From a virus, in the IMG/VR virus record IMGVR_UViG_3300025141_015211, positions 1 to 64,000 of that record: DNA of 64,000 nucleotides; one strand, given 5' to 3'. Positions within the stretch are counted from its first letter, which is position 1. The number at the start of each line of letters is the position of its first letter. Below the pieces are notes generated by a model. That model ran no database searches. It had not been told where the DNA came from and saw nothing but the letters and a program-made list of their open reading frames with translations. Made by a program: the position numbers and the translations under genes. Positions 1 to 64,000 of this stretch are shown in pieces.

Positions 1-27
1 GAAGGCCTGTCCGCCTCAATGGGCTGA
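1..27 (+). CDS. 3' end of an upstream gene (partial)
   Basis: The first 27 bases read as an open frame ending in TGA (residues EGLSASMG). Only eight codons are visible, so no function can be given. The stop is followed by a 28-nt gap with a G-rich ribosome-binding stretch for the next gene. It may equally be chance reading. Confidence 0.35.
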   Translation, partial: EGLSASMG

Positions 28-55
28 TAACGGAAACACTCTCTGGGGGGTTAAT

Positions 56-469
56 ATGAATATGTTAAAAAACAAAAGCGGGACTACAATTAAAGATGTC
101 TATGACAAGATGGACGGCGGTATGCAACATGCACTAAGCACAATAACAAAGAGAGTGCACTGTTGGCATGGTGATCCAAACAAAGAGAGACCCGTGCCCA
201 CAGGGAAGTGGATAACGTACTTCAGGACAAAAGAAGACTGGAAAAAATACAAAAAACAAGCAGGGATTACAAAACGAAAAGACGGAATCCTTACAAAAAA
301 GCAGCAAAGCAAGATTAAAAGTGAATGGGGAAACGTTCAGTTCTACCCTTTAAGCGACAACGGTGTTCAATACATTGTTGCCATGCAATTTAAAAATTAC
401 AAAACTCCGGCCAAGACTCAGCCCATTACGCCGAAGAACAGGGACGGGTCCGTCAATAAGGTTGACTAA
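56..469 (+). CDS. hypothetical protein, 137 aa, next to tail fibre
   Basis: The start is ATG at 56 behind a run of six G that serves as ribosome-binding site. The protein is basic and lysine-rich, with no signal peptide or membrane segment and no motif I recognise. It contains aromatic/charged stretches such as GKWITYFRTKEDWKKYKKQ and ends in a proline/lysine tail. It sits 36 nt upstream of the tail-fibre gene in the same direction, so a virion or tail-assembly role is possible, but this rests only on position. Confidence 0.7.
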   Translation: MNMLKNKSGTTIKDVYDKMDGGMQHALSTITKRVHCWHGDPNKERPVPTGKWITYFRTKEDWKKYKKQAGITKRKDGILTKKQQSKIKSEWGNVQFYPLSDNGVQYIVAMQFKNYKTPAKTQPITPKNRDGSVNKVD

Positions 470-505
470 GCAGCAAGGCCATCGATATTTACTCATGGAG
501 GGCTT

Positions 506-2392
506 ATGCCTATTAAAAACTTTGGAGCAGGAACCCCTAGATTTAATGAAGGGATAGTCATTACAGGGTCAGATGTGTCCGCACTACAGGTGTATCAGGA
601 TGCATCAAGCGTTTATGCAGCTGTAATTGATAACGATGCAGGTTCTGCAGGTCATGGTTTGAAAGTGACAACGGACGGAACAGGCACAGGGACAAATATT
701 CTTGACCTAGAAGCTGGTTCAACAACTGTATTTAAAGTACGAGGTGATGGAAGAGTTGGGATAGGTGTTGATACACCTGGTTCTACACTTTCTGTCGATG
801 ATGAAATAGCTGTAGGAGAAAAACTAGTTCACAGGGGTGATCCAAACACTTACTTGCAATTTCCTTCAAATGATAACATAACGTTTGCCGCTGGGGGGAG
901 CGAAGAGCTGAAAATAGCAAGTGATGCGATACTGGTTAAACAATACATTAAGCATGACGGTGATGAAGATACACTCATCAATTTTGCTGATGATAAGATA
1001 ATCCTTAAAGCCGGCAACATAGCGATGGTTACTGCGGAGCAAAAGGACTCTGCCCCTCACGAAGTCACTATTAATGATGGAAGTAACAATATTGATTTGG
1101 TTGTTAAGGGTAATGGTTCCGGTGCAGGCAACCCCGGCATGAAGTTTGATGCATCCACAAACAGACTAGGCATTAATGGAGTAGGCACACCCGATGAAGC
1201 ATTGCATGTCTGGGGCAATATTAAAGTCGATGGAACAGAGCCGACAATTGTTTTTAATGAAAGTGGGGCTGATAGAGCTGTTATTGGTGTGAACTCTTCG
1301 GACAATATTTTGATTGAAAACAAGACAATGAATAAGCATATTGTTTTCAAAGTCAACGATCAGGGAGTAGTCAGGGAAGGTTTGCGATTGGATGGTGCAG
1401 TTGCCGAAGTCGTCGTCAACCAGAGTGCAGAGTCTTTGGTTGACTTCCGAGTAGAATCTGATAACAAGACGCATGCCCTATTTGTTGACGGAAGCAGCGA
1501 AAAGGTCTTTGTTCTTTCAGGAAGTGGTGTCACTGGGGGCGACGGGCTTGATGTAAACTTCTTTGTGTCTGGATCAACAAATTCAAAAGGCACTGCAACG
1601 GCAGGCACTGCTGTCTTTGGAGGAGACACAGCTGTATCTGGTAATTTATATGTAGTAGATACGGGAGGACTATACGCAGACAAAATAAGAAGATACTCAG
1701 ATAGTGACAACACTACTAAAATACTTCTTAATGATGAACTACTTAAATTTTATGCTGGACATTCATCAAATGATATTGTACGCATTGGTGAGACAAACTA
1801 TGGTGATGATAACAACTTCTGGGTGTCTGGGTCAATAGGATCAAAAGGCACAGCAACAAGAGGTGTTGCAGTGTTTGGAGGAGACTTAATTGTTAGCGGC
1901 GGTCTCGACGTTGACGGTATGACACTTGTTGTAGACGAATCTACAAATATGGTAGGTGTAGGCACGGGATCGCCTAAAACTATATTAGATGTACATCACA
2001 ATCCTACTTCGCTATCCAACGACACGGGAGGTGGAGAAGTGGTAACTTTTGGTACAGGAAACTTAACAGCAGGTAAATTATACTTTCTCAATAGCAGCGG
2101 TGCTTGGACAGAGACAGACGCAGATTCAATCACTACGAGTGATGGTTTGCTGGGTATTGCACTCGGTGCCGCTCCTTCAGATGGTGTTCTATTGCGCGGC
2201 TTCTTTGATGCCACTACATACCTTTCTAACTTTGTATCAGGGCTACCTGTATACCTTTCCACAACTGCAGCTTCCATGGATACAACAGCGCCTTCTGGGG
2301 CATCAGACATAGTAAGGTGTGTCGGGTACTGCACAAATACGGCAAATGTTATATATTTTAACCCAGAATCGACTACACTGGAATTATCATAG
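506..2392 (+). CDS. tail fibre-like structural protein, 628 aa
   Basis: A long Gly/Ser/Thr/Asp-rich, beta-prone protein typical of phage fibres, preceded by GGAGG and an ATG at 506. Short units of the type VSG..SKGTAT.G.AVFGGD..VSG occur twice (about residues 351-383 and 437-469). Other stretches (GRVGIGVDTPGSTLSV, NRLGINGVGTPDEALHV, MVGVGTGSPKTILDV) are variants of the LGIG...P...L.V repeat found in many fibre and adhesin shafts. No signal peptide. The next gene begins on the base after the stop codon, so the two are co-translated and probably act in the same appendage. It is likely a receptor-binding or shaft component; the exact position in the virion cannot be read from sequence. Confidence 0.8.
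   Translation: MPIKNFGAGTPRFNEGIVITGSDVSALQVYQDASSVYAAVIDNDAGSAGHGLKVTTDGTGTGTNILDLEAGSTTVFKVRGDGRVGIGVDTPGSTLSVDDEIAVGEKLVHRGDPNTYLQFPSNDNITFAAGGSEELKIASDAILVKQYIKHDGDEDTLINFADDKIILKAGNIAMVTAEQKDSAPHEVTINDGSNNIDLVVKGNGSGAGNPGMKFDASTNRLGINGVGTPDEALHVWGNIKVDGTEPTIVFNESGADRAVIGVNSSDNILIENKTMNKHIVFKVNDQGVVREGLRLDGAVAEVVVNQSAESLVDFRVESDNKTHALFVDGSSEKVFVLSGSGVTGGDGLDVNFFVSGSTNSKGTATAGTAVFGGDTAVSGNLYVVDTGGLYADKIRRYSDSDNTTKILLNDELLKFYAGHSSNDIVRIGETNYGDDNNFWVSGSIGSKGTATRGVAVFGGDLIVSGGLDVDGMTLVVDESTNMVGVGTGSPKTILDVHHNPTSLSNDTGGGEVVTFGTGNLTAGKLYFLNSSGAWTETDADSITTSDGLLGIALGAAPSDGVLLRGFFDATTYLSNFVSGLPVYLSTTAASMDTTAPSGASDIVRCVGYCTNTANVIYFNPESTTLELS
1556..1912 (+). repeat. two diverged ~33-residue repeats in the tail fibre
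   Basis: Coding repeats at 1556-1654 and 1814-1912, 258 nt apart. Both encode F(F/W)VSGS followed by SKGTAT, a residue, G, then AVFGGD and VSG. They differ at many third positions, so they are old duplications held by selection on the protein and not a recent DNA duplication. They could recombine with similar units in other fibres. Confidence 0.75.
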
Positions 2393-3553
2393 ATGGGTAT
2401 TGATAAAATTAATAGCATTGCTGTGTCGAGCATAGCAAAAGTATCAGGCAAAACAACATCACAGTTTTCAAAGATGGGTGGGCAAGATGTTTCTGTTGCA
2501 GCGGCAGGCGCTTCACGATTAGCAGCCGCAATGGATGACGCATATGTCTCTTGGGTTGATATTGTTGATGACGGAGATGCTTCAGTCTGGGAGACCAATA
2601 CTTACAAAGCCGGCGCCACTGGTGATACGTGGGATATGGTAGACATTGCTTACGGAAAAGACGGTAGCGGTGATCCGTTTTGGGTGACAGTTGCAGCAAA
2701 GAACAATCCAGAGATTCTCTATGACGACGACGGGGACATTACTGACGGTGTAAGGTGGGGTGAAATTAATCTCGGTAGTTCAATTCCTGGCAATCTAAAA
2801 CAGAAAACCGTTGTATGGGGAAATGATGTGTGGGTTAGCGCAGGTCTATTAACTTCTTCAAATAAATACATCTACAGATCAACAGACGGTTCAACATGGT
2901 CTGCCGTAGACATTAGCGGCGCAACTGATATCGGTAGTGTTTACTCAAGCGGTATCTACGCACTTACGAGTGATGGTGCAGGTAAGTGGTGGTTTGGAAT
3001 TGCAGGAAAGCTGTACTATTCTAGTGACAATGCTTCTTCTTGGTCGCTCCATGCAACATTTAGTGGTGAGACAATATATGACCTTGTTTACACTAATAAC
3101 ACACTTGTAGCACTTGTTAAGCACGGAGGAAACCCGCACCTTCGATCTGCAGCTTCATCAGACACAACAGACTTTAGCGACAAGACACAACTTCAAGACT
3201 CAAACGGAAACGGTCTCAACGGTAATAAAACAAAGCGGATGGCAGGTGGCGACGGACGAGTTGTCGTGATAGACACAGGACGATCGCTTGCAGCAGATGT
3301 TAACGGTAAAACAATAACAATTCAAGGGACTCGGCAAGACCTGCCTGATGAGGGTAACTTAAATTGCATTTGCACAGATGGGGACGGAAATTGGTGGACA
3401 GGAAGTGACGGTGGATCAACAGGACCAGATGGTGGAGATATTTGCAAGAGCACAGATAATGGTGCATCTTGGAGTAAAATAGCAGAAGGTATTAATGTTT
3501 CAGGCGATCGTAAAGTAGAAGGAATTGCTGTTGATGTCTACTTACCTGTATGA
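2393..3553 (+). CDS. Asp-box (BNR-type) beta-propeller protein, 386 aa, tail-associated
   Basis: Starts at ATG 2393 directly after the fibre stop. It carries several Asp-box motifs (S-x-D-x-G-x-x-W and variants): STDGSTWS, SSDNASSWS and STDNGASWS, plus a related region around GKDGSGDPFWV. Asp boxes mark beta-propeller folds such as sialidases and Vps10-like domains. No sialidase catalytic arginine cluster is obvious, so enzymatic activity is not claimed. Coupling to the fibre gene suggests a fibre tip, receptor-binding or glycan-binding protein. Other propeller proteins remain possible. Confidence 0.7.
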   Translation: MGIDKINSIAVSSIAKVSGKTTSQFSKMGGQDVSVAAAGASRLAAAMDDAYVSWVDIVDDGDASVWETNTYKAGATGDTWDMVDIAYGKDGSGDPFWVTVAAKNNPEILYDDDGDITDGVRWGEINLGSSIPGNLKQKTVVWGNDVWVSAGLLTSSNKYIYRSTDGSTWSAVDISGATDIGSVYSSGIYALTSDGAGKWWFGIAGKLYYSSDNASSWSLHATFSGETIYDLVYTNNTLVALVKHGGNPHLRSAASSDTTDFSDKTQLQDSNGNGLNGNKTKRMAGGDGRVVVIDTGRSLAADVNGKTITIQGTRQDLPDEGNLNCICTDGDGNWWTGSDGGSTGPDGGDICKSTDNGASWSKIAEGINVSGDRKVEGIAVDVYLPV

Positions 3554-3565
3554 CGTTTGTGTCTC

Positions 3566-3594
3566 GTGTACCTTACAAGGAAACATGTTAAGAT
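3566..3594 (+). promoter_or_regulatory. predicted promoter, GTGTAC / 17 nt / TAAGAT
   Basis: GTGTAC at 3566-3571, 17-nt spacer, TAAGAT at 3589-3594, with ACATG just before the -10 (extended -10 TGT). The flank TGTGTCTCGTGTA nearly repeats the promoter at 14444. The -10 ends six bases before ATG 3601, so the predicted transcript starts at or beside the start codon. Confidence 0.6.
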
Positions 3595-3600
3595 ATAAAC

Positions 3601-3774
3601 ATGATAGAAAAGATTAAAGAAGTAAAGGTCAAGGGTTATAGAAAGCAGCACACATTCTCTATAGAAAAGTCATCGCTTGCTGGTCACACGTTTGTAAGGC
3701 TTCTGAAAAACGGTAATGTTGTGCTTAACTGCACTGAAAGAGAATTTGAAAAGATGCGCAAACTCTTTCTATAA
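3601..3774 (+). CDS. small hypothetical protein, 57 aa
   Basis: ATG 3601 to TAA 3772-3774, sequence beginning MIEKIKEVKVKGYRKQHTF and ending REFEKMRKLFL. It is basic, with a short beta-prone middle and an amphipathic C-terminal helix. A predicted promoter stands immediately upstream and there is no Shine-Dalgarno sequence, so translation may be leaderless. It converges with the gene at 3769-4122, overlapping it by 6 nt. Function unknown. Confidence 0.55.
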   Translation: MIEKIKEVKVKGYRKQHTFSIEKSSLAGHTFVRLLKNGNVVLNCTEREFEKMRKLFL

Positions 3775-4122
3775 GCACACGTACTTAATCCACGCGTACG
3801 GTTTACGACTATCTAAGTAGTCAAGGTTAGTGTCATTGTTGTAAGCTTCTCGCTCGAACGGATTCTCGTAGTAAGCGTCTTGGCCATTTCTATATCTAAC
3901 CAGTCCCACAATGTGGAACAACCCATAAAGAACCCACTGGAATACGAAAAGCATTTCTAATTGTTGCCTATAGTGAATTGTCTCATGATTTTTGGTACGT
4001 TCGCTCATCAAGCCGCGACACCAAACAAACACACTGAAAGACAACGCATAAACATCAATCGGGACTATCTTTGAAAGCCAAACCGGCACCTTAGAGTTTT
4101 CAATAAAGATGGGAAATTTCAT
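3769..4122 (-). CDS. membrane-associated zincin-like protein, 117 aa
   Basis: Contains HETIH followed by YRQQLE, a hydrophobic stretch (MLFVFQWVLYGLFHIVGLV) and then NPFEREAY. HExxH with a downstream glutamate embedded in a short membrane segment is seen in a family of small putative metallopeptidases of bacteria and phages. Activity is not shown. It lies 3 nt downstream of the tagged gene 4126-4827 on the same strand. Hydrophobic residues also occur near the N-terminus, so one or two membrane passes are likely. Confidence 0.65.
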   Translation of the reverse strand: MKFPIFIENSKVPVWLSKIVPIDVYALSFSVFVWCRGLMSERTKNHETIHYRQQLEMLFVFQWVLYGLFHIVGLVRYRNGQDAYYENPFEREAYNNDTNLDYLDSRKPYAWIKYVCL

Positions 4123-4125
4123 AGG

Positions 4126-4827
4126 CTAGAAGCCTGCAAGCTTTCTAAAGCGTTCGTTTCTTGCTTCGATTCTTGAGGTCATTTCTCTTACTTCTTTAAG
4201 TTCTTTTTTATCTTCTTCTTCGTGGCTGTCGCAGTGTGTCTCTTCGATGTCAGCTTCTTCAAAATACGACAATATTTCATCGTCAACGTCATCTTCATAA
4301 ACGGGCAACGGGCGTGTTACTTCTGCGACACGTTCTTCAGGTTCTATTTCTATATCAACTTCTGCGTCAGGTCCTGACTCAGCTCCAACAGGTGTTACAC
4401 CATCTTGACCTTGAGCAGCAGCGCTTCTAGCAGACGGAATCTTTTTCGCAGCATTAACAACAGCAGTAGCTTCATCATCACTTAGTACAGGTAAAAGTTT
4501 GGCTGCTCCATAGAGTGGTGCGCCTGCAACGGTAGCGAGTACTCCGCATGCCTTGCTAAGCATGCCTATGTTGCTATCGGACCCTGTTTCTTTTGGGTCT
4601 ATTTGGCAGACTGTTTTCTTAAAAAAATCAGGAAGTGCGGTAAGAATAGAAGCAAGTTTTTGTCGACCGTCTTGTGATGACATCATATTCGTTAAAACAT
4701 TGATACCTGTGTCAACTAGGACTTGCTTGCCCACTTGTGCCATATTCTCATTCAACGCGTCTCTAACAACGAGTCGCAATTCTTCTTCTTGAATGATTTG
4801 ATTAAGTTTTTCTCTATCAATTTCCAT
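4126..4827 (-). CDS. CTS-like tagged protein with acidic C-terminal half, 233 aa
   Basis: I prefer the ATG at 4827 (MEIDREKLNQIIQEEELRL) over an in-frame ATG at 4860, because this places the basic/hydrophobic IIQEE tag at the N-terminus as in the other tagged proteins of the window. After the tag comes an alpha-helical, small-residue-rich middle (VLATVAGAPLYGAAKLLPV) and then a long Glu/Asp-rich low-complexity region. It looks like a head-associated or internal virion protein. Function unknown. A predicted promoter lies upstream at 4877-4905. Confidence 0.65.
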   Translation of the reverse strand: MEIDREKLNQIIQEEELRLVVRDALNENMAQVGKQVLVDTGINVLTNMMSSQDGRQKLASILTALPDFFKKTVCQIDPKETGSDSNIGMLSKACGVLATVAGAPLYGAAKLLPVLSDDEATAVVNAAKKIPSARSAAAQGQDGVTPVGAESGPDAEVDIEIEPEERVAEVTRPLPVYEDDVDDEILSYFEEADIEETHCDSHEEEDKKELKEVREMTSRIEARNERFRKLAGF

Positions 4828-4876
4828 TTTAATACCCAAAGAGTGGTTAAAGCATATCAATAATTATCACTCTAAT

Positions 4877-4905
4877 TTTGTATTTTAATGCAAACATGCT
4901 TACAC
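4877..4905 (-). promoter_or_regulatory. predicted promoter, GTGTAA / 17 nt / TACAAA
   Basis: On the minus strand GTGTAA (4905-4900), 17 nt, TACAAA (4882-4877). The -35 element and spacing match the other candidates in this window; the -10 is weaker. It would drive 4126-4827 and the gene behind it. Confidence 0.45.
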
Positions 4906-4925
4906 GCTTTGTATATTTATAGATC

Positions 4926-5252
4926 ATGGCAATTACAATAACAGACGCAGCTAAAAATAAAATAGAAGTAATTCTAAAAAAGCGTCAAACACCTTCTGCT
5001 TTTCTTAGGGTGGCAATCAAGGGCGGAGGTTGTTCAGGCTTTACTTATCACTATGATTTTGTAGACTCACCCGCAAAAAAAGACAAAGTTTTTGATTTTG
5101 GCAAAGTCAAAATATGTGTAGATATAAAATCGTACCTGTTCTTGAACGGTGTTGAAATAGACTATGAAGAATCAATGATGAGATCAGGTATCATATTAAA
5201 CAATCCCAATGCAAAAAGAGCTTGTGGTTGTGGTGAGTCTATTTCATTCTAA
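4926..5252 (+). CDS. A-type Fe-S cluster carrier (IscA/HesB family), 108 aa
   Basis: Full-length family member. The three conserved cysteines are present: C36 in GGGCSGF and C100/C102 in CGCGES at the C-terminus. A-type carriers bind Fe-S clusters or iron and hand them to apoproteins in the cytoplasm. A DinG/XPD-like helicase with four candidate cluster cysteines is encoded at 11184-12806 and is a plausible client; this is inference. No Shine-Dalgarno is seen; a TATATT lies eight bases before the ATG. Divergent from the gene at 4126-4827. Confidence 0.88.
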   Translation: MAITITDAAKNKIEVILKKRQTPSAFLRVAIKGGGCSGFTYHYDFVDSPAKKDKVFDFGKVKICVDIKSYLFLNGVEIDYEESMMRSGIILNNPNAKRACGCGESISF

Positions 5253-5280
5253 TGTAAATATTTATTGTTTTCATTATAAT
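5252..5280 (+). promoter_or_regulatory. predicted promoter, ATGTAA / 17 nt / TATAAT
   Basis: ATGTAA at 5252-5257, 17-nt spacer, perfect TATAAT at 5275-5280. The -10 ends seven bases before ATG 5288, predicting a leaderless or almost leaderless mRNA. It overlaps the end of the Fe-S carrier gene by one base. Confidence 0.6.
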
Positions 5281-5287
5281 TGTATAG

Positions 5288-5518
5288 ATGAAAATAGGTG
5301 ATCTAGTTAGATATCGTGGATGGAGTAAAAGTATAGGATCTGATCCACTTGCCCTAGTTGTGGCAGTACAGTCTGAGAACTCTGACTTTCACAAAAGAGT
5401 TAGGGTTATGTGGGTGGGTGAAGTAGTCCCAATCCAAGCTCAGGTGATTTCTACTACAGGTAGTAGATTTAGTAGTTGGTGTGCACCCAAATACTTCGAG
5501 ATAATCAGTGAATATTAA
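5288..5518 (+). CDS. small SH3-like GDLV protein, 76 aa
   Basis: Begins MKIGDLVRYRGW and continues with beta-strand segments ALVVAVQ, RVRVMWVGEV and a closing FEIISEY. The order (GDLV, strand, V/I-rich strand, W-containing strand, short last strand ending in acidic/hydrophobic residues) suggests a small SH3-like barrel. It is the first of about a dozen relatives in the window. No catalytic residues are visible. A promoter with TATAAT lies directly upstream. Confidence 0.75.
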   Translation: MKIGDLVRYRGWSKSIGSDPLALVVAVQSENSDFHKRVRVMWVGEVVPIQAQVISTTGSRFSSWCAPKYFEIISEY

Positions 5519-5519
5519 T

Positions 5520-5678
5520 ATGTTAGTAAGATTTCAAACAAATACAATACACCCAGATAAGTCTGTGGGAATAGTGATTAGTACAAACAATAAACAAAAA
5601 ATATGTAATGTACTAATGTGTAATGATATTATCACATGCGACTGGGAAGATTTAGAGAAGTTAAGTGAAGTACGGTAA
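5520..5678 (+). CDS. small hypothetical protein, 52 aa
   Basis: ATG at 5520 (MLVRFQTNTIHPDKSVGIVI) to TAA 5676-5678. The pattern VGIVIST...CNVLMCND..TCDWEDLEKL fits a shortened relative of the neighbouring GDLV proteins that lacks the N-terminal GDLV. It overlaps the next gene by 14 nt in another frame. Three cysteines. Confidence 0.5.
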   Translation: MLVRFQTNTIHPDKSVGIVISTNNKQKICNVLMCNDIITCDWEDLEKLSEVR

Positions 5679-5853
5679 GCTTGTTAGAATTAAAACAAAA
5701 GAAAAGACCTTCATCGATCGAATTGGACTAGTTCTAGATTCTATGGACATGAATACAGGTTATACTTGGTATGAAGTCATGATTGACAATGAAAGATACT
5801 GGTTTGATGAAATTGATTTAGAGGTGATTGATGAAGATCGGCGACCTGATTAG
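5665..5853 (+). CDS. small SH3-like protein, 62 aa
   Basis: GTG start at 5665 (MKYGKLVRIKTKEKTF). It has the layout G.LVRI, IGLVLDS, WYEVMID, YWFDEIDLEVI seen in the GDLV family. It overlaps both neighbours (14 nt before, 23 nt after), as expected for a run of co-translated small genes. Confidence 0.65.
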   Translation: MKYGKLVRIKTKEKTFIDRIGLVLDSMDMNTGYTWYEVMIDNERYWFDEIDLEVIDEDRRPD

Positions 5854-6031
5854 AGTAAAATATTATGAAAATAAAAATATAGTTGACTCATGGTACCATG
5901 GTGTCCTTGTTGAATCTGCAGAAGATAACAACCCATCATTTGATATGATGTGGTGTGCAGAAACAGAATCTTTACATGTGCTAAGAAAAGACAAAGATCT
6001 AATAGAAGTCTTGTGCAAATTAAAAGTATAA
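5831..6031 (+). CDS. small SH3-like GDLI protein, 66 aa
   Basis: ATG at 5831 is chosen (MKIGDLIRVKYYENKN), with GAGGTG four bases upstream; an in-frame TTG one codon earlier is less likely. Segments WYHGVLVES, FDMMWCA and DLIEVLCK follow the family order. Ends with KLKV. Confidence 0.7.
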   Translation: MKIGDLIRVKYYENKNIVDSWYHGVLVESAEDNNPSFDMMWCAETESLHVLRKDKDLIEVLCKLKV

Positions 6032-6080
6032 TAAAACTAAACACAGAAATAATAGTTATAAGTGTCGAAAAGGTTTAACA

Positions 6081-6506
6081 ATGAAAACATCTCGTTCAAA
6101 ATTACGATGCATTATAAAAGAAGAGATTCTTAAAGTGCATGAAGCAATTACTGATCTAAGTTTTAGTAGAGTGTCATCACCCACTTCTGACAACACAGTA
6201 AAAAAGAAAGACAAATCTAAAAAAGAAGCTGTACAAGGAATTACATCATCTGGTGCACACAAATATGCTCGTGCTTACTTGAGAAAAAAAGATAAAGACC
6301 CAGATTCATTGAACAATCACAGCCGTTTTAGAAATTTCTTATCAGACAATCTCAAAACTTACTGGCCAAGCACAGACATAGATGACATAGAAGAAGAAAT
6401 TGAAGACTGGCTTGATACGAATATCATTGATGCTGAACCTACTCAACCTAAAAAGAAAAAGTCGACTCGCAAAAAGAAGTCGAAAAAAACGCGTAAAAAG
6501 AAGTAA
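6081..6506 (+). CDS. CTS-like tagged protein with lysine-rich tail, 141 aa
   Basis: N-terminus MKTSRSKLRCIIKEEIL, a clear relative of the MKITRRQLRQIIKEE tag. The middle (residues about 55-115) is helical and polar and includes GAHKYARAYLRKKDKDPD. The C-terminus is an almost pure Lys/Arg/Ser/Thr tail, likely to bind nucleic acid. AAAGG lies eight bases before the ATG. A packaged, DNA-associated internal protein would fit both ends. No known enzyme motif. Confidence 0.7.
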   Translation: MKTSRSKLRCIIKEEILKVHEAITDLSFSRVSSPTSDNTVKKKDKSKKEAVQGITSSGAHKYARAYLRKKDKDPDSLNNHSRFRNFLSDNLKTYWPSTDIDDIEEEIEDWLDTNIIDAEPTQPKKKKSTRKKKSKKTRKKK

Positions 6507-6509
6507 CCA

Positions 6510-6836
6510 GTGTATGAGTATCGAGCTTACGTAAGAAAAGTTTACGATGGTGACACTGTCACAGTCGATATCGATCTTGGGTTTGATATAATCATTCACA
6601 AGCAAAAAATACGATTGCTTAGAATTAATGCACCCGAAGTGCGAGGCGAAGAAAGAGAATTGGGTCTCAAGTCTAGAGACGCCCTTCGTGAAAAAATATG
6701 CAATAAGTGGATAAAATTAAAGACACAGCAAGATAAAAAAGGCAAATACGGTAGGTGGCTTGGAGAACTCTGGATAGATGATGAATGTGTCAATGACTGG
6801 CTGTTAAAAGAAGGTTATGCTGAAGAGTACAAATAG
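6510..6836 (+). CDS. thermonuclease-like (staphylococcal nuclease family) protein, 108 aa
   Basis: GTG start at 6510. Contains VYDGDTVTVDID (catalytic Asp loop), LLRINAPEVRGEE (the Arg and the Glu of the SNase active site) and KYGRWLGELW (second Arg region). Length equals a bare SNase domain. There is no signal peptide, so it would act in the infected cell or inside the virion on DNA or RNA. It follows the tagged gene by 3 nt, suggesting co-translation. Confidence 0.85.
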   Translation: MYEYRAYVRKVYDGDTVTVDIDLGFDIIIHKQKIRLLRINAPEVRGEERELGLKSRDALREKICNKWIKLKTQQDKKGKYGRWLGELWIDDECVNDWLLKEGYAEEYK

Positions 6837-6880
6837 CCAACGTAGGTCATATTTATAATGTACCGCGCGGAGAACGCTAA

Positions 6881-7579
6881 ATGAGAATCACACATACCCG
6901 ACTAATGAAGTTTCTACGTGAAGCAATTGAGCTAAGCGATGACAGTAGAGAAAAAGCAATCGCTGCATTAAAACAGAGGCTTGAAGATGAAGGTGGCGCC
7001 ATGGGTTCTGAAGAAGCCAAAGAAACTGCACAAAATGCTGCAGGTGTCAAAATGGGTGACGAAGACTTTGAGGCACTGGCACAAGATGCTGACATTAAAA
7101 CACACAAGTCGGGTGATGTTGTAGATACAACAGGCCTTGCAGAAGGGAACAAAATGAAAATAACACGCAGACAATTAAGAAAGATTATCAAGGAAGAGTT
7201 AAGCAACACAGTTAACGAATCCATTGCTGATATGTCAGACATGGAGCGGCTGATCGGGGATTTAGCAGGAGAAGTAGCTGACAAATTTGGTGAAGCTATG
7301 GAGTCTCTCTGGGATGAAGACACCGCAATGATGCGTCAGCAAGGTTACACAGATAAATCGCAGTGGACCCGTCAAGTTGGTAGTGCAGAGATTCAGCTTG
7401 AGGAAACGATCCAGAACATGGTGACCCAAGCCATTAACGATATAGAAATGAGACTTCATGGTGGAGACTATTATGACAGTCGTGATGATGTGTCTTCGAT
7501 GGGTGGGCCCGACAGAGATAGTGACGGTGCACTTGACGCAGACGAGCTAAGAAGTATTGCTGATGATTTAGAAGGATAA
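6881..7579 (+). CDS. tagged protein with two targeting-type segments, 232 aa
   Basis: Starts MRITHTRLMKFLREAIEL. At 7154 there is an internal in-frame ATG followed by MKITRRQLRKIIKEEL and preceded by GAAGGGA, so a second start producing a 142-residue product is plausible. Between them lies an acidic helical stretch. The C-terminus (DRDSDGALDADELRSIADDLEG) matches an EF-hand-like calcium loop with D-x-D-x-D-G-x-L-D. Body function unknown; an internal virion protein is likely from the tag. Confidence 0.7.
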   Translation: MRITHTRLMKFLREAIELSDDSREKAIAALKQRLEDEGGAMGSEEAKETAQNAAGVKMGDEDFEALAQDADIKTHKSGDVVDTTGLAEGNKMKITRRQLRKIIKEELSNTVNESIADMSDMERLIGDLAGEVADKFGEAMESLWDEDTAMMRQQGYTDKSQWTRQVGSAEIQLEETIQNMVTQAINDIEMRLHGGDYYDSRDDVSSMGGPDRDSDGALDADELRSIADDLEG

Positions 7580-7583
7580 ACAA

Positions 7584-8531
7584 ATGAAAATCACACGTAA
7601 GCAATTAAGACAGATCATCAAGGAAAATGTTGCACTTGTTAATGAAGGTAATAAAAAAAATGTTGGTGAGACGAATAGTGAAATCAAACATGAAGATGTT
7701 AAAAACTTTCCACATGAAAAGCTTTCAACTGGTAGATTTATAGTTGTAAGCAAGCCCGAGCTTACTAAACTCGGTGGTGGGAAGGTTGCGCTCACTAAGC
7801 TAGCTAAAAAATACAATTTTAAAAATTACAAAACTACAGTGCACTTTAAAGAAGGTAAGTACTTTGGTGTTGTAATTTTTGAGCTAAAACCTAAAAAATC
7901 TGCCCCGCCGCCAAAAGGAAGCGAAAAGAAAATCATAGGACAAGATCTTGAATATATCGGACCTAAGATTAAGAAACTAGGTAAAAAGATGTCAGATTAT
8001 GTTTACTATAATTTGTCAACAGGATACGTAGTGGCATTTCTTAAGGATAGCCAGGATTTAAAAGCCTGGGTAAAGCGCTTGCCTAATGCAAAAGAAGCAG
8101 AATTTAGTCAAGAAGAGTTGCAAAGTGCATACAACTATAAAATGCCTGGTTTACATGAAGTCACACGCAAACAATTAAGACAGCTCATTAAAGAAGTCAT
8201 CAGTGATGACCAAGACTTTCTCCACTACGAGACTGATGCGGTGTATGCTGAATTAGTGGATCTCCTCGACGACATCGCAGCACCCAGCTGGATCAGACAG
8301 AATCTTGAAGATGGTCTTACGAAAGATCAGATAATAGCAAAGGCCCGGCGAGGTGAAGTGCGATCTAGAGAGTGGATGTCGACTGACTCAGACGGTGACG
8401 ACTATCCCAAGACTGTTGGCTATACTGATCCAAAGGGTGAAAAGCAGATGATCGTCGTCAACTCTTTAGACGATATGAATGACATCCTTGACTTATTAGC
8501 AGATCGTGACATCCCATACAGCGTAGACTAG
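7584..8531 (+). CDS. tagged two-part protein, 315 aa
   Basis: N-terminus MKITRKQLRQIIKENVAL. A second copy without a methionine, EVTRKQLRQLIKEVIS, occurs at about residues 192-207, splitting the protein into two bodies. The first has basic beta/alpha segments (YKTTVHFKEGKYFGVVIFELK). The second is acidic and helical, ending SLDDMNDILDLLADRDIPY. The layout suggests two cargo domains each behind its own tag. AAGGA precedes the ATG. Confidence 0.7.
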   Translation: MKITRKQLRQIIKENVALVNEGNKKNVGETNSEIKHEDVKNFPHEKLSTGRFIVVSKPELTKLGGGKVALTKLAKKYNFKNYKTTVHFKEGKYFGVVIFELKPKKSAPPPKGSEKKIIGQDLEYIGPKIKKLGKKMSDYVYYNLSTGYVVAFLKDSQDLKAWVKRLPNAKEAEFSQEELQSAYNYKMPGLHEVTRKQLRQLIKEVISDDQDFLHYETDAVYAELVDLLDDIAAPSWIRQNLEDGLTKDQIIAKARRGEVRSREWMSTDSDGDDYPKTVGYTDPKGEKQMIVVNSLDDMNDILDLLADRDIPYSVD

Positions 8532-8539
8532 GAGAGGAA

Positions 8540-8677
8540 ATGAAAAGATTAATTCAATTTCACAAAGACTTGCTTAATGAGGTGGTTCACTATTTTGGCT
8601 TATCTCTTTATCAGACGCTGTGGATAGCATTTGCTAAGGGAATACTCATTGGTTACCTCATTGGAGAATACCTGTGA
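8540..8677 (+). CDS. small single-span membrane protein, 45 aa
   Basis: ATG at 8540 with GGAGAGG upstream. The sequence starts MKRLIQFHKDLLNEV and has one hydrophobic helix (LYQTLWIAFAKGILIGYLIG) near the C-terminus. The next gene starts inside its stop codon. Function unknown; the size would suit a holin regulator or a membrane anchor, but nothing specific supports either. Confidence 0.55.
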   Translation: MKRLIQFHKDLLNEVVHYFGLSLYQTLWIAFAKGILIGYLIGEYL

Positions 8678-8802
8678 AACTTATCAAGGGCTTGTGGGAT
8701 AAGATCGTTGACGTGATTGACGACATTGCGGCCCAACTTGGTTTGCAACCCAAACCCGTTCCTGTACCCGTTAAGAACAACAGTGATCGGCGGCATAAGT
8801 GA
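8674..8802 (+). CDS. small hypothetical protein, 42 aa
   Basis: GTG at 8674 overlapping the previous stop (GTGA). Begins MKLIKGLWDKIVDVIDDIA, an amphipathic helix, followed by a proline-rich segment (KPVPVPV) and a basic end. Overlapping GTGA junctions on both sides argue that this is a real translationally coupled gene. Confidence 0.5.
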   Translation: MKLIKGLWDKIVDVIDDIAAQLGLQPKPVPVPVKNNSDRRHK

Positions 8803-8900
8803 AAAAGACTTTGGATAAAGCATTAGATGGCTTATCGCCTGAAGATTTGAAAGAGTATGAAGAAGCTATTGAGCTTTGGATAACTTACGGTGGAGATTAA
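8799..8900 (+). CDS. small hypothetical protein, 33 aa
   Basis: GTG at 8799 within the previous stop. The sequence MKKTLDKALDGLSPEDLKEY and the following residues form one acidic helix. It ends directly before the next tagged gene, so it could be a coupling peptide or a short partner protein. Very short, so only moderate support. Confidence 0.4.
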   Translation: MKKTLDKALDGLSPEDLKEYEEAIELWITYGGD

Positions 8901-8901
8901 A

Positions 8902-9315
8902 ATGAAAATCATGCGTAAACAATTAAGACAGATTATTAAGGAAGAAGCGCAAACTCGAGACTGGACATCATTTGACGATGCTAAGATGGCATCACTTGAG
9001 TCAACATCAGATGAACCTGTTTATTGGTACAATCCTAAAGACAGTCTTATGCACACAATTGTTAATGGAGCAGTTGTTGGCAATTCGCCTAAGGTGGTTC
9101 ATGGAACCAGAGATTTTTTAGCGCATAAGCGCAAAGCTAAAGAAAACCCTGCAGCTTACTTCAATTTTACATCTGAAGAAGAAACGCTCGCTGAGGGGCA
9201 CGACACATTAAGACAGATCATAAAAGAGGCGCTAAGCAAGGCGGCACCGTTCGGAAGCGGCATGAAGCAGGCCAAACTTAACAAGGATCAGAAGAAGATC
9301 ATTGGTCACACATGA
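8902..9315 (+). CDS. tagged protein, 137 aa, with second tag near the C-terminus
   Basis: ATG at 8902 is chosen over GTG 8890, because it gives MKIMRKQLRQIIKEEAQ, matching the tag of other proteins, with GGAG six bases upstream. A further copy HDTLRQIIKEALSKA lies near residues 103-117, followed by PFGSGMKQAKLNKDQKKIIG. The stop TGA at 9313-9315 is followed in the same frame by 75 open codons that look protein-like; see the next entry. Confidence 0.65.
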   Translation: MKIMRKQLRQIIKEEAQTRDWTSFDDAKMASLESTSDEPVYWYNPKDSLMHTIVNGAVVGNSPKVVHGTRDFLAHKRKAKENPAAYFNFTSEEETLAEGHDTLRQIIKEALSKAAPFGSGMKQAKLNKDQKKIIGHT

Positions 9316-9363
9316 CTGACTCACGTTAAGCGGAAGGATTCTGCTTTAAAAGAGGTTGGTGAG

Positions 9364-9543
9364 GTGCTATGGCATTCACTTAACGAATCAGGTGATATTA
9401 GGTTTTACGATGTCTACTGGACAAGAAGTGATAAGATTGAAAGAGATATTAGTGCAAAACTACTTGAAGCAGTTAAAATTAAAGAGCATGAGCATAAAGC
9501 TTCTGATCCTGGCACACCTCTCTCCGAGCGAAAGAAGAAATAA
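9364..9543 (+). CDS. 59-aa ORF, possibly the severed C-terminus of the preceding gene
   Basis: Open reading frame in the same frame as 8902-9315. It can start at GTG 9364 (GAGG eight bases upstream; MLWHSLNESGDIRFYDVYWT) and ends TAA 9541-9543. The 16 codons between the TGA and this start (LTHVKRKDSALKEVGE) also read like protein, so the pair may be one gene interrupted by TGA, or read through it. The C-terminus is basic and helical. Confidence 0.5.
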   Translation: MLWHSLNESGDIRFYDVYWTRSDKIERDISAKLLEAVKIKEHEHKASDPGTPLSERKKK

Positions 9544-9685
9544 TCTCTACTCTCGCACATGACTCCCAGGTCAAACCAACATCAGACCAATATATTTGTA
9601 CCACCTCTTTTGTTGGGTGCTTGTAAATGATTATGCCTATTGCATTATCATGTTTGCCCAAACTTACTAGATCACCGGGTGTCAT
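9479..9685 (-). CDS. small SH3-like GDLV protein, 68 aa
   Basis: MTPGDLVSLGKHDNAIGIII, then VVQIYWSD and ARVEIIS, the full family layout, on the minus strand while its neighbours are on plus. The last 15 residues extend past the barrel into the converging ORF at 9364-9543, overlapping by 65 nt. Confidence 0.65.
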   Translation of the reverse strand: MTPGDLVSLGKHDNAIGIIIYKHPTKEVVQIYWSDVGLTWESCARVEIISSFARREVCQDQKLYAHAL

Positions 9686-9709
9686 GTTAATATATATTGG
9701 TAGGATGTT

Positions 9710-10117
9710 ATGTCAGACAAAAACTTAAAAGAGGGTGACTTAATCATCGTGTCAGGCGAGACAATCAAAAAAGGTATGCCAATAGAAGAACATTATGCGC
9801 TTGCTAAAGTGCTTGCAGTAGGTAAGCATGATATCTTTGCAGCAACTGAAGACATGCGCCCTGTTGTCTTTCGTGTGTCTCGCTCAAGATGCACACCTAT
9901 TCCCTGTATTGAAACTCACCAATCTAAAGTTAGAGAAGCGCGTGTAGGTGATCTTGTTATGTCATTGACAGATAGATTTGGAAAAATAGAAAGACATGTA
10001 GGTGTTGTAGTAGAAATTAATAATTTACCTGGCAAGCATCCAATAGCTAAAATACTTGATGGTGACAAGGAGCACGCAGTAGCTTACGACTCGCTTATTG
10101 TATTAGGTGAAAACTAA
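9710..10117 (+). CDS. tandem SH3-like protein, 135 aa
   Basis: Two family-type domains in one chain: residues about 6-62 (LKEGDLIIVSG ... RPVVFRVSRSRCTPIP) and 73-133 (ARVGDLVMSLTDRFGK ... VGVVVEI ... YDSLIVLGEN). This duplicated form shows that the fold can be used as a repeat. ATG at 9710 with AGGA five bases upstream. Cytoplasmic by composition. Function unknown. Confidence 0.75.
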   Translation: MSDKNLKEGDLIIVSGETIKKGMPIEEHYALAKVLAVGKHDIFAATEDMRPVVFRVSRSRCTPIPCIETHQSKVREARVGDLVMSLTDRFGKIERHVGVVVEINNLPGKHPIAKILDGDKEHAVAYDSLIVLGEN

Positions 10118-10306
10118 ATGAGACACAGCAAGGCACGATGTATATAAAGTAGTAGCAACAAAGTCTGCTGACAGTCTGAGCCTAAACAAAGTTGTATGAA
10201 GTTTGATACAAACACTGTTAATTTTGTAATTTTACTTACAACAATTTAAAAAAATCTTTAAGGTAAAAATTTTCCCTCGGGAAAAAATTGTTTAGAATAT
10301 TTATAT
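10118..10306 (+). other. intergenic region with GC-tipped hairpin
   Basis: No gene above about ten codons is seen in these 189 bases. A hairpin with stem TTTTCC (10270-10275) and GGAAAA (10280-10285) around CTCG lies near the end; read on the minus strand it is followed by TTTTT, so it has terminator form in that direction. TAGAAT (10293-10298) ends eight bases before the next ATG and may be a -10 element for it. Confidence 0.35.
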
Positions 10307-10564
10307 ATGATGGATACAATTGAAAACGATGTGCTAGATACAATTTCAGCATTAGCTGCTGATGACCTGCCATGTTATGTTTTAAGTGGTAGCGGTCCTG
10401 GCTGGTTTTTCAGCCCTGACACTTGTCAGATGGTTTGCGTTCATAGGGGTACAGAAATTATACCTATAGATGAATTTAATAATGACGACAAAGTACTTGT
10501 GAGTTCTCCTACCCATGTCTTCCTCATCTCAAAAAAAGAAATCGTTGAAATCGGCTACAACTAA
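10307..10564 (+). CDS. hypothetical protein, 85 aa
   Basis: Double ATG at 10307/10310. Acidic N-terminal helix (DTIENDVLDTISALAADD), then beta-prone segments GSGPGWFFSP and VCVHRGTEIIPIDEF. No recognised domain. Overlaps the next gene by 50 nt in a different frame. No Shine-Dalgarno sequence is visible, consistent with a leaderless transcript from the -10-like element before it. Confidence 0.6.
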   Translation: MMDTIENDVLDTISALAADDLPCYVLSGSGPGWFFSPDTCQMVCVHRGTEIIPIDEFNNDDKVLVSSPTHVFLISKKEIVEIGYN

Positions 10565-10940
10565 AAGAAGACGAAAGTTTAAAGTAGGTGATATTGTTTT
10601 AGCATCTTCTGTTGCAGGAGATTCTATTCCTCATACGCATGTCAAACTTTTAAAGAGGATCGAAGTAAAACCTACGCCTGGAAAGTTTACGGGCTTTAAA
10701 AAATCTATGGATTGGCCGGGTTACACAGGGTGGGAAGCAACACTAATTTACCAAGATGAGATTGATCTTCTTAGAAAAAAATGGGGAATCCCTTATACTT
10801 CACCGGGTAAAGACATAACATTTGTCTATGACGATTGCATCATAAAAAAAGTAAAAATAAATCAGAAAAAACATGAACAATCACACAAAAACAGTAAAAT
10901 TCATAGTAAGGTAAATAAGAATGGCAAGAAATCAAATTAA
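10515..10940 (+). CDS. SH3-like protein with basic N-terminus, 141 aa
   Basis: A lysine/serine/arginine leader (about 20 residues) is followed by FKVGDIVLASSVAGD and later GWEATLIYQDE and DITFVYDDCIIKKVKI, a long-loop version of the family barrel. The C-terminal tail is again Lys/His/Asn-rich. Both basic ends suggest nucleic-acid contact. It overlaps both neighbours (50 and 20 nt). Confidence 0.65.
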   Translation: MSSSSQKKKSLKSATTKRRRKFKVGDIVLASSVAGDSIPHTHVKLLKRIEVKPTPGKFTGFKKSMDWPGYTGWEATLIYQDEIDLLRKKWGIPYTSPGKDITFVYDDCIIKKVKINQKKHEQSHKNSKIHSKVNKNGKKSN

Positions 10941-11187
10941 TACAGTTGGACCAGATTTTCACGAAGAAATCGCTACTTCTTTTAAACGTCAAAAGAACGG
11001 TCAATATAGAAAATTATTAACTACATGTAGAAGAGACTGGAAAACAAATGCAGTCAAAGAGCTCGGAACAGAGGAGACTGATGAATATTATGAAATTACA
11101 AAAGAAGCCGATTATGATGAAGAGTTTAAATTTTCTGATTACGACGGCAATCCTGCAATCTTAAAACTTAAGTTAATCAAGAAATGA
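10921..11187 (+). CDS. hypothetical protein upstream of helicase, 88 aa
   Basis: Begins MARNQINTVGPDFHEEIATS. A mixed charged protein with several aromatic/acidic turns (TEETDEYYEITKEADYDEEF) ending LKLKLIKK. It overlaps the helicase start by 4 nt (ATGA), so it is made together with the helicase and could be its partner. No known motif. Confidence 0.65.
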   Translation: MARNQINTVGPDFHEEIATSFKRQKNGQYRKLLTTCRRDWKTNAVKELGTEETDEYYEITKEADYDEEFKFSDYDGNPAILKLKLIKK

Positions 11188-12806
11188 CATTTAAATATCA
11201 AACACTGTTTCCTCACGATCAAGAAAGACAAGAACAAACTGCTGCAATTAAATTTGCGCTTGATGCAGTTTTCAATCAAAACAAACGTTTTGTTATCATT
11301 GAAGCGGGAACAGGTGTTGGAAAATCTGCAGTTGGTTTAACTGTAGGTCGTTATATCAACAAAAAAAAGCAAGCAACAGAAGAATTTGCAGAAGGGACAT
11401 ATTTTGTAACAACACAGAAAATTCTACAAGACCAGTATGTTAAAGATTTTGGTGGGCCTCGCAAGCAAATGAAGTCTATTAAGTCGTCTTCAAATTACAC
11501 ATGTAAGTTTCATAAAAAACTTTCTTGTCAACAAGCACAACAGATGTTAAGAACAACAGACAAATCATCTAAATTTTTTAAAGCATGTTCTTTTGCGTGT
11601 GTGTATAAAGAAGAAAAAAAGAAATTTATAGAGTCAACAGAATCAGTTACAAACTTTCCTTATTTTTTGACAGAAGCAACGTTTTCAGGGAAAATTATAC
11701 CGCGTCACTGCTTAATAGTAGATGAAGCACACAATGTAGAGTCAGAACTTAGCAAGTTCATTGAAATACACGCATCAGAAAGATTTTGCAAATCAATCTT
11801 AAACATACCGTGGCCTAGAAATGTGTCAACGCAATATCAAGCTTTTGGGTGGATTAAAAGTGAATACTATCCAAAAGTTAAGTCTAAACTATCATTCTTC
11901 GAAAGCTCATTAGAGAAGTCAGGATTAAAATCACGCCTCAAAGAGTTTGAAAAAGTTTCACGACAGTATGACTTATTAAAAGGACATGTCTCTAAAATTA
12001 AAAAGTTTCTAGAAATTTATGATAGCAGTAATTGGGTGTTTGAGCTTGTTCCTTCTCAAAATAGATCGATGAGAAAATTTGTATTCAAACCTATTGATAT
12101 CTCAAGTTTTGCTAAGGAACACCTTTTTCGTCTTGGCGGCACTGTAGTCATGATGAGCGCAACAATCCTAGATCACAAAACATTTTGTAACTCTTTAGGG
12201 ATAGACATAAATGATGCTGCATTCATATCTTTGCCCAGTCCATTCCCACCAGAGAATCGACCTATTATTGCTGCACCGATTGGCAAAATGAACATGAGAG
12301 AGATTAATACAACACTGCCTAAGTTAACTAAAGCAGTCAAAGAGATTCTTAATAATCACAAGGGTGAAAAGGGTATCATACATTGTCACACATTTAAAAT
12401 TGCAAATCACCTTAAAAATTCAATTAAAAATAAAAGACTGATTATTCATGATAGCTCAAACAGAGAAGAAAAGCTAAATGAACACATGAATTCAAAAAAT
12501 GATACAGTATTACTATCACCTTCAATGGCGGAAGGTGTTGACTTGAAGGGTGACTTTAGTAGATTTCAGATTATATGCAAAGTGCCATACCCATATCTCG
12601 GGGATAAAATTGTAAAGAAACGAATGAACAAATGGAAACGCTGGTATGATCTACAAACTGCAAAATTAATTGTGCAATCTGCAGGAAGATCAGTTAGGAG
12701 CATTGATGACACTGCAGTCACTTATATTTTAGATGCTGACTGGAACAGGTTTTATTCAAAAAATGCTGATATCTTACCTGAGGGTTTTAAAAAATGTATA
12801 GTTTAA
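11184..12806 (+). CDS. DinG/XPD-family superfamily 2 DNA helicase, 540 aa
   Basis: Walker A AGTGVGKS (residues 41-48), four cysteines C107, C115, C135 and C139 in the position of the 4Fe-4S domain of XPD/DinG helicases, DEAH at 180-183, motif III-like MMSATILD, and C-terminal motifs MAEGVDLKGD and QSAGRSVRS (motifs V and VI). The family unwinds DNA 5' to 3' using ATP and needs its Fe-S cluster. Shorter than bacterial DinG (about 715 residues) but with all core motifs, so probably active in phage replication or repair. The Fe-S carrier at 4926 may supply the cluster. Confidence 0.9.
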   Translation: MTFKYQTLFPHDQERQEQTAAIKFALDAVFNQNKRFVIIEAGTGVGKSAVGLTVGRYINKKKQATEEFAEGTYFVTTQKILQDQYVKDFGGPRKQMKSIKSSSNYTCKFHKKLSCQQAQQMLRTTDKSSKFFKACSFACVYKEEKKKFIESTESVTNFPYFLTEATFSGKIIPRHCLIVDEAHNVESELSKFIEIHASERFCKSILNIPWPRNVSTQYQAFGWIKSEYYPKVKSKLSFFESSLEKSGLKSRLKEFEKVSRQYDLLKGHVSKIKKFLEIYDSSNWVFELVPSQNRSMRKFVFKPIDISSFAKEHLFRLGGTVVMMSATILDHKTFCNSLGIDINDAAFISLPSPFPPENRPIIAAPIGKMNMREINTTLPKLTKAVKEILNNHKGEKGIIHCHTFKIANHLKNSIKNKRLIIHDSSNREEKLNEHMNSKNDTVLLSPSMAEGVDLKGDFSRFQIICKVPYPYLGDKIVKKRMNKWKRWYDLQTAKLIVQSAGRSVRSIDDTAVTYILDADWNRFYSKNADILPEGFKKCIV

Positions 12807-12822
12807 CTATAACGGAGACAAG

Positions 12823-14013
12823 ATGACAATACCTTCAATTTTACTATCGCTGTGCTTAGGCAATGCTCTAGCATCAGACTTATCTGACAGCGAAACTTCG
12901 TACACAGGTGCGACTATCCTCGAAGGAGACTGGGATGTAACGTTTGAAAATAGCGTTGACATCTCCGGCAGTGAGGAACGATTTCCGTACGCATTCTTCG
13001 AAGGGAACACGCTCTACGTCGGTAACTCGGACATTTACGATAACACTATTGATGCCATCGTTGAGTTCTTCTGGTTCGAATCATCGATCGATAGAGGTAC
13101 AGATTTTTATGTTGCCGTCATCAAGACTCGGGTTACTCCGGGACACAACTGTTACTACGCGCCATGGGATTGGGCTCGTGGGGCACAATGTAAACTTTGG
13201 GCGGACGAGTGGTCGGATTGGGGTGAATATCCCGTTATAAGCGTTGAAGCCATGACAGATATTGAGCGTGAGCAGGGCGCTTTTAGATGGGATTGGTCAG
13301 TTCCGTTTGAGAGTTATGGTATTGATGCTTACGGTCAGGTGACGTTCCAGAACAAATATGGCATCGGATCAGATTCTGAAGGCGCAGTTATGGCACATGC
13401 CGCCTATCCCCTGGATGAAGACGGTGACATGAAGGCTGAGGGCAATGTCCAGGTTAAGGGGTACCACTCTTCAGAGTATTCTGTGCAGACACAGTATGAG
13501 GTGACGTTATATGAATGGGACGTCTCTGTGGATGGTAGAGCAGACTTGATGGCTTGGGATATGTATCTTAACCTTGGAGCAAGAGAAACACAATCTGCCT
13601 ACCACGAGTACTTCTTAAGTGTACAGGTTGAAGAAGGTCAGCCTTTTATGATTGATGAGTTTAACTTTGTTGGGAATTTTGACACCGGGTGGTACGATCC
13701 CTTTCACTATGAATTAGGTTTGTCACTTGAAGGTCTTACAATATCTCAACCCTATTACGAACCAGCAAGCGAAGATCATGGCGAAGAAGATGAACCTGTC
13801 ACAGAATCTGAAGATACGGGTGACGTAGACACAGGCGATAGTGAAGAAGAGCAGGAACAGGATGAAGGCACTGACTACGGAGAAGGAATGACAAATCTCG
13901 ATGAGTACAACCATGCAAAAGACACTACAGGCGGTTGCTCTACTATAAACACTACTAGTGTTCCTTGGTTTGTCTCGCTTCTCTTACCATTAGCGTTCAT
14001 ACGCAAACAGTAG
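12823..14013 (+). CDS. secreted protein with MYXO-CTERM-like C-terminal anchor, 396 aa
   Basis: An N-terminal signal sequence (MTIPSILLSLCLGNALA) leads into an aromatic, beta-rich body with many W/Y/D residues. Near residues 318-355 is a Glu/Asp/Gly/Thr linker. The end has the three-part layout of a sorting tail: GGCS (C372), hydrophobic VPWFVSLLLPLAFI, then RKQ. Such tails are typical of surface proteins in Myxococcota and relatives. Reading frame and composition fit the neighbours, so it is a resident gene. Likely exported and surface-anchored in the host. It could modify the envelope or block superinfection; no enzyme motif seen. Confidence 0.75.
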   Translation: MTIPSILLSLCLGNALASDLSDSETSYTGATILEGDWDVTFENSVDISGSEERFPYAFFEGNTLYVGNSDIYDNTIDAIVEFFWFESSIDRGTDFYVAVIKTRVTPGHNCYYAPWDWARGAQCKLWADEWSDWGEYPVISVEAMTDIEREQGAFRWDWSVPFESYGIDAYGQVTFQNKYGIGSDSEGAVMAHAAYPLDEDGDMKAEGNVQVKGYHSSEYSVQTQYEVTLYEWDVSVDGRADLMAWDMYLNLGARETQSAYHEYFLSVQVEEGQPFMIDEFNFVGNFDTGWYDPFHYELGLSLEGLTISQPYYEPASEDHGEEDEPVTESEDTGDVDTGDSEEEQEQDEGTDYGEGMTNLDEYNHAKDTTGGCSTINTTSVPWFVSLLLPLAFIRKQ

Positions 14014-14014
14014 A

Positions 14015-14230
14015 ATGTTTGAAGTAGGAGACTTAGTTACACGTCATACAATTGAAGATTCTTACTATGGGTTCTCTGCATCTAATTTAAGAATCGGTAT
14101 AATAGTAGGTACTACACCAAGAAAACGTAGTTCGCAAGACTTAAAGTGGTATGACATTTTATTCAATGGAGATATCAAAACGGCTCGTGAAGACGAGATT
14201 TATAAGCTAGAGGAAGATAAACATGATTAG
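14015..14230 (+). CDS. small SH3-like GDLV protein, 71 aa
   Basis: MFEVGDLVTRHTIEDSYY, then RIGIIVGTTPRK, WYDILFNGD and a closing IYKLEED: a complete family layout with an insert before strand two. Starts two bases after the preceding stop and overlaps the next gene by 8 nt. Confidence 0.7.
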   Translation: MFEVGDLVTRHTIEDSYYGFSASNLRIGIIVGTTPRKRSSQDLKWYDILFNGDIKTAREDEIYKLEEDKHD

Positions 14231-14429
14231 AAGACCCCCATTTACATTCAAGATAGGCGACGTTGTTAAGATAAAAAAGTCAGGTGACATTGGAATAGTT
14301 GTTGAATCTGACTGGATGGATTATTATACAGAAGGTCGTCCTATAAAAACAGTTGAGACTGAACGTGTTCACCTGTCTAGTAATAGAGGACTTGATGTTA
14401 TTCATGCTAACGATGTTGAACTAGCATAG
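14223..14429 (+). CDS. small SH3-like GDVV protein, 68 aa
   Basis: Starts MIRRPPFTFKIGDVVKIKKS, followed by GDIGIVVESDW, ETERVHLSS and VIHANDVELA. Directly behind its closest relative (14015-14230), so the two are tandem paralogues that may work as a pair. Confidence 0.7.
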   Translation: MIRRPPFTFKIGDVVKIKKSGDIGIVVESDWMDYYTEGRPIKTVETERVHLSSNRGLDVIHANDVELA

Positions 14430-14443
14430 TTTTTATGTTTCTC

Positions 14444-14472
14444 GTGTATAGTATGTGAATACATGATACAAT
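14444..14472 (+). promoter_or_regulatory. predicted promoter, GTGTAT / 17 nt / TACAAT
   Basis: GTGTAT 14444-14449, 17-nt spacer, TACAAT 14467-14472 preceded by ACATGA (extended -10). It lies 24 nt upstream of ATG 14497, whose leader contains AAAGGAG. It would drive the 14497-16522 operon including tilS and the IMP dehydrogenase gene. Confidence 0.65.
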
Positions 14473-14496
14473 TATAGTAACAGACAAAGGAGAAAA

Positions 14497-14691
14497 ATGT
14501 CTACAGAAGAAACTAACTTAACTGCAACGCACCTTACAGATGATCAACTTGAACGAATTGCTGAGAGTTTTGAAAATCTTAATTCTCGTCTTGACAGATA
14601 TGACAGAATTCTTTCAAGCACACTTTCAACATTAAGTATTATGAGCGTTGTATTTCTTGCAGGCGCAGGTCTTGCCAGCATTCTTTACTAA
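14497..14691 (+). CDS. small C-terminally anchored membrane protein, 64 aa
   Basis: An acidic/coiled N-terminal half (DDQLERIAESFENLNSRLDR) and one C-terminal membrane helix (IMSVVFLAGAGLASILY). Strong AAAGGAG before the ATG. Its TAA shares a base with the ATG of tilS. Function unknown. Confidence 0.65.
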   Translation: MSTEETNLTATHLTDDQLERIAESFENLNSRLDRYDRILSSTLSTLSIMSVVFLAGAGLASILY

Positions 14692-15311
14692 TGATCAAAG
14701 TTCTCGGTAGTCTACCAGAAAAGACATATGTTGCTTGTTCTGGCGGTCCTGACTCGATGGCGATTCTTGACTTTCTTATTCGCGGAAAGCGAGATGTAAC
14801 TGTTGCACACTTTAATCATGACACTCCTTTCGGTAGATTCGCAGAGAAATTTGTAAAAAGCTATTGTGAAAAGAATGATATTAAGTTAGTGATTGGCAAT
14901 ATTCAAAAAGAAAAAGACAGCAAAGAATCATGGGAAGAGTACTGGCGGAATGAAAGATATAGATTTTTTGAATCACTCGACGGACCGGTAATTACTGCAC
15001 ATCATCTAGATGACGTTGTTGAGTGGTGGACATTTACAAGCTTTCATGGTAATCCACGATTAATCCCGTATCGAAGAAACAAAACTATTCGTCCCTTTTT
15101 ATCTACTACAAAGAACGAAATCTGGAATTGGGTAGATAGAAAAGATATACCGTATGTCACAGATCCCGGGAATTTTGATGACAAGTTTGCTCGATCATAC
15201 ATTAGAAATAATATCATACCTCAGGCCTTGAAGATTAATCCCGGCTTGAGAAAAGTTATAAAGAAAAAGGTAATGAAAGACTATGAAGATAAAAAGAGAG
15301 AAGCCTGCTAA
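14691..15311 (+). CDS. tilS: TilS-like tRNA(Ile)-lysidine synthase, 206 aa
   Basis: N-type ATP pyrophosphatase with PP-loop SGGPDS at residues 17-22, VAHFNHDTPFGRFAEKFV, and TAHHLDDVVEWW, the usual second family block. It is shorter than bacterial TilS (about 430 residues) and lacks the C-terminal tRNA-binding domains; short phage forms like this occur. TilS uses ATP to attach lysine to C34 of the CAU-anticodon tRNA-Ile, switching it from AUG to AUA decoding. A CAU-anticodon tRNA is encoded 1.2 kb downstream at 16555, a likely substrate. TtcA-like thiolases are the main alternative, but the two Cys motifs expected for them are absent. Confidence 0.8.
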   Translation: MIKVLGSLPEKTYVACSGGPDSMAILDFLIRGKRDVTVAHFNHDTPFGRFAEKFVKSYCEKNDIKLVIGNIQKEKDSKESWEEYWRNERYRFFESLDGPVITAHHLDDVVEWWTFTSFHGNPRLIPYRRNKTIRPFLSTTKNEIWNWVDRKDIPYVTDPGNFDDKFARSYIRNNIIPQALKINPGLRKVIKKKVMKDYEDKKREAC

Positions 15312-15501
15312 TATTTCAATTCCAGGTGATGCGTTGTTGAAGCTGCCTATAGGAAAGTTTGTTGCATGTCAGTATTCTTTAGTAGACGGTAGGTCAACCC
15401 CGACTATTATTTGGACTTACGCAGATGAAAGAAAGTGCTTACGTTCTGCCTGCTTTGATTTTTACGGAGATTATTTAGGAGAATTAGAAAATGAACAATA
15501 G
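15283..15501 (+). CDS. hypothetical protein, 72 aa
   Basis: Overlaps the end of tilS by 29 nt and the start of the IMP dehydrogenase gene by 11 nt, so translationally linked to both. Beta-rich (GKFVACQYSLVDG, TPTIIWTYADE), three cysteines, no recognised domain. Confidence 0.6.
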   Translation: MKIKREKPANISIPGDALLKLPIGKFVACQYSLVDGRSTPTIIWTYADERKCLRSACFDFYGDYLGELENEQ

Positions 15502-16522
15502 CGTATGTTTTGACGATGTGTTGCTAGTGCCACAATTTAGCGATATCACCTCACGGAAAGAAATTGAACTCACAGCTTATCTAGATAATAATCATCGATT
15601 TAGACTGCCTGTAATATCAAGCCCGATGGATACAGTCACTGGACCACAAATGGCTCGTACTATGTCAGAGCTAGGAGGTCTTGGAATTATTCACAGATAT
15701 AACACAGTGACTGATCAAGTTGCAATGGTTGAAAAGGCATTACAAATGGATTATCCGGATGGAAATGAAATAGTTGGTGTTGCTGTGGGAGTTTCGGGTG
15801 ATTATATAGAACGTGCTTCACTGGCAGCTAGAGCTGGTGCAAAAGTCATTTGTGTAGACATTGCTCACGGTCATCACACACTTATGCGCCATGCGCTTAA
15901 AACTTTGCGGAATACTCTTGGCAATAGTGTTCACATCATGGCAGGAAATGTTGCAACGCTCGAGGCTTTTAATGATCTTGCTGATTGGGGTGCAGACTCA
16001 GTTCGTGTGGGCATCGGTGGAGGTTCAATCTGTTCAACAAGGATTCAAACGGGTCACGGAATGCCCACTCTACAATCTGTAATTGATTGTGCAAGATCTG
16101 ATCGTGACACTGCGCTTATTGCTGATGGTGGAATTAGAACTAGCGGTGATATTGTAAAAGCACTTGCAGCAGGTGCAGATTTTGTAATGTTGGGCTCTCT
16201 GCTTGCAGGAACAGAAGAATCACCTGGTGATACCATATTTGACAAAGGTGGTCAAAGGAAAGTATATAGAGGTATGGCTAGTAAAGATGCACAAATGGAT
16301 TGGCGAGGTCACACAGCGTCAGAAGAAGGTGTGTCATCAACTGTACCATACAAGGGTGATGTGTCTGATGTCTTATCATCACTTGAGAAAGGGGTTCGTA
16401 GCGGACTTTCTTATACTGGTGCCTGTAGCTTAAAAGAGTTGCGAGCTAAAGCACAATTCATCAAACAGACTGCCTCGGGTCAGAGGGAAAGTTCTACACA
16501 TATTATGTTGAATAATGTGTAA
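15491..16522 (+). CDS. guaB: IMP dehydrogenase / GMP reductase family enzyme, 343 aa
   Basis: TIM-barrel enzyme of purine metabolism. Visible blocks: [11 protein letters not shown], the phosphate-binding/catalytic loop [15 protein letters not shown] with C181, [13 protein letters not shown] and the flap region [10 protein letters not shown] followed by [12 protein letters not shown]. The last block is closer to IMP dehydrogenase than to GMP reductase. It lacks the two CBS domains of cellular GuaB, so allosteric control is missing. Likely converts IMP to XMP to raise guanine nucleotide supply; GMP reductase activity (the reverse direction of salvage) cannot be excluded. Its stop codon lies within the promoter of the tRNA that follows. 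Confidence 0.88.
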
Positions 16523-16545
16523 ATTACTGTTAAGCATGTTATAAT
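16517..16545 (+). promoter_or_regulatory. predicted tRNA promoter, GTGTAA / 17 nt / TATAAT
   Basis: GTGTAA 16517-16522 (overlapping the guaB stop), 17-nt spacer with GCATGT at its end, TATAAT 16540-16545. The tRNA begins nine bases later, so the primary transcript would carry a 5' leader of about three bases or none. Confidence 0.65.
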
Positions 16546-16554
16546 AAAGTTCAT

Positions 16555-16631
16555 AGGGATATAGCTCAATTGGTTAGAGCGTCGGTCTCATAAACCGCAG
16601 GTTCCGGGTTCAAGTCCCGGTATCCCTACCA
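16555..16631 (+). tRNA. tRNA with CAT anticodon (tRNA-Ile2 or elongator tRNA-Met)
   Basis: Acceptor AGGGATA pairs with TATCCCT, D-arm GCTC/GAGC, anticodon loop CTCATAA, T-arm with GGTTCAAGTCC, discriminator A and an encoded CCA. The anticodon stem has a U-C mismatch at the outer pair. Not an initiator tRNA: the first pair is A-T and the anticodon stem lacks three G-C pairs. The co-encoded TilS favours tRNA-Ile(CAU), modified to read AUA, but sequence alone does not separate it from tRNA-Met. Confidence 0.9.
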
Positions 16632-16647
16632 TTTAAAAGATATAAAA

Positions 16648-17055
16648 ATGCTAAACTCATCTCATGAAATCGTTGTATCAAAACTAGTGTATGGCGTTAG
16701 CTCAAAAAATCAATGTGAAAATACTTTAAAGTTTATTCAATTTTTTGATAATCACAATGTTAAAAAAGATTACATCATAAAGAGTAAGCTTGATTATTTT
16801 ATGCATGATCCCGTATCAAAACTTTTGCAAGCAGAAGCAGAGCCTTCTTATGTTTGTGGTGTCATGATAGGAATATCATACACAGGGCTGTGTCATATTA
16901 ATGAAGAAGTTTTAAGCTCAGCACAAAATATGTTCAATGATAGCCTAAATGAGTATAATATCTATATAAAGAAAATCGATGGGTCTGATTCCATCGATTT
17001 AAATCCACAGCTTATTTTATTCGGAGAAGGAATTACACAATGGGAAACAAGTTAG
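16648..17055 (+). CDS. hypothetical protein, 135 aa
   Basis: Starts ATG 16648 after the tRNA. Mixed alpha/beta sequence with several cysteines (NQCENTLKFIQFF, SYVCGVMIGISYTG) and no recognised motif. Overlaps the next gene by 16 nt. No signal or membrane segment. Confidence 0.6.
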   Translation: MLNSSHEIVVSKLVYGVSSKNQCENTLKFIQFFDNHNVKKDYIIKSKLDYFMHDPVSKLLQAEAEPSYVCGVMIGISYTGLCHINEEVLSSAQNMFNDSLNEYNIYIKKIDGSDSIDLNPQLILFGEGITQWETS

Positions 17056-17270
17056 AAAGACAAAATCAACACCAGAAAAGAATTAAATCTAAAATCAAAA
17101 GATTTGAAAAGCGAGGCTGGTCGACCGATGGCTTAAAGAAAGAGTTATCATATAGTACTGGTGAAGCAACTCGACCTGAATTTATATCAGGTCATGCAGC
17201 AGGTGATATCAAAGCACAAGAAAAGTTTGCAATGATTAGACTTAAGCGTCAGCAAGTATCGCAATCATAA
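17040..17270 (+). CDS. small basic helical protein, 76 aa
   Basis: MGNKLERQNQHQKRIKSKIK and following residues form a strongly basic helix, then GWSTDGLKKELSYSTGEATR and a helical end. Possibly RNA- or DNA-binding by charge only. Ends nine bases before the tRNA-Asn gene. Confidence 0.6.
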   Translation: MGNKLERQNQHQKRIKSKIKRFEKRGWSTDGLKKELSYSTGEATRPEFISGHAAGDIKAQEKFAMIRLKRQQVSQS

Positions 17271-17278
17271 TTTTTTAT

Positions 17279-17354
17279 TGCCCCTTAGCTCAGTTGGTAG
17301 AGCAGGTGACTGTTAATCACCTTGTCCGCGGTTCGAGCCCGCGAGGGGCAGCCA
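17279..17354 (+). tRNA. tRNA-Asn (GTT), first copy
   Basis: Acceptor TGCCCCT/AGGGGCA, D-arm GCTC/GAGC, anticodon loop CTGTTAA, T-stem CGCGG/CCGCG with TTCGAGC loop, discriminator G (typical for asparagine) and encoded CCA. CATAAT lies seven bases upstream, but no GTGTA element is placed at the right distance. Confidence 0.95.
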
Positions 17355-17372
17355 CTTTAAATTGAGAAATAA

Positions 17373-17975
17373 ATGTTTAAAACTTTAGTCATTGACCCGC
17401 CGTGGAAAAAGTCAACAGGAGGTGTTGGGCATGCAACGTTACAAGCATCAACCCATTATCCTGTCCAGACAAAAGAAGAGATAATTGGAACTATTCAAAA
17501 CTGGATTTCACAAAATCCAGTTGCTCCTGAAGCCCATCTTTATCTTTGGACTGTAAATACATTTGCAGGTGGAAAAAATCAAGGCATTATTCAGGCTCTA
17601 GACGTTTGTGAAAGTATTGGTTTCACACCCATTACGCTAATACCTTGGGTCAAGTCAAATGTAGGAAGCCCTACGCCTTATGGAATGAGATATACAGAAA
17701 TGTGTGTCTTTGCAGTGCGGTACGACAAAGGTAACGGAAAGCGTACAAGATATAGCGGAACGTTAGAAAAAGAGTCTGTACCAAATGATAGAGGCCTTTG
17801 TTCATCAAAAGATTATATTCTTGCGCCACGAAGGGAACATTCAAGGAAGCCCAAAGAATTCTATCAATGGGTCGAAAAAAGAAGCAAAGGGCCGTATTTA
17901 GATCTTTATTCTAGAACGACCAGAAAAGGATGGACTGACGTTGGTAATCAAGCAGGCACATGGAAAGCTGATTAA
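17373..17975 (+). CDS. MT-A70-like adenine-N6 methyltransferase, 200 aa
   Basis: Catalytic DPPW at residues 8-11 right at the N-terminus, as in MT-A70-type methylases, followed by SAM-domain strands (LYLWTVNTFAGG, GFTPITLIPWVKS, MRYTEMCVFAVR) and a conserved C-terminal APRREHSRKPKEFY block. It would transfer a methyl group from SAM to adenine in DNA (or RNA). A PD-(D/E)XK nuclease gene is two genes downstream, so self-protection of phage DNA is a plausible role. Confidence 0.85.
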   Translation: MFKTLVIDPPWKKSTGGVGHATLQASTHYPVQTKEEIIGTIQNWISQNPVAPEAHLYLWTVNTFAGGKNQGIIQALDVCESIGFTPITLIPWVKSNVGSPTPYGMRYTEMCVFAVRYDKGNGKRTRYSGTLEKESVPNDRGLCSSKDYILAPRREHSRKPKEFYQWVEKRSKGPYLDLYSRTTRKGWTDVGNQAGTWKAD

Positions 17976-18034
17976 AATATACATAAACTAAAAAGTTGTA
18001 TATTATTTATCAAAGCTTTTGAAAGAGGTGTCTT

Positions 18035-18241
18035 TTGATAAAATTCATTAAAAGAATCATTAATTATACACAGCCTAAAACAATTGTTGTAGCAGAAGAA
18101 GACGAAATAACAGACGAGATAGAAAAGTCACTTTGGGATATTAAACAAAAATATGACTTTGACACAGAAGAAATTTCAATAGTAGTTGAAGACTACAAAT
18201 CAATGAAACAGCGTCCAAGCGCTAACTTTAAAAAAGAGTAG
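18035..18241 (+). CDS. small acidic protein, 68 aa
   Basis: TTG start at 18035 with GAGGTG upstream. A short basic N-terminal helix (MIKFIKRIINYTQ) precedes an acidic alpha/beta body. Lies between the methylase and the nuclease gene with a 4-nt gap to the latter. Unknown function; the position raises the possibility of a regulator of the pair. Confidence 0.55.
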   Translation: MIKFIKRIINYTQPKTIVVAEEDEITDEIEKSLWDIKQKYDFDTEEISIVVEDYKSMKQRPSANFKKE

Positions 18242-18245
18242 ACAA

Positions 18246-19049
18246 ATGTCATATTTGACAAAAGACATGGCCAAGAAAGCAATTCAAAAAATGCAATATT
18301 TTCACTCGCAAATTGAAACCTTATACAGTGAGTTTGACATAGACCTTTTAGCAAATAGCGGTCGTAGAAATGTTATGCTATCACACGCACAAGAAAAGTT
18401 TTTTGCTGAAGCTATATCAGAAGTTTTTCCAGGTGCAACTTCAGATGGTCGGACAGGTCAGGCGGATATCATTATTCCTGAAATTAAAAAAGAACTTGAA
18501 TGTAAACTTACAAGTGGCTCAGGAAAATATTCTGCTTTTGAACTTCAAACTGACTGGGAAACGCTGGTCAAGAAACAAAAACTTGACTATCTATATGTGT
18601 TAACTTCAAAAGAATTCGATGCATTTACTGTGTTGTTTTTCGATCAATTAACAGCAGATGATTTTTATCCTCCGTCTACTGGAGCACGAGGAAAATCAAG
18701 GATGAATAAGGCTAAGGGCATGCAAAAATGCACAGTCTTAGTCGGATCAGTAACAACAAAAAATGAATTTGAACTTAAGAAAATTAAATTTAAGCTTAAT
18801 GAAACACAATCCAAAAAGTCTGCACGTGTTAGGGAATTACAGGGTCGATTAAAGAATGCAAAAAAAATGACGCCTAAAAAGACAAAGATGGTCACAGGCA
18901 TTCTTGAAAGAGAATCAGCGAGATTTGATAAAAAAATTAATAAGCTTACAAAACGTGCAAAGTATTGGTGCAACGAAGGGCCAAAATTTAGATTTCACCT
19001 AGAGCAGATATGTATAGGAGATGGCACAAAAAGCGCTAATCTTAGATGA
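18246..19049 (+). CDS. PD-(D/E)XK-type nuclease (restriction endonuclease-like), 267 aa
   Basis: The core GQADIIIPEIKKELECKL gives the Asp (D74), then E85-C-K87, matching D...ExK of the restriction-like nuclease fold. Just before it is GATSDGRTG, and it is followed by TSGSGKYSAFELQTDWE. The C-terminal third is a long basic helical region with a Cys at the end, likely DNA binding. Together with the MT-A70 methylase it resembles a split restriction-modification pair; it could instead degrade host DNA. No sequence specificity can be inferred. Confidence 0.7.
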   Translation: MSYLTKDMAKKAIQKMQYFHSQIETLYSEFDIDLLANSGRRNVMLSHAQEKFFAEAISEVFPGATSDGRTGQADIIIPEIKKELECKLTSGSGKYSAFELQTDWETLVKKQKLDYLYVLTSKEFDAFTVLFFDQLTADDFYPPSTGARGKSRMNKAKGMQKCTVLVGSVTTKNEFELKKIKFKLNETQSKKSARVRELQGRLKNAKKMTPKKTKMVTGILERESARFDKKINKLTKRAKYWCNEGPKFRFHLEQICIGDGTKSANLR

Positions 19050-19224
19050 ACTATTACTTGACGCAATATCGTCAGGCAGGTGCTTAACAGTCGGTAGAGA
19101 AAATCTAATAAGTCTTGATAACAAAATGAGACTATCAGGATTTATGTGGAGTGAGCACAAAAATAGGTACATAAAAGTTGAATTTGGTCCTCCGCCCATA
19201 AGAAAAGCTAGCAAAATATTGTGA
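19021..19224 (+). CDS. small hypothetical protein, 67 aa
   Basis: Overlaps the nuclease gene by 29 nt and the following gene by 4 nt. Begins MAQKALILDELLLDAISSGR; the C-terminal half is basic (KNRYIKVEFGPPPIRKAS). Function unknown. Confidence 0.55.
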   Translation: MAQKALILDELLLDAISSGRCLTVGRENLISLDNKMRLSGFMWSEHKNRYIKVEFGPPPIRKASKIL

Positions 19225-19466
19225 AGCCTGGCGATCTTGTCAGGTATGTTGAAAGAAGAAAAAGTAAAAATAGACACGTTTTGCCAAAAAATGTGTGTCC
19301 TGTGGGGATTATTATTTCTGTTGATGAAAAGACAATTCACAATGATGAGGGTCCAGAAGCTTTAATGCGAGTTGTAAGAGTTAAATGGTCAATTGATGCA
19401 TGGAATAATGATTCAGGACTTTCAGAAGAATGTTATACAGACTTAGAGATAATTCAAAACATCTGA
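19221..19466 (+). CDS. small SH3-like GDLV protein, 81 aa
   Basis: GTG start overlapping the previous TGA. MKPGDLVRYVERRKSKNRH, then VGIIISVDE, RVVRVKWSID and YTDLEIIQNI: a full family layout with a basic insert after the first strand. Confidence 0.7.
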   Translation: MKPGDLVRYVERRKSKNRHVLPKNVCPVGIIISVDEKTIHNDEGPEALMRVVRVKWSIDAWNNDSGLSEECYTDLEIIQNI

Positions 19467-19500
19467 TTATACCACATTAGAATTACTAAGAGATTATACT

Positions 19501-19857
19501 TTGATTACAGACTACCCTAAATTCTTTATCGGCTTTTTTCTATTTACGCTTGGGCACACATTTGCATGGTTTCAGCTTAACTCTCAATTTGTTTGGGAAT
19601 GGTGGCAAAACAAACCTGTGCACGCAACGCTTATTTTCTCTATCCCAATTGGTTTTTCTTTCTGGTATGGTGTGAATTACATGTACCAGGCGATGAATGA
19701 GTTGTGGGGGCCTCGTCTTGTCGCCTTTGGTGCTTCTTATCTCGTATTCCCTCTCCTCACATGGCTGCTAGCAGGGGAGACAATGTTTACACCTAAGACA
19801 TTGATATGCATTTTCTTATCCATTATGATTGTAATGGTTCAGCTCTTCTGGAACTAG
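19501..19857 (+). CDS. four-span membrane protein, 118 aa
   Basis: TTG start at 19501. Four hydrophobic segments: FFIGFFLFTLGHTFAWF, ATLIFSIPIGFSFWYGV, LVAFGASYLVFPLLTWLL and LICIFLSIMIVMVQLFW. The pattern matches small inner-membrane proteins of the DMT/DUF486 type (short four-helix proteins), with which it shares size and the aromatic first helix; this identification is tentative. Why a phage keeps it is unclear; superinfection exclusion or ion balance are guesses. Confidence 0.65.
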   Translation: MITDYPKFFIGFFLFTLGHTFAWFQLNSQFVWEWWQNKPVHATLIFSIPIGFSFWYGVNYMYQAMNELWGPRLVAFGASYLVFPLLTWLLAGETMFTPKTLICIFLSIMIVMVQLFWN

Positions 19858-19858
19858 T

Positions 19859-20056
19859 TTGGAAATAGGCGATGCAATTATTTGGAATGATGATCACAGA
19901 ATGTGTGATCAAAAAATTGGAATCATTCTAGACAAGTATGAAGATATCTACGATACAGAAATGACATGGTTATATGTCCAGTGGCCGAATGAAACAAGTT
20001 ATGTTTACTCTGGAATGATAGATGTAATTTCAGAAGTCTCTTCTAATTATAAATGA
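19859..20056 (+). CDS. small SH3-like protein, 65 aa
   Basis: TTG start at 19859 giving MEIGDAIIWNDDHRM, then IGIILDKYED, WLYVQWPNE and GMIDVISEV: the family layout with GDAI in place of GDLV. Confidence 0.6.
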   Translation: MEIGDAIIWNDDHRMCDQKIGIILDKYEDIYDTEMTWLYVQWPNETSYVYSGMIDVISEVSSNYK

Positions 20057-20081
20057 TAATTAGTTTTAGAGGCTTAATTGC

Positions 20082-23024
20082 GTGCATTTAAAAAGACAAC
20101 AGCTTAGACAAATTATTAAAGAAGTACTTACTGAATCAACTGAGCTTGATAAGGCACTATACGGTTCTCTTGAGAAAGTTATAGCGGGTTCTAACTTCTG
20201 GCAGCAAGGAAACACAGAAGACGACGGTGACTACGAAGATGTCCCGGGTCTGGGCTTAATGCACCAAACAAGTGCTGCTCAATATCTGCAAGACACACTA
20301 CAAAATGCAATCAACAATGCGGAGCAAGATATTATTATAGCAGTCCAGTCACCTGAATTGGATGCTAATCCGGGCTTCCTGTTAACCCCAGATAAACCGC
20401 AGTATCCTGACAGTGTTATATCAGGTGGCTACGCGACAGTTACACCAGATGGCAAACAGGCAGTGGTTCTCAACATGTCACTGTTTGACGACTCTTTTAA
20501 TGATGACGACGTTAATGCTCAAAGAATAGCTCGAAAGGGTGCAGCAATCTTGAGACATGAGATAGTACACCTTCAACAGGTTGCAGCACGAGCCGAGTCT
20601 GAAGGTATTAGTTTGCTCGATGCGTTTGAAAACTTTAAAAAGGAACCTAAGTCAATCCCACCATCCGGTGCTGGACGTCAACAGTATATTAAGTCACACA
20701 TCGAAGTCGACGCACACGCTCACCAGGCTGCCGATGAGTTGTTATCTCTTTACGGCAAGGAAGAAGCACTTAGACTTATATCAAAGACAGTTGACTTTGA
20801 GGACTTAGGTGTTGACTTACCTCACGCTATTGAAGATTATCTAATAGACAATCCTTCTGGAAAAACCGCGCGTCAGTTTAGAAAGAAGGTGTATGAATAC
20901 ATTAACTCGATAAGCGAGAAACTTAGTGAGGCAAGCGACCCTGATTCGTGGTTTGGTACGGGCTTCAAGCTTGGTACTAGCGTCAATCTCAAAAAAGACA
21001 TAAACGTTGAAGGAACTTTAATTGGTGAAAAAGGACAGTACAAACTTGTCTTGTGGTCAAAGAGTGTATCAAAACTAATGCGCTCAGGTCAGGAAATTAT
21101 TACGAAAAAGTCTAAACAAAACATCAAAATGTTTAAGCTTGCAAAAGGATTTACTCAAGCTTCACTAGAAAGAGTTATCAACAATCCTGAAAAAGGTGTA
21201 TTGACAATAGAAACTACGAGTACGATTGTCCCTCAGGGGTCAACAGGCAAAACAGCGCGTGGATCGCGAGGTGAGAGTACTGTTGGTGAGCTAACGAATA
21301 TTAAAGATCTTGCTTTAGAAATTACAGGGATCCAATTTGCATGGGACTTTGGTAGTGCAATCGGAAGACTTAATACTGCGCTAGCAGCGTTTGCAAGATC
21401 CAATCTACACCCATCTGAACGTGAAAGTTATAAAAAAGAGTTAGACGAAGCATTTGTTCAGCTTGCATTTCTTGTTATAGTAACTGCCGTGATTTTAGTT
21501 TCATTTGGAATAGGTAAGATAGCTGTACAAACACTTGCTTCACGATTTCCGATCTTGTCACGTAACATCACAAAAGCTGGTATCGCGGCCAGCGGTAAGG
21601 CTTCGGACCCTACACCTTCAGAAATCAAATACCCTACACCTTCAGAGATCAAAGCAGCTAGGCAATCACTTACAAATTTTAAAGAAACAAGACTATCTAA
21701 AGCTGGAGTGAGTACAAACACTGGTCTTGCAAAAGAAATTGCTGATGAAGCTATAAAGGCAGCAGACAAACTATATGGCGCTGGGAAAGGTGTTATAGCA
21801 CTTCCTACTAATCGACAACCTCCGGTTCCTAAAATTAAAAAATCAGATGCACTAAGAAGCATGTCTATTGTAGATAGAGTAGCAATTGAAAAACAGGTTG
21901 GTGGGAAACTCTTGAGTAAAGCAGGTGCGGGTGCTGACGGTGAGGTTTTCATCATTCGATTAGATGATGCTATCGGCATTCACAAAGAGGTTGCACTTAA
22001 AATTATTGGCAACATGTCTCCCGACTCAAACATGAAAGCTGCACGGTGGATATTAAAGAAGCGAGCATCACTAGATGCAGACACAGCAAAATACCTTCCT
22101 CGCGTTTTAAAAATCGGTAAGTTAAAGTTGCAAGGAGAATTTAATGTCGAACCGCATTACATTGTAATGGAGCGACTTTTACCTTTGCCGTCGAGTGTCA
22201 GGAAATTATTTCTCGACACAGAAAAAAATATCTCACAAAAGATTTTAAAAGATCCTGATTTATTTGACAGCTATATTGATGTATTTGTCACACAACTTCG
22301 CAAATCGTTAGATAATAGACTAACAGGTATTATGGGTCCTGGTGCTACCAATAACATAAAGAGTATTGTCATAAAGGTCGCAAATAACCCTAAGACTGTA
22401 TCGCCAGAAGCAAATGCACTTTTTAATAAAATTGACTGGTCTCAAGTCAACCTGATCAACCAGCCAGCGCAAAAAGAAAGTCTTAAAAAAATTGTCCCTG
22501 GTGTCTTAGAGTATCTAGTGAAGCTTAGGAAAACTGTAAAGTTTGAAACACGCCAGAGAGAAAAAGCCAATAAAGATGTCTCGAACGTCTACAAATATCT
22601 TAAATTATTAGACGATGAAATTGCAAGAATTTCAAGTACTCGTTTTTGGGTGCATTCTCGTGGAAGCCTCGGTAAATTTACGCCAAGCGTAGGGTCGCCA
22701 CCTGGTACAGCAAGGAGTATTGGTAGAAATTTAGGTGATACGACAATTGCTGATACAATTGGAGCGTCAGCTGCTGAATCTGATCCTGCTGTAAAGGGTG
22801 CTATAAATGCAATGGCGAAGCTCGAGGCGGCTGGATTCCAACCGATGGACCTTCATAGTGAAAATTGGTTACTACGGCCTGGTTCGGGGGAAATAGTAAT
22901 GGCAGACTTTGGAAGATTTAATGTGAAATGGGCAGGAGCCCAAAGCGGTAGATCTATAAAAGAAGCACACGAACTTACTCTAAGAAAGTTGATCCAGCAA
23001 ATGTCTAAGGATCTTACAGAATGA
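20082..23024 (+). CDS. tagged 980-aa protein: zinc-metallopeptidase motif plus protein-kinase domain
   Basis: GTG start giving the tag MHLKRQQLRQIIKEVL. Residues 159-163 are HEIVH, with a possible third ligand at E208 (SHIEVDAHAHQAADELL), the layout of a small zincin. A hydrophobic segment (AFLVIVTAVILVSFGIGKI) lies near residues 464-482. From about residue 605 there is a protein-kinase-like domain: glycine loop AGAGADGEVF (about 611-620), VALKII with the ATP-binding Lys near 640, hinge YIVMERLLPL, catalytic DLHSEN (D923, N927) and ADFG (D942). The C-terminus EAHELTLRKLIQQ echoes the tag. Likely head cargo released into the host. Kinase activity is predicted, not shown. Confidence 0.8.
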   Translation: MHLKRQQLRQIIKEVLTESTELDKALYGSLEKVIAGSNFWQQGNTEDDGDYEDVPGLGLMHQTSAAQYLQDTLQNAINNAEQDIIIAVQSPELDANPGFLLTPDKPQYPDSVISGGYATVTPDGKQAVVLNMSLFDDSFNDDDVNAQRIARKGAAILRHEIVHLQQVAARAESEGISLLDAFENFKKEPKSIPPSGAGRQQYIKSHIEVDAHAHQAADELLSLYGKEEALRLISKTVDFEDLGVDLPHAIEDYLIDNPSGKTARQFRKKVYEYINSISEKLSEASDPDSWFGTGFKLGTSVNLKKDINVEGTLIGEKGQYKLVLWSKSVSKLMRSGQEIITKKSKQNIKMFKLAKGFTQASLERVINNPEKGVLTIETTSTIVPQGSTGKTARGSRGESTVGELTNIKDLALEITGIQFAWDFGSAIGRLNTALAAFARSNLHPSERESYKKELDEAFVQLAFLVIVTAVILVSFGIGKIAVQTLASRFPILSRNITKAGIAASGKASDPTPSEIKYPTPSEIKAARQSLTNFKETRLSKAGVSTNTGLAKEIADEAIKAADKLYGAGKGVIALPTNRQPPVPKIKKSDALRSMSIVDRVAIEKQVGGKLLSKAGAGADGEVFIIRLDDAIGIHKEVALKIIGNMSPDSNMKAARWILKKRASLDADTAKYLPRVLKIGKLKLQGEFNVEPHYIVMERLLPLPSSVRKLFLDTEKNISQKILKDPDLFDSYIDVFVTQLRKSLDNRLTGIMGPGATNNIKSIVIKVANNPKTVSPEANALFNKIDWSQVNLINQPAQKESLKKIVPGVLEYLVKLRKTVKFETRQREKANKDVSNVYKYLKLLDDEIARISSTRFWVHSRGSLGKFTPSVGSPPGTARSIGRNLGDTTIADTIGASAAESDPAVKGAINAMAKLEAAGFQPMDLHSENWLLRPGSGEIVMADFGRFNVKWAGAQSGRSIKEAHELTLRKLIQQMSKDLTE
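21607..21654 (+). repeat. 24-bp tandem duplication in linker
   Basis: Two consecutive 24-bp units (21607-21630 and 21631-21654) encode DPTPSEIK and YPTPSEIK in the linker between the membrane segment and the kinase domain. They differ at only a few bases, indicating a fairly recent slip or duplication in a flexible region. Confidence 0.75.
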
Positions 23025-23920
23025 AAATCACAGAATCATCATTAAGACAACTCATCCAAGTAGAGTTTCAACGTGCTCAGCTTAATGAAGCAGTTGAAAT
23101 TGCATGTGATATGCTACCTGCACAATCACTTAGATATCTTGCATGTCAAGCAACTGGCTGGATTTGGGCAAAAACTCCGCACACTGAATACTTTACTGGT
23201 GTTACACTTAAGCGCACACTTCCAAATGCGTTGAGATATCTAGGCTTTTCAGAAGCAGTCACTGGTTCAGCAGTTACACTTACTAGTCTTGCTGCAGCTG
23301 GTGTCTTTGTAATAGGCATGTTTGCAGCGCTACCAATGATGATTAAACGTAGAATTGAACTTCTTGATTCTACCAAAGGTTTTTTCATGAACCTGCAACA
23401 CCATAGGAATCTTATATTTGATTCGACAAAGGAACCTAAATATTACGGGCCGCTCGAATATGACCATATCGATCCATCAAATTCGCCGCTCGCAATGATG
23501 TTTGGGAAATCGACAAGAAATAGAGACGACATAATAGATTTAATAGCTAGTCAGATGGGCACACCTGAGGGTAAGAAATTATATGGCGAGCTAATATCAA
23601 CAGATAGTTGGGCGATACCCGGCATATTTGGATTTGAAGATTTAGGACAAAAGTGGCGTGGGCCAATTATTGGAAAGTCTATATCTTCAAGAATACTGAA
23701 AAGAAGAAAAGAAATTATTGCAGATGCAAACAAGAAGATGATTGACAAAATATTAAAGCGGACAAAAGAACTACAGACTGAAGGTGAGTATAAAAAAATC
23801 ATTGAGTTTGCACAGTCAATGGGCTGGGATCCTTCTAGCGCAGGTAATGCGGACGACCTTGATGAAGCACACGCGCTTACGCTAAGAAGCATTGTGCGAC
23901 AAGCAATTAGAAGGACATGA
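23021..23920 (+). CDS. tagged membrane-segment protein, 299 aa, partner of 20082-23024
   Basis: Overlaps the kinase gene by 4 nt (ATGA). The N-terminus MKITESSLRQLIQVEFQ is a variant tag. Residues about 84-107 are hydrophobic (VTLTSLAAAGVFVIGMFAAL). The C-terminus EAHALTLRSIVRQAIRR matches the end of the preceding protein (EAHELTLRKLIQQ). A shared N-terminal tag, shared C-terminal block, membrane segment and coupled start suggest they are packaged and act together, for example as a channel or anchor at the host membrane. No enzyme motif seen. Confidence 0.7.
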   Translation: MKITESSLRQLIQVEFQRAQLNEAVEIACDMLPAQSLRYLACQATGWIWAKTPHTEYFTGVTLKRTLPNALRYLGFSEAVTGSAVTLTSLAAAGVFVIGMFAALPMMIKRRIELLDSTKGFFMNLQHHRNLIFDSTKEPKYYGPLEYDHIDPSNSPLAMMFGKSTRNRDDIIDLIASQMGTPEGKKLYGELISTDSWAIPGIFGFEDLGQKWRGPIIGKSISSRILKRRKEIIADANKKMIDKILKRTKELQTEGEYKKIIEFAQSMGWDPSSAGNADDLDEAHALTLRSIVRQAIRRT

Positions 23921-24246
23921 AGTTTGCAAGCCTTATGCTGTTGATGTTGACAACAGGTTGCTACTCAAAACTAAACCTCGCAGGTAAGAATCTAGAAGTA
24001 TCAGGTAGCACATGTGTTGACGGCCTCATAGTCAACATTGATGCGGCAGGATGTGAATCACTATACTTCGGTAATCTACCTGATGAGAGAATATTAAAGG
24101 TTGCATGTAAATATTCTCCTGTCGACAATCTGTGGACACGGGCTGAGTACTATGCTATTCCATTCAAACACACGCTCATCAATCCTACATGGCAGCTCCT
24201 GTGTGAAGATGAATATATGAAAGTCTATAGAGTCTGTTGTAAGTAA
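23917..24246 (+). CDS. small lipoprotein, 109 aa, paralogue of 37367-37708
   Basis: A signal peptide with lipobox LTTGC places the acylated cysteine at residue 15. The mature part begins YSKLNLAGKNLEVSGSTC and has six further cysteines, ideal for disulfides in the periplasm. The same start (AGKNxE, C, V(N)xxxxGC) recurs in 37367-37708. Small phage lipoproteins often block superinfection; here that is inference. Overlaps the preceding gene by 4 nt. Confidence 0.75.
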   Translation: MKFASLMLLMLTTGCYSKLNLAGKNLEVSGSTCVDGLIVNIDAAGCESLYFGNLPDERILKVACKYSPVDNLWTRAEYYAIPFKHTLINPTWQLLCEDEYMKVYRVCCK

Positions 24247-24251
24247 GTTAC

Positions 24252-24280
24252 GTGTAAAACACAAAGAGACATATTATAAT
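24252..24280 (+). promoter_or_regulatory. predicted tRNA promoter, GTGTAA / 17 nt / TATAAT
   Basis: GTGTAA 24252-24257, 17-nt spacer, TATAAT 24275-24280. The tRNA-Arg starts eight bases after the -10, which leaves a 5' leader of zero to about two bases. Confidence 0.7.
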
Positions 24281-24288
24281 ATTCTCAT

Positions 24289-24365
<77 letters not shown>

Positions 24366-24390
24366 TTTCAAAATGGAAATTAGTTAGCCA

Positions 24391-24681
24391 ATGAGTGACT
24401 ATGAATTTTATGAAGTTGCAAAATTGTGGCTTCCAGATGAAAGTAAGGGTGTTGTTAAAATTGTATCTTTTGCAAATGAGGGTGGCTATGCAACACTTCA
24501 CTTTGACGATGAGTATGTTTTACATATCTCAAAAGAAACGCTATTGAATTTAAAATCCCTGATTAACGAGACAGTAGACGCTTTAGAAGGTTTCGAAAAG
24601 TTTAACAACTTTACATCAAAGTCTTGCACAAAAGAAAACCCTGATAATGTTTTAGAATTTAAAAGAAAAGATGATGATTAA
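24391..24681 (+). CDS. hypothetical protein, 96 aa
   Basis: MSDYEFYEVAKLWLPDESKG, then GVVKIVSFAN and YATLHFDDEYVLHIS, strands resembling the small barrel family without GDLV, followed by a helical acidic tail. Overlaps the next gene by 11 nt. Confidence 0.6.
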   Translation: MSDYEFYEVAKLWLPDESKGVVKIVSFANEGGYATLHFDDEYVLHISKETLLNLKSLINETVDALEGFEKFNNFTSKSCTKENPDNVLEFKRKDDD

Positions 24682-24985
24682 AATTATAATACTTCTCATA
24701 TTTAGCATGACGCAAGCATCTTACGCACAAGAAGAGACGTGTGTTGTGGGTCAATCATACGTACCTCCTGCAACTACAAAACACCCACATATTATAAAAA
24801 CTCAGTCAGTTGATGTTGTCTTATGGTCTAGTGTTGTCCATTCATTAGAAATATCACCCTGGACTTTAGTATGCAAAAAAATGTGTTTTAATACTAGTGA
24901 AATAAAAACAAACAAGAAGTCTAAAGAAGTTATCATTAATAATCACAAGGACATAAAAATTCAGTGGGAAAACATCTGTAACTAA
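24671..24985 (+). CDS. small secreted protein, 104 aa
   Basis: Cleavable-type signal peptide (MMIKIIILLIFSMTQASYA followed by QEE). The mature part has four cysteines and beta-prone segments (SVDVVLWSSVVHSLEISPW). Likely periplasmic or released. Unknown function. Its last codons overlap a weak promoter candidate for the next gene. Confidence 0.65.
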   Translation: MMIKIIILLIFSMTQASYAQEETCVVGQSYVPPATTKHPHIIKTQSVDVVLWSSVVHSLEISPWTLVCKKMCFNTSEIKTNKKSKEVIINNHKDIKIQWENICN

Positions 24986-25004
24986 AAAGAAACTAATCTA
25001 TTTT
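24976..25004 (+). promoter_or_regulatory. weak promoter candidate, CTGTAA / 17 nt / TATTTT
   Basis: CTGTAA 24976-24981 and TATTTT 24999-25004 with the same 17-nt spacing as stronger examples. The -10 is poor. The leader to GTG 25025 would be about 14 bases. Confidence 0.3.
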
Positions 25005-25024
25005 TAAGAACACATATTTATTAT

Positions 25025-25234
25025 GTGTCAAAAACTGAAGAAAATCTTAAGATAGGTGATTTAGTTGAGAATGTCACCGATGGGTGCCAACGCGGTATTG
25101 TCTTAAAAAAACGATTCTCTCCACAAGATGTACGCGGTCAAAAGTATAATATTCTTACTTATGACATTCTATTTGATGATGGTGATATAAGAAATCTCAA
25201 GCCTACTACACTTCGCATAGTTCAGAAATTGTAG
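25025..25234 (+). CDS. small SH3-like GDLV protein, 69 aa
   Basis: GTG start. MSKTEENLKIGDLVENVTDG, then RGIVLKKRFS, YDILFDDGD and LKPTTLRIVQKL. The YDILFDDGDIRNL strand closely matches WYDILFNGDIKTA in 14015-14230, so these two are the nearest pair in the family. Confidence 0.7.
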   Translation: MSKTEENLKIGDLVENVTDGCQRGIVLKKRFSPQDVRGQKYNILTYDILFDDGDIRNLKPTTLRIVQKL

Positions 25235-25252
25235 CGAATTTATAATTTCTTT

Positions 25253-25282
25253 TTGTAATTTGATCTATCTGTACCGTATAAT
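25253..25282 (+). promoter_or_regulatory. predicted promoter, TTGTAA / 18 nt / TATAAT
   Basis: TTGTAA 25253-25258, 18-nt spacer, TATAAT 25277-25282. It stands 32 nt before ATG 25315, whose leader contains AAAGGAG. Confidence 0.55.
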
Positions 25283-25314
25283 ATTGTCATGACAGTGTTA
25301 TTAAAGGAGAAGGC

Positions 25315-25551
25315 ATGTCTAATAAAGAAGTTGTTAAAGAGCTAGTAGAAAAATTACTGACAATTGAAAATGAAATTAGTCTACTACAAGAAGATAGAAA
25401 AGTCACACTTAGTGATTACAAAGATAGATTAGATATCAAGGCTTTTAGAGCAGCGCTACGTATTGCAAAAATTAAGTCGAAGCTTGGTACTTCTGAAGAT
25501 GCGCTTGATAATATTTTAGATGTTGTTGAGGATCGCCTCACAGTAATTTAG
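25315..25551 (+). CDS. small coiled-coil protein, 78 aa
   Basis: Almost entirely helical with heptad-like spacing (VVKELVEKLLTIENEISLLQ; ALRIAKIKSKLG). Strong AAAGGAG before the ATG and a predicted promoter. Probably an oligomeric small regulator or structural peptide; unknown. Confidence 0.65.
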   Translation: MSNKEVVKELVEKLLTIENEISLLQEDRKVTLSDYKDRLDIKAFRAALRIAKIKSKLGTSEDALDNILDVVEDRLTVI

Positions 25552-25578
25552 TGGGTCATTAGTCTGTGTGAGTGATGT

Positions 25579-25902
25579 ATGAATAAAGATATTATCTGGA
25601 AAGCCCAGCTGGCTGCTCTTCGAGAAATGGAAGTAAATATTAAATCACTCATTAAGGCTGCGCAAGAAGCAGAAAGACGTATTAAAAATGACGGACTAAA
25701 TAACAACTATAGTGCCAATCATGATTGTTACGATTATGCAGCAAAAGTTTGGAAACAGAGCTTAAGACTTTCAGAACTTAAAAAGCTTGAATACGATGTT
25801 ACAGGTAAAGACCCGTGGGGGATGCCTAAAAAAGATAAACATCAAGTAAAGTCAAAACCCGCGGCACAAAATAAAAAAAAGAAAAAGTCTAAGAAGAAGT
25901 AA
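25579..25902 (+). CDS. helical protein with poly-lysine tail, 107 aa
   Basis: Helical N-terminal two thirds (WKAQLAALREMEVNIKSLIK), then a tail of more than 15 mostly Lys residues. Such tails suggest binding to nucleic acid. The poly-Lys tail resembles the ends of 6081-6506 and the start of 25999-26292. Confidence 0.65.
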   Translation: MNKDIIWKAQLAALREMEVNIKSLIKAAQEAERRIKNDGLNNNYSANHDCYDYAAKVWKQSLRLSELKKLEYDVTGKDPWGMPKKDKHQVKSKPAAQNKKKKKSKKK

Positions 25903-25912
25903 TTGCATAAAA

Positions 25913-25996
25913 ATGATTTTATTTATTGAAGGGTTTATAGCTGGATTCATGGTTTGCATAATGTTTGTAATAGCTGCTAATAATCAAAAGTTTTAA
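25913..25996 (+). CDS. 27-aa single-span membrane peptide
   Basis: ATG 25913 to TAA 25994-25996. One hydrophobic helix (MILFIEGFIAGFMVCIMFVI) followed by AANNQKF. It fills the gap between two real genes and ends two bases before the next ATG. Short, so uncertain. Confidence 0.4.
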   Translation: MILFIEGFIAGFMVCIMFVIAANNQKF

Positions 25997-25998
25997 TT

Positions 25999-26292
25999 AT
26001 GCCTAGAAAAAAAAAGAAAAACTCGACACGAAAAAACAAGGAAACAGTAAGACCCACCAAGGTGATCATCACAGAGTGGGAAGACTGGAAATCAGGTGAT
26101 CTTGCTTGGGGTAAAACATTTGCACTGAATAAAAGCATTTATGGAGAAATTATAGAGTTTCATCCTAATGATAATCATGGCCCAGCTGTAACACTCTTAG
26201 ATGCTAACCAGGGTGGTTATATAACAATTTTAGCAAGCACATTAAGTGACAAAGACCCTAAGAAAATTAGAATAAGAAGAAATAAAAAGTAG
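25999..26292 (+). CDS. SH3-like protein with basic N-terminus, 97 aa
   Basis: Lys/Arg/Thr-rich leader (about 20 residues), then WKSGDLAWGKTFALNKS, YGEIIEFHPND, PAVTLLDANQ and GYITILASTL, the barrel order of the family, ending in a basic tail. Confidence 0.65.
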   Translation: MPRKKKKNSTRKNKETVRPTKVIITEWEDWKSGDLAWGKTFALNKSIYGEIIEFHPNDNHGPAVTLLDANQGGYITILASTLSDKDPKKIRIRRNKK

Positions 26293-26295
26293 TAA

Positions 26296-26547
26296 ATGGA
26301 CAATTCAAACGTACTCCTCAAAGATCTCATACATGTAAAAAAAGGTGATATTGTTTTGATTACAGATCCTGAACATGAGCTAGCAGGCTTTCCAGGGGTA
26401 ATTAAAAAAATTATCCCAAAGAATACAAGAGCAATTGTTAAGATTTCAACAAATAAAAAAACAGTATGGATAAGTCAATCTTACCTAATTAAAATCACAA
26501 AAAAGCAACAAGAAGTATTTGTAGATCTTCTAAAGGAGTCATCATGA
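26296..26547 (+). CDS. SH3-like GDIV protein, 83 aa
   Basis: VKKGDIVLITDPEHELAG, then PGVIKKIIPKN, RAIVKISTNKKTVWIS and YLIKI. This is close to KOW/SH3-type motifs in spacing. Follows the preceding paralogue by 3 nt. Confidence 0.7.
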   Translation: MDNSNVLLKDLIHVKKGDIVLITDPEHELAGFPGVIKKIIPKNTRAIVKISTNKKTVWISQSYLIKITKKQQEVFVDLLKESS

Positions 26548-26550
26548 CAG

Positions 26551-26907
26551 GTGTACTATCGAGCTAGATCATTAGCATTAAGTAATGGTCGCACTTATCA
26601 CATAGCTGCCATCCTTAAAAGAAACGGCAGGATCGTAAAGATTGGTGAGAACACAGATAAAACCCACCCGAGATTTAAGCGTCAATATGAAGACGGAACT
26701 TGGGCTTCACACATGCATGCTGAGATGAATGTTCTTAGATTTGCAAAACCAGGGGACGAAATTGAAGTTATGCGATTTGCAAAGTGCAGTCATGCGCTTA
26801 CAATGGCTAAACCTTGTGAGCTTTGTATGAAGGCAATGAGTGATGCTGGAATTAAAAGAGTAAAGTACACTAACTGGATTGGTGAATGGGAAACAATCAA
26901 GATATAA
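26551..26907 (+). CDS. cytidine/deoxycytidylate deaminase-like protein, 118 aa
   Basis: GTG start. Zinc motif HAEMNVLRF and PCELCMKAM, the H-A-E...P-C-x-x-C signature of the cytidine deaminase superfamily, with a flanking KRVKYTNWIGEWE. It is shorter than the dCMP deaminase at 57098 and lacks its N-terminal block, so the substrate (free base, nucleoside, nucleotide or nucleic acid) is not determined. Overlaps the next gene by 22 nt. Confidence 0.75.
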   Translation: MYYRARSLALSNGRTYHIAAILKRNGRIVKIGENTDKTHPRFKRQYEDGTWASHMHAEMNVLRFAKPGDEIEVMRFAKCSHALTMAKPCELCMKAMSDAGIKRVKYTNWIGEWETIKI

Positions 26908-27182
26908 AAAAGTCAAACAAATGGTTCCTTTATGTAGTTGAGTGTGCTGATAACACACTTTATACGGGTATTACGACAGATACTAGTAGGCGATTATACG
27001 AACACAACTGTTCAAAGAAGGGTGCGAAATATACTCGTAGTCGAAGACCTGTCACACTTATCTACACAGAAAGTTTTAAAAATAGGTCAACTGCATCTAA
27101 AGCTGAAGCAGCATTTAAAAAACTTACAAGACACTCAAAGTTAAGACATGTGCAAAACAAGACTAAGCATTGCGATGACTAG
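26886..27182 (+). CDS. GIY-YIG domain protein (YhbQ/UPF0213-like), 98 aa
   Basis: Contains FLYVVECADNTLYTGITTD (GIY-YIG core in the LYV-YTG form), SRRLYEHN with the conserved Arg, and AEAAFKKLTR with the conserved Glu. This is the short stand-alone GIY-YIG family. Possible DNA nuclease; no homing partner or intron is seen. Confidence 0.82.
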   Translation: MGNNQDIKKSNKWFLYVVECADNTLYTGITTDTSRRLYEHNCSKKGAKYTRSRRPVTLIYTESFKNRSTASKAEAAFKKLTRHSKLRHVQNKTKHCDD

Positions 27183-27548
27183 CCCAAGTATAGACAAGAG
27201 TTTAGCATTTTCAGCTTCAGAATAACATCGATTAATGCTGTTGTTTAATTGTTTTAATTTATCAACACTTATTCTAATTCTATTCATAACTACACTCCTA
27301 AAAGAAAGGGGGTCAAGACAGATTCCGGCGCGCGACTTTGCGGTTTCATATCTTGACTCACGCCACCCCTACGACGACCCCTCCGAGGTCCGGCGTATTT
27401 TTTACCAGGTACAGGCTTCAATCATGAGGGTTACACCTCACTAGTCGACGGCGGTCAACACGAAATTTATTTTTGTAAAAGACCTACAATTAAGTATGTA
27501 AAGAAAATTATAAACATCAAACATTTTTATATTGATATGTAAAGATGT
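27183..27548 (+). ncRNA. non-coding stretch with GC-rich, structure-prone patch (27308-27460)
   Basis: This 366-base gap holds no convincing gene; a 69-codon frame at 27235-27444 has a hydrophobic start but no ribosome-binding site. The patch 27308-27460 is clearly richer in G/C than its surroundings. It contains GTCAAGA (27312-27318) complementary to TCTTGAC (27351-27357), and TGAGG/CCTCA (27425-27440) as a hairpin. A structured RNA is the best guess. GGCG (27327-27330) can also pair with CGCC (27361-27364). No family recognised. Confidence 0.35.
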
Positions 27549-28130
27549 ATGTTTTTTCTTTCATTAGTTCTAAGTACAACACTAGTTGCTTCTGATTATC
27601 CTGAAAGCAACAGGTCGTCTGTAAGATACGTACATCCTTCTTACTTTGAAGTTAAAGAAGATAATGCTGAAAAATTTGCAAATTGGAAATCAAAGCCCGA
27701 TGTTAAAGTATGCAATCACGCACCTGTTACAATAGCTCAAGTTGAAAAAGCACTGTCATGGTGGGAAGACTTAGGGTATAAGTTTGGTTATATCTACAAA
27801 TCAAGTTGTGTTGAAAACGCACACTATGGAAATATAGTAATCAGCCTCGCAGGACAAGACTTTAAATTTGACAAAAGTTATGGATCAACAAGCATGCACT
27901 ATGATACTGAGACACGTCAAGCACATTGGGCACAAATATTTCTGCCAGAGAAAGTTAGAGAGCGTGTACTAGAACATGAAATAGGGCATGCACTAGGTTG
28001 GCATCATTCTGCACAGAAGGGGCACATACTTTACCCTAGCTGGCAACTTGGCGGATGGAATAGTGATGGACTTAAAGTCCCGACATTGAATCTTAATCGT
28101 TCAAAATCTTCTTCAAAAAATCCTTTGTGA
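27549..28130 (+). CDS. secreted matrixin-like zinc metalloprotease, 193 aa
   Basis: Signal peptide MFFLSLVLSTTLVA. The active site is HEIGHALGWHH: H143, E144, H147, G150 and H153 follow HExxHxxGxxH. The expected Met-turn position reads HILYPSW, with Leu where Met is usual, an unusual but not unique change. About 190 residues fits a bare matrixin catalytic domain without a pro-domain hallmark. Likely degrades envelope, periplasmic or external proteins. It converges with the gene 28093-28320 (38-nt overlap). Confidence 0.8.
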   Translation: MFFLSLVLSTTLVASDYPESNRSSVRYVHPSYFEVKEDNAEKFANWKSKPDVKVCNHAPVTIAQVEKALSWWEDLGYKFGYIYKSSCVENAHYGNIVISLAGQDFKFDKSYGSTSMHYDTETRQAHWAQIFLPEKVRERVLEHEIGHALGWHHSAQKGHILYPSWQLGGWNSDGLKVPTLNLNRSKSSSKNPL

Positions 28131-28320
28131 TATCTCTTTCAGAAAGATTTTCAGCAGGTGGATCAACGTCAACACACTCCCAATCTTCTTCATTTTCATC
28201 TACTTCTTCTTCAGTAGACTTTATTCTTTCATCAACCTTATCTTCAAGCACTCTTCTATACTGCTCTCTCATTAACTCACGTAGAAAGTCTTGAGTTATA
28301 TTTCTTTCGTCCTGTGACAT
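28093..28320 (-). CDS. small acidic helical protein with tag-like ends, 75 aa
   Basis: MSQDERNITQDFLRELMREQ at the start and ERDITKDFLKKILND at the end: two related blocks (DxxITxDFLxxxx), reminiscent of the LRxxIxE tags. Between them is an acidic linker. Unknown function; possibly an assembly or targeting adaptor. Confidence 0.6.
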   Translation of the reverse strand: MSQDERNITQDFLRELMREQYRRVLEDKVDERIKSTEEEVDENEEDWECVDVDPPAENLSERDITKDFLKKILND

Positions 28321-28347
28321 ATTAAAGCCCTCAATAGTAATTATCTA

Positions 28348-28593
28348 CTACAGGTCAAGATATCCTTCAGGTACTTTTAAAACTATTACTCTGTATCCAT
28401 GCATACTTGTTTTAAACCTCTCAACAATCTTCTGACCGTCTTCGTGATGTTCAATTGCAATTTGAATATGTGTGCCACCGTCGTCAGAAGCAAACGTCAC
28501 ATCAAACGGGCCGTCAGTTAGATCAACAACATCAGCAATCACAAGATTTAAAATGTCTTTTTTCATTAGATCAGAATCTTCAGATTTTGTCAT
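28348..28593 (-). CDS. hypothetical protein, 81 aa
   Basis: Alpha/beta sequence with FDVTFASDDGGTHIQIAIEHH and GYRVIVLKVPEGYL. One base-pair gap with the upstream gene, so co-translated. No recognised domain. Confidence 0.6.
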   Translation of the reverse strand: MTKSEDSDLMKKDILNLVIADVVDLTDGPFDVTFASDDGGTHIQIAIEHHEDGQKIVERFKTSMHGYRVIVLKVPEGYLDL

Positions 28594-28863
28594 TTAATCT
28601 GCACCAAATAAATCATCTAGATCTTCATAATCTACATTATTCGTTGACCTCTTTTGAGGATTCACTTCTTGCAATAGATTCATTAAAGAGTTTACGTCAC
28701 TCCCAAAGGGAGGCTTGATAAACGGAAACACTGCGTGTGCAAGTTGTGAAGAACATGCTATACTTAAACGAGCGCTAAGTCTAGATGCAACACAAAAATG
28801 TTGCCAATATGTTTCACCTATAGATCGCGGATGCTCTGTAAAAAGATTAAGTAGCCATTTCAT
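28594..28863 (-). CDS. DUF6356-like membrane-associated protein, 89 aa
   Basis: ATG 28863, overlapping the previous stop (ATGA), is preferred over TTG 28893. MKWLLNLFTEHPRSIGETYW is followed by QHFCVASRLSARLSIAC and SQLAHAVFPFI. The EHP..IGETYWQH...A.R....L....HA..PF pattern matches small proteins annotated as DUF6356, as far as I recall. One or two hydrophobic helices. Function unknown. Confidence 0.6.
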   Translation of the reverse strand: MKWLLNLFTEHPRSIGETYWQHFCVASRLSARLSIACSSQLAHAVFPFIKPPFGSDVNSLMNLLQEVNPQKRSTNNVDYEDLDDLFGAD

Positions 28864-29105
28864 TTTTTTACCATCTTCATTGATTTTAACCAATCAGCAA
28901 TCTGTTTATTAACTGGTTCATCACTTGTAAAACTTTTACTGTCCCCTTCGGGCCAGCCTCCGTGTGACGTCTCTTTATCGAGCATTAAATTTTTTACTGT
29001 TCCTTCTTCATATGATTCATCTGGGTGGTAACCTGCATACTTTTCTGACAGAATGATTAACTCTTCTTTAATAATCTGTCTTAGTTGTCTGCGTGTGATT
29101 TTCAT
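28860..29105 (-). CDS. tagged protein, 81 aa
   Basis: Perfect tag MKITRRQLRQIIKEELI. The body (about 60 residues) is polar and acidic with GYHPDESYEEG. Starts on the base after the preceding tagged gene ends. Confidence 0.7.
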   Translation of the reverse strand: MKITRRQLRQIIKEELIILSEKYAGYHPDESYEEGTVKNLMLDKETSHGGWPEGDSKSFTSDEPVNKQIADWLKSMKMVKK

Positions 29106-29885
29106 CTAAATATCCTTCCGCGCAAGTCTAAATTCTTTCCCATTCAAGTCTGCAACAAGATGACTTTCTCTATTGTTAGTTGAAGGTAATATGTCAAAGA
29201 TTTCAACTTCCCCTTCTGTTGAGGGTAGTATGTATGGAAGTTCGTCTCCTCTTACTTTAAACTTTGTCCCGTCAGTTGTATCAACAAGAAAGAAAACTGC
29301 GGAGTCGTAATCTGCTACTTCGTCGTCTCTCCATTTCGTTATTTGCGACGTGACAATATAGCGAGTCTGTCCTTTCCCTTTGGGACCTGTATATTCTTTT
29401 TTATTTGAAGGCGACTTTGTACTCTGAGAAATTTTATTCACTAACTCTTCAACGTTTGAAAACATATCACCGATAGCTAGTGCATCAAATCCACCCTCAC
29501 CAAACACAGAGTCAAACGCACCTCTCTGAACGTTGACTGCGCTAATGAAGCTAATATCATCGAGTACTTGATCAACATCTTCTCCTGGAATTCCACTGGT
29601 AATCAGGTCATCTCTGAACGTTTGAGCCTCCCAGTCAAGGGACGCTGATTCTTCATCTTTTCTACTAACTTTCCATTCACCGCTGCTAAGGCCGTCGCTA
29701 ATTTCATCCATACCATCATCTGATATTTCGATGTCGTCATTCTGAACAATTTGTGACAAACCATTCATTATTTGAGTATGAACTTCTGCTTCTAAACTTT
29801 TTAGATATTCGTCCTGCGGAGACTCAAGTAACAAGTTTATCTCTTCCTTTATAATCTGCCTTAGTTGCCTGCGTGTAATTTTCAT
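29106..29885 (-). CDS. tagged protein, 259 aa
   Basis: Perfect tag MKITRRQLRQIIKEEINL, identical in its first 15 residues to the next gene downstream although synonymous bases differ. The body has acidic helices and, at the C-terminus, SH3-like strands (TRYIVTSQITKWRDDE, TDGTKFKVRGDELPYI, REFRLARKDI). Probably a virion internal protein with a barrel domain. Confidence 0.7.
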   Translation of the reverse strand: MKITRRQLRQIIKEEINLLLESPQDEYLKSLEAEVHTQIMNGLSQIVQNDDIEISDDGMDEISDGLSSGEWKVSRKDEESASLDWEAQTFRDDLITSGIPGEDVDQVLDDISFISAVNVQRGAFDSVFGEGGFDALAIGDMFSNVEELVNKISQSTKSPSNKKEYTGPKGKGQTRYIVTSQITKWRDDEVADYDSAVFFLVDTTDGTKFKVRGDELPYILPSTEGEVEIFDILPSTNNRESHLVADLNGKEFRLARKDI

Positions 29886-29918
29886 ATACCTGACCTTTTA
29901 TGAAATAACAGTTTCTTG

Positions 29919-30464
29919 TTACTCGTCTATTACGTGATAAAGATCAAACGATACTTCAGGATGATCAGCTTCCAATGTTTCAACTGCTTCGATATTTTTC
30001 TTAGCATCATCGTAATAGTAAATATGATTGAAATTATGCTTATCAATTAGATTTTTTATATAACTTGATTTTGCAAAAGGATCACTTGTGCCCACAGCTA
30101 CAACACTAGGAGACCGGCCCTTGAGATTTGCTTTGAGAAAAGCAGCAACAGGCTTAGCAGCTGCTCTTGCTGTTAATATTATCACAACTGCTCTACTATT
30201 TGACAGTGCTTCTTGTAGAAGTGTAAAATATTTTGTCTTAAGTGCTATATCGTCAGGAACAGACTCAAAATCAGCAAAGTTTAATTGAATCTTTCCTGTT
30301 GTTGGCAACTTAAAAGAAGCGTACTCATCTGATGTCTTTATGTAAGTTTTAACCTTGCCGCTCGGCAATGTATGCGTAATCTTTACTCTGAGTTCTGAAC
30401 TAGCTGTATCGACAAGCGTGTCATCAAAGTCAAATACATATAATGCTTTTTCATCTTGTGTCAT
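29919..30464 (-). CDS. HAD-superfamily phosphatase-like protein, 181 aa
   Basis: Motif I DFDDTLVDT near the N-terminus, motif II ILTARA, and YYYDDAKKNIEAVE resembling motif IV. Related to small HAD proteins of phages such as the phosphatase half of polynucleotide kinase. Substrate not determined. No P-loop kinase domain present. Confidence 0.8.
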   Translation of the reverse strand: MTQDEKALYVFDFDDTLVDTASSELRVKITHTLPSGKVKTYIKTSDEYASFKLPTTGKIQLNFADFESVPDDIALKTKYFTLLQEALSNSRAVVIILTARAAAKPVAAFLKANLKGRSPSVVAVGTSDPFAKSSYIKNLIDKHNFNHIYYYDDAKKNIEAVETLEADHPEVSFDLYHVIDE

Positions 30465-30467
30465 TAC

Positions 30468-30953
30468 CTATAAGTATTTCTTAGAATGTCGATCTGCAAC
30501 AGAAGCAGAAGCCCAAGCGTAAGGTTTGATCTTACACTTAAATCCTGTACTTTTTGCATATGCAGTCAGCATATTGACAAATTTGCTTGTTTTGTTATTT
30601 TGTCCTGTGCCTATGTCCAAGTGTATCTCAAGATGAGCATCAGGAAATCTTTCAGCAATGTTTAACGAAACATCAATTGAGTCTTGCACTTCCTTTAAAA
30701 TTCTTACAAGAAGCTCAGTAAACTTTTTTCTAGACTTGTGAGTACGCTTAAAAAAGTATTTACCACCTTTTTGCCCACTCGCACCATGCAAACATATTGC
30801 AGTTGCAAAAACGCAATCATCACCCGTTACAAAACTATCTGTTCCCACAAATATTTTTCCATCATTTTGCACATGCGTTTTTATACATTTAACAATATGA
30901 AAAAAATCATGTGTATCACCATTACCAGATATCCATTTTATAACCTTAGTCAT
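30468..30953 (-). CDS. YkuK/DUF458-like RNase H-fold protein, 161 aa
   Basis: FVGTDSFVTGDDCVFATAIC, KGGKYFFKR, DAHLEIHLDIGT and a C-terminal KPYAWASASVADRHSK follow the DUF458 layout, an RNase H-like fold with a possible Asp/Glu site. The role in bacteria is poorly known (stress or sporulation-related RNA processing). Three bases after the HAD gene start, so linked. Confidence 0.7.
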   Translation of the reverse strand: MTKVIKWISGNGDTHDFFHIVKCIKTHVQNDGKIFVGTDSFVTGDDCVFATAICLHGASGQKGGKYFFKRTHKSRKKFTELLVRILKEVQDSIDVSLNIAERFPDAHLEIHLDIGTGQNNKTSKFVNMLTAYAKSTGFKCKIKPYAWASASVADRHSKKYL

Positions 30954-31273
30954 AAGTTATTCGCTATAACATACACAGCGCTTGAAACTGCAACAAAAAA
31001 GATTGCCCATGACGTGATTGCTATTGCAGCAGATTTTGTATCTTCTGCCTTCTCCATGAACGTCTTAATATCTGAAGATGTCACATCTAACTTTTCACAG
31101 ATTAACAGTATGTCATTATTCAATCTTATGTTTTCGTCTTCAAGCCTACGTATTGCTGCTTGATCAGATTGTAATTTTCTTGTTATACTATTAACTTCTT
31201 TTAATAAGTCTTTGACATCCTGATTAATTTTAGGATTTTTAATCTCTCCTAGTAAATTTTTAATCTTTTGCAT
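30950..31273 (-). CDS. coiled-coil protein with C-terminal membrane helix, 107 aa
   Basis: Long heptad-rich region (residues about 15-80: KDLLKEVNSITRKLQSDQAA and so on) and a terminal hydrophobic helix (AIAITSWAIFFVAVSSAVYVI). Overlaps the next gene by 4 nt. The topology resembles XhlA-type or tail-anchored proteins. Confidence 0.65.
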   Translation of the reverse strand: MQKIKNLLGEIKNPKINQDVKDLLKEVNSITRKLQSDQAAIRRLEDENIRLNNDILLICEKLDVTSSDIKTFMEKAEDTKSAAIAITSWAIFFVAVSSAVYVIANNL

Positions 31274-31312
31274 TTTTTCTCCAGATGCTGCTTATAATTC
31301 TAACACATAAAA

Positions 31313-39443: not shown

Positions 39444-40205
39444 TTACCCCTTTGCGATTTGCTGAATTGTTTCTTTAGTAGCTTCAAAGTCGCTGCTAGC
39501 GACTAAATCATCAGAAATTCCAAACCTAAGCCTCAAAATTTTCTCTTCACGCTCAGATAGCCCTTCCAGGCAATTTTTTATTGCAATCATAATCTTTTCT
39601 TTATCAAGCTCACTATCAATATTTACAGCTTCATCGTCAACAATCACTTCAAGTAATGTGCGCCCTTCTGAATCTGTCCACGGATTTGTATCTAGTGACA
39701 TAATTTTTGTCAAATTTATGGACTCTATGCTGGCACGTATCATACCGTCAGACACGCCTAAAAGATCTGCAAGTTCGTTTACAGTGGGTAACTGTCCAAA
39801 CTCTTCTTCATATTCAACATTTAACTTCTGTATTTTCCAAGCAATGCTTGCTGTATGTGACGGGATCCTCACTGTGTTTCTATGCATGCTTACATGTCTA
39901 CTAACAGCTTGTCTAATCCACCAACATGCATATGTAGAAAACTTAAAGCCGCGACGCCAGTCAAACCGATCAACTGCTTTCATTAGACCAATATTTGATT
40001 CTTGAATTAGATCTTCAAAGTCACAGCCACGTTTTGCATATTTTTTTGCAATGCTTATCGCAAGCCTTAAATTTGCTTCTATCATACGATCTCTTGCAGA
40101 TTGATCTCCTTTTTCTATTGCTTTCGCAAGAACAACTTCCTGTTCTCTTGACAAAAGACTGTTTCTGGATACGTCTTTAAAATAAGAATCTAAAATATTC
40201 GCCAT
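39444..40205 (-). CDS. sigma-70-family factor lacking region 4.2, 253 aa
   Basis: Region 1.2 (DSYFKDVSRNSLLSREQE), region 2 (ANLRLAISIAKKYAKRGCDF, DLIQESNIGLMKAVDRFDW, FKFSTYACWWIRQAV), region 3.0 (NTVRIPSH) and region 4.1 (LSEREEKILRLRFGI) are clear. The chain then ends (ETIQQIAKG) where the region 4.2 helix-turn-helix should begin, so the usual -35 reader is absent. It probably directs host RNA polymerase to phage promoters. Its own promoter carries GTGTAT and TATAAT. The HTH gene behind it may complete it. Confidence 0.88.
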   Translation of the reverse strand: MANILDSYFKDVSRNSLLSREQEVVLAKAIEKGDQSARDRMIEANLRLAISIAKKYAKRGCDFEDLIQESNIGLMKAVDRFDWRRGFKFSTYACWWIRQAVSRHVSMHRNTVRIPSHTASIAWKIQKLNVEYEEEFGQLPTVNELADLLGVSDGMIRASIESINLTKIMSLDTNPWTDSEGRTLLEVIVDDEAVNIDSELDKEKIMIAIKNCLEGLSEREEKILRLRFGISDDLVASSDFEATKETIQQIAKG

Positions 40206-40237
40206 AAGGTATTGTCTCCTGATTTGTTGACACTATT

Positions 40238-40266
40238 ATTATATCATTTTTTTTTAAAAAATACAC
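40238..40266 (-). promoter_or_regulatory. predicted sigma-gene promoter, GTGTAT / 17 nt / TATAAT
   Basis: Minus strand GTGTAT (40266-40261) preceded by TTTC, 17-nt spacer ending ATGA (extended -10), TATAAT (40243-40238). The leader to ATG 40205 is 32 nt and contains AGGAG. Same elements as upstream of tRNAs and small genes, so the sigma could regulate itself. Confidence 0.65.
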
Positions 40267-40278
40267 GAAAGCGAGCCT

Positions 40279-40315
40279 TATCTGCTAAGCGTGCAGATAT
40301 AATATAATCACGCTT
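40279..40315 (-). other. two overlapping, mutually exclusive inverted repeats
   Basis: TATCTGC (40279-40285) pairs with GCAGATA (40293-40299), and AAGCGTG (40287-40293) pairs with CACGCTT (40309-40315). Both stems are seven perfect pairs and share the base 40293 and loop region, so both cannot fully form together. They sit between the end of 40343-40585 and the sigma promoter: alternative terminator/antiterminator or a double operator. Confidence 0.45.
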
Positions 40316-40342
40316 ACATCAAAGAAAAGGATCTTTTGTGTA

Positions 40343-40585
40343 TTAAAAAGCTCGAGTATTCCTACGCGAGTTATTTGGCCGAGGGTTGTTTAATACATAC
40401 TCCCTGTGGGCCTCCTGACGACGGTATCTAACTTCAAGCTCTCGCTGGACGTAACAAAGATCAAGCTCTGCTGATTCTCTTTGACGCCCTCTTGAATTTT
40501 TAATAATTGACTTCAGGCGACGTGCATGTTGATTAAGATCAGACTCATCAATCTTTGAAAGATAATCAATATTTAGCATACGCAT
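40343..40585 (-). CDS. small basic protein, 80 aa
   Basis: Helical, rich in Arg/Glu (ARRLKSIIKNSRGRQRESAE; QRELEVRYRRQEAHRE), with a disordered Asn/Arg tail. Potential nucleic-acid binding by charge. No motif recognised. Confidence 0.6.
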   Translation of the reverse strand: MRMLNIDYLSKIDESDLNQHARRLKSIIKNSRGRQRESAELDLCYVQRELEVRYRRQEAHREYVLNNPRPNNSRRNTRAF

Positions 40586-40669
40586 ATTTTCACACTATTA
40601 TTTTTATTGTTTTGTGCCCATGATTGAGCTTTTAAATTTAACACAATACAGTAAATTGTTCAAATAAAC

Positions 40670-41017
40670 TTACATAATTTCAGGAAAAATAAGTCTTGCT
40701 ATAATGCCTACAATTGATGCTGTAACAAGCCAAAGAAACTTTTGATAAGTCGATAGTTGTGCTTTCATTAGTGCAATATCTTCGTTTATAGTGCTAGGTA
40801 TTGTTTTACACGTAGCTTCTAAAAGTGCAATCCTAGTCTCTTGACTATTTGACTGTGTGTTCAATGTAGAAATTGAGTTTTGTATAGACTCAAACCCTTC
40901 TTTTAATTGATCTAGTTTAGACTCCACGCTTGTTGTTGTTACTTTAAGATCTGTTAGAGCATCTTGTAATTTAATCAACCAGTCTTCTGCGCTTTTATTA
41001 CCATTTGGCATATTCAC
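40670..41017 (-). CDS. coiled-coil protein with C-terminal membrane helix, 115 aa
   Basis: Long coiled-coil (ESKLDQLKEGFESIQNSIST and on) and a C-terminal hydrophobic helix FLWLVTASIVGIIARLIF. The form is that of XhlA/hemolysin-like phage proteins, which help lysis or anchor complexes. Overlaps the gene behind it by 4 nt. Confidence 0.65.
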   Translation of the reverse strand: MNMPNGNKSAEDWLIKLQDALTDLKVTTTSVESKLDQLKEGFESIQNSISTLNTQSNSQETRIALLEATCKTIPSTINEDIALMKAQLSTYQKFLWLVTASIVGIIARLIFPEIM

Positions 41018-41223
41018 CTCACGTTTATAAACACGCCGAATCTATCTTTTACAAGATTTTTAAGCGCATTCTTACTTATCTTCGATCTTACAGATGCTGT
41101 GTAACCTTTTGCACTTTTTTTAATTTGAGGAACAGAATTGATAGCATCATTTGCTTTTATCCATGTTAGTGCTAAGTGCAAATCAACTCTAGACGCTGAG
41201 CTTATTTTAGCTTCATTTAACAT
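41014..41223 (-). CDS. small basic protein, 69 aa
   Basis: ATG 41223 (MLNEAKISSASRVDLHLALTW) preferred over a TTG six codons earlier. Lys-rich second half (KSAKGYTASVRSKISKNALKNL). Unknown. Confidence 0.55.
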   Translation of the reverse strand: MLNEAKISSASRVDLHLALTWIKANDAINSVPQIKKSAKGYTASVRSKISKNALKNLVKDRFGVFINVR

Positions 41224-41248
41224 TTTTAGTTCTCGACACAAAAATTGT

Positions 41249-41596
41249 TTAAATTACTATAGGATTACCCTTATAGCTAACTCTTCTATCTCCCAAGTCT
41301 ATAACTCTAATAACTTCTACACCCGGTAGCTTTTTAACTTCTTTAAGAATCTTCTCAAGACTATCAAAAACTGGTCCAGGCTCGGGTAAAAATTTAATGT
41401 ATATATCAAGAACAGCTTTTCCTGCTTTCTTTCTAACAACTTGATCTGACTGACCGACAACAGCAACTCCGCTTAACACGCGAATCCTTGTCATTGTATC
41501 GGGAACATGTGCCTTGTATGCCATTGTAAGCTTTACTGTGGCTTTTAACAACCCCCGATGGAGGCGCATTGAATCTTTTTGTTCTTTTAAATACAT
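41249..41596 (-). CDS. hypothetical alpha/beta protein, 115 aa
   Basis: ATG 41596 is preferred over TTG 41605. MTRIRVLSGVAVVGQSDQVV and VLDIYIKFLPEPGP plus a final GVEVIRVIDLGDR suggest a compact alpha/beta (ferredoxin-like) fold. Not assigned to a family by me. Lies downstream of GroEL after an inverted repeat. Confidence 0.6.
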   Translation of the reverse strand: MYLKEQKDSMRLHRGLLKATVKLTMAYKAHVPDTMTRIRVLSGVAVVGQSDQVVRKKAGKAVLDIYIKFLPEPGPVFDSLEKILKEVKKLPGVEVIRVIDLGDRRVSYKGNPIVI

Positions 41597-41603
41597 GTCT
41601 TTC

Positions 41604-41626
41604 AAGTGTAGTAATTGACTACACTT
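41604..41626 (-). terminator. 9-bp perfect inverted repeat between GroEL and next gene
   Basis: AAGTGTAGT and ACTACACTT around AATTG, centred at 41615. It lies just after the GroEL stop in transcription order. No T-run follows closely, so it may slow or stabilise RNA ends, or act as an operator instead of a true terminator. Confidence 0.4.
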
Positions 41627-41638
41627 ATAAATATCACA

Positions 41639-43444
<1,806 letters not shown>

Positions 43445-43445
<1 letters not shown>

Positions 43446-43906
43446 TATGTCTCCAGACCACTAACACTTACTTTTGCCTTCATTCCTTGTCCTAAATCAA
43501 CTTCAATGCGCTCATCTAAGTTAAAAGAATGTGCATGTTGATATCCTGTTGTTTCGGTATCATGTGCTTCATGCTTAACATGTGCATCGTCTTCAATTTT
43601 ACTTGATGATGTTAAGTCCACATTAAATGCTGTTTTTGCTATATCTTCAGCTTTCTTAACAATACCTGCAATAGTTGTTCTTGCGTTCTCAATCATAACT
43701 GACATCGCGTCAGCGCTAGATGAATAAATACCTGTGCCTAGTTTTTGCAAATCAATTTGATCTTGGGCTGGTGTTGGTAGTTCAACAATGTAAGAAATTG
43801 ACTCCCCTTCTAGTGTCTTTCTCAGAATTTTTTCTACAACTTTAACAGGTATTACACTGTGATCTTTTTTTATAAGCACATATAATACTTGACCTACTTC
43901 ATACAT
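43445..43906 (-). CDS. SH3-like barrel protein with helical tail, 153 aa
   Basis: ATG 43906 (MYEVGQVLYVLIKKDHSVIP) is chosen; earlier codons belong to a leader. VIPVKVVEKILRKTLE, SISYIVELP and the following helix with AHSFNLDERIEVDLGQG. The N-terminal 60 residues resemble the GDLV family with VGQV. His/Glu-rich segment near residue 110. First gene after a strong terminator. Confidence 0.6.
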
Positions 43907-43934
43907 TAGACTTACCTTACAGTTAAAGATACAC

Positions 43935-43978
43935 AAAAAAACAAACTTATAAAGGTTTTAAATTATCTTTATAAGTTT
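43935..43978 (-). terminator. rho-independent-type terminator, 12-bp stem
   Basis: On the minus strand AAACTTATAAAG (43978-43967) pairs perfectly with CTTTATAAGTTT (43954-43943) around a 12-nt loop and is followed by G/T then T7 (43941-43935). The stem is AT-rich but long. It ends transcription from the upstream gene 43977-44162, separating it from the GroEL operon. Confidence 0.65.
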
Positions 43979-44162
43979 ACTGTGTGTATCTTTTTAAGTC
44001 TTCTGATAAGACAAGAACAGTTTGTCTATTCCCAGTCTGTTGCTCGTATGAGTCAAGGTTTACCTCTTGAAGCGCCTGTCTCAGCTTTCTCTCTTCTGGG
44101 TAACCGCCGTATGTTGTATATATTTTAATAAGTTTTTCTATAGTTGTGTTATGTAGTTTCAT
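43977..44162 (-). CDS. small protein, 61 aa
   Basis: ATG 44162 (MKLHNTTIEKLIKIYTTYGG), one base after the previous stop; a TTG at 44177 is less likely. Helical with ERKLRQALQEVNL. Unknown. Confidence 0.6.
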   Translation of the reverse strand: MKLHNTTIEKLIKIYTTYGGYPEERKLRQALQEVNLDSYEQQTGNRQTVLVLSEDLKRYTQ

Positions 44163-44163
44163 C

Positions 44164-44820
44164 TCACTCAAATCCAATGCCTAAAGCACCTACAGTAACG
44201 TGACCTTTCTTGCTACGTGTAGGCTTATTATCACCATACAGCCAAGAGGCATCACTGTTTAGGCCTTCTTCAGACATTTCGTTGAGCATATCGATAATCT
44301 CATCTCTTACAACATCTCTAACTTTCGATTCGTTAAGGCGTTGTGCTCTCTCTTGACGCATTCTTTGGAGCTCTTCTCTTAACATATCTTCATCAATGTC
44401 ATAGACAACATTTGCTTTTTCACTAAGTGCTCTATTTGCGGCTGCTCCACCTGCAGAATAAGCTGCACCCTTCACGAATTCTCGCCCAGCTGGAGAAGCA
44501 ACAGCACGACCTACGACTGCTAACGCTGGATGAAGTTCTTCAAGTTCATCATCGTCTGTCGGTGGACCATCATCTGACTGTCCGTCGTCGTCGCCCTCTT
44601 GATAGACGCCTTCTTCTTCAAGAGACAGGTCAAAAACTTGATCTGCATCGGGATCGTCGCCGGCCTCAGCAAGCTGTCCTTTTCCAAAGCGGTGGTCGAT
44701 ATCATCTTCCACAGCAGAATCGTCATGCATGCTTCTGTTACTTGCTTCTGTAAGCATGTTTGAGGTTTCTTGGCCTGAAAGCCCTGCCAGTTTTGCCATT
44801 CTAGTTGCGTCAAATTTCAT
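44164..44820 (-). CDS. acidic virion-type protein, 218 aa
   Basis: MKFDATRMAKLAGLSGQETS at the start, a long Asp/Glu-rich region (residues about 35-95), an Ala/Gly-rich hydrophobic patch (GREFVKGAAYSAGGAAAN) and ESKVRDVVRDEIIDMLNEMS near the end, which resembles the internal tags. Probably a head-region structural protein. Function unknown. Confidence 0.6.
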   Translation of the reverse strand: MKFDATRMAKLAGLSGQETSNMLTEASNRSMHDDSAVEDDIDHRFGKGQLAEAGDDPDADQVFDLSLEEEGVYQEGDDDGQSDDGPPTDDDELEELHPALAVVGRAVASPAGREFVKGAAYSAGGAAANRALSEKANVVYDIDEDMLREELQRMRQERAQRLNESKVRDVVRDEIIDMLNEMSEEGLNSDASWLYGDNKPTRSKKGHVTVGALGIGFE

Positions 44821-44873
44821 TTGTCAGTCTCCGAGACATTCAATACTAACTATTAACCTGCAAGTGAATTTTC

Positions 44874-45224
44874 TTAACTATCACTTAAGTTATCTCTTAC
44901 ATTTTCTGTAATTTTTTGACCTTTTGATGCAGCTACTGAAAGTGGTTCTAGTCCCAAGGCTACTCTAACAGTGTCATAGACTTCACCCTTTAACTTTTCT
45001 TTTAAAACAAGCATGTCAGCATACTGATGTAAATCCCACTGCACTACTGGCATTTCTTCGCCATCATGCCCGGGTTCTGTTTCACCTGTTTCTCTACTTT
45101 CAAAAACGTAAAGCAAAGAAGGCATTTGCTCTTCTTGGGGCACCATAATAAAAGGAATTTGAGAGGAAACGCCTTCGTTTGATTCCTCATACATAATCTC
45201 TGGTACCCAATTTCCCGCAGGCAT
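44874..45224 (-). CDS. hypothetical protein, 116 aa
   Basis: MPAGNWVPEIMYEESNEGVS, then FIMVPQEEQMPSLLYVFES and VVQWDLHQYADMLVLKEKL, polar with a helical end. Its position amid virion-type genes suggests a structural role. GGAG lies near the ATG. Confidence 0.55.
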   Translation of the reverse strand: MPAGNWVPEIMYEESNEGVSSQIPFIMVPQEEQMPSLLYVFESRETGETEPGHDGEEMPVVQWDLHQYADMLVLKEKLKGEVYDTVRVALGLEPLSVAASKGQKITENVRDNLSDS

Positions 45225-45299
45225 AAATTTCTCCTAGTAAAAAATAGTCACAAATACGACTATAAACTGTAAAAAATACTAGTAAAAATACAAGCTAAA

Positions 45300-45566
45300 T
45301 TAAAGGACAAATAAATCTCGTCTTTCAGACAGTGTTCTTAACTTAAGATCAACACCTGTTTTTTCCTTCCAGTATTGGATAATAGACTTCTCAAAATTAT
45401 TCAATGACTGTTCTTTTGTTTTGGGATCTCTAGTTGAAAAATTAGAACGTAACTGTGAAGGTATTCCTAATAAGATCTGCTTCTTAACTTGAACCCAATC
45501 ATCACAGTCGTCAACATATGTAATTACAAAGTCTATCTGTTCTAAAACCCTTGCCGGTATTTTCAC
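45300..45566 (-). CDS. hypothetical protein, 88 aa
   Basis: MKIPARVLEQIDFVITYVDD and following, alpha/beta, with a terminal RTLSERRDLFVL. It overlaps the 1146-residue fusion gene by 4 nt, suggesting a partner. Confidence 0.6.
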   Translation of the reverse strand: MKIPARVLEQIDFVITYVDDCDDWVQVKKQILLGIPSQLRSNFSTRDPKTKEQSLNNFEKSIIQYWKEKTGVDLKLRTLSERRDLFVL

Positions 45567-48500
45567 TTATTGCTCTTAACTAGTGACTTTGCATCAGGAA
45601 AAGTCATCTCACTCACAGCACGAGCGAATGTCTCTCTATCACTAGGATCATCAAGATTAATTCCTGACTGTTCAAGCTTTGTAAGAGGCTTGGCGCTGAA
45701 CTGTGTTCTCATTGCGTAGTTGATTCCCCTGTTATTTCTGAAGTATACAGCACCCTGCGCAGGCGGAAAGTCAAATAGTTTTGTCTTCTTGCCCCCTCCG
45801 AGATCAATTTCAAATGCTGGATTGAGATGATATAGACCTTTTCCTTTTACCTGCACAACGCCTGCACCCTTGTACATGTAATAATCACGTAATGCGTCAG
45901 TTGAGACCGTGTATGCTGCAAGCCTTAACCCTGAGGGTGTGTCATTAAGGATCTTGTGAACGACGCTTTTATACTCATCTCTTGTAATTGATCCCAAGAT
46001 AGATTCAATTGGTGCAACCTCACCCTTTTCAGATCTCTGCTTATTGATACCATCACGGATTGCAATCATTCTCTTTTGAACATTTGACATATCAGGGTCC
46101 ATGTTAACAAGATTTGCAATGTCCTGATTTTGTGGTTTAGGGTTAGAGGCATAGAACTCGCCCTTATCGTAATCGTATCTCATAGTAGGCTCGCCTGCTT
46201 GAGCATTGGGTAGCTTAACCTCGATGCCTAGTTCACCATTAGCTGCCTTGACATAGACATCTGAATATGCGTTGTCTGTTTCGGCCCTTACGCTCATTCC
46301 TGCAGACTGAAGCTGATCACCTATTTCATCCTCATAGATGTACCCAGCTTTTCTTTGACCTCCTGAGGTTCCAGCTGTGCCGAATATTACCATAAGATTA
46401 TTAAGGCCAGGCATCATATACGCTGTGTATGTTCCGCTTGGATTGGGCGATTCATGAGGAGCTAGCTCCACTACAGAATCTGTAGCATTTGGGAGTAATT
46501 GACTATAAAGCTTATTTACAACGTCATTAAAGTCGTATGAATCTCCTGAGCCTGCTTTAAGACCGAATCGCATGAGATTTAGACTTGGAGAAGTTGTATT
46601 CACCTTTTCTATATCGCCATTTAATAGGTCTGCACTCTGTAAAATATTAAGAATAATTCGAGCTTTACCTGCAAATGATTTTTGTGCATCTAATGGTGAT
46701 TCTTGGAAATCAGAGTCTATTACGGGATCAGCATCTTCGTCTTCTATCTCATGAAGCATTTGTCTTATTGCAAGTCTTAAATTATTTTCAGCAACTATCG
46801 TTGTCCTTGCGGCATTAATTGCTTCTATTGCTTTCTGCGCTGCTTTCCTTGTACTCTCTGCTTTAGCATTAAACCTATTACTAATGTACTCCTCAAATCT
46901 ATCCAGCGCCTCTCTGAACTCATCTGTGTTAACTTTAGACATATATGTTATTAACTCCTCAAATGTTCTGATTTCATGCTTAGAAATATTAATCCCTAGC
47001 AATGGAAGATATTCATCAGGATCAACAACTCTACCTTCAATATTCTCTGCACCATTTATCTTTTCTCTCCAGCCGCCTGGAAAAGAAACAGTATACTTGA
47101 TTGTTTGATCAGGGGTAGATTCTCTCTCACCTCTAATTTTTGCAAGAAGTGATAACATCAGCTTGTGATATTCTCCTTTAACCTTGCCTTCTCCCCCGCC
47201 AGATAATTCCCAAGATGTATCGTCCATGCTTGCGCTAGGAAAAAGATCAACTTGAAAAAGTTGACCTGTCTGGGTATCTTGCACCATGATGGCAACTAGT
47301 TGACCCATCTTTAAAACACGTGGGACACCATCTACAAGCTCTTCGCTGAGATACGGTGCGCTCATCATCATCTTATAAAGGTTGTCTTTACTAGGTTCGC
47401 TAACAATCAAGTCAATATCGCCAATCTCTTTCTTATCTGTTCCTGTGCTTCCTGCAGGTAAAAATTCTATTCCGAGAGGGCCGAGGAGGTTCTGCTTAAG
47501 ATCATCCATAATTCGGACAGCCTGCTCTCGAGTAATTCTATCTTCTGACGTGACAACAGTCTTCTTGCCAAGCTCATCTTTTTGTTTGAATGCGTTACCG
47601 CCTTCTGAGAGCATTTTCATTATGATTTTTTTTAGGGACTCTTTAAGTTCTTCCTTATCGCCTTGATCGGGAAGCGACGCCTTCCCAAATCCCTCGCGCC
47701 CCATGGCACTTCCGAAGAATCCACGCATTTTATTAATGGGTGTAAAGAGCCCTGTTAGTTTGTAAGTCTTTCCATTATAAGTAAAGACTATACCTTCGGT
47801 TGCACGCTGGAAGAGGTCCTCATTGGCCTCAAGCCTAGCAAGCGCCACTCTGATCCCCTCTAGAGTCTTTGCATCTCCTGACTCAAGGCCAAAATCAAAC
47901 CCTGACTCAAAAGCACTTCTGACGTCTTTTATGAACCCTAGCAGCTCTTCCTGATTACTAGCAGTAAGTGCAAGATCAAGCTTGTCGACAATCATTACGC
48001 CCAAGCGCTGGATTATGTTTTCTAGTGGAATAATAGCCTCTTGAACAACCCTAGGTTTGACCTTATCTAATGCTCTAAATTTTTGATAATCTTCAGGTGA
48101 TACCATTTTCTTTAGTTTTAAAGCTATTTTGCCCTTACCCGTCATAAACCTATCAGCAACATCTGGGATTAGTGAGTCAGGAATAAAATCATAGTTCTCA
48201 CTCAAGAATTTTTCCAACCTGGCTTTGATGTAGTCACCGACTGTATTGTTACCTACAGACATCCCGACTTCACTAACTACAGATTCTAGATCTTTCTCAA
48301 GCTGTTCAATCTGCTTATCATCTTGTTCCAAACCTTTCATAAGTTGTGCAGTAGGAACCTCGTCCATAGTGAACGCTTCAGTTGATGCTTGACTCATCTC
48401 TGATTTAAATGTCCCTAGCGCAGCTTGGTTCACTGGTTCTTCTGTCAAGGGAATTGCAAGGACAGTTCGAAGTGAGTCTTTATCATATAGAATTGTGTTA

Positions 48501-49003
48501 GGATTTTTTGACACCATGATTTGTGATGCCATCACAACCTCTCCGTTTCTAAAGAGTGAGTCCTGATATTTTAATGCGACGGGTTCAAGGGCTTCATAGG
48601 CTATCGCAAATCCCTCTGCTATGTTTGACCTTCCTCCCGTGTAGGTTGACATGATCTCATCAAGAGTCATGCCTCCGCCCTTGCCACCTGATTGTATAGC
48701 CGCAAGCTTTTTATCTTTAGCCGTCTGACCTTGTAGGTCCATCTTTGTAAAGAATCTTAGCTGACCGTCAACAACTGTAAATGCAAGGAACTGACCGTCC
48801 ATCTTTTCCTGAACATTTTCTAGCTTACCTTCCAGTCCAAGCCTGCCGATCTCAATGATATCACTAAGCTGCATCGAGAATTCTTCATAGAGATTGTAAA
48901 TATGTGCCTCTTCTCCTGGTGCAACTACAGGTTCTGTCTGCTCGTTAATTGCAAATCTTGTTGCTGCCCTGTGAAGAATATCAGGTGTTATTAGTATAGC
49001 CAT
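45563..49003 (-). CDS. 1146-aa fusion: ligase-like, polymerase-beta-like and PD-(D/E)XK-like domains
   Basis: N-terminal domain: VQEKMDGQFLAF puts K67-x-D-G in the place of the AMP-binding lysine motif of nucleic-acid ligases; FRNGEVVM and EGIVFTYNGKTYKLTG (about 401-416) fit motifs IIIa/IV/V. Central domain: GSTGTDKKEIGDIDLIVS (about 514-531) is a nucleotidyltransferase core. C-terminal domain: YEDEIGDQL, SDVYVKAANGELGIEVKLP (E-V-K near 926-928) is a PD-(D/E)XK nuclease site. In between: ENNLRLAIRQMLHEIEDE, a tag-like segment (about 752-769). This looks like an end-healing or genome-protection machine. Activities are predicted from motifs only. Confidence 0.7.
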   Translation of the reverse strand: MAILITPDILHRAATRFAINEQTEPVVAPGEEAHIYNLYEEFSMQLSDIIEIGRLGLEGKLENVQEKMDGQFLAFTVVDGQLRFFTKMDLQGQTAKDKKLAAIQSGGKGGGMTLDEIMSTYTGGRSNIAEGFAIAYEALEPVALKYQDSLFRNGEVVMASQIMVSKNPNTILYDKDSLRTVLAIPLTEEPVNQAALGTFKSEMSQASTEAFTMDEVPTAQLMKGLEQDDKQIEQLEKDLESVVSEVGMSVGNNTVGDYIKARLEKFLSENYDFIPDSLIPDVADRFMTGKGKIALKLKKMVSPEDYQKFRALDKVKPRVVQEAIIPLENIIQRLGVMIVDKLDLALTASNQEELLGFIKDVRSAFESGFDFGLESGDAKTLEGIRVALARLEANEDLFQRATEGIVFTYNGKTYKLTGLFTPINKMRGFFGSAMGREGFGKASLPDQGDKEELKESLKKIIMKMLSEGGNAFKQKDELGKKTVVTSEDRITREQAVRIMDDLKQNLLGPLGIEFLPAGSTGTDKKEIGDIDLIVSEPSKDNLYKMMMSAPYLSEELVDGVPRVLKMGQLVAIMVQDTQTGQLFQVDLFPSASMDDTSWELSGGGEGKVKGEYHKLMLSLLAKIRGERESTPDQTIKYTVSFPGGWREKINGAENIEGRVVDPDEYLPLLGINISKHEIRTFEELITYMSKVNTDEFREALDRFEEYISNRFNAKAESTRKAAQKAIEAINAARTTIVAENNLRLAIRQMLHEIEDEDADPVIDSDFQESPLDAQKSFAGKARIILNILQSADLLNGDIEKVNTTSPSLNLMRFGLKAGSGDSYDFNDVVNKLYSQLLPNATDSVVELAPHESPNPSGTYTAYMMPGLNNLMVIFGTAGTSGGQRKAGYIYEDEIGDQLQSAGMSVRAETDNAYSDVYVKAANGELGIEVKLPNAQAGEPTMRYDYDKGEFYASNPKPQNQDIANLVNMDPDMSNVQKRMIAIRDGINKQRSEKGEVAPIESILGSITRDEYKSVVHKILNDTPSGLRLAAYTVSTDALRDYYMYKGAGVVQVKGKGLYHLNPAFEIDLGGGKKTKLFDFPPAQGAVYFRNNRGINYAMRTQFSAKPLTKLEQSGINLDDPSDRETFARAVSEMTFPDAKSLVKSNK

Positions 49004-49004
49004 C

Positions 49005-49838
49005 TTACCCTCTTATGAAACCTCTAATAAGACTACGAAGTTGTGATTCTGCGACTTGCTTTTGCTCGTCTTCTTGACCCACTAAGATCTGAATGATCTG
49101 ATCTTTTTCATCACTGTTAAGAAATGGCGGCAAAAAGCGTTTGGCTTGGTCAGCTGTCTTTCGAGAAGAAGCAAGATTTCTAACATGAGTTCCTCTTACA
49201 GATTGTCTTGCAGCAACCTCTTCATCATCAAGCTCTTCACCCTGGCTAGCATAAAAATCTTTTAAAGCTTCACGTGCTTCATTTTCACCTTGTGACATAA
49301 GCTGGTCAAGCTTTTCTGTATAATCATCAGAGCTAGACGGAACTGCTCCGCCGAACTGAATCTTTCCGTTTTGGACGTGATCTTTGAACTTGGGACTCCT
49401 CATGTATGGTCGCATCGAGTCGGCGTCACCATAAATTGTCACCTTTTCTATCTCTCCCGGGTCGTCAACAAAGTCTTCTAACGTTTTGAAAATTGCCGTA
49501 ACGGGGGCCCGTATAGCTGCTAGATTGCCTTGCGCATCTTTTGCTTGACTTTGAACGAGAACAACTTCAACTTCAGGAATTCTTTCAAGCGCTGTTTTAT
49601 ATATGTTAAAAATATTCTGTGCAACATTTTCATCGTAAGTTCTACCTGTAGCTCCAAGCCCTCTGAACTTTTGGCGTGCTTTAAGCTGTTGACCCTTCTT
49701 TCCATACCTGGGTGGTTCAAGCTGTTGCATACCATAAAACAAATACACCTTGTCATTATCTCTGATGGCATCTGCTAATTTTGCAAAGTGTCCAGTCGTA
49801 AAGGGTTTAAAACCTCCTCCATACAGACCTAATTTCAT
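49005..49838 (-). CDS. HxGH-type nucleotidyltransferase, 277 aa, tag-like C-terminus
   Basis: MKLGLYGGGFKPFTTGHFAK carries the T-G-H nucleotide-binding motif of the cytidylyltransferase/NMNAT fold; VRGTHVRNLASSRK fits the second motif (the ISSTxxR region). C-terminus VAESQLRSLIRGFIRG resembles the LRxxI tag. One base before the ligase-like fusion gene on the same strand, so the two may form a nucleotide-transfer unit, for example NAD/AMP supply for ligation. Substrate unknown. Confidence 0.75.
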   Translation of the reverse strand: MKLGLYGGGFKPFTTGHFAKLADAIRDNDKVYLFYGMQQLEPPRYGKKGQQLKARQKFRGLGATGRTYDENVAQNIFNIYKTALERIPEVEVVLVQSQAKDAQGNLAAIRAPVTAIFKTLEDFVDDPGEIEKVTIYGDADSMRPYMRSPKFKDHVQNGKIQFGGAVPSSSDDYTEKLDQLMSQGENEAREALKDFYASQGEELDDEEVAARQSVRGTHVRNLASSRKTADQAKRFLPPFLNSDEKDQIIQILVGQEDEQKQVAESQLRSLIRGFIRG

Positions 49839-50128
49839 TTTTTGCCCTTCTTGTCGCGTTCGCCCATTAATTGTTTGCGCTCATTTTCTCTTACTGCTTT
49901 TTTCTTAAGGTGTCTCAGGCTGTCTATTGATCGACTAAGCGTGTACCTTTCTTTTCTATCTTTTCTTCCCATGTTTTTTCTAAACTGATCAAGCATAGAA
50001 ATCATGCGATCAAGCTCTTTAATATGGCGCTTTGAACCATAATTAGCAGATGTCCCGTTCAAGAGTTTAATTTTCCTCTCTACTAGTACTTCTCTTACTA
50101 ACTCGCGTAATTCTTTTTCAGAACTCAT
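49835..50128 (-). CDS. small basic protein with tag-like start, 97 aa
   Basis: MSSEKELRELVREVLVERKI at the start, then Lys/Arg-rich helices and a KKGKK end. Overlaps the nucleotidyltransferase gene by 4 nt. Could be packaged and bind DNA. Unknown. Confidence 0.6.
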   Translation of the reverse strand: MSSEKELRELVREVLVERKIKLLNGTSANYGSKRHIKELDRMISMLDQFRKNMGRKDRKERYTLSRSIDSLRHLKKKAVRENERKQLMGERDKKGKK

Positions 50129-50159
50129 CTTAAGCCTCTGAAATAATTATCAAATCACA

Positions 50160-50417
50160 TTAAACTTTTTGTGAAAGGTCTAAGATATGTATGTCATTTG
50201 TATCTTTTGTGGCAATATTTTGTCCTAATGTGCTGTTTTCAGCTTTAATAACTGCATTTTTGCACATTGTAATGACAAACTCCTTTAGTTGCTTGTCAGT
50301 AATTTGTACTGGCTCAAGAAGGTTAAAGTAAAACCTTGCTGCTTCAAGCAATTTATCAGTACACTCTATCTCTAGAGTTGAGCCATTGTCAAGTTCTATT
50401 GTTCTTAATCTATCCAT
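50160..50417 (-). CDS. hypothetical protein, 85 aa
   Basis: MDRLRTIELDNGSTLEIECT followed by a helical FYFNLLEPVQITDKQLKEFV. No domain recognised. AT-rich upstream region with no clear ribosome-binding site. Confidence 0.55.
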   Translation of the reverse strand: MDRLRTIELDNGSTLEIECTDKLLEAARFYFNLLEPVQITDKQLKEFVITMCKNAVIKAENSTLGQNIATKDTNDIHILDLSQKV

Positions 50418-50452
50418 ACTATATAAAATACAGCAAAAACTAAGATTTTATA

Positions 50453-51073
50453 TTAACTTAGCATCAATTTTTGAATTTTTTGACGCAAATTTTCTGTTTG
50501 TTGTACACCCACCTTTATAGGTGGTGAAGTGTCTTCATCTTCTTGTGATTTTTCTTCTTTGTCAGATGAAGTCTGCTTTTCTTTTGAAACCTGTAAACTT
50601 GTAGGTGGTTCGCTAGGATCTTTTGCATCTGCTCCCGAAACAACATCAGTCATTATATTGCCAATTGCAGATAAAAATGTATGTAAAACACGTTTCTCAT
50701 CATCATCGAGTCTGTCTACATACTGTTCTAACTCTGTACGAAGCTCTTTATCTTTTAAAGATCTACCACTTCTAATTGTATTTAGTTCATCTCTTATTTT
50801 AAAGAATGTAACATCTTCAGCAGGTTTATTGGGCTTTTCTTTTTGCTCAGGCTGGGATGACACTTCAACTTCTTCTTCTGTTTCTTCTGTTTCTTCTTGC
50901 TCATTCATGTTCACAGTTTTAAATCTACTTTTATCAGTAGGTATTTGTTTTTCATAATAAGACTGCTCATTGTCTTCTTGGATAGAAGTTCTAGCCTTGG
51001 ACACACTTTCTTCAGCGAGTATTTTCAAAAACTTTTCGAGATCTTGGCTTGAATCGATTGTAATTTTACTCAT
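50453..51073 (-). CDS. acidic disordered protein, 206 aa
   Basis: Glu/Ser/Lys-rich with one folded-looking helical core (FFKIRDELNTIRSGRSLKDK and VDRLDDDEKRVLHTFLSAIG) and a C-terminus TENLRQKIQKLMLS that resembles the tags. Typical of head scaffolding or internal proteins by composition, but this is inference. Overlaps the next gene by 4 nt. Confidence 0.55.
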   Translation of the reverse strand: MSKITIDSSQDLEKFLKILAEESVSKARTSIQEDNEQSYYEKQIPTDKSRFKTVNMNEQEETEETEEEVEVSSQPEQKEKPNKPAEDVTFFKIRDELNTIRSGRSLKDKELRTELEQYVDRLDDDEKRVLHTFLSAIGNIMTDVVSGADAKDPSEPPTSLQVSKEKQTSSDKEEKSQEDEDTSPPIKVGVQQTENLRQKIQKLMLS

Positions 51074-51252
51074 TTCTTTCTCTTATACCTTATGGAGTTT
51101 TGCCAAGCTTCACGATAAAGACGATTATACTTTCTTTGTGGTAGTTCTTCTTGACCTTCTAAGTGTTCTTCAATTTTTTTCTGTGATTGCTTTTCACGTC
51201 GCCTAATATCTTTTATGAATTTATCAAACTTAAAACCTTTTTTATCTGACAT
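51070..51252 (-). CDS. small basic protein, 60 aa
   Basis: MSDKKGFKFDKFIKDIRRRE and KYNRLYREAWQNSIRYKRKK: strongly basic and helical, suited to binding nucleic acid or an acidic partner such as the following gene product. Unknown. Confidence 0.55.
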   Translation of the reverse strand: MSDKKGFKFDKFIKDIRRREKQSQKKIEEHLEGQEELPQRKYNRLYREAWQNSIRYKRKK

Positions 51253-51280
51253 GTGAACCTCGCTATGTTTAATTATCTTT

Positions 51281-51658
51281 CTAATTTTGAATGGTAAGTT
51301 TTACTTGACAATTTACGTCTTGCACAAACTTAATATCAACTGTAGCTTCATGATTATTGATATCTCTTAAACGAAATATCTCATCGCCAGCAGCATAAAT
51401 GTATATGCTTATCCAAGGTGTCGTCGACGGATCTATAAAATGCTGGATTTCTGTTTGATCACATAAAATTGTAACTTCAGTCTCTTTTGCATTTCTTTTA
51501 AACGTTAGTATTTTTGAAAATACTTCGACCATTATGTCAGTATCGTGAAACTGAAGAGTGCAATTAAATTCTAACGAACCCTGCTGCTTACCATAAAATT
51601 GACTCATGTCAACTTTATCAACTATCGACTGACTAATCATGGTTGATGAGCTGTCCAT
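51281..51658 (-). CDS. hypothetical beta-rich protein, 125 aa
   Basis: Either ATG 51658 or ATG 51640 may be used. Many alternating-hydrophobic strands (QQGSLEFNCTLQFHDTDIMV, ATVDIKFVQDVNCQVKLTI). No domain recognised. Likely a virion-region protein by position. Confidence 0.55.
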   Translation of the reverse strand: MDSSSTMISQSIVDKVDMSQFYGKQQGSLEFNCTLQFHDTDIMVEVFSKILTFKRNAKETEVTILCDQTEIQHFIDPSTTPWISIYIYAAGDEIFRLRDINNHEATVDIKFVQDVNCQVKLTIQN

Positions 51659-52064
51659 CTCTTTCTCGCCTCTTTACTAAAAAATAGTACTGAACATCTT
51701 GATATACTAGATCTGCAAACTTTGCTAGTTCTAAGTCAAGCTCTGTTATTTCTTCTACATTATGTGTGTATGATTCAATTGTAACAATATTCCCTTCTAC
51801 TATAATTTTTGGGTGATGTCCTAATTTTTCTTGATAATCGATCAACTCATTTAAAAACGCTTTTAAAATCTTGTGATGCTTAAATTGAAAAGATTTGACA
51901 AGTCTCTCAGGTGACTCAAGAGTGGTCCAGTCAAATTTCTTAGGTGAAATTGGTAAATTGTCTGACGGATTCTCTAAACTTCCTATCACAGGTTTTAGAT
52001 TGACTGAGCTATCATATGACTCAGTCAGTGTATCTTTGCTTATTAATGTTAGCAGCGATTTCAT
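51633..52064 (-). CDS. pterin-4a-carbinolamine dehydratase-like (DCoH) protein, 143 aa
   Basis: FQFKHHKILKAFLNELIDYQ, then EKLGHHPKIIVEGNIVTIES, YTHNVEEITELDLELAKFAD: the conserved H-H-P, T-H and D/L-A positions of the PCD/DCoH family are all present. The enzyme dehydrates 4a-hydroxypterins; in other organisms the fold also works as a dimerising cofactor. No aromatic amino-acid hydroxylase is visible here, so the role is open. An extra 45-residue N-terminal part is unlike the usual 100-residue family length. Confidence 0.75.
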   Translation of the reverse strand: MKSLLTLISKDTLTESYDSSVNLKPVIGSLENPSDNLPISPKKFDWTTLESPERLVKSFQFKHHKILKAFLNELIDYQEKLGHHPKIIVEGNIVTIESYTHNVEEITELDLELAKFADLVYQDVQYYFLVKRRERDGQLINHD

Positions 52065-52070
52065 AAGCCT

Positions 52071-53708
52071 CTATCCTTGTTGAGCTAGAACTTTCTTTAA
52101 AACATTTTTACCCTTAGACTTTGATTTTAGTTGTGCATCAATAAAATCACGGGCAAATGCATTCATTCCCTCAGTATTCTGTATCCAATTTCTAGCTTTT
52201 GATCTTGCTTTTTTAAAGTCTTGCATTGACATCACGAGCTCTATTTTTTTAGAATTGGCCTTTGTTTCACCATTTATCATCTTTGTAAGCGTTCTTTTTG
52301 GATCTTCTACACCCATTTCACCAAGTATGTCTTGCTGAATTTTTTCTTCCCAAGCAGACAAAACCTTATTAATAAAAGGTTGATAGAAAAACATGCCAAA
52401 AAATTCTCTAAACTTTTCATTTCCTGTAACTTTTGGGCCCATTCTAGCGTTACTCATAAGATCTCTTGCATCTTGTGCACTAATCTGTCCTTTTTTATTT
52501 AACTCTATAACTTCTTTTCTAAAAGCTCTTGATGCCTTTGATACTATTATTTCCATTGTAGCTTTTAATATTACTTCAGACTGCAAAAACATTTTCAATG
52601 TTGGCTTAAATGCAAACTGTCTAGCCCCGGCTGCACTTGCAAAACCTTCTTCTTTAGCAATTCTTGTCCAGGTGTCTATAGCGCTTTCTTTCTCTTCTTT
52701 CTTTTCTTCTTCAGGTGTATCGTCTTCAACTTCTTCTTCTTCATCATACTGATATTGGACAGACGGGTCTTCACCTGCAAGCAATGTCTCAAGTCGTTTA
52801 GCGCCTATCATTACCATAAGGCCTGACATTGCTTTGTCTTTTTCTGACATTTTTTCTACTGTAGCATCCAAAAGTTTCTTAAATTCTTCTGGATTATTTT
52901 CTGATTTTTTCAGGATTGCATCAACTTTTGAGCTAGCATTACCTATAGCAATGTCCTCATCCGTAACACTTTCAGGATTTTTTAGAAAGCCAAGTACATA
53001 ATCATAAATTTCACTTACAACTTGTGCTCTTTGCTCTTTTGTGAGTCCTGCAAGGGATCGACGAACTGCGTCTTTATTCATTAATTCTTTTGTAATTGCA
53101 GGTGCTTCTGATTTAAACTTCGCAAATCGCACGGGAAATTTATGCAACTCACCATAATGTGCTATGTTTTGTGTGACCTTTTCATAAACAAGACTTTCAA
53201 AAACTTCGGGACTATGAAAGTAGTCTAAAATTTCGTCTGTAGCTCTAACAACATCATCTTCAATAGAAAGCGGTCGATCATACTCTTCTTCGCCTATTTC
53301 TGGTAGATCTTCATCATCTTCATCATCTTCATTTTCACTAAGTTGACTTGCTTCTTTAAGCTCTTGATTTTCTATGCGTGTGTTATCATTCAGATCTAAT
53401 GTCTTGTCTAATAGTTTGTGTAGCATCCTATAGAAATATTCTATTTGATCATTAGGCACTTCTTTTGCTATTTCACCAGCAGACAGCGCGAGCTCTTCTA
53501 AAGACGCAGGAATAAACTCAGCGTCTTCAACAGGCGGCCTATCAGTTGATAATTGAACTGCAACTTGGGGTGATGCTTCAATTGGTGCATTATCATCTTC
53601 ATCCTTTGCAGGAATTTCTGTCATGTTAGATGAACTGCCAGTTCTGTTCTCTTTAAGTGCTTTATTTATAAATTCTTTAAGTGCCTGCTTTTTTATAGAA
53701 ATTTCCAT
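52071..53708 (-). CDS. large acidic tagged-type protein, 545 aa
   Basis: ATG 53708 with GGAG nine bases upstream (MEISIKKQALKEFINKALKE) is preferred over ATG 53726. The start is tag-like, and A-L-K-E would fit an L-x-E cleavage site. Then Asp/Glu-rich linker, helical central region (residues about 150-300) and a structured C-terminal half (PTLKMFLQSEVILKATMEII). Probably a head or scaffold-type virion protein. No family recognised. Confidence 0.6.
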   Translation of the reverse strand: MEISIKKQALKEFINKALKENRTGSSSNMTEIPAKDEDDNAPIEASPQVAVQLSTDRPPVEDAEFIPASLEELALSAGEIAKEVPNDQIEYFYRMLHKLLDKTLDLNDNTRIENQELKEASQLSENEDDEDDEDLPEIGEEEYDRPLSIEDDVVRATDEILDYFHSPEVFESLVYEKVTQNIAHYGELHKFPVRFAKFKSEAPAITKELMNKDAVRRSLAGLTKEQRAQVVSEIYDYVLGFLKNPESVTDEDIAIGNASSKVDAILKKSENNPEEFKKLLDATVEKMSEKDKAMSGLMVMIGAKRLETLLAGEDPSVQYQYDEEEEVEDDTPEEEKKEEKESAIDTWTRIAKEEGFASAAGARQFAFKPTLKMFLQSEVILKATMEIIVSKASRAFRKEVIELNKKGQISAQDARDLMSNARMGPKVTGNEKFREFFGMFFYQPFINKVLSAWEEKIQQDILGEMGVEDPKRTLTKMINGETKANSKKIELVMSMQDFKKARSKARNWIQNTEGMNAFARDFIDAQLKSKSKGKNVLKKVLAQQG

Positions 53709-53749
53709 ACGAGACTCTCCTAACATTAATTATAACAATGGGATTGACT

Positions 53750-54199
53750 TTATCGTGAGTTGGCCGTAGAAATGTGACTATATGCGTATGCTGTTAATAA
53801 AGACACAGTTATTCCACCTACAACGCCGCCTGCGAACCACCAAGCAGGTTGCGATCCCGTATTTTTCTTTAGCTGATCTGTTAAATCATCTATCTGGTTT
53901 TGTTTAAGATCTACAACTACTGTGTATTTCTCTAGACATGAATCAAGTCCTGCTTGCTTAAGATCAAGCTGAAATTGATCATATGCTTTTTGTTTTTCAA
54001 CTGCTTCACCTATTTTTAATCCACAGGCTGTTTCACTATTCTCTAGCTCAATTGCAATACGAGCAGCTGCACTAGTACTAAATAATGTACCTCCGAATGG
54101 TGCAGGATCATTCTTTTTTAAAGTTACAATTTGATCATTACCTTGTGCAATAGAAAGAAATGCAGAACACACAGCAACTATTAAAAATCTACTCAACAT
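53750..54199 (-). CDS. exported/membrane protein of the lysis region, 149 aa
   Basis: ATG 54199 (MLSRFLIVAVCSAFLSIAQG: signal or anchor helix), then LKKNDPAPFGGTLFSTSAAA, a conserved-looking entry (LKK..PAPF.G.L), helical coiled middle with four cysteines overall, and a C-terminal membrane helix (WWFAGGVVGGITVSLLTAYA). Resembles phage periplasmic/lysis-associated proteins and might act as outer spanin-like or as a membrane connector. Tentative. Confidence 0.55.
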   Translation of the reverse strand: MLSRFLIVAVCSAFLSIAQGNDQIVTLKKNDPAPFGGTLFSTSAAARIAIELENSETACGLKIGEAVEKQKAYDQFQLDLKQAGLDSCLEKYTVVVDLKQNQIDDLTDQLKKNTGSQPAWWFAGGVVGGITVSLLTAYAYSHISTANSR

Positions 54200-54599
54200 A
54201 AATATCAAATCCTGTTAGGCTAGCGAGCTTCTCTGTTATAACATCAGGATCCTCATGATTTTCCTTAATGATCTTTTCTACTTGCTTCTTTTTCTTAGAG
54301 TCAAGTTTCTTTTCTGCTTCAGCATATTTGATCTCAACTTCACGCATTGTCGTCTCCAACGTTACTCTTGCTTTTTCAATCTTTTTAACTTCTGCTTGGT
54401 GTGCTTTTTCAATTGCATCAACTTCTTTTTTATGTGACTCATTGATTGTCTCTAGAGCTTTCGCCATTGAATGCACCTTAGATCTCGACGTAAGATAAAC
54501 AACTGCTAATACAATAACCCCCAGAACTAGCTTCCAGTACTTTTTAATATACAACCTTGCTTTTTGAAAAAATAGCTTAAATGTTAAAAGGCTCGTCAT
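54189..54599 (-). CDS. inner-membrane coiled-coil protein (i-spanin-like), 136 aa
   Basis: A membrane helix at residues 21-41 (WKLVLGVIVLAVVYLTSRS) followed by a long Lys/Glu coiled coil through residue 115. This N-in, coiled-coil-out layout is that of Rz-type inner spanins, although length and charge also suit other membrane tethers. Overlaps the following lysis-region gene by 11 nt. Confidence 0.6.
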   Translation of the reverse strand: MTSLLTFKLFFQKARLYIKKYWKLVLGVIVLAVVYLTSRSKVHSMAKALETINESHKKEVDAIEKAHQAEVKKIEKARVTLETTMREVEIKYAEAEKKLDSKKKKQVEKIIKENHEDPDVITEKLASLTGFDIYVE

Positions 54600-54603
54600 T
54601 CAA

Positions 54604-54807
54604 TTAATCTCTGTTTCCATGTTTCCAGGAAAGTGCAGCATCGATCACACCTTGACTACCAATGTAGACTATTGCAATCATTCCCCATGTATCTGATGTT
54701 AGATCTGACCATAACATTAATGCTGTTGCAGTTAAAAATACGGTAAATTTTCTTGAAATTACCTTTTCAGTGATTCTATCTAAGTAACCTTTTTTCATAT
54801 TTTTCAT
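54604..54807 (-). CDS. small membrane protein, holin-like, 67 aa
   Basis: Two hydrophobic segments (FTVFLTATALMLWSDLTSD; WGMIAIVYIGSQGVIDAAL) between basic ends (MKNMKKGYLDRITEK and SWKHGNRD). Size and topology fit a class II holin. It stands 4 nt before the i-spanin-like gene. No endolysin is recognised nearby. Confidence 0.55.
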   Translation of the reverse strand: MKNMKKGYLDRITEKVISRKFTVFLTATALMLWSDLTSDTWGMIAIVYIGSQGVIDAALSWKHGNRD

Positions 54808-54837
54808 CCATTATTAAATTATCAGCAAGTTTTATTC

Positions 54838-55131
54838 TTAGTTTAACAAGTCGTCATCATCAATATCTATAGGGAACATTGATGCATAATTGCTTTTTTC
54901 TAAGTCATCTAATTGGTCGACTGAGACGCTTGCAGATATAGCATTTTGTTCTAACACACACTGTGCTAAAATTTCAGAAATATTTTCAAGAATCTTTTGT
55001 GTCTCGAAAAGCTCTTTAGACTGATAGGCAAGTTTGATTTCAAGCGCAAATATACTTTTTCTAATTTCTTGTATTTCATGTTTTCTATTATTAAGGCCGA
55101 AAAAACCCAATAATTTTGAAATAAAGCTCAT
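54838..55131 (-). CDS. small coiled-coil protein, 97 aa
   Basis: ATG 55131 with GGAG eight bases upstream. MSFISKLLGFFGLNNRKHEI then helices (ELFETQKILENISEILAQCV) and an acidic C-terminus DIDDDDLLN. One base after the previous gene's stop. Unknown. Confidence 0.55.
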   Translation of the reverse strand: MSFISKLLGFFGLNNRKHEIQEIRKSIFALEIKLAYQSKELFETQKILENISEILAQCVLEQNAISASVSVDQLDDLEKSNYASMFPIDIDDDDLLN

Positions 55132-55132
55132 A

Positions 55133-55417
55133 CTAATTCTCCGACAGTGGGTTTTCACTTTCTATAACAGAAAAGATTGATTCTGCATCAGTTTCTGAAA
55201 ACTTTTTAATTTCTCTATTCTTCTTTTTTAATGCAATGTCTTCCAGCATATCTATCATGTCAGACATATCAGCTGCTATTCTTTGCGAAAACTCTTCAAA
55301 CACTTCTTGCATCGACAAACCCAGCTTAAACAAACGTATTCTAAGTTCTGCATGTGTATCTTTTGTCAAAGTAAAGTGTATTGATTTTTTAATTTTTCGA
55401 TCTAGAGGTGTAGACAA
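55133..55417 (-). CDS. ribbon-helix-helix-like protein, 94 aa
   Basis: TTG start at 55417 with GGAG eight bases upstream. KSIHFTLTKDTHAELRIRLF, then KLGLSMQEVFEEFSQRIA: a strand followed by two helices as in MetJ/Arc-type DNA-binding proteins. The C-terminus is acidic. Possible regulator of neighbouring genes; DNA target unknown. Confidence 0.6.
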   Translation of the reverse strand: MSTPLDRKIKKSIHFTLTKDTHAELRIRLFKLGLSMQEVFEEFSQRIAADMSDMIDMLEDIALKKKNREIKKFSETDAESIFSVIESENPLSEN

Positions 55418-55491
55418 AGCATATGCTCCTTTAGCATCATCCTCTTTATCGTACAGCGAAACTTTCAGCAGTTTATCTTCAAGATTTTATG

Positions 55492-56076
55492 TTATCCACC
55501 TGCGGGTGATGCTCCACCCTCAGTGCCACCAAAAGCACCGACTGCAACTGCCCTATCGTTTTCTTCTCGCTCTACACCCAAATTAAAATCAAACTGTGTA
55601 TTAAGAATATCAACCATTCTATCTACATGTGTTTGATCATAGTTGTTTAGCAAAAAGTTTACTGCTCGATTTATTACTGCAGTTGCAGGATCAAGAAGAT
55701 CTTCTGTGTTCAGTGCTAGCCTAGCAACTTTTTTTGTAAAAACATCTAAATCTAATTTGGGCTTGAGCTCTTTTTCAGCAGGCTCTTCTACATCAACATC
55801 TTCACTACCGGCAGGATCGTCTGGCTCAGGTTCATCCTCTTCTTGTTCAAAGATAAGTGCTCGTAGAGATTTTACCTCAAAGATAGATTCTAATAACTCG
55901 TCGTCTTCATCAATGATTGATTCTTTTTCAAACTTCAATATCATAGAATCAATTTGATCATCAACAGAGTCTCTCGAAAGTCTTGAGACATTTTGTGCCC
56001 TGTCCATGACGAACATGTCTTCTACAGCCTCTCTAATAAAATCTCTTAATATATTTTCTTGAGTTCTGTTACTCAT
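55492..56076 (-). CDS. acidic tag-bearing protein, 194 aa
   Basis: MSNRTQENILRDFIREAVED at the start (F-I-R-E fits an I-x-E site), a Glu/Asp/Pro-rich centre and a helical C-terminal part (VARLALNTEDLLDPATAVIN) followed by Gly/Ala-rich end GGTEGGASPAGG. Likely a virion-associated protein. Overlaps the superoxide dismutase homologue by 4 nt. Confidence 0.6.
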   Translation of the reverse strand: MSNRTQENILRDFIREAVEDMFVMDRAQNVSRLSRDSVDDQIDSMILKFEKESIIDEDDELLESIFEVKSLRALIFEQEEDEPEPDDPAGSEDVDVEEPAEKELKPKLDLDVFTKKVARLALNTEDLLDPATAVINRAVNFLLNNYDQTHVDRMVDILNTQFDFNLGVEREENDRAVAVGAFGGTEGGASPAGG

Positions 56077-56777
56077 GTTACATTCCTAAGTATCTGCCCT
56101 ATTTTTTCTGCTTTTCTAATTCTAGACTCTATAACTTTCCAATTAAACTGCTTCATCATTGCAACTGTGTATGTTTTGGTATTATTTAGATAATCTCTAT
56201 AATATGAATGCTCCCACATATCAAGTACTATGACTGGGAATACACCGATAGGCACATTATCACTATGTAAATCAATTACGCAGTTTTGATAACTTTGCAG
56301 CCATACATTGTAAACTGTGCATGCCCAACCATTTCGACTTGACAAGCAACATGCCATGAAATCTTTCTGCCAATCATCAAATGTTCCAAAGTCTCTTGAT
56401 AAGCGCATGTACGAAAGAGAGTCCATCGCAACTTCACTGTGTAGATCGCTAATATTTGCGAAATAAAGCTCATGCAAATAAGCTGCGTTAGCATTATAAG
56501 TTTCATCAATTTTGAGAGATCTAAATTTTGAATTATTTTTATTGACATCATCTCTGCTGACTGTGTCAAGTTCTGCACTAATTTTATTAAACTCTGTTAC
56601 ATAACCTTCGTAGAGAGCAATGTGTGCTCTCTTGTTTGAACTGCTTAAGAGTTCAGTAGGAAGATTAAAATTCTTAACTTGAGCAACATATGACTCACTC
56701 AATTGCGAATCATTACTCTCAAGACCTAATGATTTTTTAATATTTTCTTTTATATCTTTGTTTGTGAACTCACTCAT
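56073..56777 (-). CDS. Fe/Mn superoxide dismutase homologue, 234 aa
   Basis: ATG 56777. The first 35 residues are an extension unlike the family (MSEFTNKDIKENIKKSLGL), possibly a tag. Then AHIALYEGYV (first ligand His), NAAYLHELYF (second His), RDFGTFDDWQ and VLDMWEHSYYRDY with the Asp and last His ligand. Near family length after the extension. Would convert superoxide to oxygen and peroxide, protecting the infected cell or the virion. Metal specificity cannot be decided. Confidence 0.8.
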   Translation of the reverse strand: MSEFTNKDIKENIKKSLGLESNDSQLSESYVAQVKNFNLPTELLSSSNKRAHIALYEGYVTEFNKISAELDTVSRDDVNKNNSKFRSLKIDETYNANAAYLHELYFANISDLHSEVAMDSLSYMRLSRDFGTFDDWQKDFMACCLSSRNGWACTVYNVWLQSYQNCVIDLHSDNVPIGVFPVIVLDMWEHSYYRDYLNNTKTYTVAMMKQFNWKVIESRIRKAEKIGQILRNVT

Positions 56778-56778
56778 T

Positions 56779-57066
56779 TTATAGCCTTTCATACTGTTTG
56801 AGATCAGACTTTCTAATTCTAAATTCTTCGCCTGATGGTTTTACTGTTACTAGAACAGGCCCGTCGTCTGATTCTTCTACGCCTGATACCGTGTAATTTA
56901 ATCCTGTTTCTTTGTGTACTATTTTGAAACCAGGTGACACAAGAAGCTTTTTTCTTTTACCTTTTCCTGCATACATCTTTATATTTTCAATTAAATCATC
57001 AATGATCTGAGAGTGTTCCTCTAAAATCATTTCAATGAGTGCTGTTTGTGTAAGAAGCTGTGACAA
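56779..57066 (-). CDS. helical plus SH3-like protein, 95 aa
   Basis: TTG start. A helical first part (LIEMILEEHSQIIDDLIENI), then a barrel: PGFKIVHKETGLNYTVSGVE, GPVLVTVKPSGEEFRIRKSD. Linked to the superoxide dismutase homologue by a 1-nt gap. Confidence 0.6.
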   Translation of the reverse strand: MSQLLTQTALIEMILEEHSQIIDDLIENIKMYAGKGKRKKLLVSPGFKIVHKETGLNYTVSGVEESDDGPVLVTVKPSGEEFRIRKSDLKQYERL

Positions 57067-57097
57067 AAGAATACCCTACCTTAACTTAATTATGTGT

Positions 57098-57514
57098 TTA
57101 AAGGTTAAATTTTCTAACCTCTATGCCCGCATCTTTAAGTATTTTAATTCCTGATAAGTCTCTGTACTCTACATCATAGACTACTTTATCAATTCCTGAG
57201 TTAATCATTGCTTTTGCGCACATCTTGCAAGGACTTAGCGTGACATATAAAATCTTTTTCTTTGGATTGTTATAATCCATTTTTAATAGGCAGTTAATTT
57301 CTGCATGTAACATTCCAGATTCACCTGGCACAGCTGATTCAACTTCATTTGGGCCGCCTGAATAGTTTCCATTATAACCAACAGCTAGGACCTGTGTGTT
57401 GTCATCTGTAACAACAATTGCACCTACTTGAAATCTGGGGTCGTACGAACGTTTTGAAATAGAATGTGCAAATTCCATCCAGACTTCGGGCCAGTCAGGT
57501 CTGGATACTTCCAC
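57098..57514 (-). CDS. deoxycytidylate deaminase-like protein, 138 aa
   Basis: HAEINCLLKMDY and SPCKMCAKAMINSGI give the zinc ligands and catalytic Glu; SKRSYDPRFQVGAIVV and NGNYSGGPNE are typical of dCMP deaminases (conversion to dUMP for dTTP synthesis). GTP- or dCTP-type regulation is not judged. It overlaps the DHH gene by 20 nt and adjoins thymidine kinase, a coherent pyrimidine block. Confidence 0.85.
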   Translation of the reverse strand: MEVSRPDWPEVWMEFAHSISKRSYDPRFQVGAIVVTDDNTQVLAVGYNGNYSGGPNEVESAVPGESGMLHAEINCLLKMDYNNPKKKILYVTLSPCKMCAKAMINSGIDKVVYDVEYRDLSGIKILKDAGIEVRKFNL

Positions 57515-58490
57515 TTGTGACCTCTTTCTGTGTTATTTCTATTGTATCTGTCACGCTTTCAATTGAAACACCGGCCTCTTGAGCCTTTTTGGCAATATTC
57601 TCAAGATCTGCCTTTATTTCTTCTACTACTTCTGGATCTGGTTCAACTTTCTCTTCTTCTAAATCAAATATGTCATCTACGCATAGTTCACCTGACATTT
57701 GAAACCCTGATGCTTTTTTATGTCCGCCGCCGCCAAAATCTTTTGCAATTTCTGATACATCAATTTTATCATGAAAAGATCTCAAACTTACCTTAATCAT
57801 CCTGTCATCATGATCATAGTACCAAATTAAAGCAAAGTCACAGTCTGGCGAAAGTCTTGAGCCTATCTCAGATATCCAGTGAGATGAGTTTACAACTAGG
57901 ACATCTTTACCCTTATACTTTCTAGAGACAGCTTTTTCACAAACCTTTTTAATGACTGTTTTCGAATATGCAAGTATGTAAGAGCCTCGTTTTACAGCAT
58001 CGTCAAAAACTGAATCATCTTCAAATTTTTCAAACTCTTCAAATTCAAAGGGCACCATGTCAAAAGCAGCACTAAATTCTTTTGAATAGTCAAGCTCCCA
58101 TTTCCAAAGATCTCGATCTTGAATATATCTAATAAACTTAGGTGGCTCTTTGCCAGGATGAAAAAACTCCCAGGACAATATTGCACCTGACTTAGTCATA
58201 TCAAAAAAAGTGTTTGATATGTCGTGAAGCTCGACCATCGCTGATTTGTGATGATCAATTACAAGGAGATTGTCAGCCTCAGCTATCATATCTTTTGTAG
58301 TTTTATTATCAAAAGAGAAATCTAAGATAACAACATTTTTGCCTTTTATCTTAGGCGGTCTTGTTCCGTGTTTGCATGCATGATATTCTGCTCTATTACC
58401 TAATAATTTCCATGCAGAATAAGCAGAGCCGAAACCATCTGTACAATCTGCATGATATATTACACAGTTTATGGAAGAAGGTTCAAGCAT
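57495..58490 (-). CDS. DHH-family phosphoesterase (NrnA/RecJ-like), 331 aa
   Basis: HADCTDGFGSAYSAW, LDFSF, VIDHHKSAM (DHH motif) and a C-terminal GGGGHKKASGFQ (DHHA1). These proteins cleave short oligonucleotides or cyclic dinucleotides, depending on subfamily, using Mn/Mg. A recycler of nucleotides from DNA/RNA degradation, or a counter to cyclic-nucleotide immune signals, is plausible; the latter is speculation. The N-terminal part overlaps the thymidine kinase gene by 8 nt. Confidence 0.8.
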   Translation of the reverse strand: MLEPSSINCVIYHADCTDGFGSAYSAWKLLGNRAEYHACKHGTRPPKIKGKNVVILDFSFDNKTTKDMIAEADNLLVIDHHKSAMVELHDISNTFFDMTKSGAILSWEFFHPGKEPPKFIRYIQDRDLWKWELDYSKEFSAAFDMVPFEFEEFEKFEDDSVFDDAVKRGSYILAYSKTVIKKVCEKAVSRKYKGKDVLVVNSSHWISEIGSRLSPDCDFALIWYYDHDDRMIKVSLRSFHDKIDVSEIAKDFGGGGHKKASGFQMSGELCVDDIFDLEEEKVEPDPEVVEEIKADLENIAKKAQEAGVSIESVTDTIEITQKEVTSGSIQT

Positions 58491-59058
58491 TTTTTACGCT
58501 CACTACTACATTTGTTTCATCATGGTGGTGCCAACACCTGGGCTCATACATGTCAGACCCACCCACAGCAATCTCACTTAAGTCTTTATTCTTCTTATAT
58601 GTGTAGTACGCATCCCGCCCGCAGGTAACACAAACCGCAGGACACTTTTTAATTTTTGTTGCCCAAGGCATTAATTTTTCAATTTCTTCAAATGGTTTCA
58701 ATGTCGCAGAAAGATCCAAAGAAGAAATGATTATTGTTTTTCCAGACTTAAATAAGTTTATTAGTATGTCTGCAACGCCATCTATCATGAATGCTTCATC
58801 TATTGCAATAACGTCAACTTGTTCTGGGTAATTATTTATAAACTTCATAATATCATACCCATCTCTAATAACATGGGCATCTATTGATCCCCCATTATGT
58901 GTAACTATCTTGCTAATTGAGTATCTATCGTCAAGCTTAGGCTTGAAAGCAATAACATTCTTGTTTTGATATCTGTATCTATCAATTGCGCCTAGAAGAT
59001 TAGTAGTCTTTGACCCGAACATAGGGCCAGTAAATATAACTAGTTCAGGTGTGTTCAC
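58483..59058 (-). CDS. tdk: thymidine kinase (type II), 191 aa
   Basis: P-loop GPMFGSKTT (residues 11-19; the usual GPMFSGKT with Ser and Gly swapped), DEAFMI (Asp-Glu), and four zinc-type cysteines in CPAVCVTCG and PRCWHHH. Phosphorylates thymidine for dTTP supply. It overlaps the cupin gene by 14 nt and the DHH gene by 8 nt. Confidence 0.88.
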   Translation of the reverse strand: MNTPELVIFTGPMFGSKTTNLLGAIDRYRYQNKNVIAFKPKLDDRYSISKIVTHNGGSIDAHVIRDGYDIMKFINNYPEQVDVIAIDEAFMIDGVADILINLFKSGKTIIISSLDLSATLKPFEEIEKLMPWATKIKKCPAVCVTCGRDAYYTYKKNKDLSEIAVGGSDMYEPRCWHHHDETNVVVSVKNA

Positions 59059-59506
59059 TAATAACCTCTAATAAATCTTCAATGTCTTCTGACTCACGCT
59101 CATAATCGTCTATAACCCTCACAGGTTTGTCTCCACTATGATTACCTATTTCAATAATTTCACTGTCTTCTAGTGCAATTATACGATATGGGCAGTCTGA
59201 TTGTACAAGCAATGCATCACCTGGCCCTAAGGTTTCTGTTTGTAAGGGATTTGCAACTGGGTCTGAGAATGTACACTCATTTCCAAATAAAACCTCTACT
59301 TTTCCAATTGTCAAATAAAGAACTTCCGCCTTTAACTTATGAAACTTTAGGCTTGTTCTCTTTCCTTTTGAAACAGTCAAAATCTTTCCGTGTATACCAC
59401 CGAATCCTGCCCAGACTTTTTCAGTCCCCCAAGGTTTTGTTATGATTTCATCTTTTCCACGTGTTACCCATGCAGTTTTAAGATGCTTTTTAGTCCTATA
59501 CTTCAT
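59045..59506 (-). CDS. cupin-fold protein (mannose-6-phosphate isomerase-like), 153 aa
   Basis: RTSLKFHKLKAEVLYLTIG (metal-binding strand), GPGDALLVQSDCPYRIIALE and DSEIIEIGNHSGD match the C-terminal cupin of type II phosphomannose isomerases and small sugar cupins. Nearby epimerase suggests sugar-nucleotide work. Acceptor not determined. Confidence 0.75.
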   Translation of the reverse strand: MKYRTKKHLKTAWVTRGKDEIITKPWGTEKVWAGFGGIHGKILTVSKGKRTSLKFHKLKAEVLYLTIGKVEVLFGNECTFSDPVANPLQTETLGPGDALLVQSDCPYRIIALEDSEIIEIGNHSGDKPVRVIDDYERESEDIEDLLEVISEHT

Positions 59507-60500
59507 CTAGGCCCCACCACTCAATAGTGCGGTCAAGCCCATCCCAAAATTTAACAAGCGGCTCATACCCAAGATCTTCTGTTATTTTAGAAATATCTGC
59601 CTGAGTGTGCATAACATCGCCAGGTCGCCAAGGTGCATCAAGCACGACAGCATGATGAAATTTTCCTGTCAAATATTTTAAAATTTCAGCATTTGATGTT
59701 CTGTCTCCACAAGATACATTATAACATTCGCCTAAGAATCTCTTACTTGACTCTGCTGCAAGCATATTGGCATGAACAGCATTGTCAATATAACAAAGGT
59801 CTCTTGACTGAGAGCCGTCGCCGTCGCTCCTTAGAGGTTGACAGTGTTTAATTGCATGACACCATGCTGACACTGCAGTTGAATATGGCGAATCTCCATA
59901 TTGCCCAGGACCAAACACATTAAAGTATCTCAAACATACAATGTCTAAATCGTATAGTTCACCAAAAATCTTTGCCATGTCCTCTATCGCGCTTTTTTGC
60001 CAAGCATAAGGCGATTTTGGCCCTTTTTCACTAGACTCTTTAGTAGGTAATGCAGCTGTTCCACCGTAAACTGATGATGAAGATGCCCACACAATTCTAT
60101 TAACATTGTCACGACAAGCTTCAAAAAGACGAGTTGTTCTTAAAATGTTTACCTCTGTTGTTCTAGCAGGATTCTCTACTGAGTACAAAACACGTGGGAT
60201 CGCTGCCTGATGAAAGACTACATCGTACTGTTTATTTTGTATTCGATCAATCACACCATCATGTGTAAAATCACCCTGCAACACAAGTAATGTATCATTA
60301 GTTCTATTATATCCTGAATCATCAAATTGATCCAGTAGATCTAACGGTACAACTCGCATATTGCAGCCTTCAAGCAATTCAAGATGTCCGTTTGACATAT
60401 CATCTACTATGTCAACACACCAACCGCTGCTTAAAAGTTTTCGTGAAAGGTTTGACCCTATAAATCCACAGCCGCCTGTGACTAAAGCTCTCTTGTTCAT
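59496..60500 (-). CDS. NAD-dependent sugar epimerase/dehydratase, 334 aa
   Basis: Extended short-chain dehydrogenase. GGCGFIGSNL (NAD-binding Rossmann turn), SSSSVYGG with the catalytic Ser/Thr and SPYAWQKSA with Tyr-x-x-x-Lys. VVPLDLLDQF and NVFGPGQYG match the UDP-glucose epimerase group. Acts on nucleotide sugars; probably for phage glycan synthesis or host surface change. Full length. Confidence 0.88.
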   Translation of the reverse strand: MNKRALVTGGCGFIGSNLSRKLLSSGWCVDIVDDMSNGHLELLEGCNMRVVPLDLLDQFDDSGYNRTNDTLLVLQGDFTHDGVIDRIQNKQYDVVFHQAAIPRVLYSVENPARTTEVNILRTTRLFEACRDNVNRIVWASSSSVYGGTAALPTKESSEKGPKSPYAWQKSAIEDMAKIFGELYDLDIVCLRYFNVFGPGQYGDSPYSTAVSAWCHAIKHCQPLRSDGDGSQSRDLCYIDNAVHANMLAAESSKRFLGECYNVSCGDRTSNAEILKYLTGKFHHAVVLDAPWRPGDVMHTQADISKITEDLGYEPLVKFWDGLDRTIEWWGLDEV

Positions 60501-60519
60501 TTTTTACTCCTCTTGTATT

Positions 60520-61428
60520 CTAACTCAAAATATGAGCAGAGTTTAAGTTAAATCTCATCCTAACTGAATCTTTTAAATTGTTCAAGCCTAATGACAAAAA
60601 GACAGAAGACGCGAGATAATATAAAAATTTCAAATCATACCTGAAAGTTTCAGCAACTTCTGAAGACCTCAATACAAAATGCATGTCAAGTATATTTTCT
60701 CTGTATGATGCGTGTATTAAAGATATGCATGTATCATCTGTATAGATAAATCTTCTTGAGTAAGCTGTCTCAACACGATTGTATGGGTTCTTGCCTGCCA
60801 GTTCATTTTGTATTGTCTGTGTCAAAGCTGACAAAATCCTTTCATAGTACTCTTTTTCAGGCTCATACTCCATTACGTTAGCGTCTGCTTCTAAGAACTT
60901 GCCATCGTCATAAATTGTAAAACATAGTGGTGATGCTTCATAGCCGTTAGACGAACTTGCATAATCAAACACCATTTTTGATATCTCGTCTAAAGAAGCT
61001 GTTTCAGTTGATGCAAAGTCTTTTGCGACTTTTTTTGCAATACTATGTGTCGTGTCTCTTATAACTAAAACATTTGGTAATCTTTCTAAGCGCTCTGCGT
61101 AATTTGTAAATTCAGCATGGAGGACTTTTATATTTTCTAAACTCTGGATTTCATCGCCACGGGCTTCATAGCGTGCCTGTATCACATCAAATTCTGGCAA
61201 TAATATTACCAACTTATTGTTCATGTTGAGAATTTCTCTTTTAAAATTTTCATTATGAAAAAAGTAATCACGACTGTATTGCTTGGCATGTATTAGCATG
61301 GAAAGGCATGACCTGTCATGTATGTTCCAAGCATAAGACGTAGCTTTGTGCAACGACGAATAAAGTGTAGTCTTGCCTGATAGATCTGGCCCTTCTAATA
61401 GAATGTAATTTATTGGAAAACGTGTCAT
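60520..61428 (-). CDS. fusion of deoxynucleoside/thymidylate-kinase-like and thymidylate synthase-like domains, 302 aa
   Basis: N-terminal LLEGPDLSGKTTLY (P-loop, residues 11-22), with RYEARGDE resembling a lid region. From about residue 220 the chain has FVLRSSEVAETFRYDLKFLY, echoing the RS.D.......N..... block of thymidylate synthase, and it ends RFNLNSAHILS like the SAHIY end of that family. The catalytic cysteine part of thymidylate synthase is missing, so this may be a binding or vestigial half. A combined kinase/synthase pseudo-enzyme is unusual. Confidence 0.62.
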   Translation of the reverse strand: MTRFPINYILLEGPDLSGKTTLYSSLHKATSYAWNIHDRSCLSMLIHAKQYSRDYFFHNENFKREILNMNNKLVILLPEFDVIQARYEARGDEIQSLENIKVLHAEFTNYAERLERLPNVLVIRDTTHSIAKKVAKDFASTETASLDEISKMVFDYASSSNGYEASPLCFTIYDDGKFLEADANVMEYEPEKEYYERILSALTQTIQNELAGKNPYNRVETAYSRRFIYTDDTCISLIHASYRENILDMHFVLRSSEVAETFRYDLKFLYYLASSVFLSLGLNNLKDSVRMRFNLNSAHILS

Positions 61429-61432
61429 CTTT

Positions 61433-64000
61433 CTATACTACCAAGGGTTTCATTTTTGCCCCTGAGGTGCTTGCACCCCACTGACCATCATTCTTGACAT
61501 CAGCAATCCATATTGTAAAAGGGCTTGCTTCTTTTGGCAAGAATCCCCATACCCTAAGCCAGGCTGATGCGTTTTGATCATCACAAATTCTTAATCTATA
61601 AAATGTCTTACCTGTCTTTGTTTTCTTTTTTATAATTTCTTGTATGCAAAACCAAGCCACATCCCTTGTATCACCTGATAGTGTTGTAACAGCAGGTATT
61701 TCTGCTCTTTCAATTTTACCAAGCACACCATCTGGATATAACAAGTCTTGCGGGACAGATGATGTTAATTCATAATACATTTCTAGCATTTCTGACCTTG
61801 ACCAATCTTGTTCTTCGAGCGTGTCTTCAATGAGCTTAGGTAGTATTAATTGTGCGCCACTTTTCAATGCTTGACGTGCAGTCATACCATGCTGACCTTT
61901 TCTTAATTGCTCATAGTTTTCAATAATAATTTTATGTAACTGCTTATGATTTTTTATTCTGCCCATTTCAAAATCATCCAAAGAATAGAAAGCGCTAATT
62001 TTGCACAAAGAAGCAAAACAAGTTTTGTTCATTTTAGAATGTTTCCACTTGCCATTCTCGTCGTAAAGCATATCTTGCAAGCTTTTATAAGGCCGCATTA
62101 TCATGATCTCATTAACAGCATTTATACCGACACCCTTGACGGAAGATAACGGGGGTACAAATGATGATTTATCTTCTGAATAAATCCATTCATCACCCGA
62201 ATAATTGATATCAGCAGGCGCAAACTCATACCCCATTTGCTTAATTTCACCAATTGTTTTTACCATTGCCTTAGGGTTGCTATTTTCTGATTGTAGAATT
62301 GTGGCCAACCAAAGTTTTTCATGATGCGTGTGAAGCCACGCCGCATAGTAAGAGTCAATTGCATAAGCAACAGCATGTGACTTGTTAAACCCATACACGC
62401 TGAAAAATTCAATTCTATCAAACAACTTATGTAGTGAATCCTCAGGTAGGTCATGCAATTCTTTTGCGCCTTCTACAAATTTTTTCCGAAGTTCGTCTCT
62501 CTCTGCGCCCTTTTTACCCATTGTGTCAAGAGACTTTTTAACCAACGTCTTGCGCATTTTATCAGACTCTCCTGGTGTAAAGCCTGATAGTTTTTGTGCA
62601 AGCAGCATAAACTGCTCTTGAAAAGTGATATGACCAAATGTTGATCCCAATATCTCTTCGATTACTGGATGGTCATACTGAATACTATTTGCATTTTTCT
62701 TATCTTTGACATATTTTTTATGAACATTCGCACGCAATGGACCAGGTCTATAAATTGCAGTTAATGCTGCAAGTTCTTCGATTGAAGTAGGCTTAGCTTC
62801 TTCACAGAAATTTCTTGCGCCTTCGGCCGTAAATTGAAACACTCCTGTCTTTCTACGCTGGTGATAAACATGCTTCCACACTTTTTCATCATCTTGTTGA
62901 TTAAACCTACAATTTAAGTGTTCATCAAAGTATTCTTTGATTTGTAAAAATGTCGGACTCGTATTGCCAGACGCTTTAAGAATACGCCTAATACAGTTCT
63001 CTACATCCTTAAGTAGTGTTAGACCTAGAAAATCAAACTTAATAAAACCGTTATCTTCCAAGTTTCTAAAGTTCATACCTTCAGTCCAGGGCGTCTGGAG
63101 CTCGCCACGAACACCTACAAGGGGCATTGTCTTTTCAAGCTCTTCAGCAGGCGCAATGATCACTCCGCCAGCATGTCGACCAATACTTCTATTTTGCATA
63201 AACAACGCTTCGATGTGATCCTTAACTTTAGGGTACTTTTCCATGAACGACTGATATCGACTAGAATGTTGCATGCAATCTTCATGCTTTAAGACAAAGA
63301 CAGACTTTTCTGTATTTTCATCTCTAACACAAGGCATTACTTCATTTTGGAGTGGGCCAGTAACAGCATTAATTTCATCGAACGGTACATCATAGAACTT
63401 AGCAATATCTTTGACAAGTGATTTAAGTTTTAGGGTGTTAAAGTTAGACACAGGAATGACAGCGTCATCGCCATACAACTCTCTAGCTGCATCAATCAGC
63501 GCATCGCGATCACCTGCGTCAGAATCAATGTCAGGCCAAGATGTTCTGTGACGTCCCAAAAAGCGGTCCCACAGCAACCCGTACGGTAGCGGGTCGAGTT
63601 GTGTAATCCCTAGGAGGTAATTTACCAAGCTACCGCCGCCAGAACCACGTGCAGGACCGAACAGAGTCCGATCTTCAGCCTTGTGGAAGACTTGGTACAT
63701 TGTCAGGAAGTAATTTTCAAAGCCTAGAAATTTAATATCTTCTAATTCGGTTTTTGCACGTGCAACATACTCCGGCTTTAAGTGTAACTCTGATTCTACC
63801 ATCCCCTTTTTTACAAGGTCGACAAGCTGATCAAATGCTGTCTTAGCAGGCGTATTAAAGTTTGGCAGTTTGACTGATTGATCGATCCATGTGTCTTCAC
63901 ACATTTCCCAGGCTATATCGTGTGTACGTTCAATGGCATCACAAATCAGTTGATCTTGCCCTTTATAAAACTCATGTTTGTCGCGGTGGAGTAGATACTC
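61433..64000 (-). CDS. dnaE: DNA polymerase III alpha subunit (DnaE-type), N-terminus outside window
   Basis: The frame stays open from 61433 to the window edge; 32 further codons (EYLLHRDKHEFYKG and on) precede the methionine at 63904 and look like DnaE, so the gene runs past 64000. Visible: the catalytic PDIDSDAGDRD, SIGRHAGGVIIAP, FITFQEQF and the GFNKSHAVAY region of the polymerase core, then an OB-like C-terminal part. The PHP domain lies outside. The main replicative polymerase of this phage in bacterial style; no clamp or exonuclease gene is seen here. Confidence 0.93.
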   Translation of the reverse strand, partial: EYLLHRDKHEFYKGQDQLICDAIERTHDIAWEMCEDTWIDQSVKLPNFNTPAKTAFDQLVDLVKKGMVESELHLKPEYVARAKTELEDIKFLGFENYFLTMYQVFHKAEDRTLFGPARGSGGGSLVNYLLGITQLDPLPYGLLWDRFLGRHRTSWPDIDSDAGDRDALIDAARELYGDDAVIPVSNFNTLKLKSLVKDIAKFYDVPFDEINAVTGPLQNEVMPCVRDENTEKSVFVLKHEDCMQHSSRYQSFMEKYPKVKDHIEALFMQNRSIGRHAGGVIIAPAEELEKTMPLVGVRGELQTPWTEGMNFRNLEDNGFIKFDFLGLTLLKDVENCIRRILKASGNTSPTFLQIKEYFDEHLNCRFNQQDDEKVWKHVYHQRRKTGVFQFTAEGARNFCEEAKPTSIEELAALTAIYRPGPLRANVHKKYVKDKKNANSIQYDHPVIEEILGSTFGHITFQEQFMLLAQKLSGFTPGESDKMRKTLVKKSLDTMGKKGAERDELRKKFVEGAKELHDLPEDSLHKLFDRIEFFSVYGFNKSHAVAYAIDSYYAAWLHTHHEKLWLATILQSENSNPKAMVKTIGEIKQMGYEFAPADINYSGDEWIYSEDKSSFVPPLSSVKGVGINAVNEIMIMRPYKSLQDMLYDENGKWKHSKMNKTCFASLCKISAFYSLDDFEMGRIKNHKQLHKIIIENYEQLRKGQHGMTARQALKSGAQLILPKLIEDTLEEQDWSRSEMLEMYYELTSSVPQDLLYPDGVLGKIERAEIPAVTTLSGDTRDVAWFCIQEIIKKKTKTGKTFYRLRICDDQNASAWLRVWGFLPKEASPFTIWIADVKNDGQWGASTSGAKMKPLVV

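Follow-up and report, generated by a model that had tools for sequence, protein, structure and literature searches.

A tagged 980-residue viral protein with zincin-like and kinase-like modules as a candidate phage-head cargo

The open reading frame at 20082-23024 (+) of the window, i.e. the analyzed stretch of 64,000 nucleotides, which is part of the 82,588-base viral record G000, was annotated as combining a capsid-type tag, a zinc-peptidase motif, a membrane segment and a protein kinase. The initial annotation had proposed a candidate injected effector with an order of domains not known from any described phage protein. The frame translates without stops into 980 residues from a GTG start with AGAGG upstream, and every motif named in that annotation is present (Table 1), namely HEIVH with a downstream Glu (E208 in IEVDA), a hydrophobic segment which represents the sole strong hydrophobic stretch of the protein (mean hydropathy 2.64), and the glycine loop, Lys, DLHSEN and DFG. 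These motifs exceed chance expectation: all sequences of an 11-member family retain HExxH and ExDA, a homologue of the kinase region aligns at E 1e-11, and the tag is found again on other ORFs. Searches of Pfam and PHROGs returned no significant match for the ORF and no relatives of the middle region (residues 284-456), and full-length relatives were found neither in viral contigs nor in named phages.

Table 1. Features of the 980-residue protein, its downstream neighbor and related large proteins. A slash marks a predicted prohead-protease cut; residue numbers refer to the window protein.
Feature	Coordinates	Strand	Basis
ORF, 980 aa: tag, zincin-like module, middle region, hydrophobic segment, kinase, tag-like tail	20082-23024	+	
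N-terminal tag of capsid-targeting type, residues 1-18, ending LTE/S	20082-20135	+	tag family; conserved LxE junction
Zincin-like module, residues 19-283	20136-20930	+	relatives; alignment; AlphaFold2 model
HEIVH, residues 159-163	20556-20570	+	H159, E160, H163 invariant; within model helix 146-174
EVDA, residues 208-211; E208 candidate third zinc ligand	20703-20714	+	E208, D210, A211 invariant; within model helix 206-233
LSE/A, residues 281-283, candidate prohead-protease site after zincin module	20922-20930	+	
Middle region, residues 284-456, terminating in LDE/A (454-456)	20931-21449	+	
Hydrophobic segment, residues 457-478, immediately C-terminal of LDE/A	21450-21515	+	hydropathy
Protein-kinase-like domain, residues 592-958: N-lobe 592-697, helical insert ~704-905, catalytic loop, DFG	21855-22955	+	L021 homologue; PDB profile; Foldseek
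Glycine-rich loop AGAGADG, residues 614-620	21921-21941	+	sequence
Candidate ATP lysine K640 in VALKI	21999-22001	+	sequence; predicted third N-lobe strand
Catalytic loop DLHSEN, residues 923-928	22848-22865	+	DLHxEN conserved in L021
DFG, residues 942-944	22905-22913	+	conserved in L021 and Bud32-like match
IKE/A site (959-961) and tag-like C-terminal tail, residues 962-980	22956-23021	+	
Next gene, 299 aa, 4-base overlap: tag ending LNE/A, hydrophobic segment, tail LDE/AHALTLRSIV	23021-23920	+	
Large proteins in which other modules precede the zincin	L024:4591-7236; L027:4357-6840; L030:4360-6843; L053:4969-6825; L059:4948-6900		

The N-terminal tag, MKITRRQLRQIIKEE, and variants of it occur on several further ORFs of the window, and dozens of ORFs from other viral contigs carry them as well; a literature search for the tag sequences found none. 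At least three unrelated tag types (KITRRQLRQIIKEE, LLREYIKEVL and LLENWRKYV) precede the zincin module itself. Whatever the tag type, the junction between tag and module keeps an [LI]xE motif in 20 of 23 zincin proteins, as a rule with a small or aliphatic residue next and then T or S. Among 49 non-redundant proteins carrying the first tag type, [LI]xE followed by A, G or S occurs 23 times within the ten residues after the tag, whereas every later bin of ten residues holds 0-2 copies. The observed count was not reached in any of 2000 shuffles, although this test and the permutations described below count related sequences as independent, so that significance is overstated and the effect size matters more. 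The tag definitions used in these [LI]xE tests were written for this analysis. Since the prohead protease gp21 of phage T4 cuts after the same motif, L/I-X-E, the conserved junction points to the head. In T4, internal proteins bear N-terminal targeting propeptides of 10-19 residues and are injected, and Alt is processed at both ends (PMC9026906). The window protein likewise begins with a short propeptide followed by L/I-x-E (LTE/S at residues 16-18) and closes with a second tag-like stretch (IKE961/AHELTLRKLIQQM...), a tail type in common with the next gene (LDE/AHALTLRSIV...). The latter gene probably encodes a companion cargo; a regex search for C-terminal tags retrieved only the window gene, this neighbor and two doubtful cases.

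A head-targeting function of the tag would imply a gp21-type protease in the phage. The incomplete 82.6-kb record G000 gave no match to Peptidase_S77 or Gp23, and the head genes of this phage are taken to lie outside the fragment. G012, a 160-kb relative with a 60% identical DnaE and with a ThyX-like and other genes in common in the same order, encodes a tagged zincin along with a Peptidase_S77 (gp21 family, E 1.2e-26) and a Gp23 capsid protein (E 1.8e-65), and G026 likewise encodes Peptidase_S77 and Gp23, plus a zincin with another tag. The surroundings of the zincin genes vary: in G012 and its relatives, homologues of 69898-70344 and 70354-71325 of the record flank the zincin on either side, and the membrane-protein gene located upstream of the window gene (19501-19857) is also found directly upstream of the zincin in G005, without a kinase there. 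These differing neighborhoods suggest that the module moved and, in the window virus, became joined to the kinase.

Cargo exposed to gp21 should avoid the gp21 motif, a prediction which was tested here. In the mature parts of 80 tagged proteins (zincins excluded), [LI]xE occurs at 0.74 times the composition-based expectation, with values of 0.66-0.78 for each of three tag types, compared to 1.09 times in untagged proteins of at least 200 residues from the same loci. None of 5000 label permutations reproduced this difference, and no depletion is seen for the control patterns E.[LI], [LI].D and [LI].K. The zincin modules alone reach 0.39 of the expectation, with control patterns at 0.9-1.6. Tag swapping with a conserved LxE junction, LxE depletion in tagged cargo and the presence of gp21 and gp23 in a syntenic relative all back the capsid-type tag of the initial annotation, and support the view of residues 1-18 as a head-targeting propeptide predicted to work like the T4 capsid targeting sequence.

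The distribution of the motif within the 980-residue protein itself bears on its unity. Residues 19-276 and 457-958 contain no [LI]xE where about 7 are expected (4 for 457-958 alone), and the eight copies present, at positions 12, 16, 277, 281, 314, 454, 959 and 978, sit at the end of the tag, just past the zincin, within the middle region or where it ends, and in the tail. As in T4-type cargo, the mature modules are therefore without internal protease sites, the copies at 281, 314 and 454 falling between them. The confinement of [LI]xE to the ends and the regions between modules suggests a possible cleavage into three pieces within the prohead. While the tag, peptidase and kinase readings hold up, the idea of a single bifunctional effector becomes less certain with these site positions: the gene product may be cut apart in the prohead into peptidase and kinase pieces rather than acting as one three-part effector.

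Residues 1-279 occur as separate proteins in related viral records, and two alignment-guided scans of IMG/VR retrieved zincin-like relatives from 34 distinct viral loci with 26-34% identity, which represent 23 distinct zincin proteins including the window protein, most of them stand-alone tagged proteins of 256-311 residues. In an alignment of 11 sequences, the members of which are 28-33% identical to the window protein, H159, E160, H163, Q166, E208, D210 and A211 are invariant, thus providing the HExxH motif and a conserved downstream candidate third ligand of a zincin-like metallopeptidase. This invariance of the active site across the family supports the zinc-peptidase reading. Structure prediction, which the initial annotation had proposed as a check, yielded a good AlphaFold2 model (pLDDT 80.4, pTM 0.80), in which HExxH lies on a long helix and E208 on the helix that follows, but a Foldseek search with it found no significant PDB match; the best viral structural match, at E 0.005, is an uncharacterized phage protein. 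The module has no match in Pfam, and a search of named phages using a zincin relative found none. Profile matches of the alignment to the PDB, including known zinc metalloproteases, were non-significant (E 0.27 and above), and kinship was not accepted on this ground. The module is called zincin-like by motif and conservation, not by a matched fold. It also occurs inside larger proteins, either behind an internal tag-like helix (L024, L053, L059) or after ELTE (L027, L029, L030). Modules of L027 and L030 show R...SYS...ExE-like patterns by eye, suggesting ADP-ribosyltransferases, which Pfam did not confirm. A second metallopeptidase of the window, encoded at 27549-28130 (+), is matrixin-like (PF00413, E 1e-5) and tagless, with a signal-peptide-like start.

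A homologue of the kinase region, L021, was found by a pattern search for DLHxEN-x13-DFG. It is a 290-residue stand-alone phage protein (IMGVR_UViG_3300047301_000210) which aligns at E 1e-11, shares the MExLxPLPS hinge and much of the helical insert, and likewise terminates just past DFG, whereas it differs from the window protein in being tagless and peptidase-less and in belonging to an otherwise different phage. A profile from these two sequences, which make up the entire kinase family, has a solved serine/threonine protein kinase as best PDB match (E 8e-4, over the catalytic loop and DFG), and the weaker matches are mostly kinases too, RIO2 and NleH1 among them. The AlphaFold2 model from the two sequences is poor overall (pLDDT 44.5), its catalytic-loop half not being confidently modeled, but the N-lobe (pLDDT about 50-74) shows the standard order beta1-beta2-beta3-alphaC-beta4-beta5, and its top Foldseek matches are almost all protein kinases (prob 1.00). 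An N-lobe fold with the ATP lysine is thus present at moderate model confidence, together with the catalytic Asp, Asn and DFG, which are conserved in L021. These profile and N-lobe matches argue for the kinase assignment; as to a complete protein kinase domain, the N-lobe, catalytic loop and DFG are recognized, but an ordinary C-lobe is absent, the chain stopping 36 residues past DFG. No clear alphaC Glu is seen in the window copy. Compared to small kinases of the Bud32/RIO2 and NleH types, the likeness extends over the catalytic loop and DFG, the best match being of Bud32 size (226 aa), while the window kinase contains a large helical insert between hinge and catalytic loop, ends soon after DFG and is a candidate tagged phage cargo. 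Beyond L021 and the weakly related L022, alignment scans of viral contigs revealed no kinase relatives, and none were found in prokaryote genomes (pattern and alignment scan), in named phages or plasmids, or in the other fetched zincin loci and related records. L022, which was excluded from the kinase model for its poor alignment (A7), is a 399-residue ORF of a different virus (L022:7119-8318, -) with DLHIEN...DFG followed by HEFGH, i.e. in the reverse order of the window protein. A full-length alignment (A6) was rejected because it put the kinase relative onto the zincin region.

Among known systems, the internal head proteins and Alt of T4 resemble the window protein in the short N-terminal helical propeptide ending with L/I-x-E and, for Alt, in the enzymatic nature of the cargo and in the processing of both ends predicted here, and homologues of gp21 and gp23 occur in the related phage. 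The differences lie in the tag sequence, in the possible internal cuts between the window modules and in the payload, which is an ADP-ribosyltransferase in Alt versus a zincin plus kinase here, and the presence of the window protein in virions is a prediction. The other parallel is to the polyvalent proteins of phages and conjugative elements, among which are packaged phage polypeptides that contain zincin domains as well as ones with kinases devoid of the C-lobe (Iyer et al. 2017, PMC5512222). They share with the window protein the combination of several unrelated enzymatic domains on one polypeptide for which packaging and injection are predicted, the zincins, and kinases minus the C-terminal subdomain, whereas a capsid tag and a motif for gp21-type cutting are additional features of the window modules. 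Disparate enzymatic domains are found on the window polypeptide as in the polyvalent strategy; its packaging is predicted, and it may be cut apart before injection. Searched at E 10, G000 and 11 related records gave no match to either Kinase-PolyVal (PF18762) or MPTase-PolyVal (PF18818). The view that no phage protein with such an order has been described should be qualified by these proteins and by the reverse order in L022.

Taken together, we regard it as fairly probable that the gene encodes a phage-head cargo, i.e. a tagged precursor subject to gp21-type processing, of which the peptidase and kinase pieces are injected with the DNA. Sequence analysis supports the ORF, both active-site signatures, the conserved junction, the avoidance of [LI]xE and the presence of gp21/gp23 in the syntenic relative; the packaging, cleavage, injection, catalysis and targets of the protein are inferred. 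The 18-residue helical propeptide would bring the precursor into the prohead core, where a gp21-type protease would cut after [LI]xE, removing the tag at LTE18/S, probably also the tail at IKE961/A, and possibly cutting at LSE283/A and LDE456/A. The expected products are a zinc-peptidase piece (residues ~19-283), a middle piece, and a piece comprising membrane segment and kinase (457-961), which would enter the cell with the DNA and be active before phage gene expression. There, the peptidase piece might cut host proteins or further process co-packaged cargo, and the kinase piece might phosphorylate host proteins, perhaps anchored to the inner membrane via its hydrophobic segment.

Other explanations differ from this reading at separate points. 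With the C-lobe missing and a large helical insert present, the kinase-like domain may be a pseudokinase or a small-molecule kinase instead of a protein kinase, which we consider rather unlikely. In its favor are the early end of the chain after DFG, the lack of a clear alphaC Glu and a weak APH match of L021 (Pfam E 0.05). Against it, Lys, catalytic Asp, Asn and DFG are all retained, the best PDB sequence match is annotated as serine/threonine protein kinase, with RIO2 and NleH1 among the weaker ones, and the N-lobe resembles protein kinases in Foldseek. It is also unlikely, in our view, that the peptidase of a packaged and injected protein only performs self-processing, freeing the kinase or other modules inside the host without having a host target. 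Such a role would parallel the suggestion made for zincins in polyvalent proteins and agree with the zincins within larger proteins (L024, L027, L030, L053, L059), but most relatives are stand-alone proteins with nothing to free in cis, and the LxE sites already let gp21 separate the modules.

It appears quite improbable that the tags serve as assembly helices of the core or scaffold, with a zincin that works inside the head while this is being assembled or matured instead of in the host: small proteins with tag-like helices do adjoin the gp21-like protease gene in G012 (MSSLTVSKLKQIIKEEKKAL, L043), but the tagged proteins are many and varied, a kinase has no obvious role in head assembly, and tagged internal proteins of T4 are injected (PMC9026906). 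Least plausible of all, and hardly to be expected, is a functionless gene fusion that arose by chance or recently; the absence of the window kinase from all other fetched zincin loci would agree with it. The ORF, however, is intact over 980 codons with its catalytic residues retained, and the stretch 457-958 is devoid of [LI]xE despite the four expected copies.

If the head-cargo reading is correct, the phage head would carry a protein kinase that could act ahead of all phage gene expression; to our knowledge, few injected head proteins have a known enzymatic activity. A more general proposal, which seems possible rather than probable, is that large marine T4-like phages share a cargo-loading code of interchangeable head-targeting helices ending in L/I-x-E, with payloads evolved to avoid the motif, and that the window gene represents a cargo polyprotein from which the prohead protease would release a zinc peptidase, a middle piece and a minimal kinase anchored in the membrane, all of them injected together. 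Tag, LxE junction and LxE avoidance may offer a sequence-only route to candidate head cargo in uncultivated T4-like phages, and the zincin family, with 34 viral loci and at least three tag types, constitutes a widespread uncharacterized candidate effector that is directly testable.

Some further genes of the window and record were noted. Those at 6881-7579 (+) and 7584-8531 (+) each encode two tags, one N-terminal and one internal (the latter near 7169 and 8169, respectively), and may represent two-module cargo. A nicotinamide-nucleotide adenylyltransferase-like protein (phrog_3462; 49005-49838, -) has a tag-like end, ESQLRSLIRGFIRG. GroEL-, DnaK- and DnaJ-like proteins, named by eye, are apparently encoded together at 41639-43258 (-) and, on the contig, at 66843-68741 (-) and 68812-69882 (-), the DnaK-like protein showing 63% identity to one in a related phage record. 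The product of 39444-40205 (-), a sigma-70-type factor by eye, is 49% identical to one in G005. A predicted secreted protein (12823-14013, +) contains a C-terminal CSTINTTSVPWFVSLLLPLAFIRKQ resembling a MYXO-CTERM anchor, which may hint at the host group.
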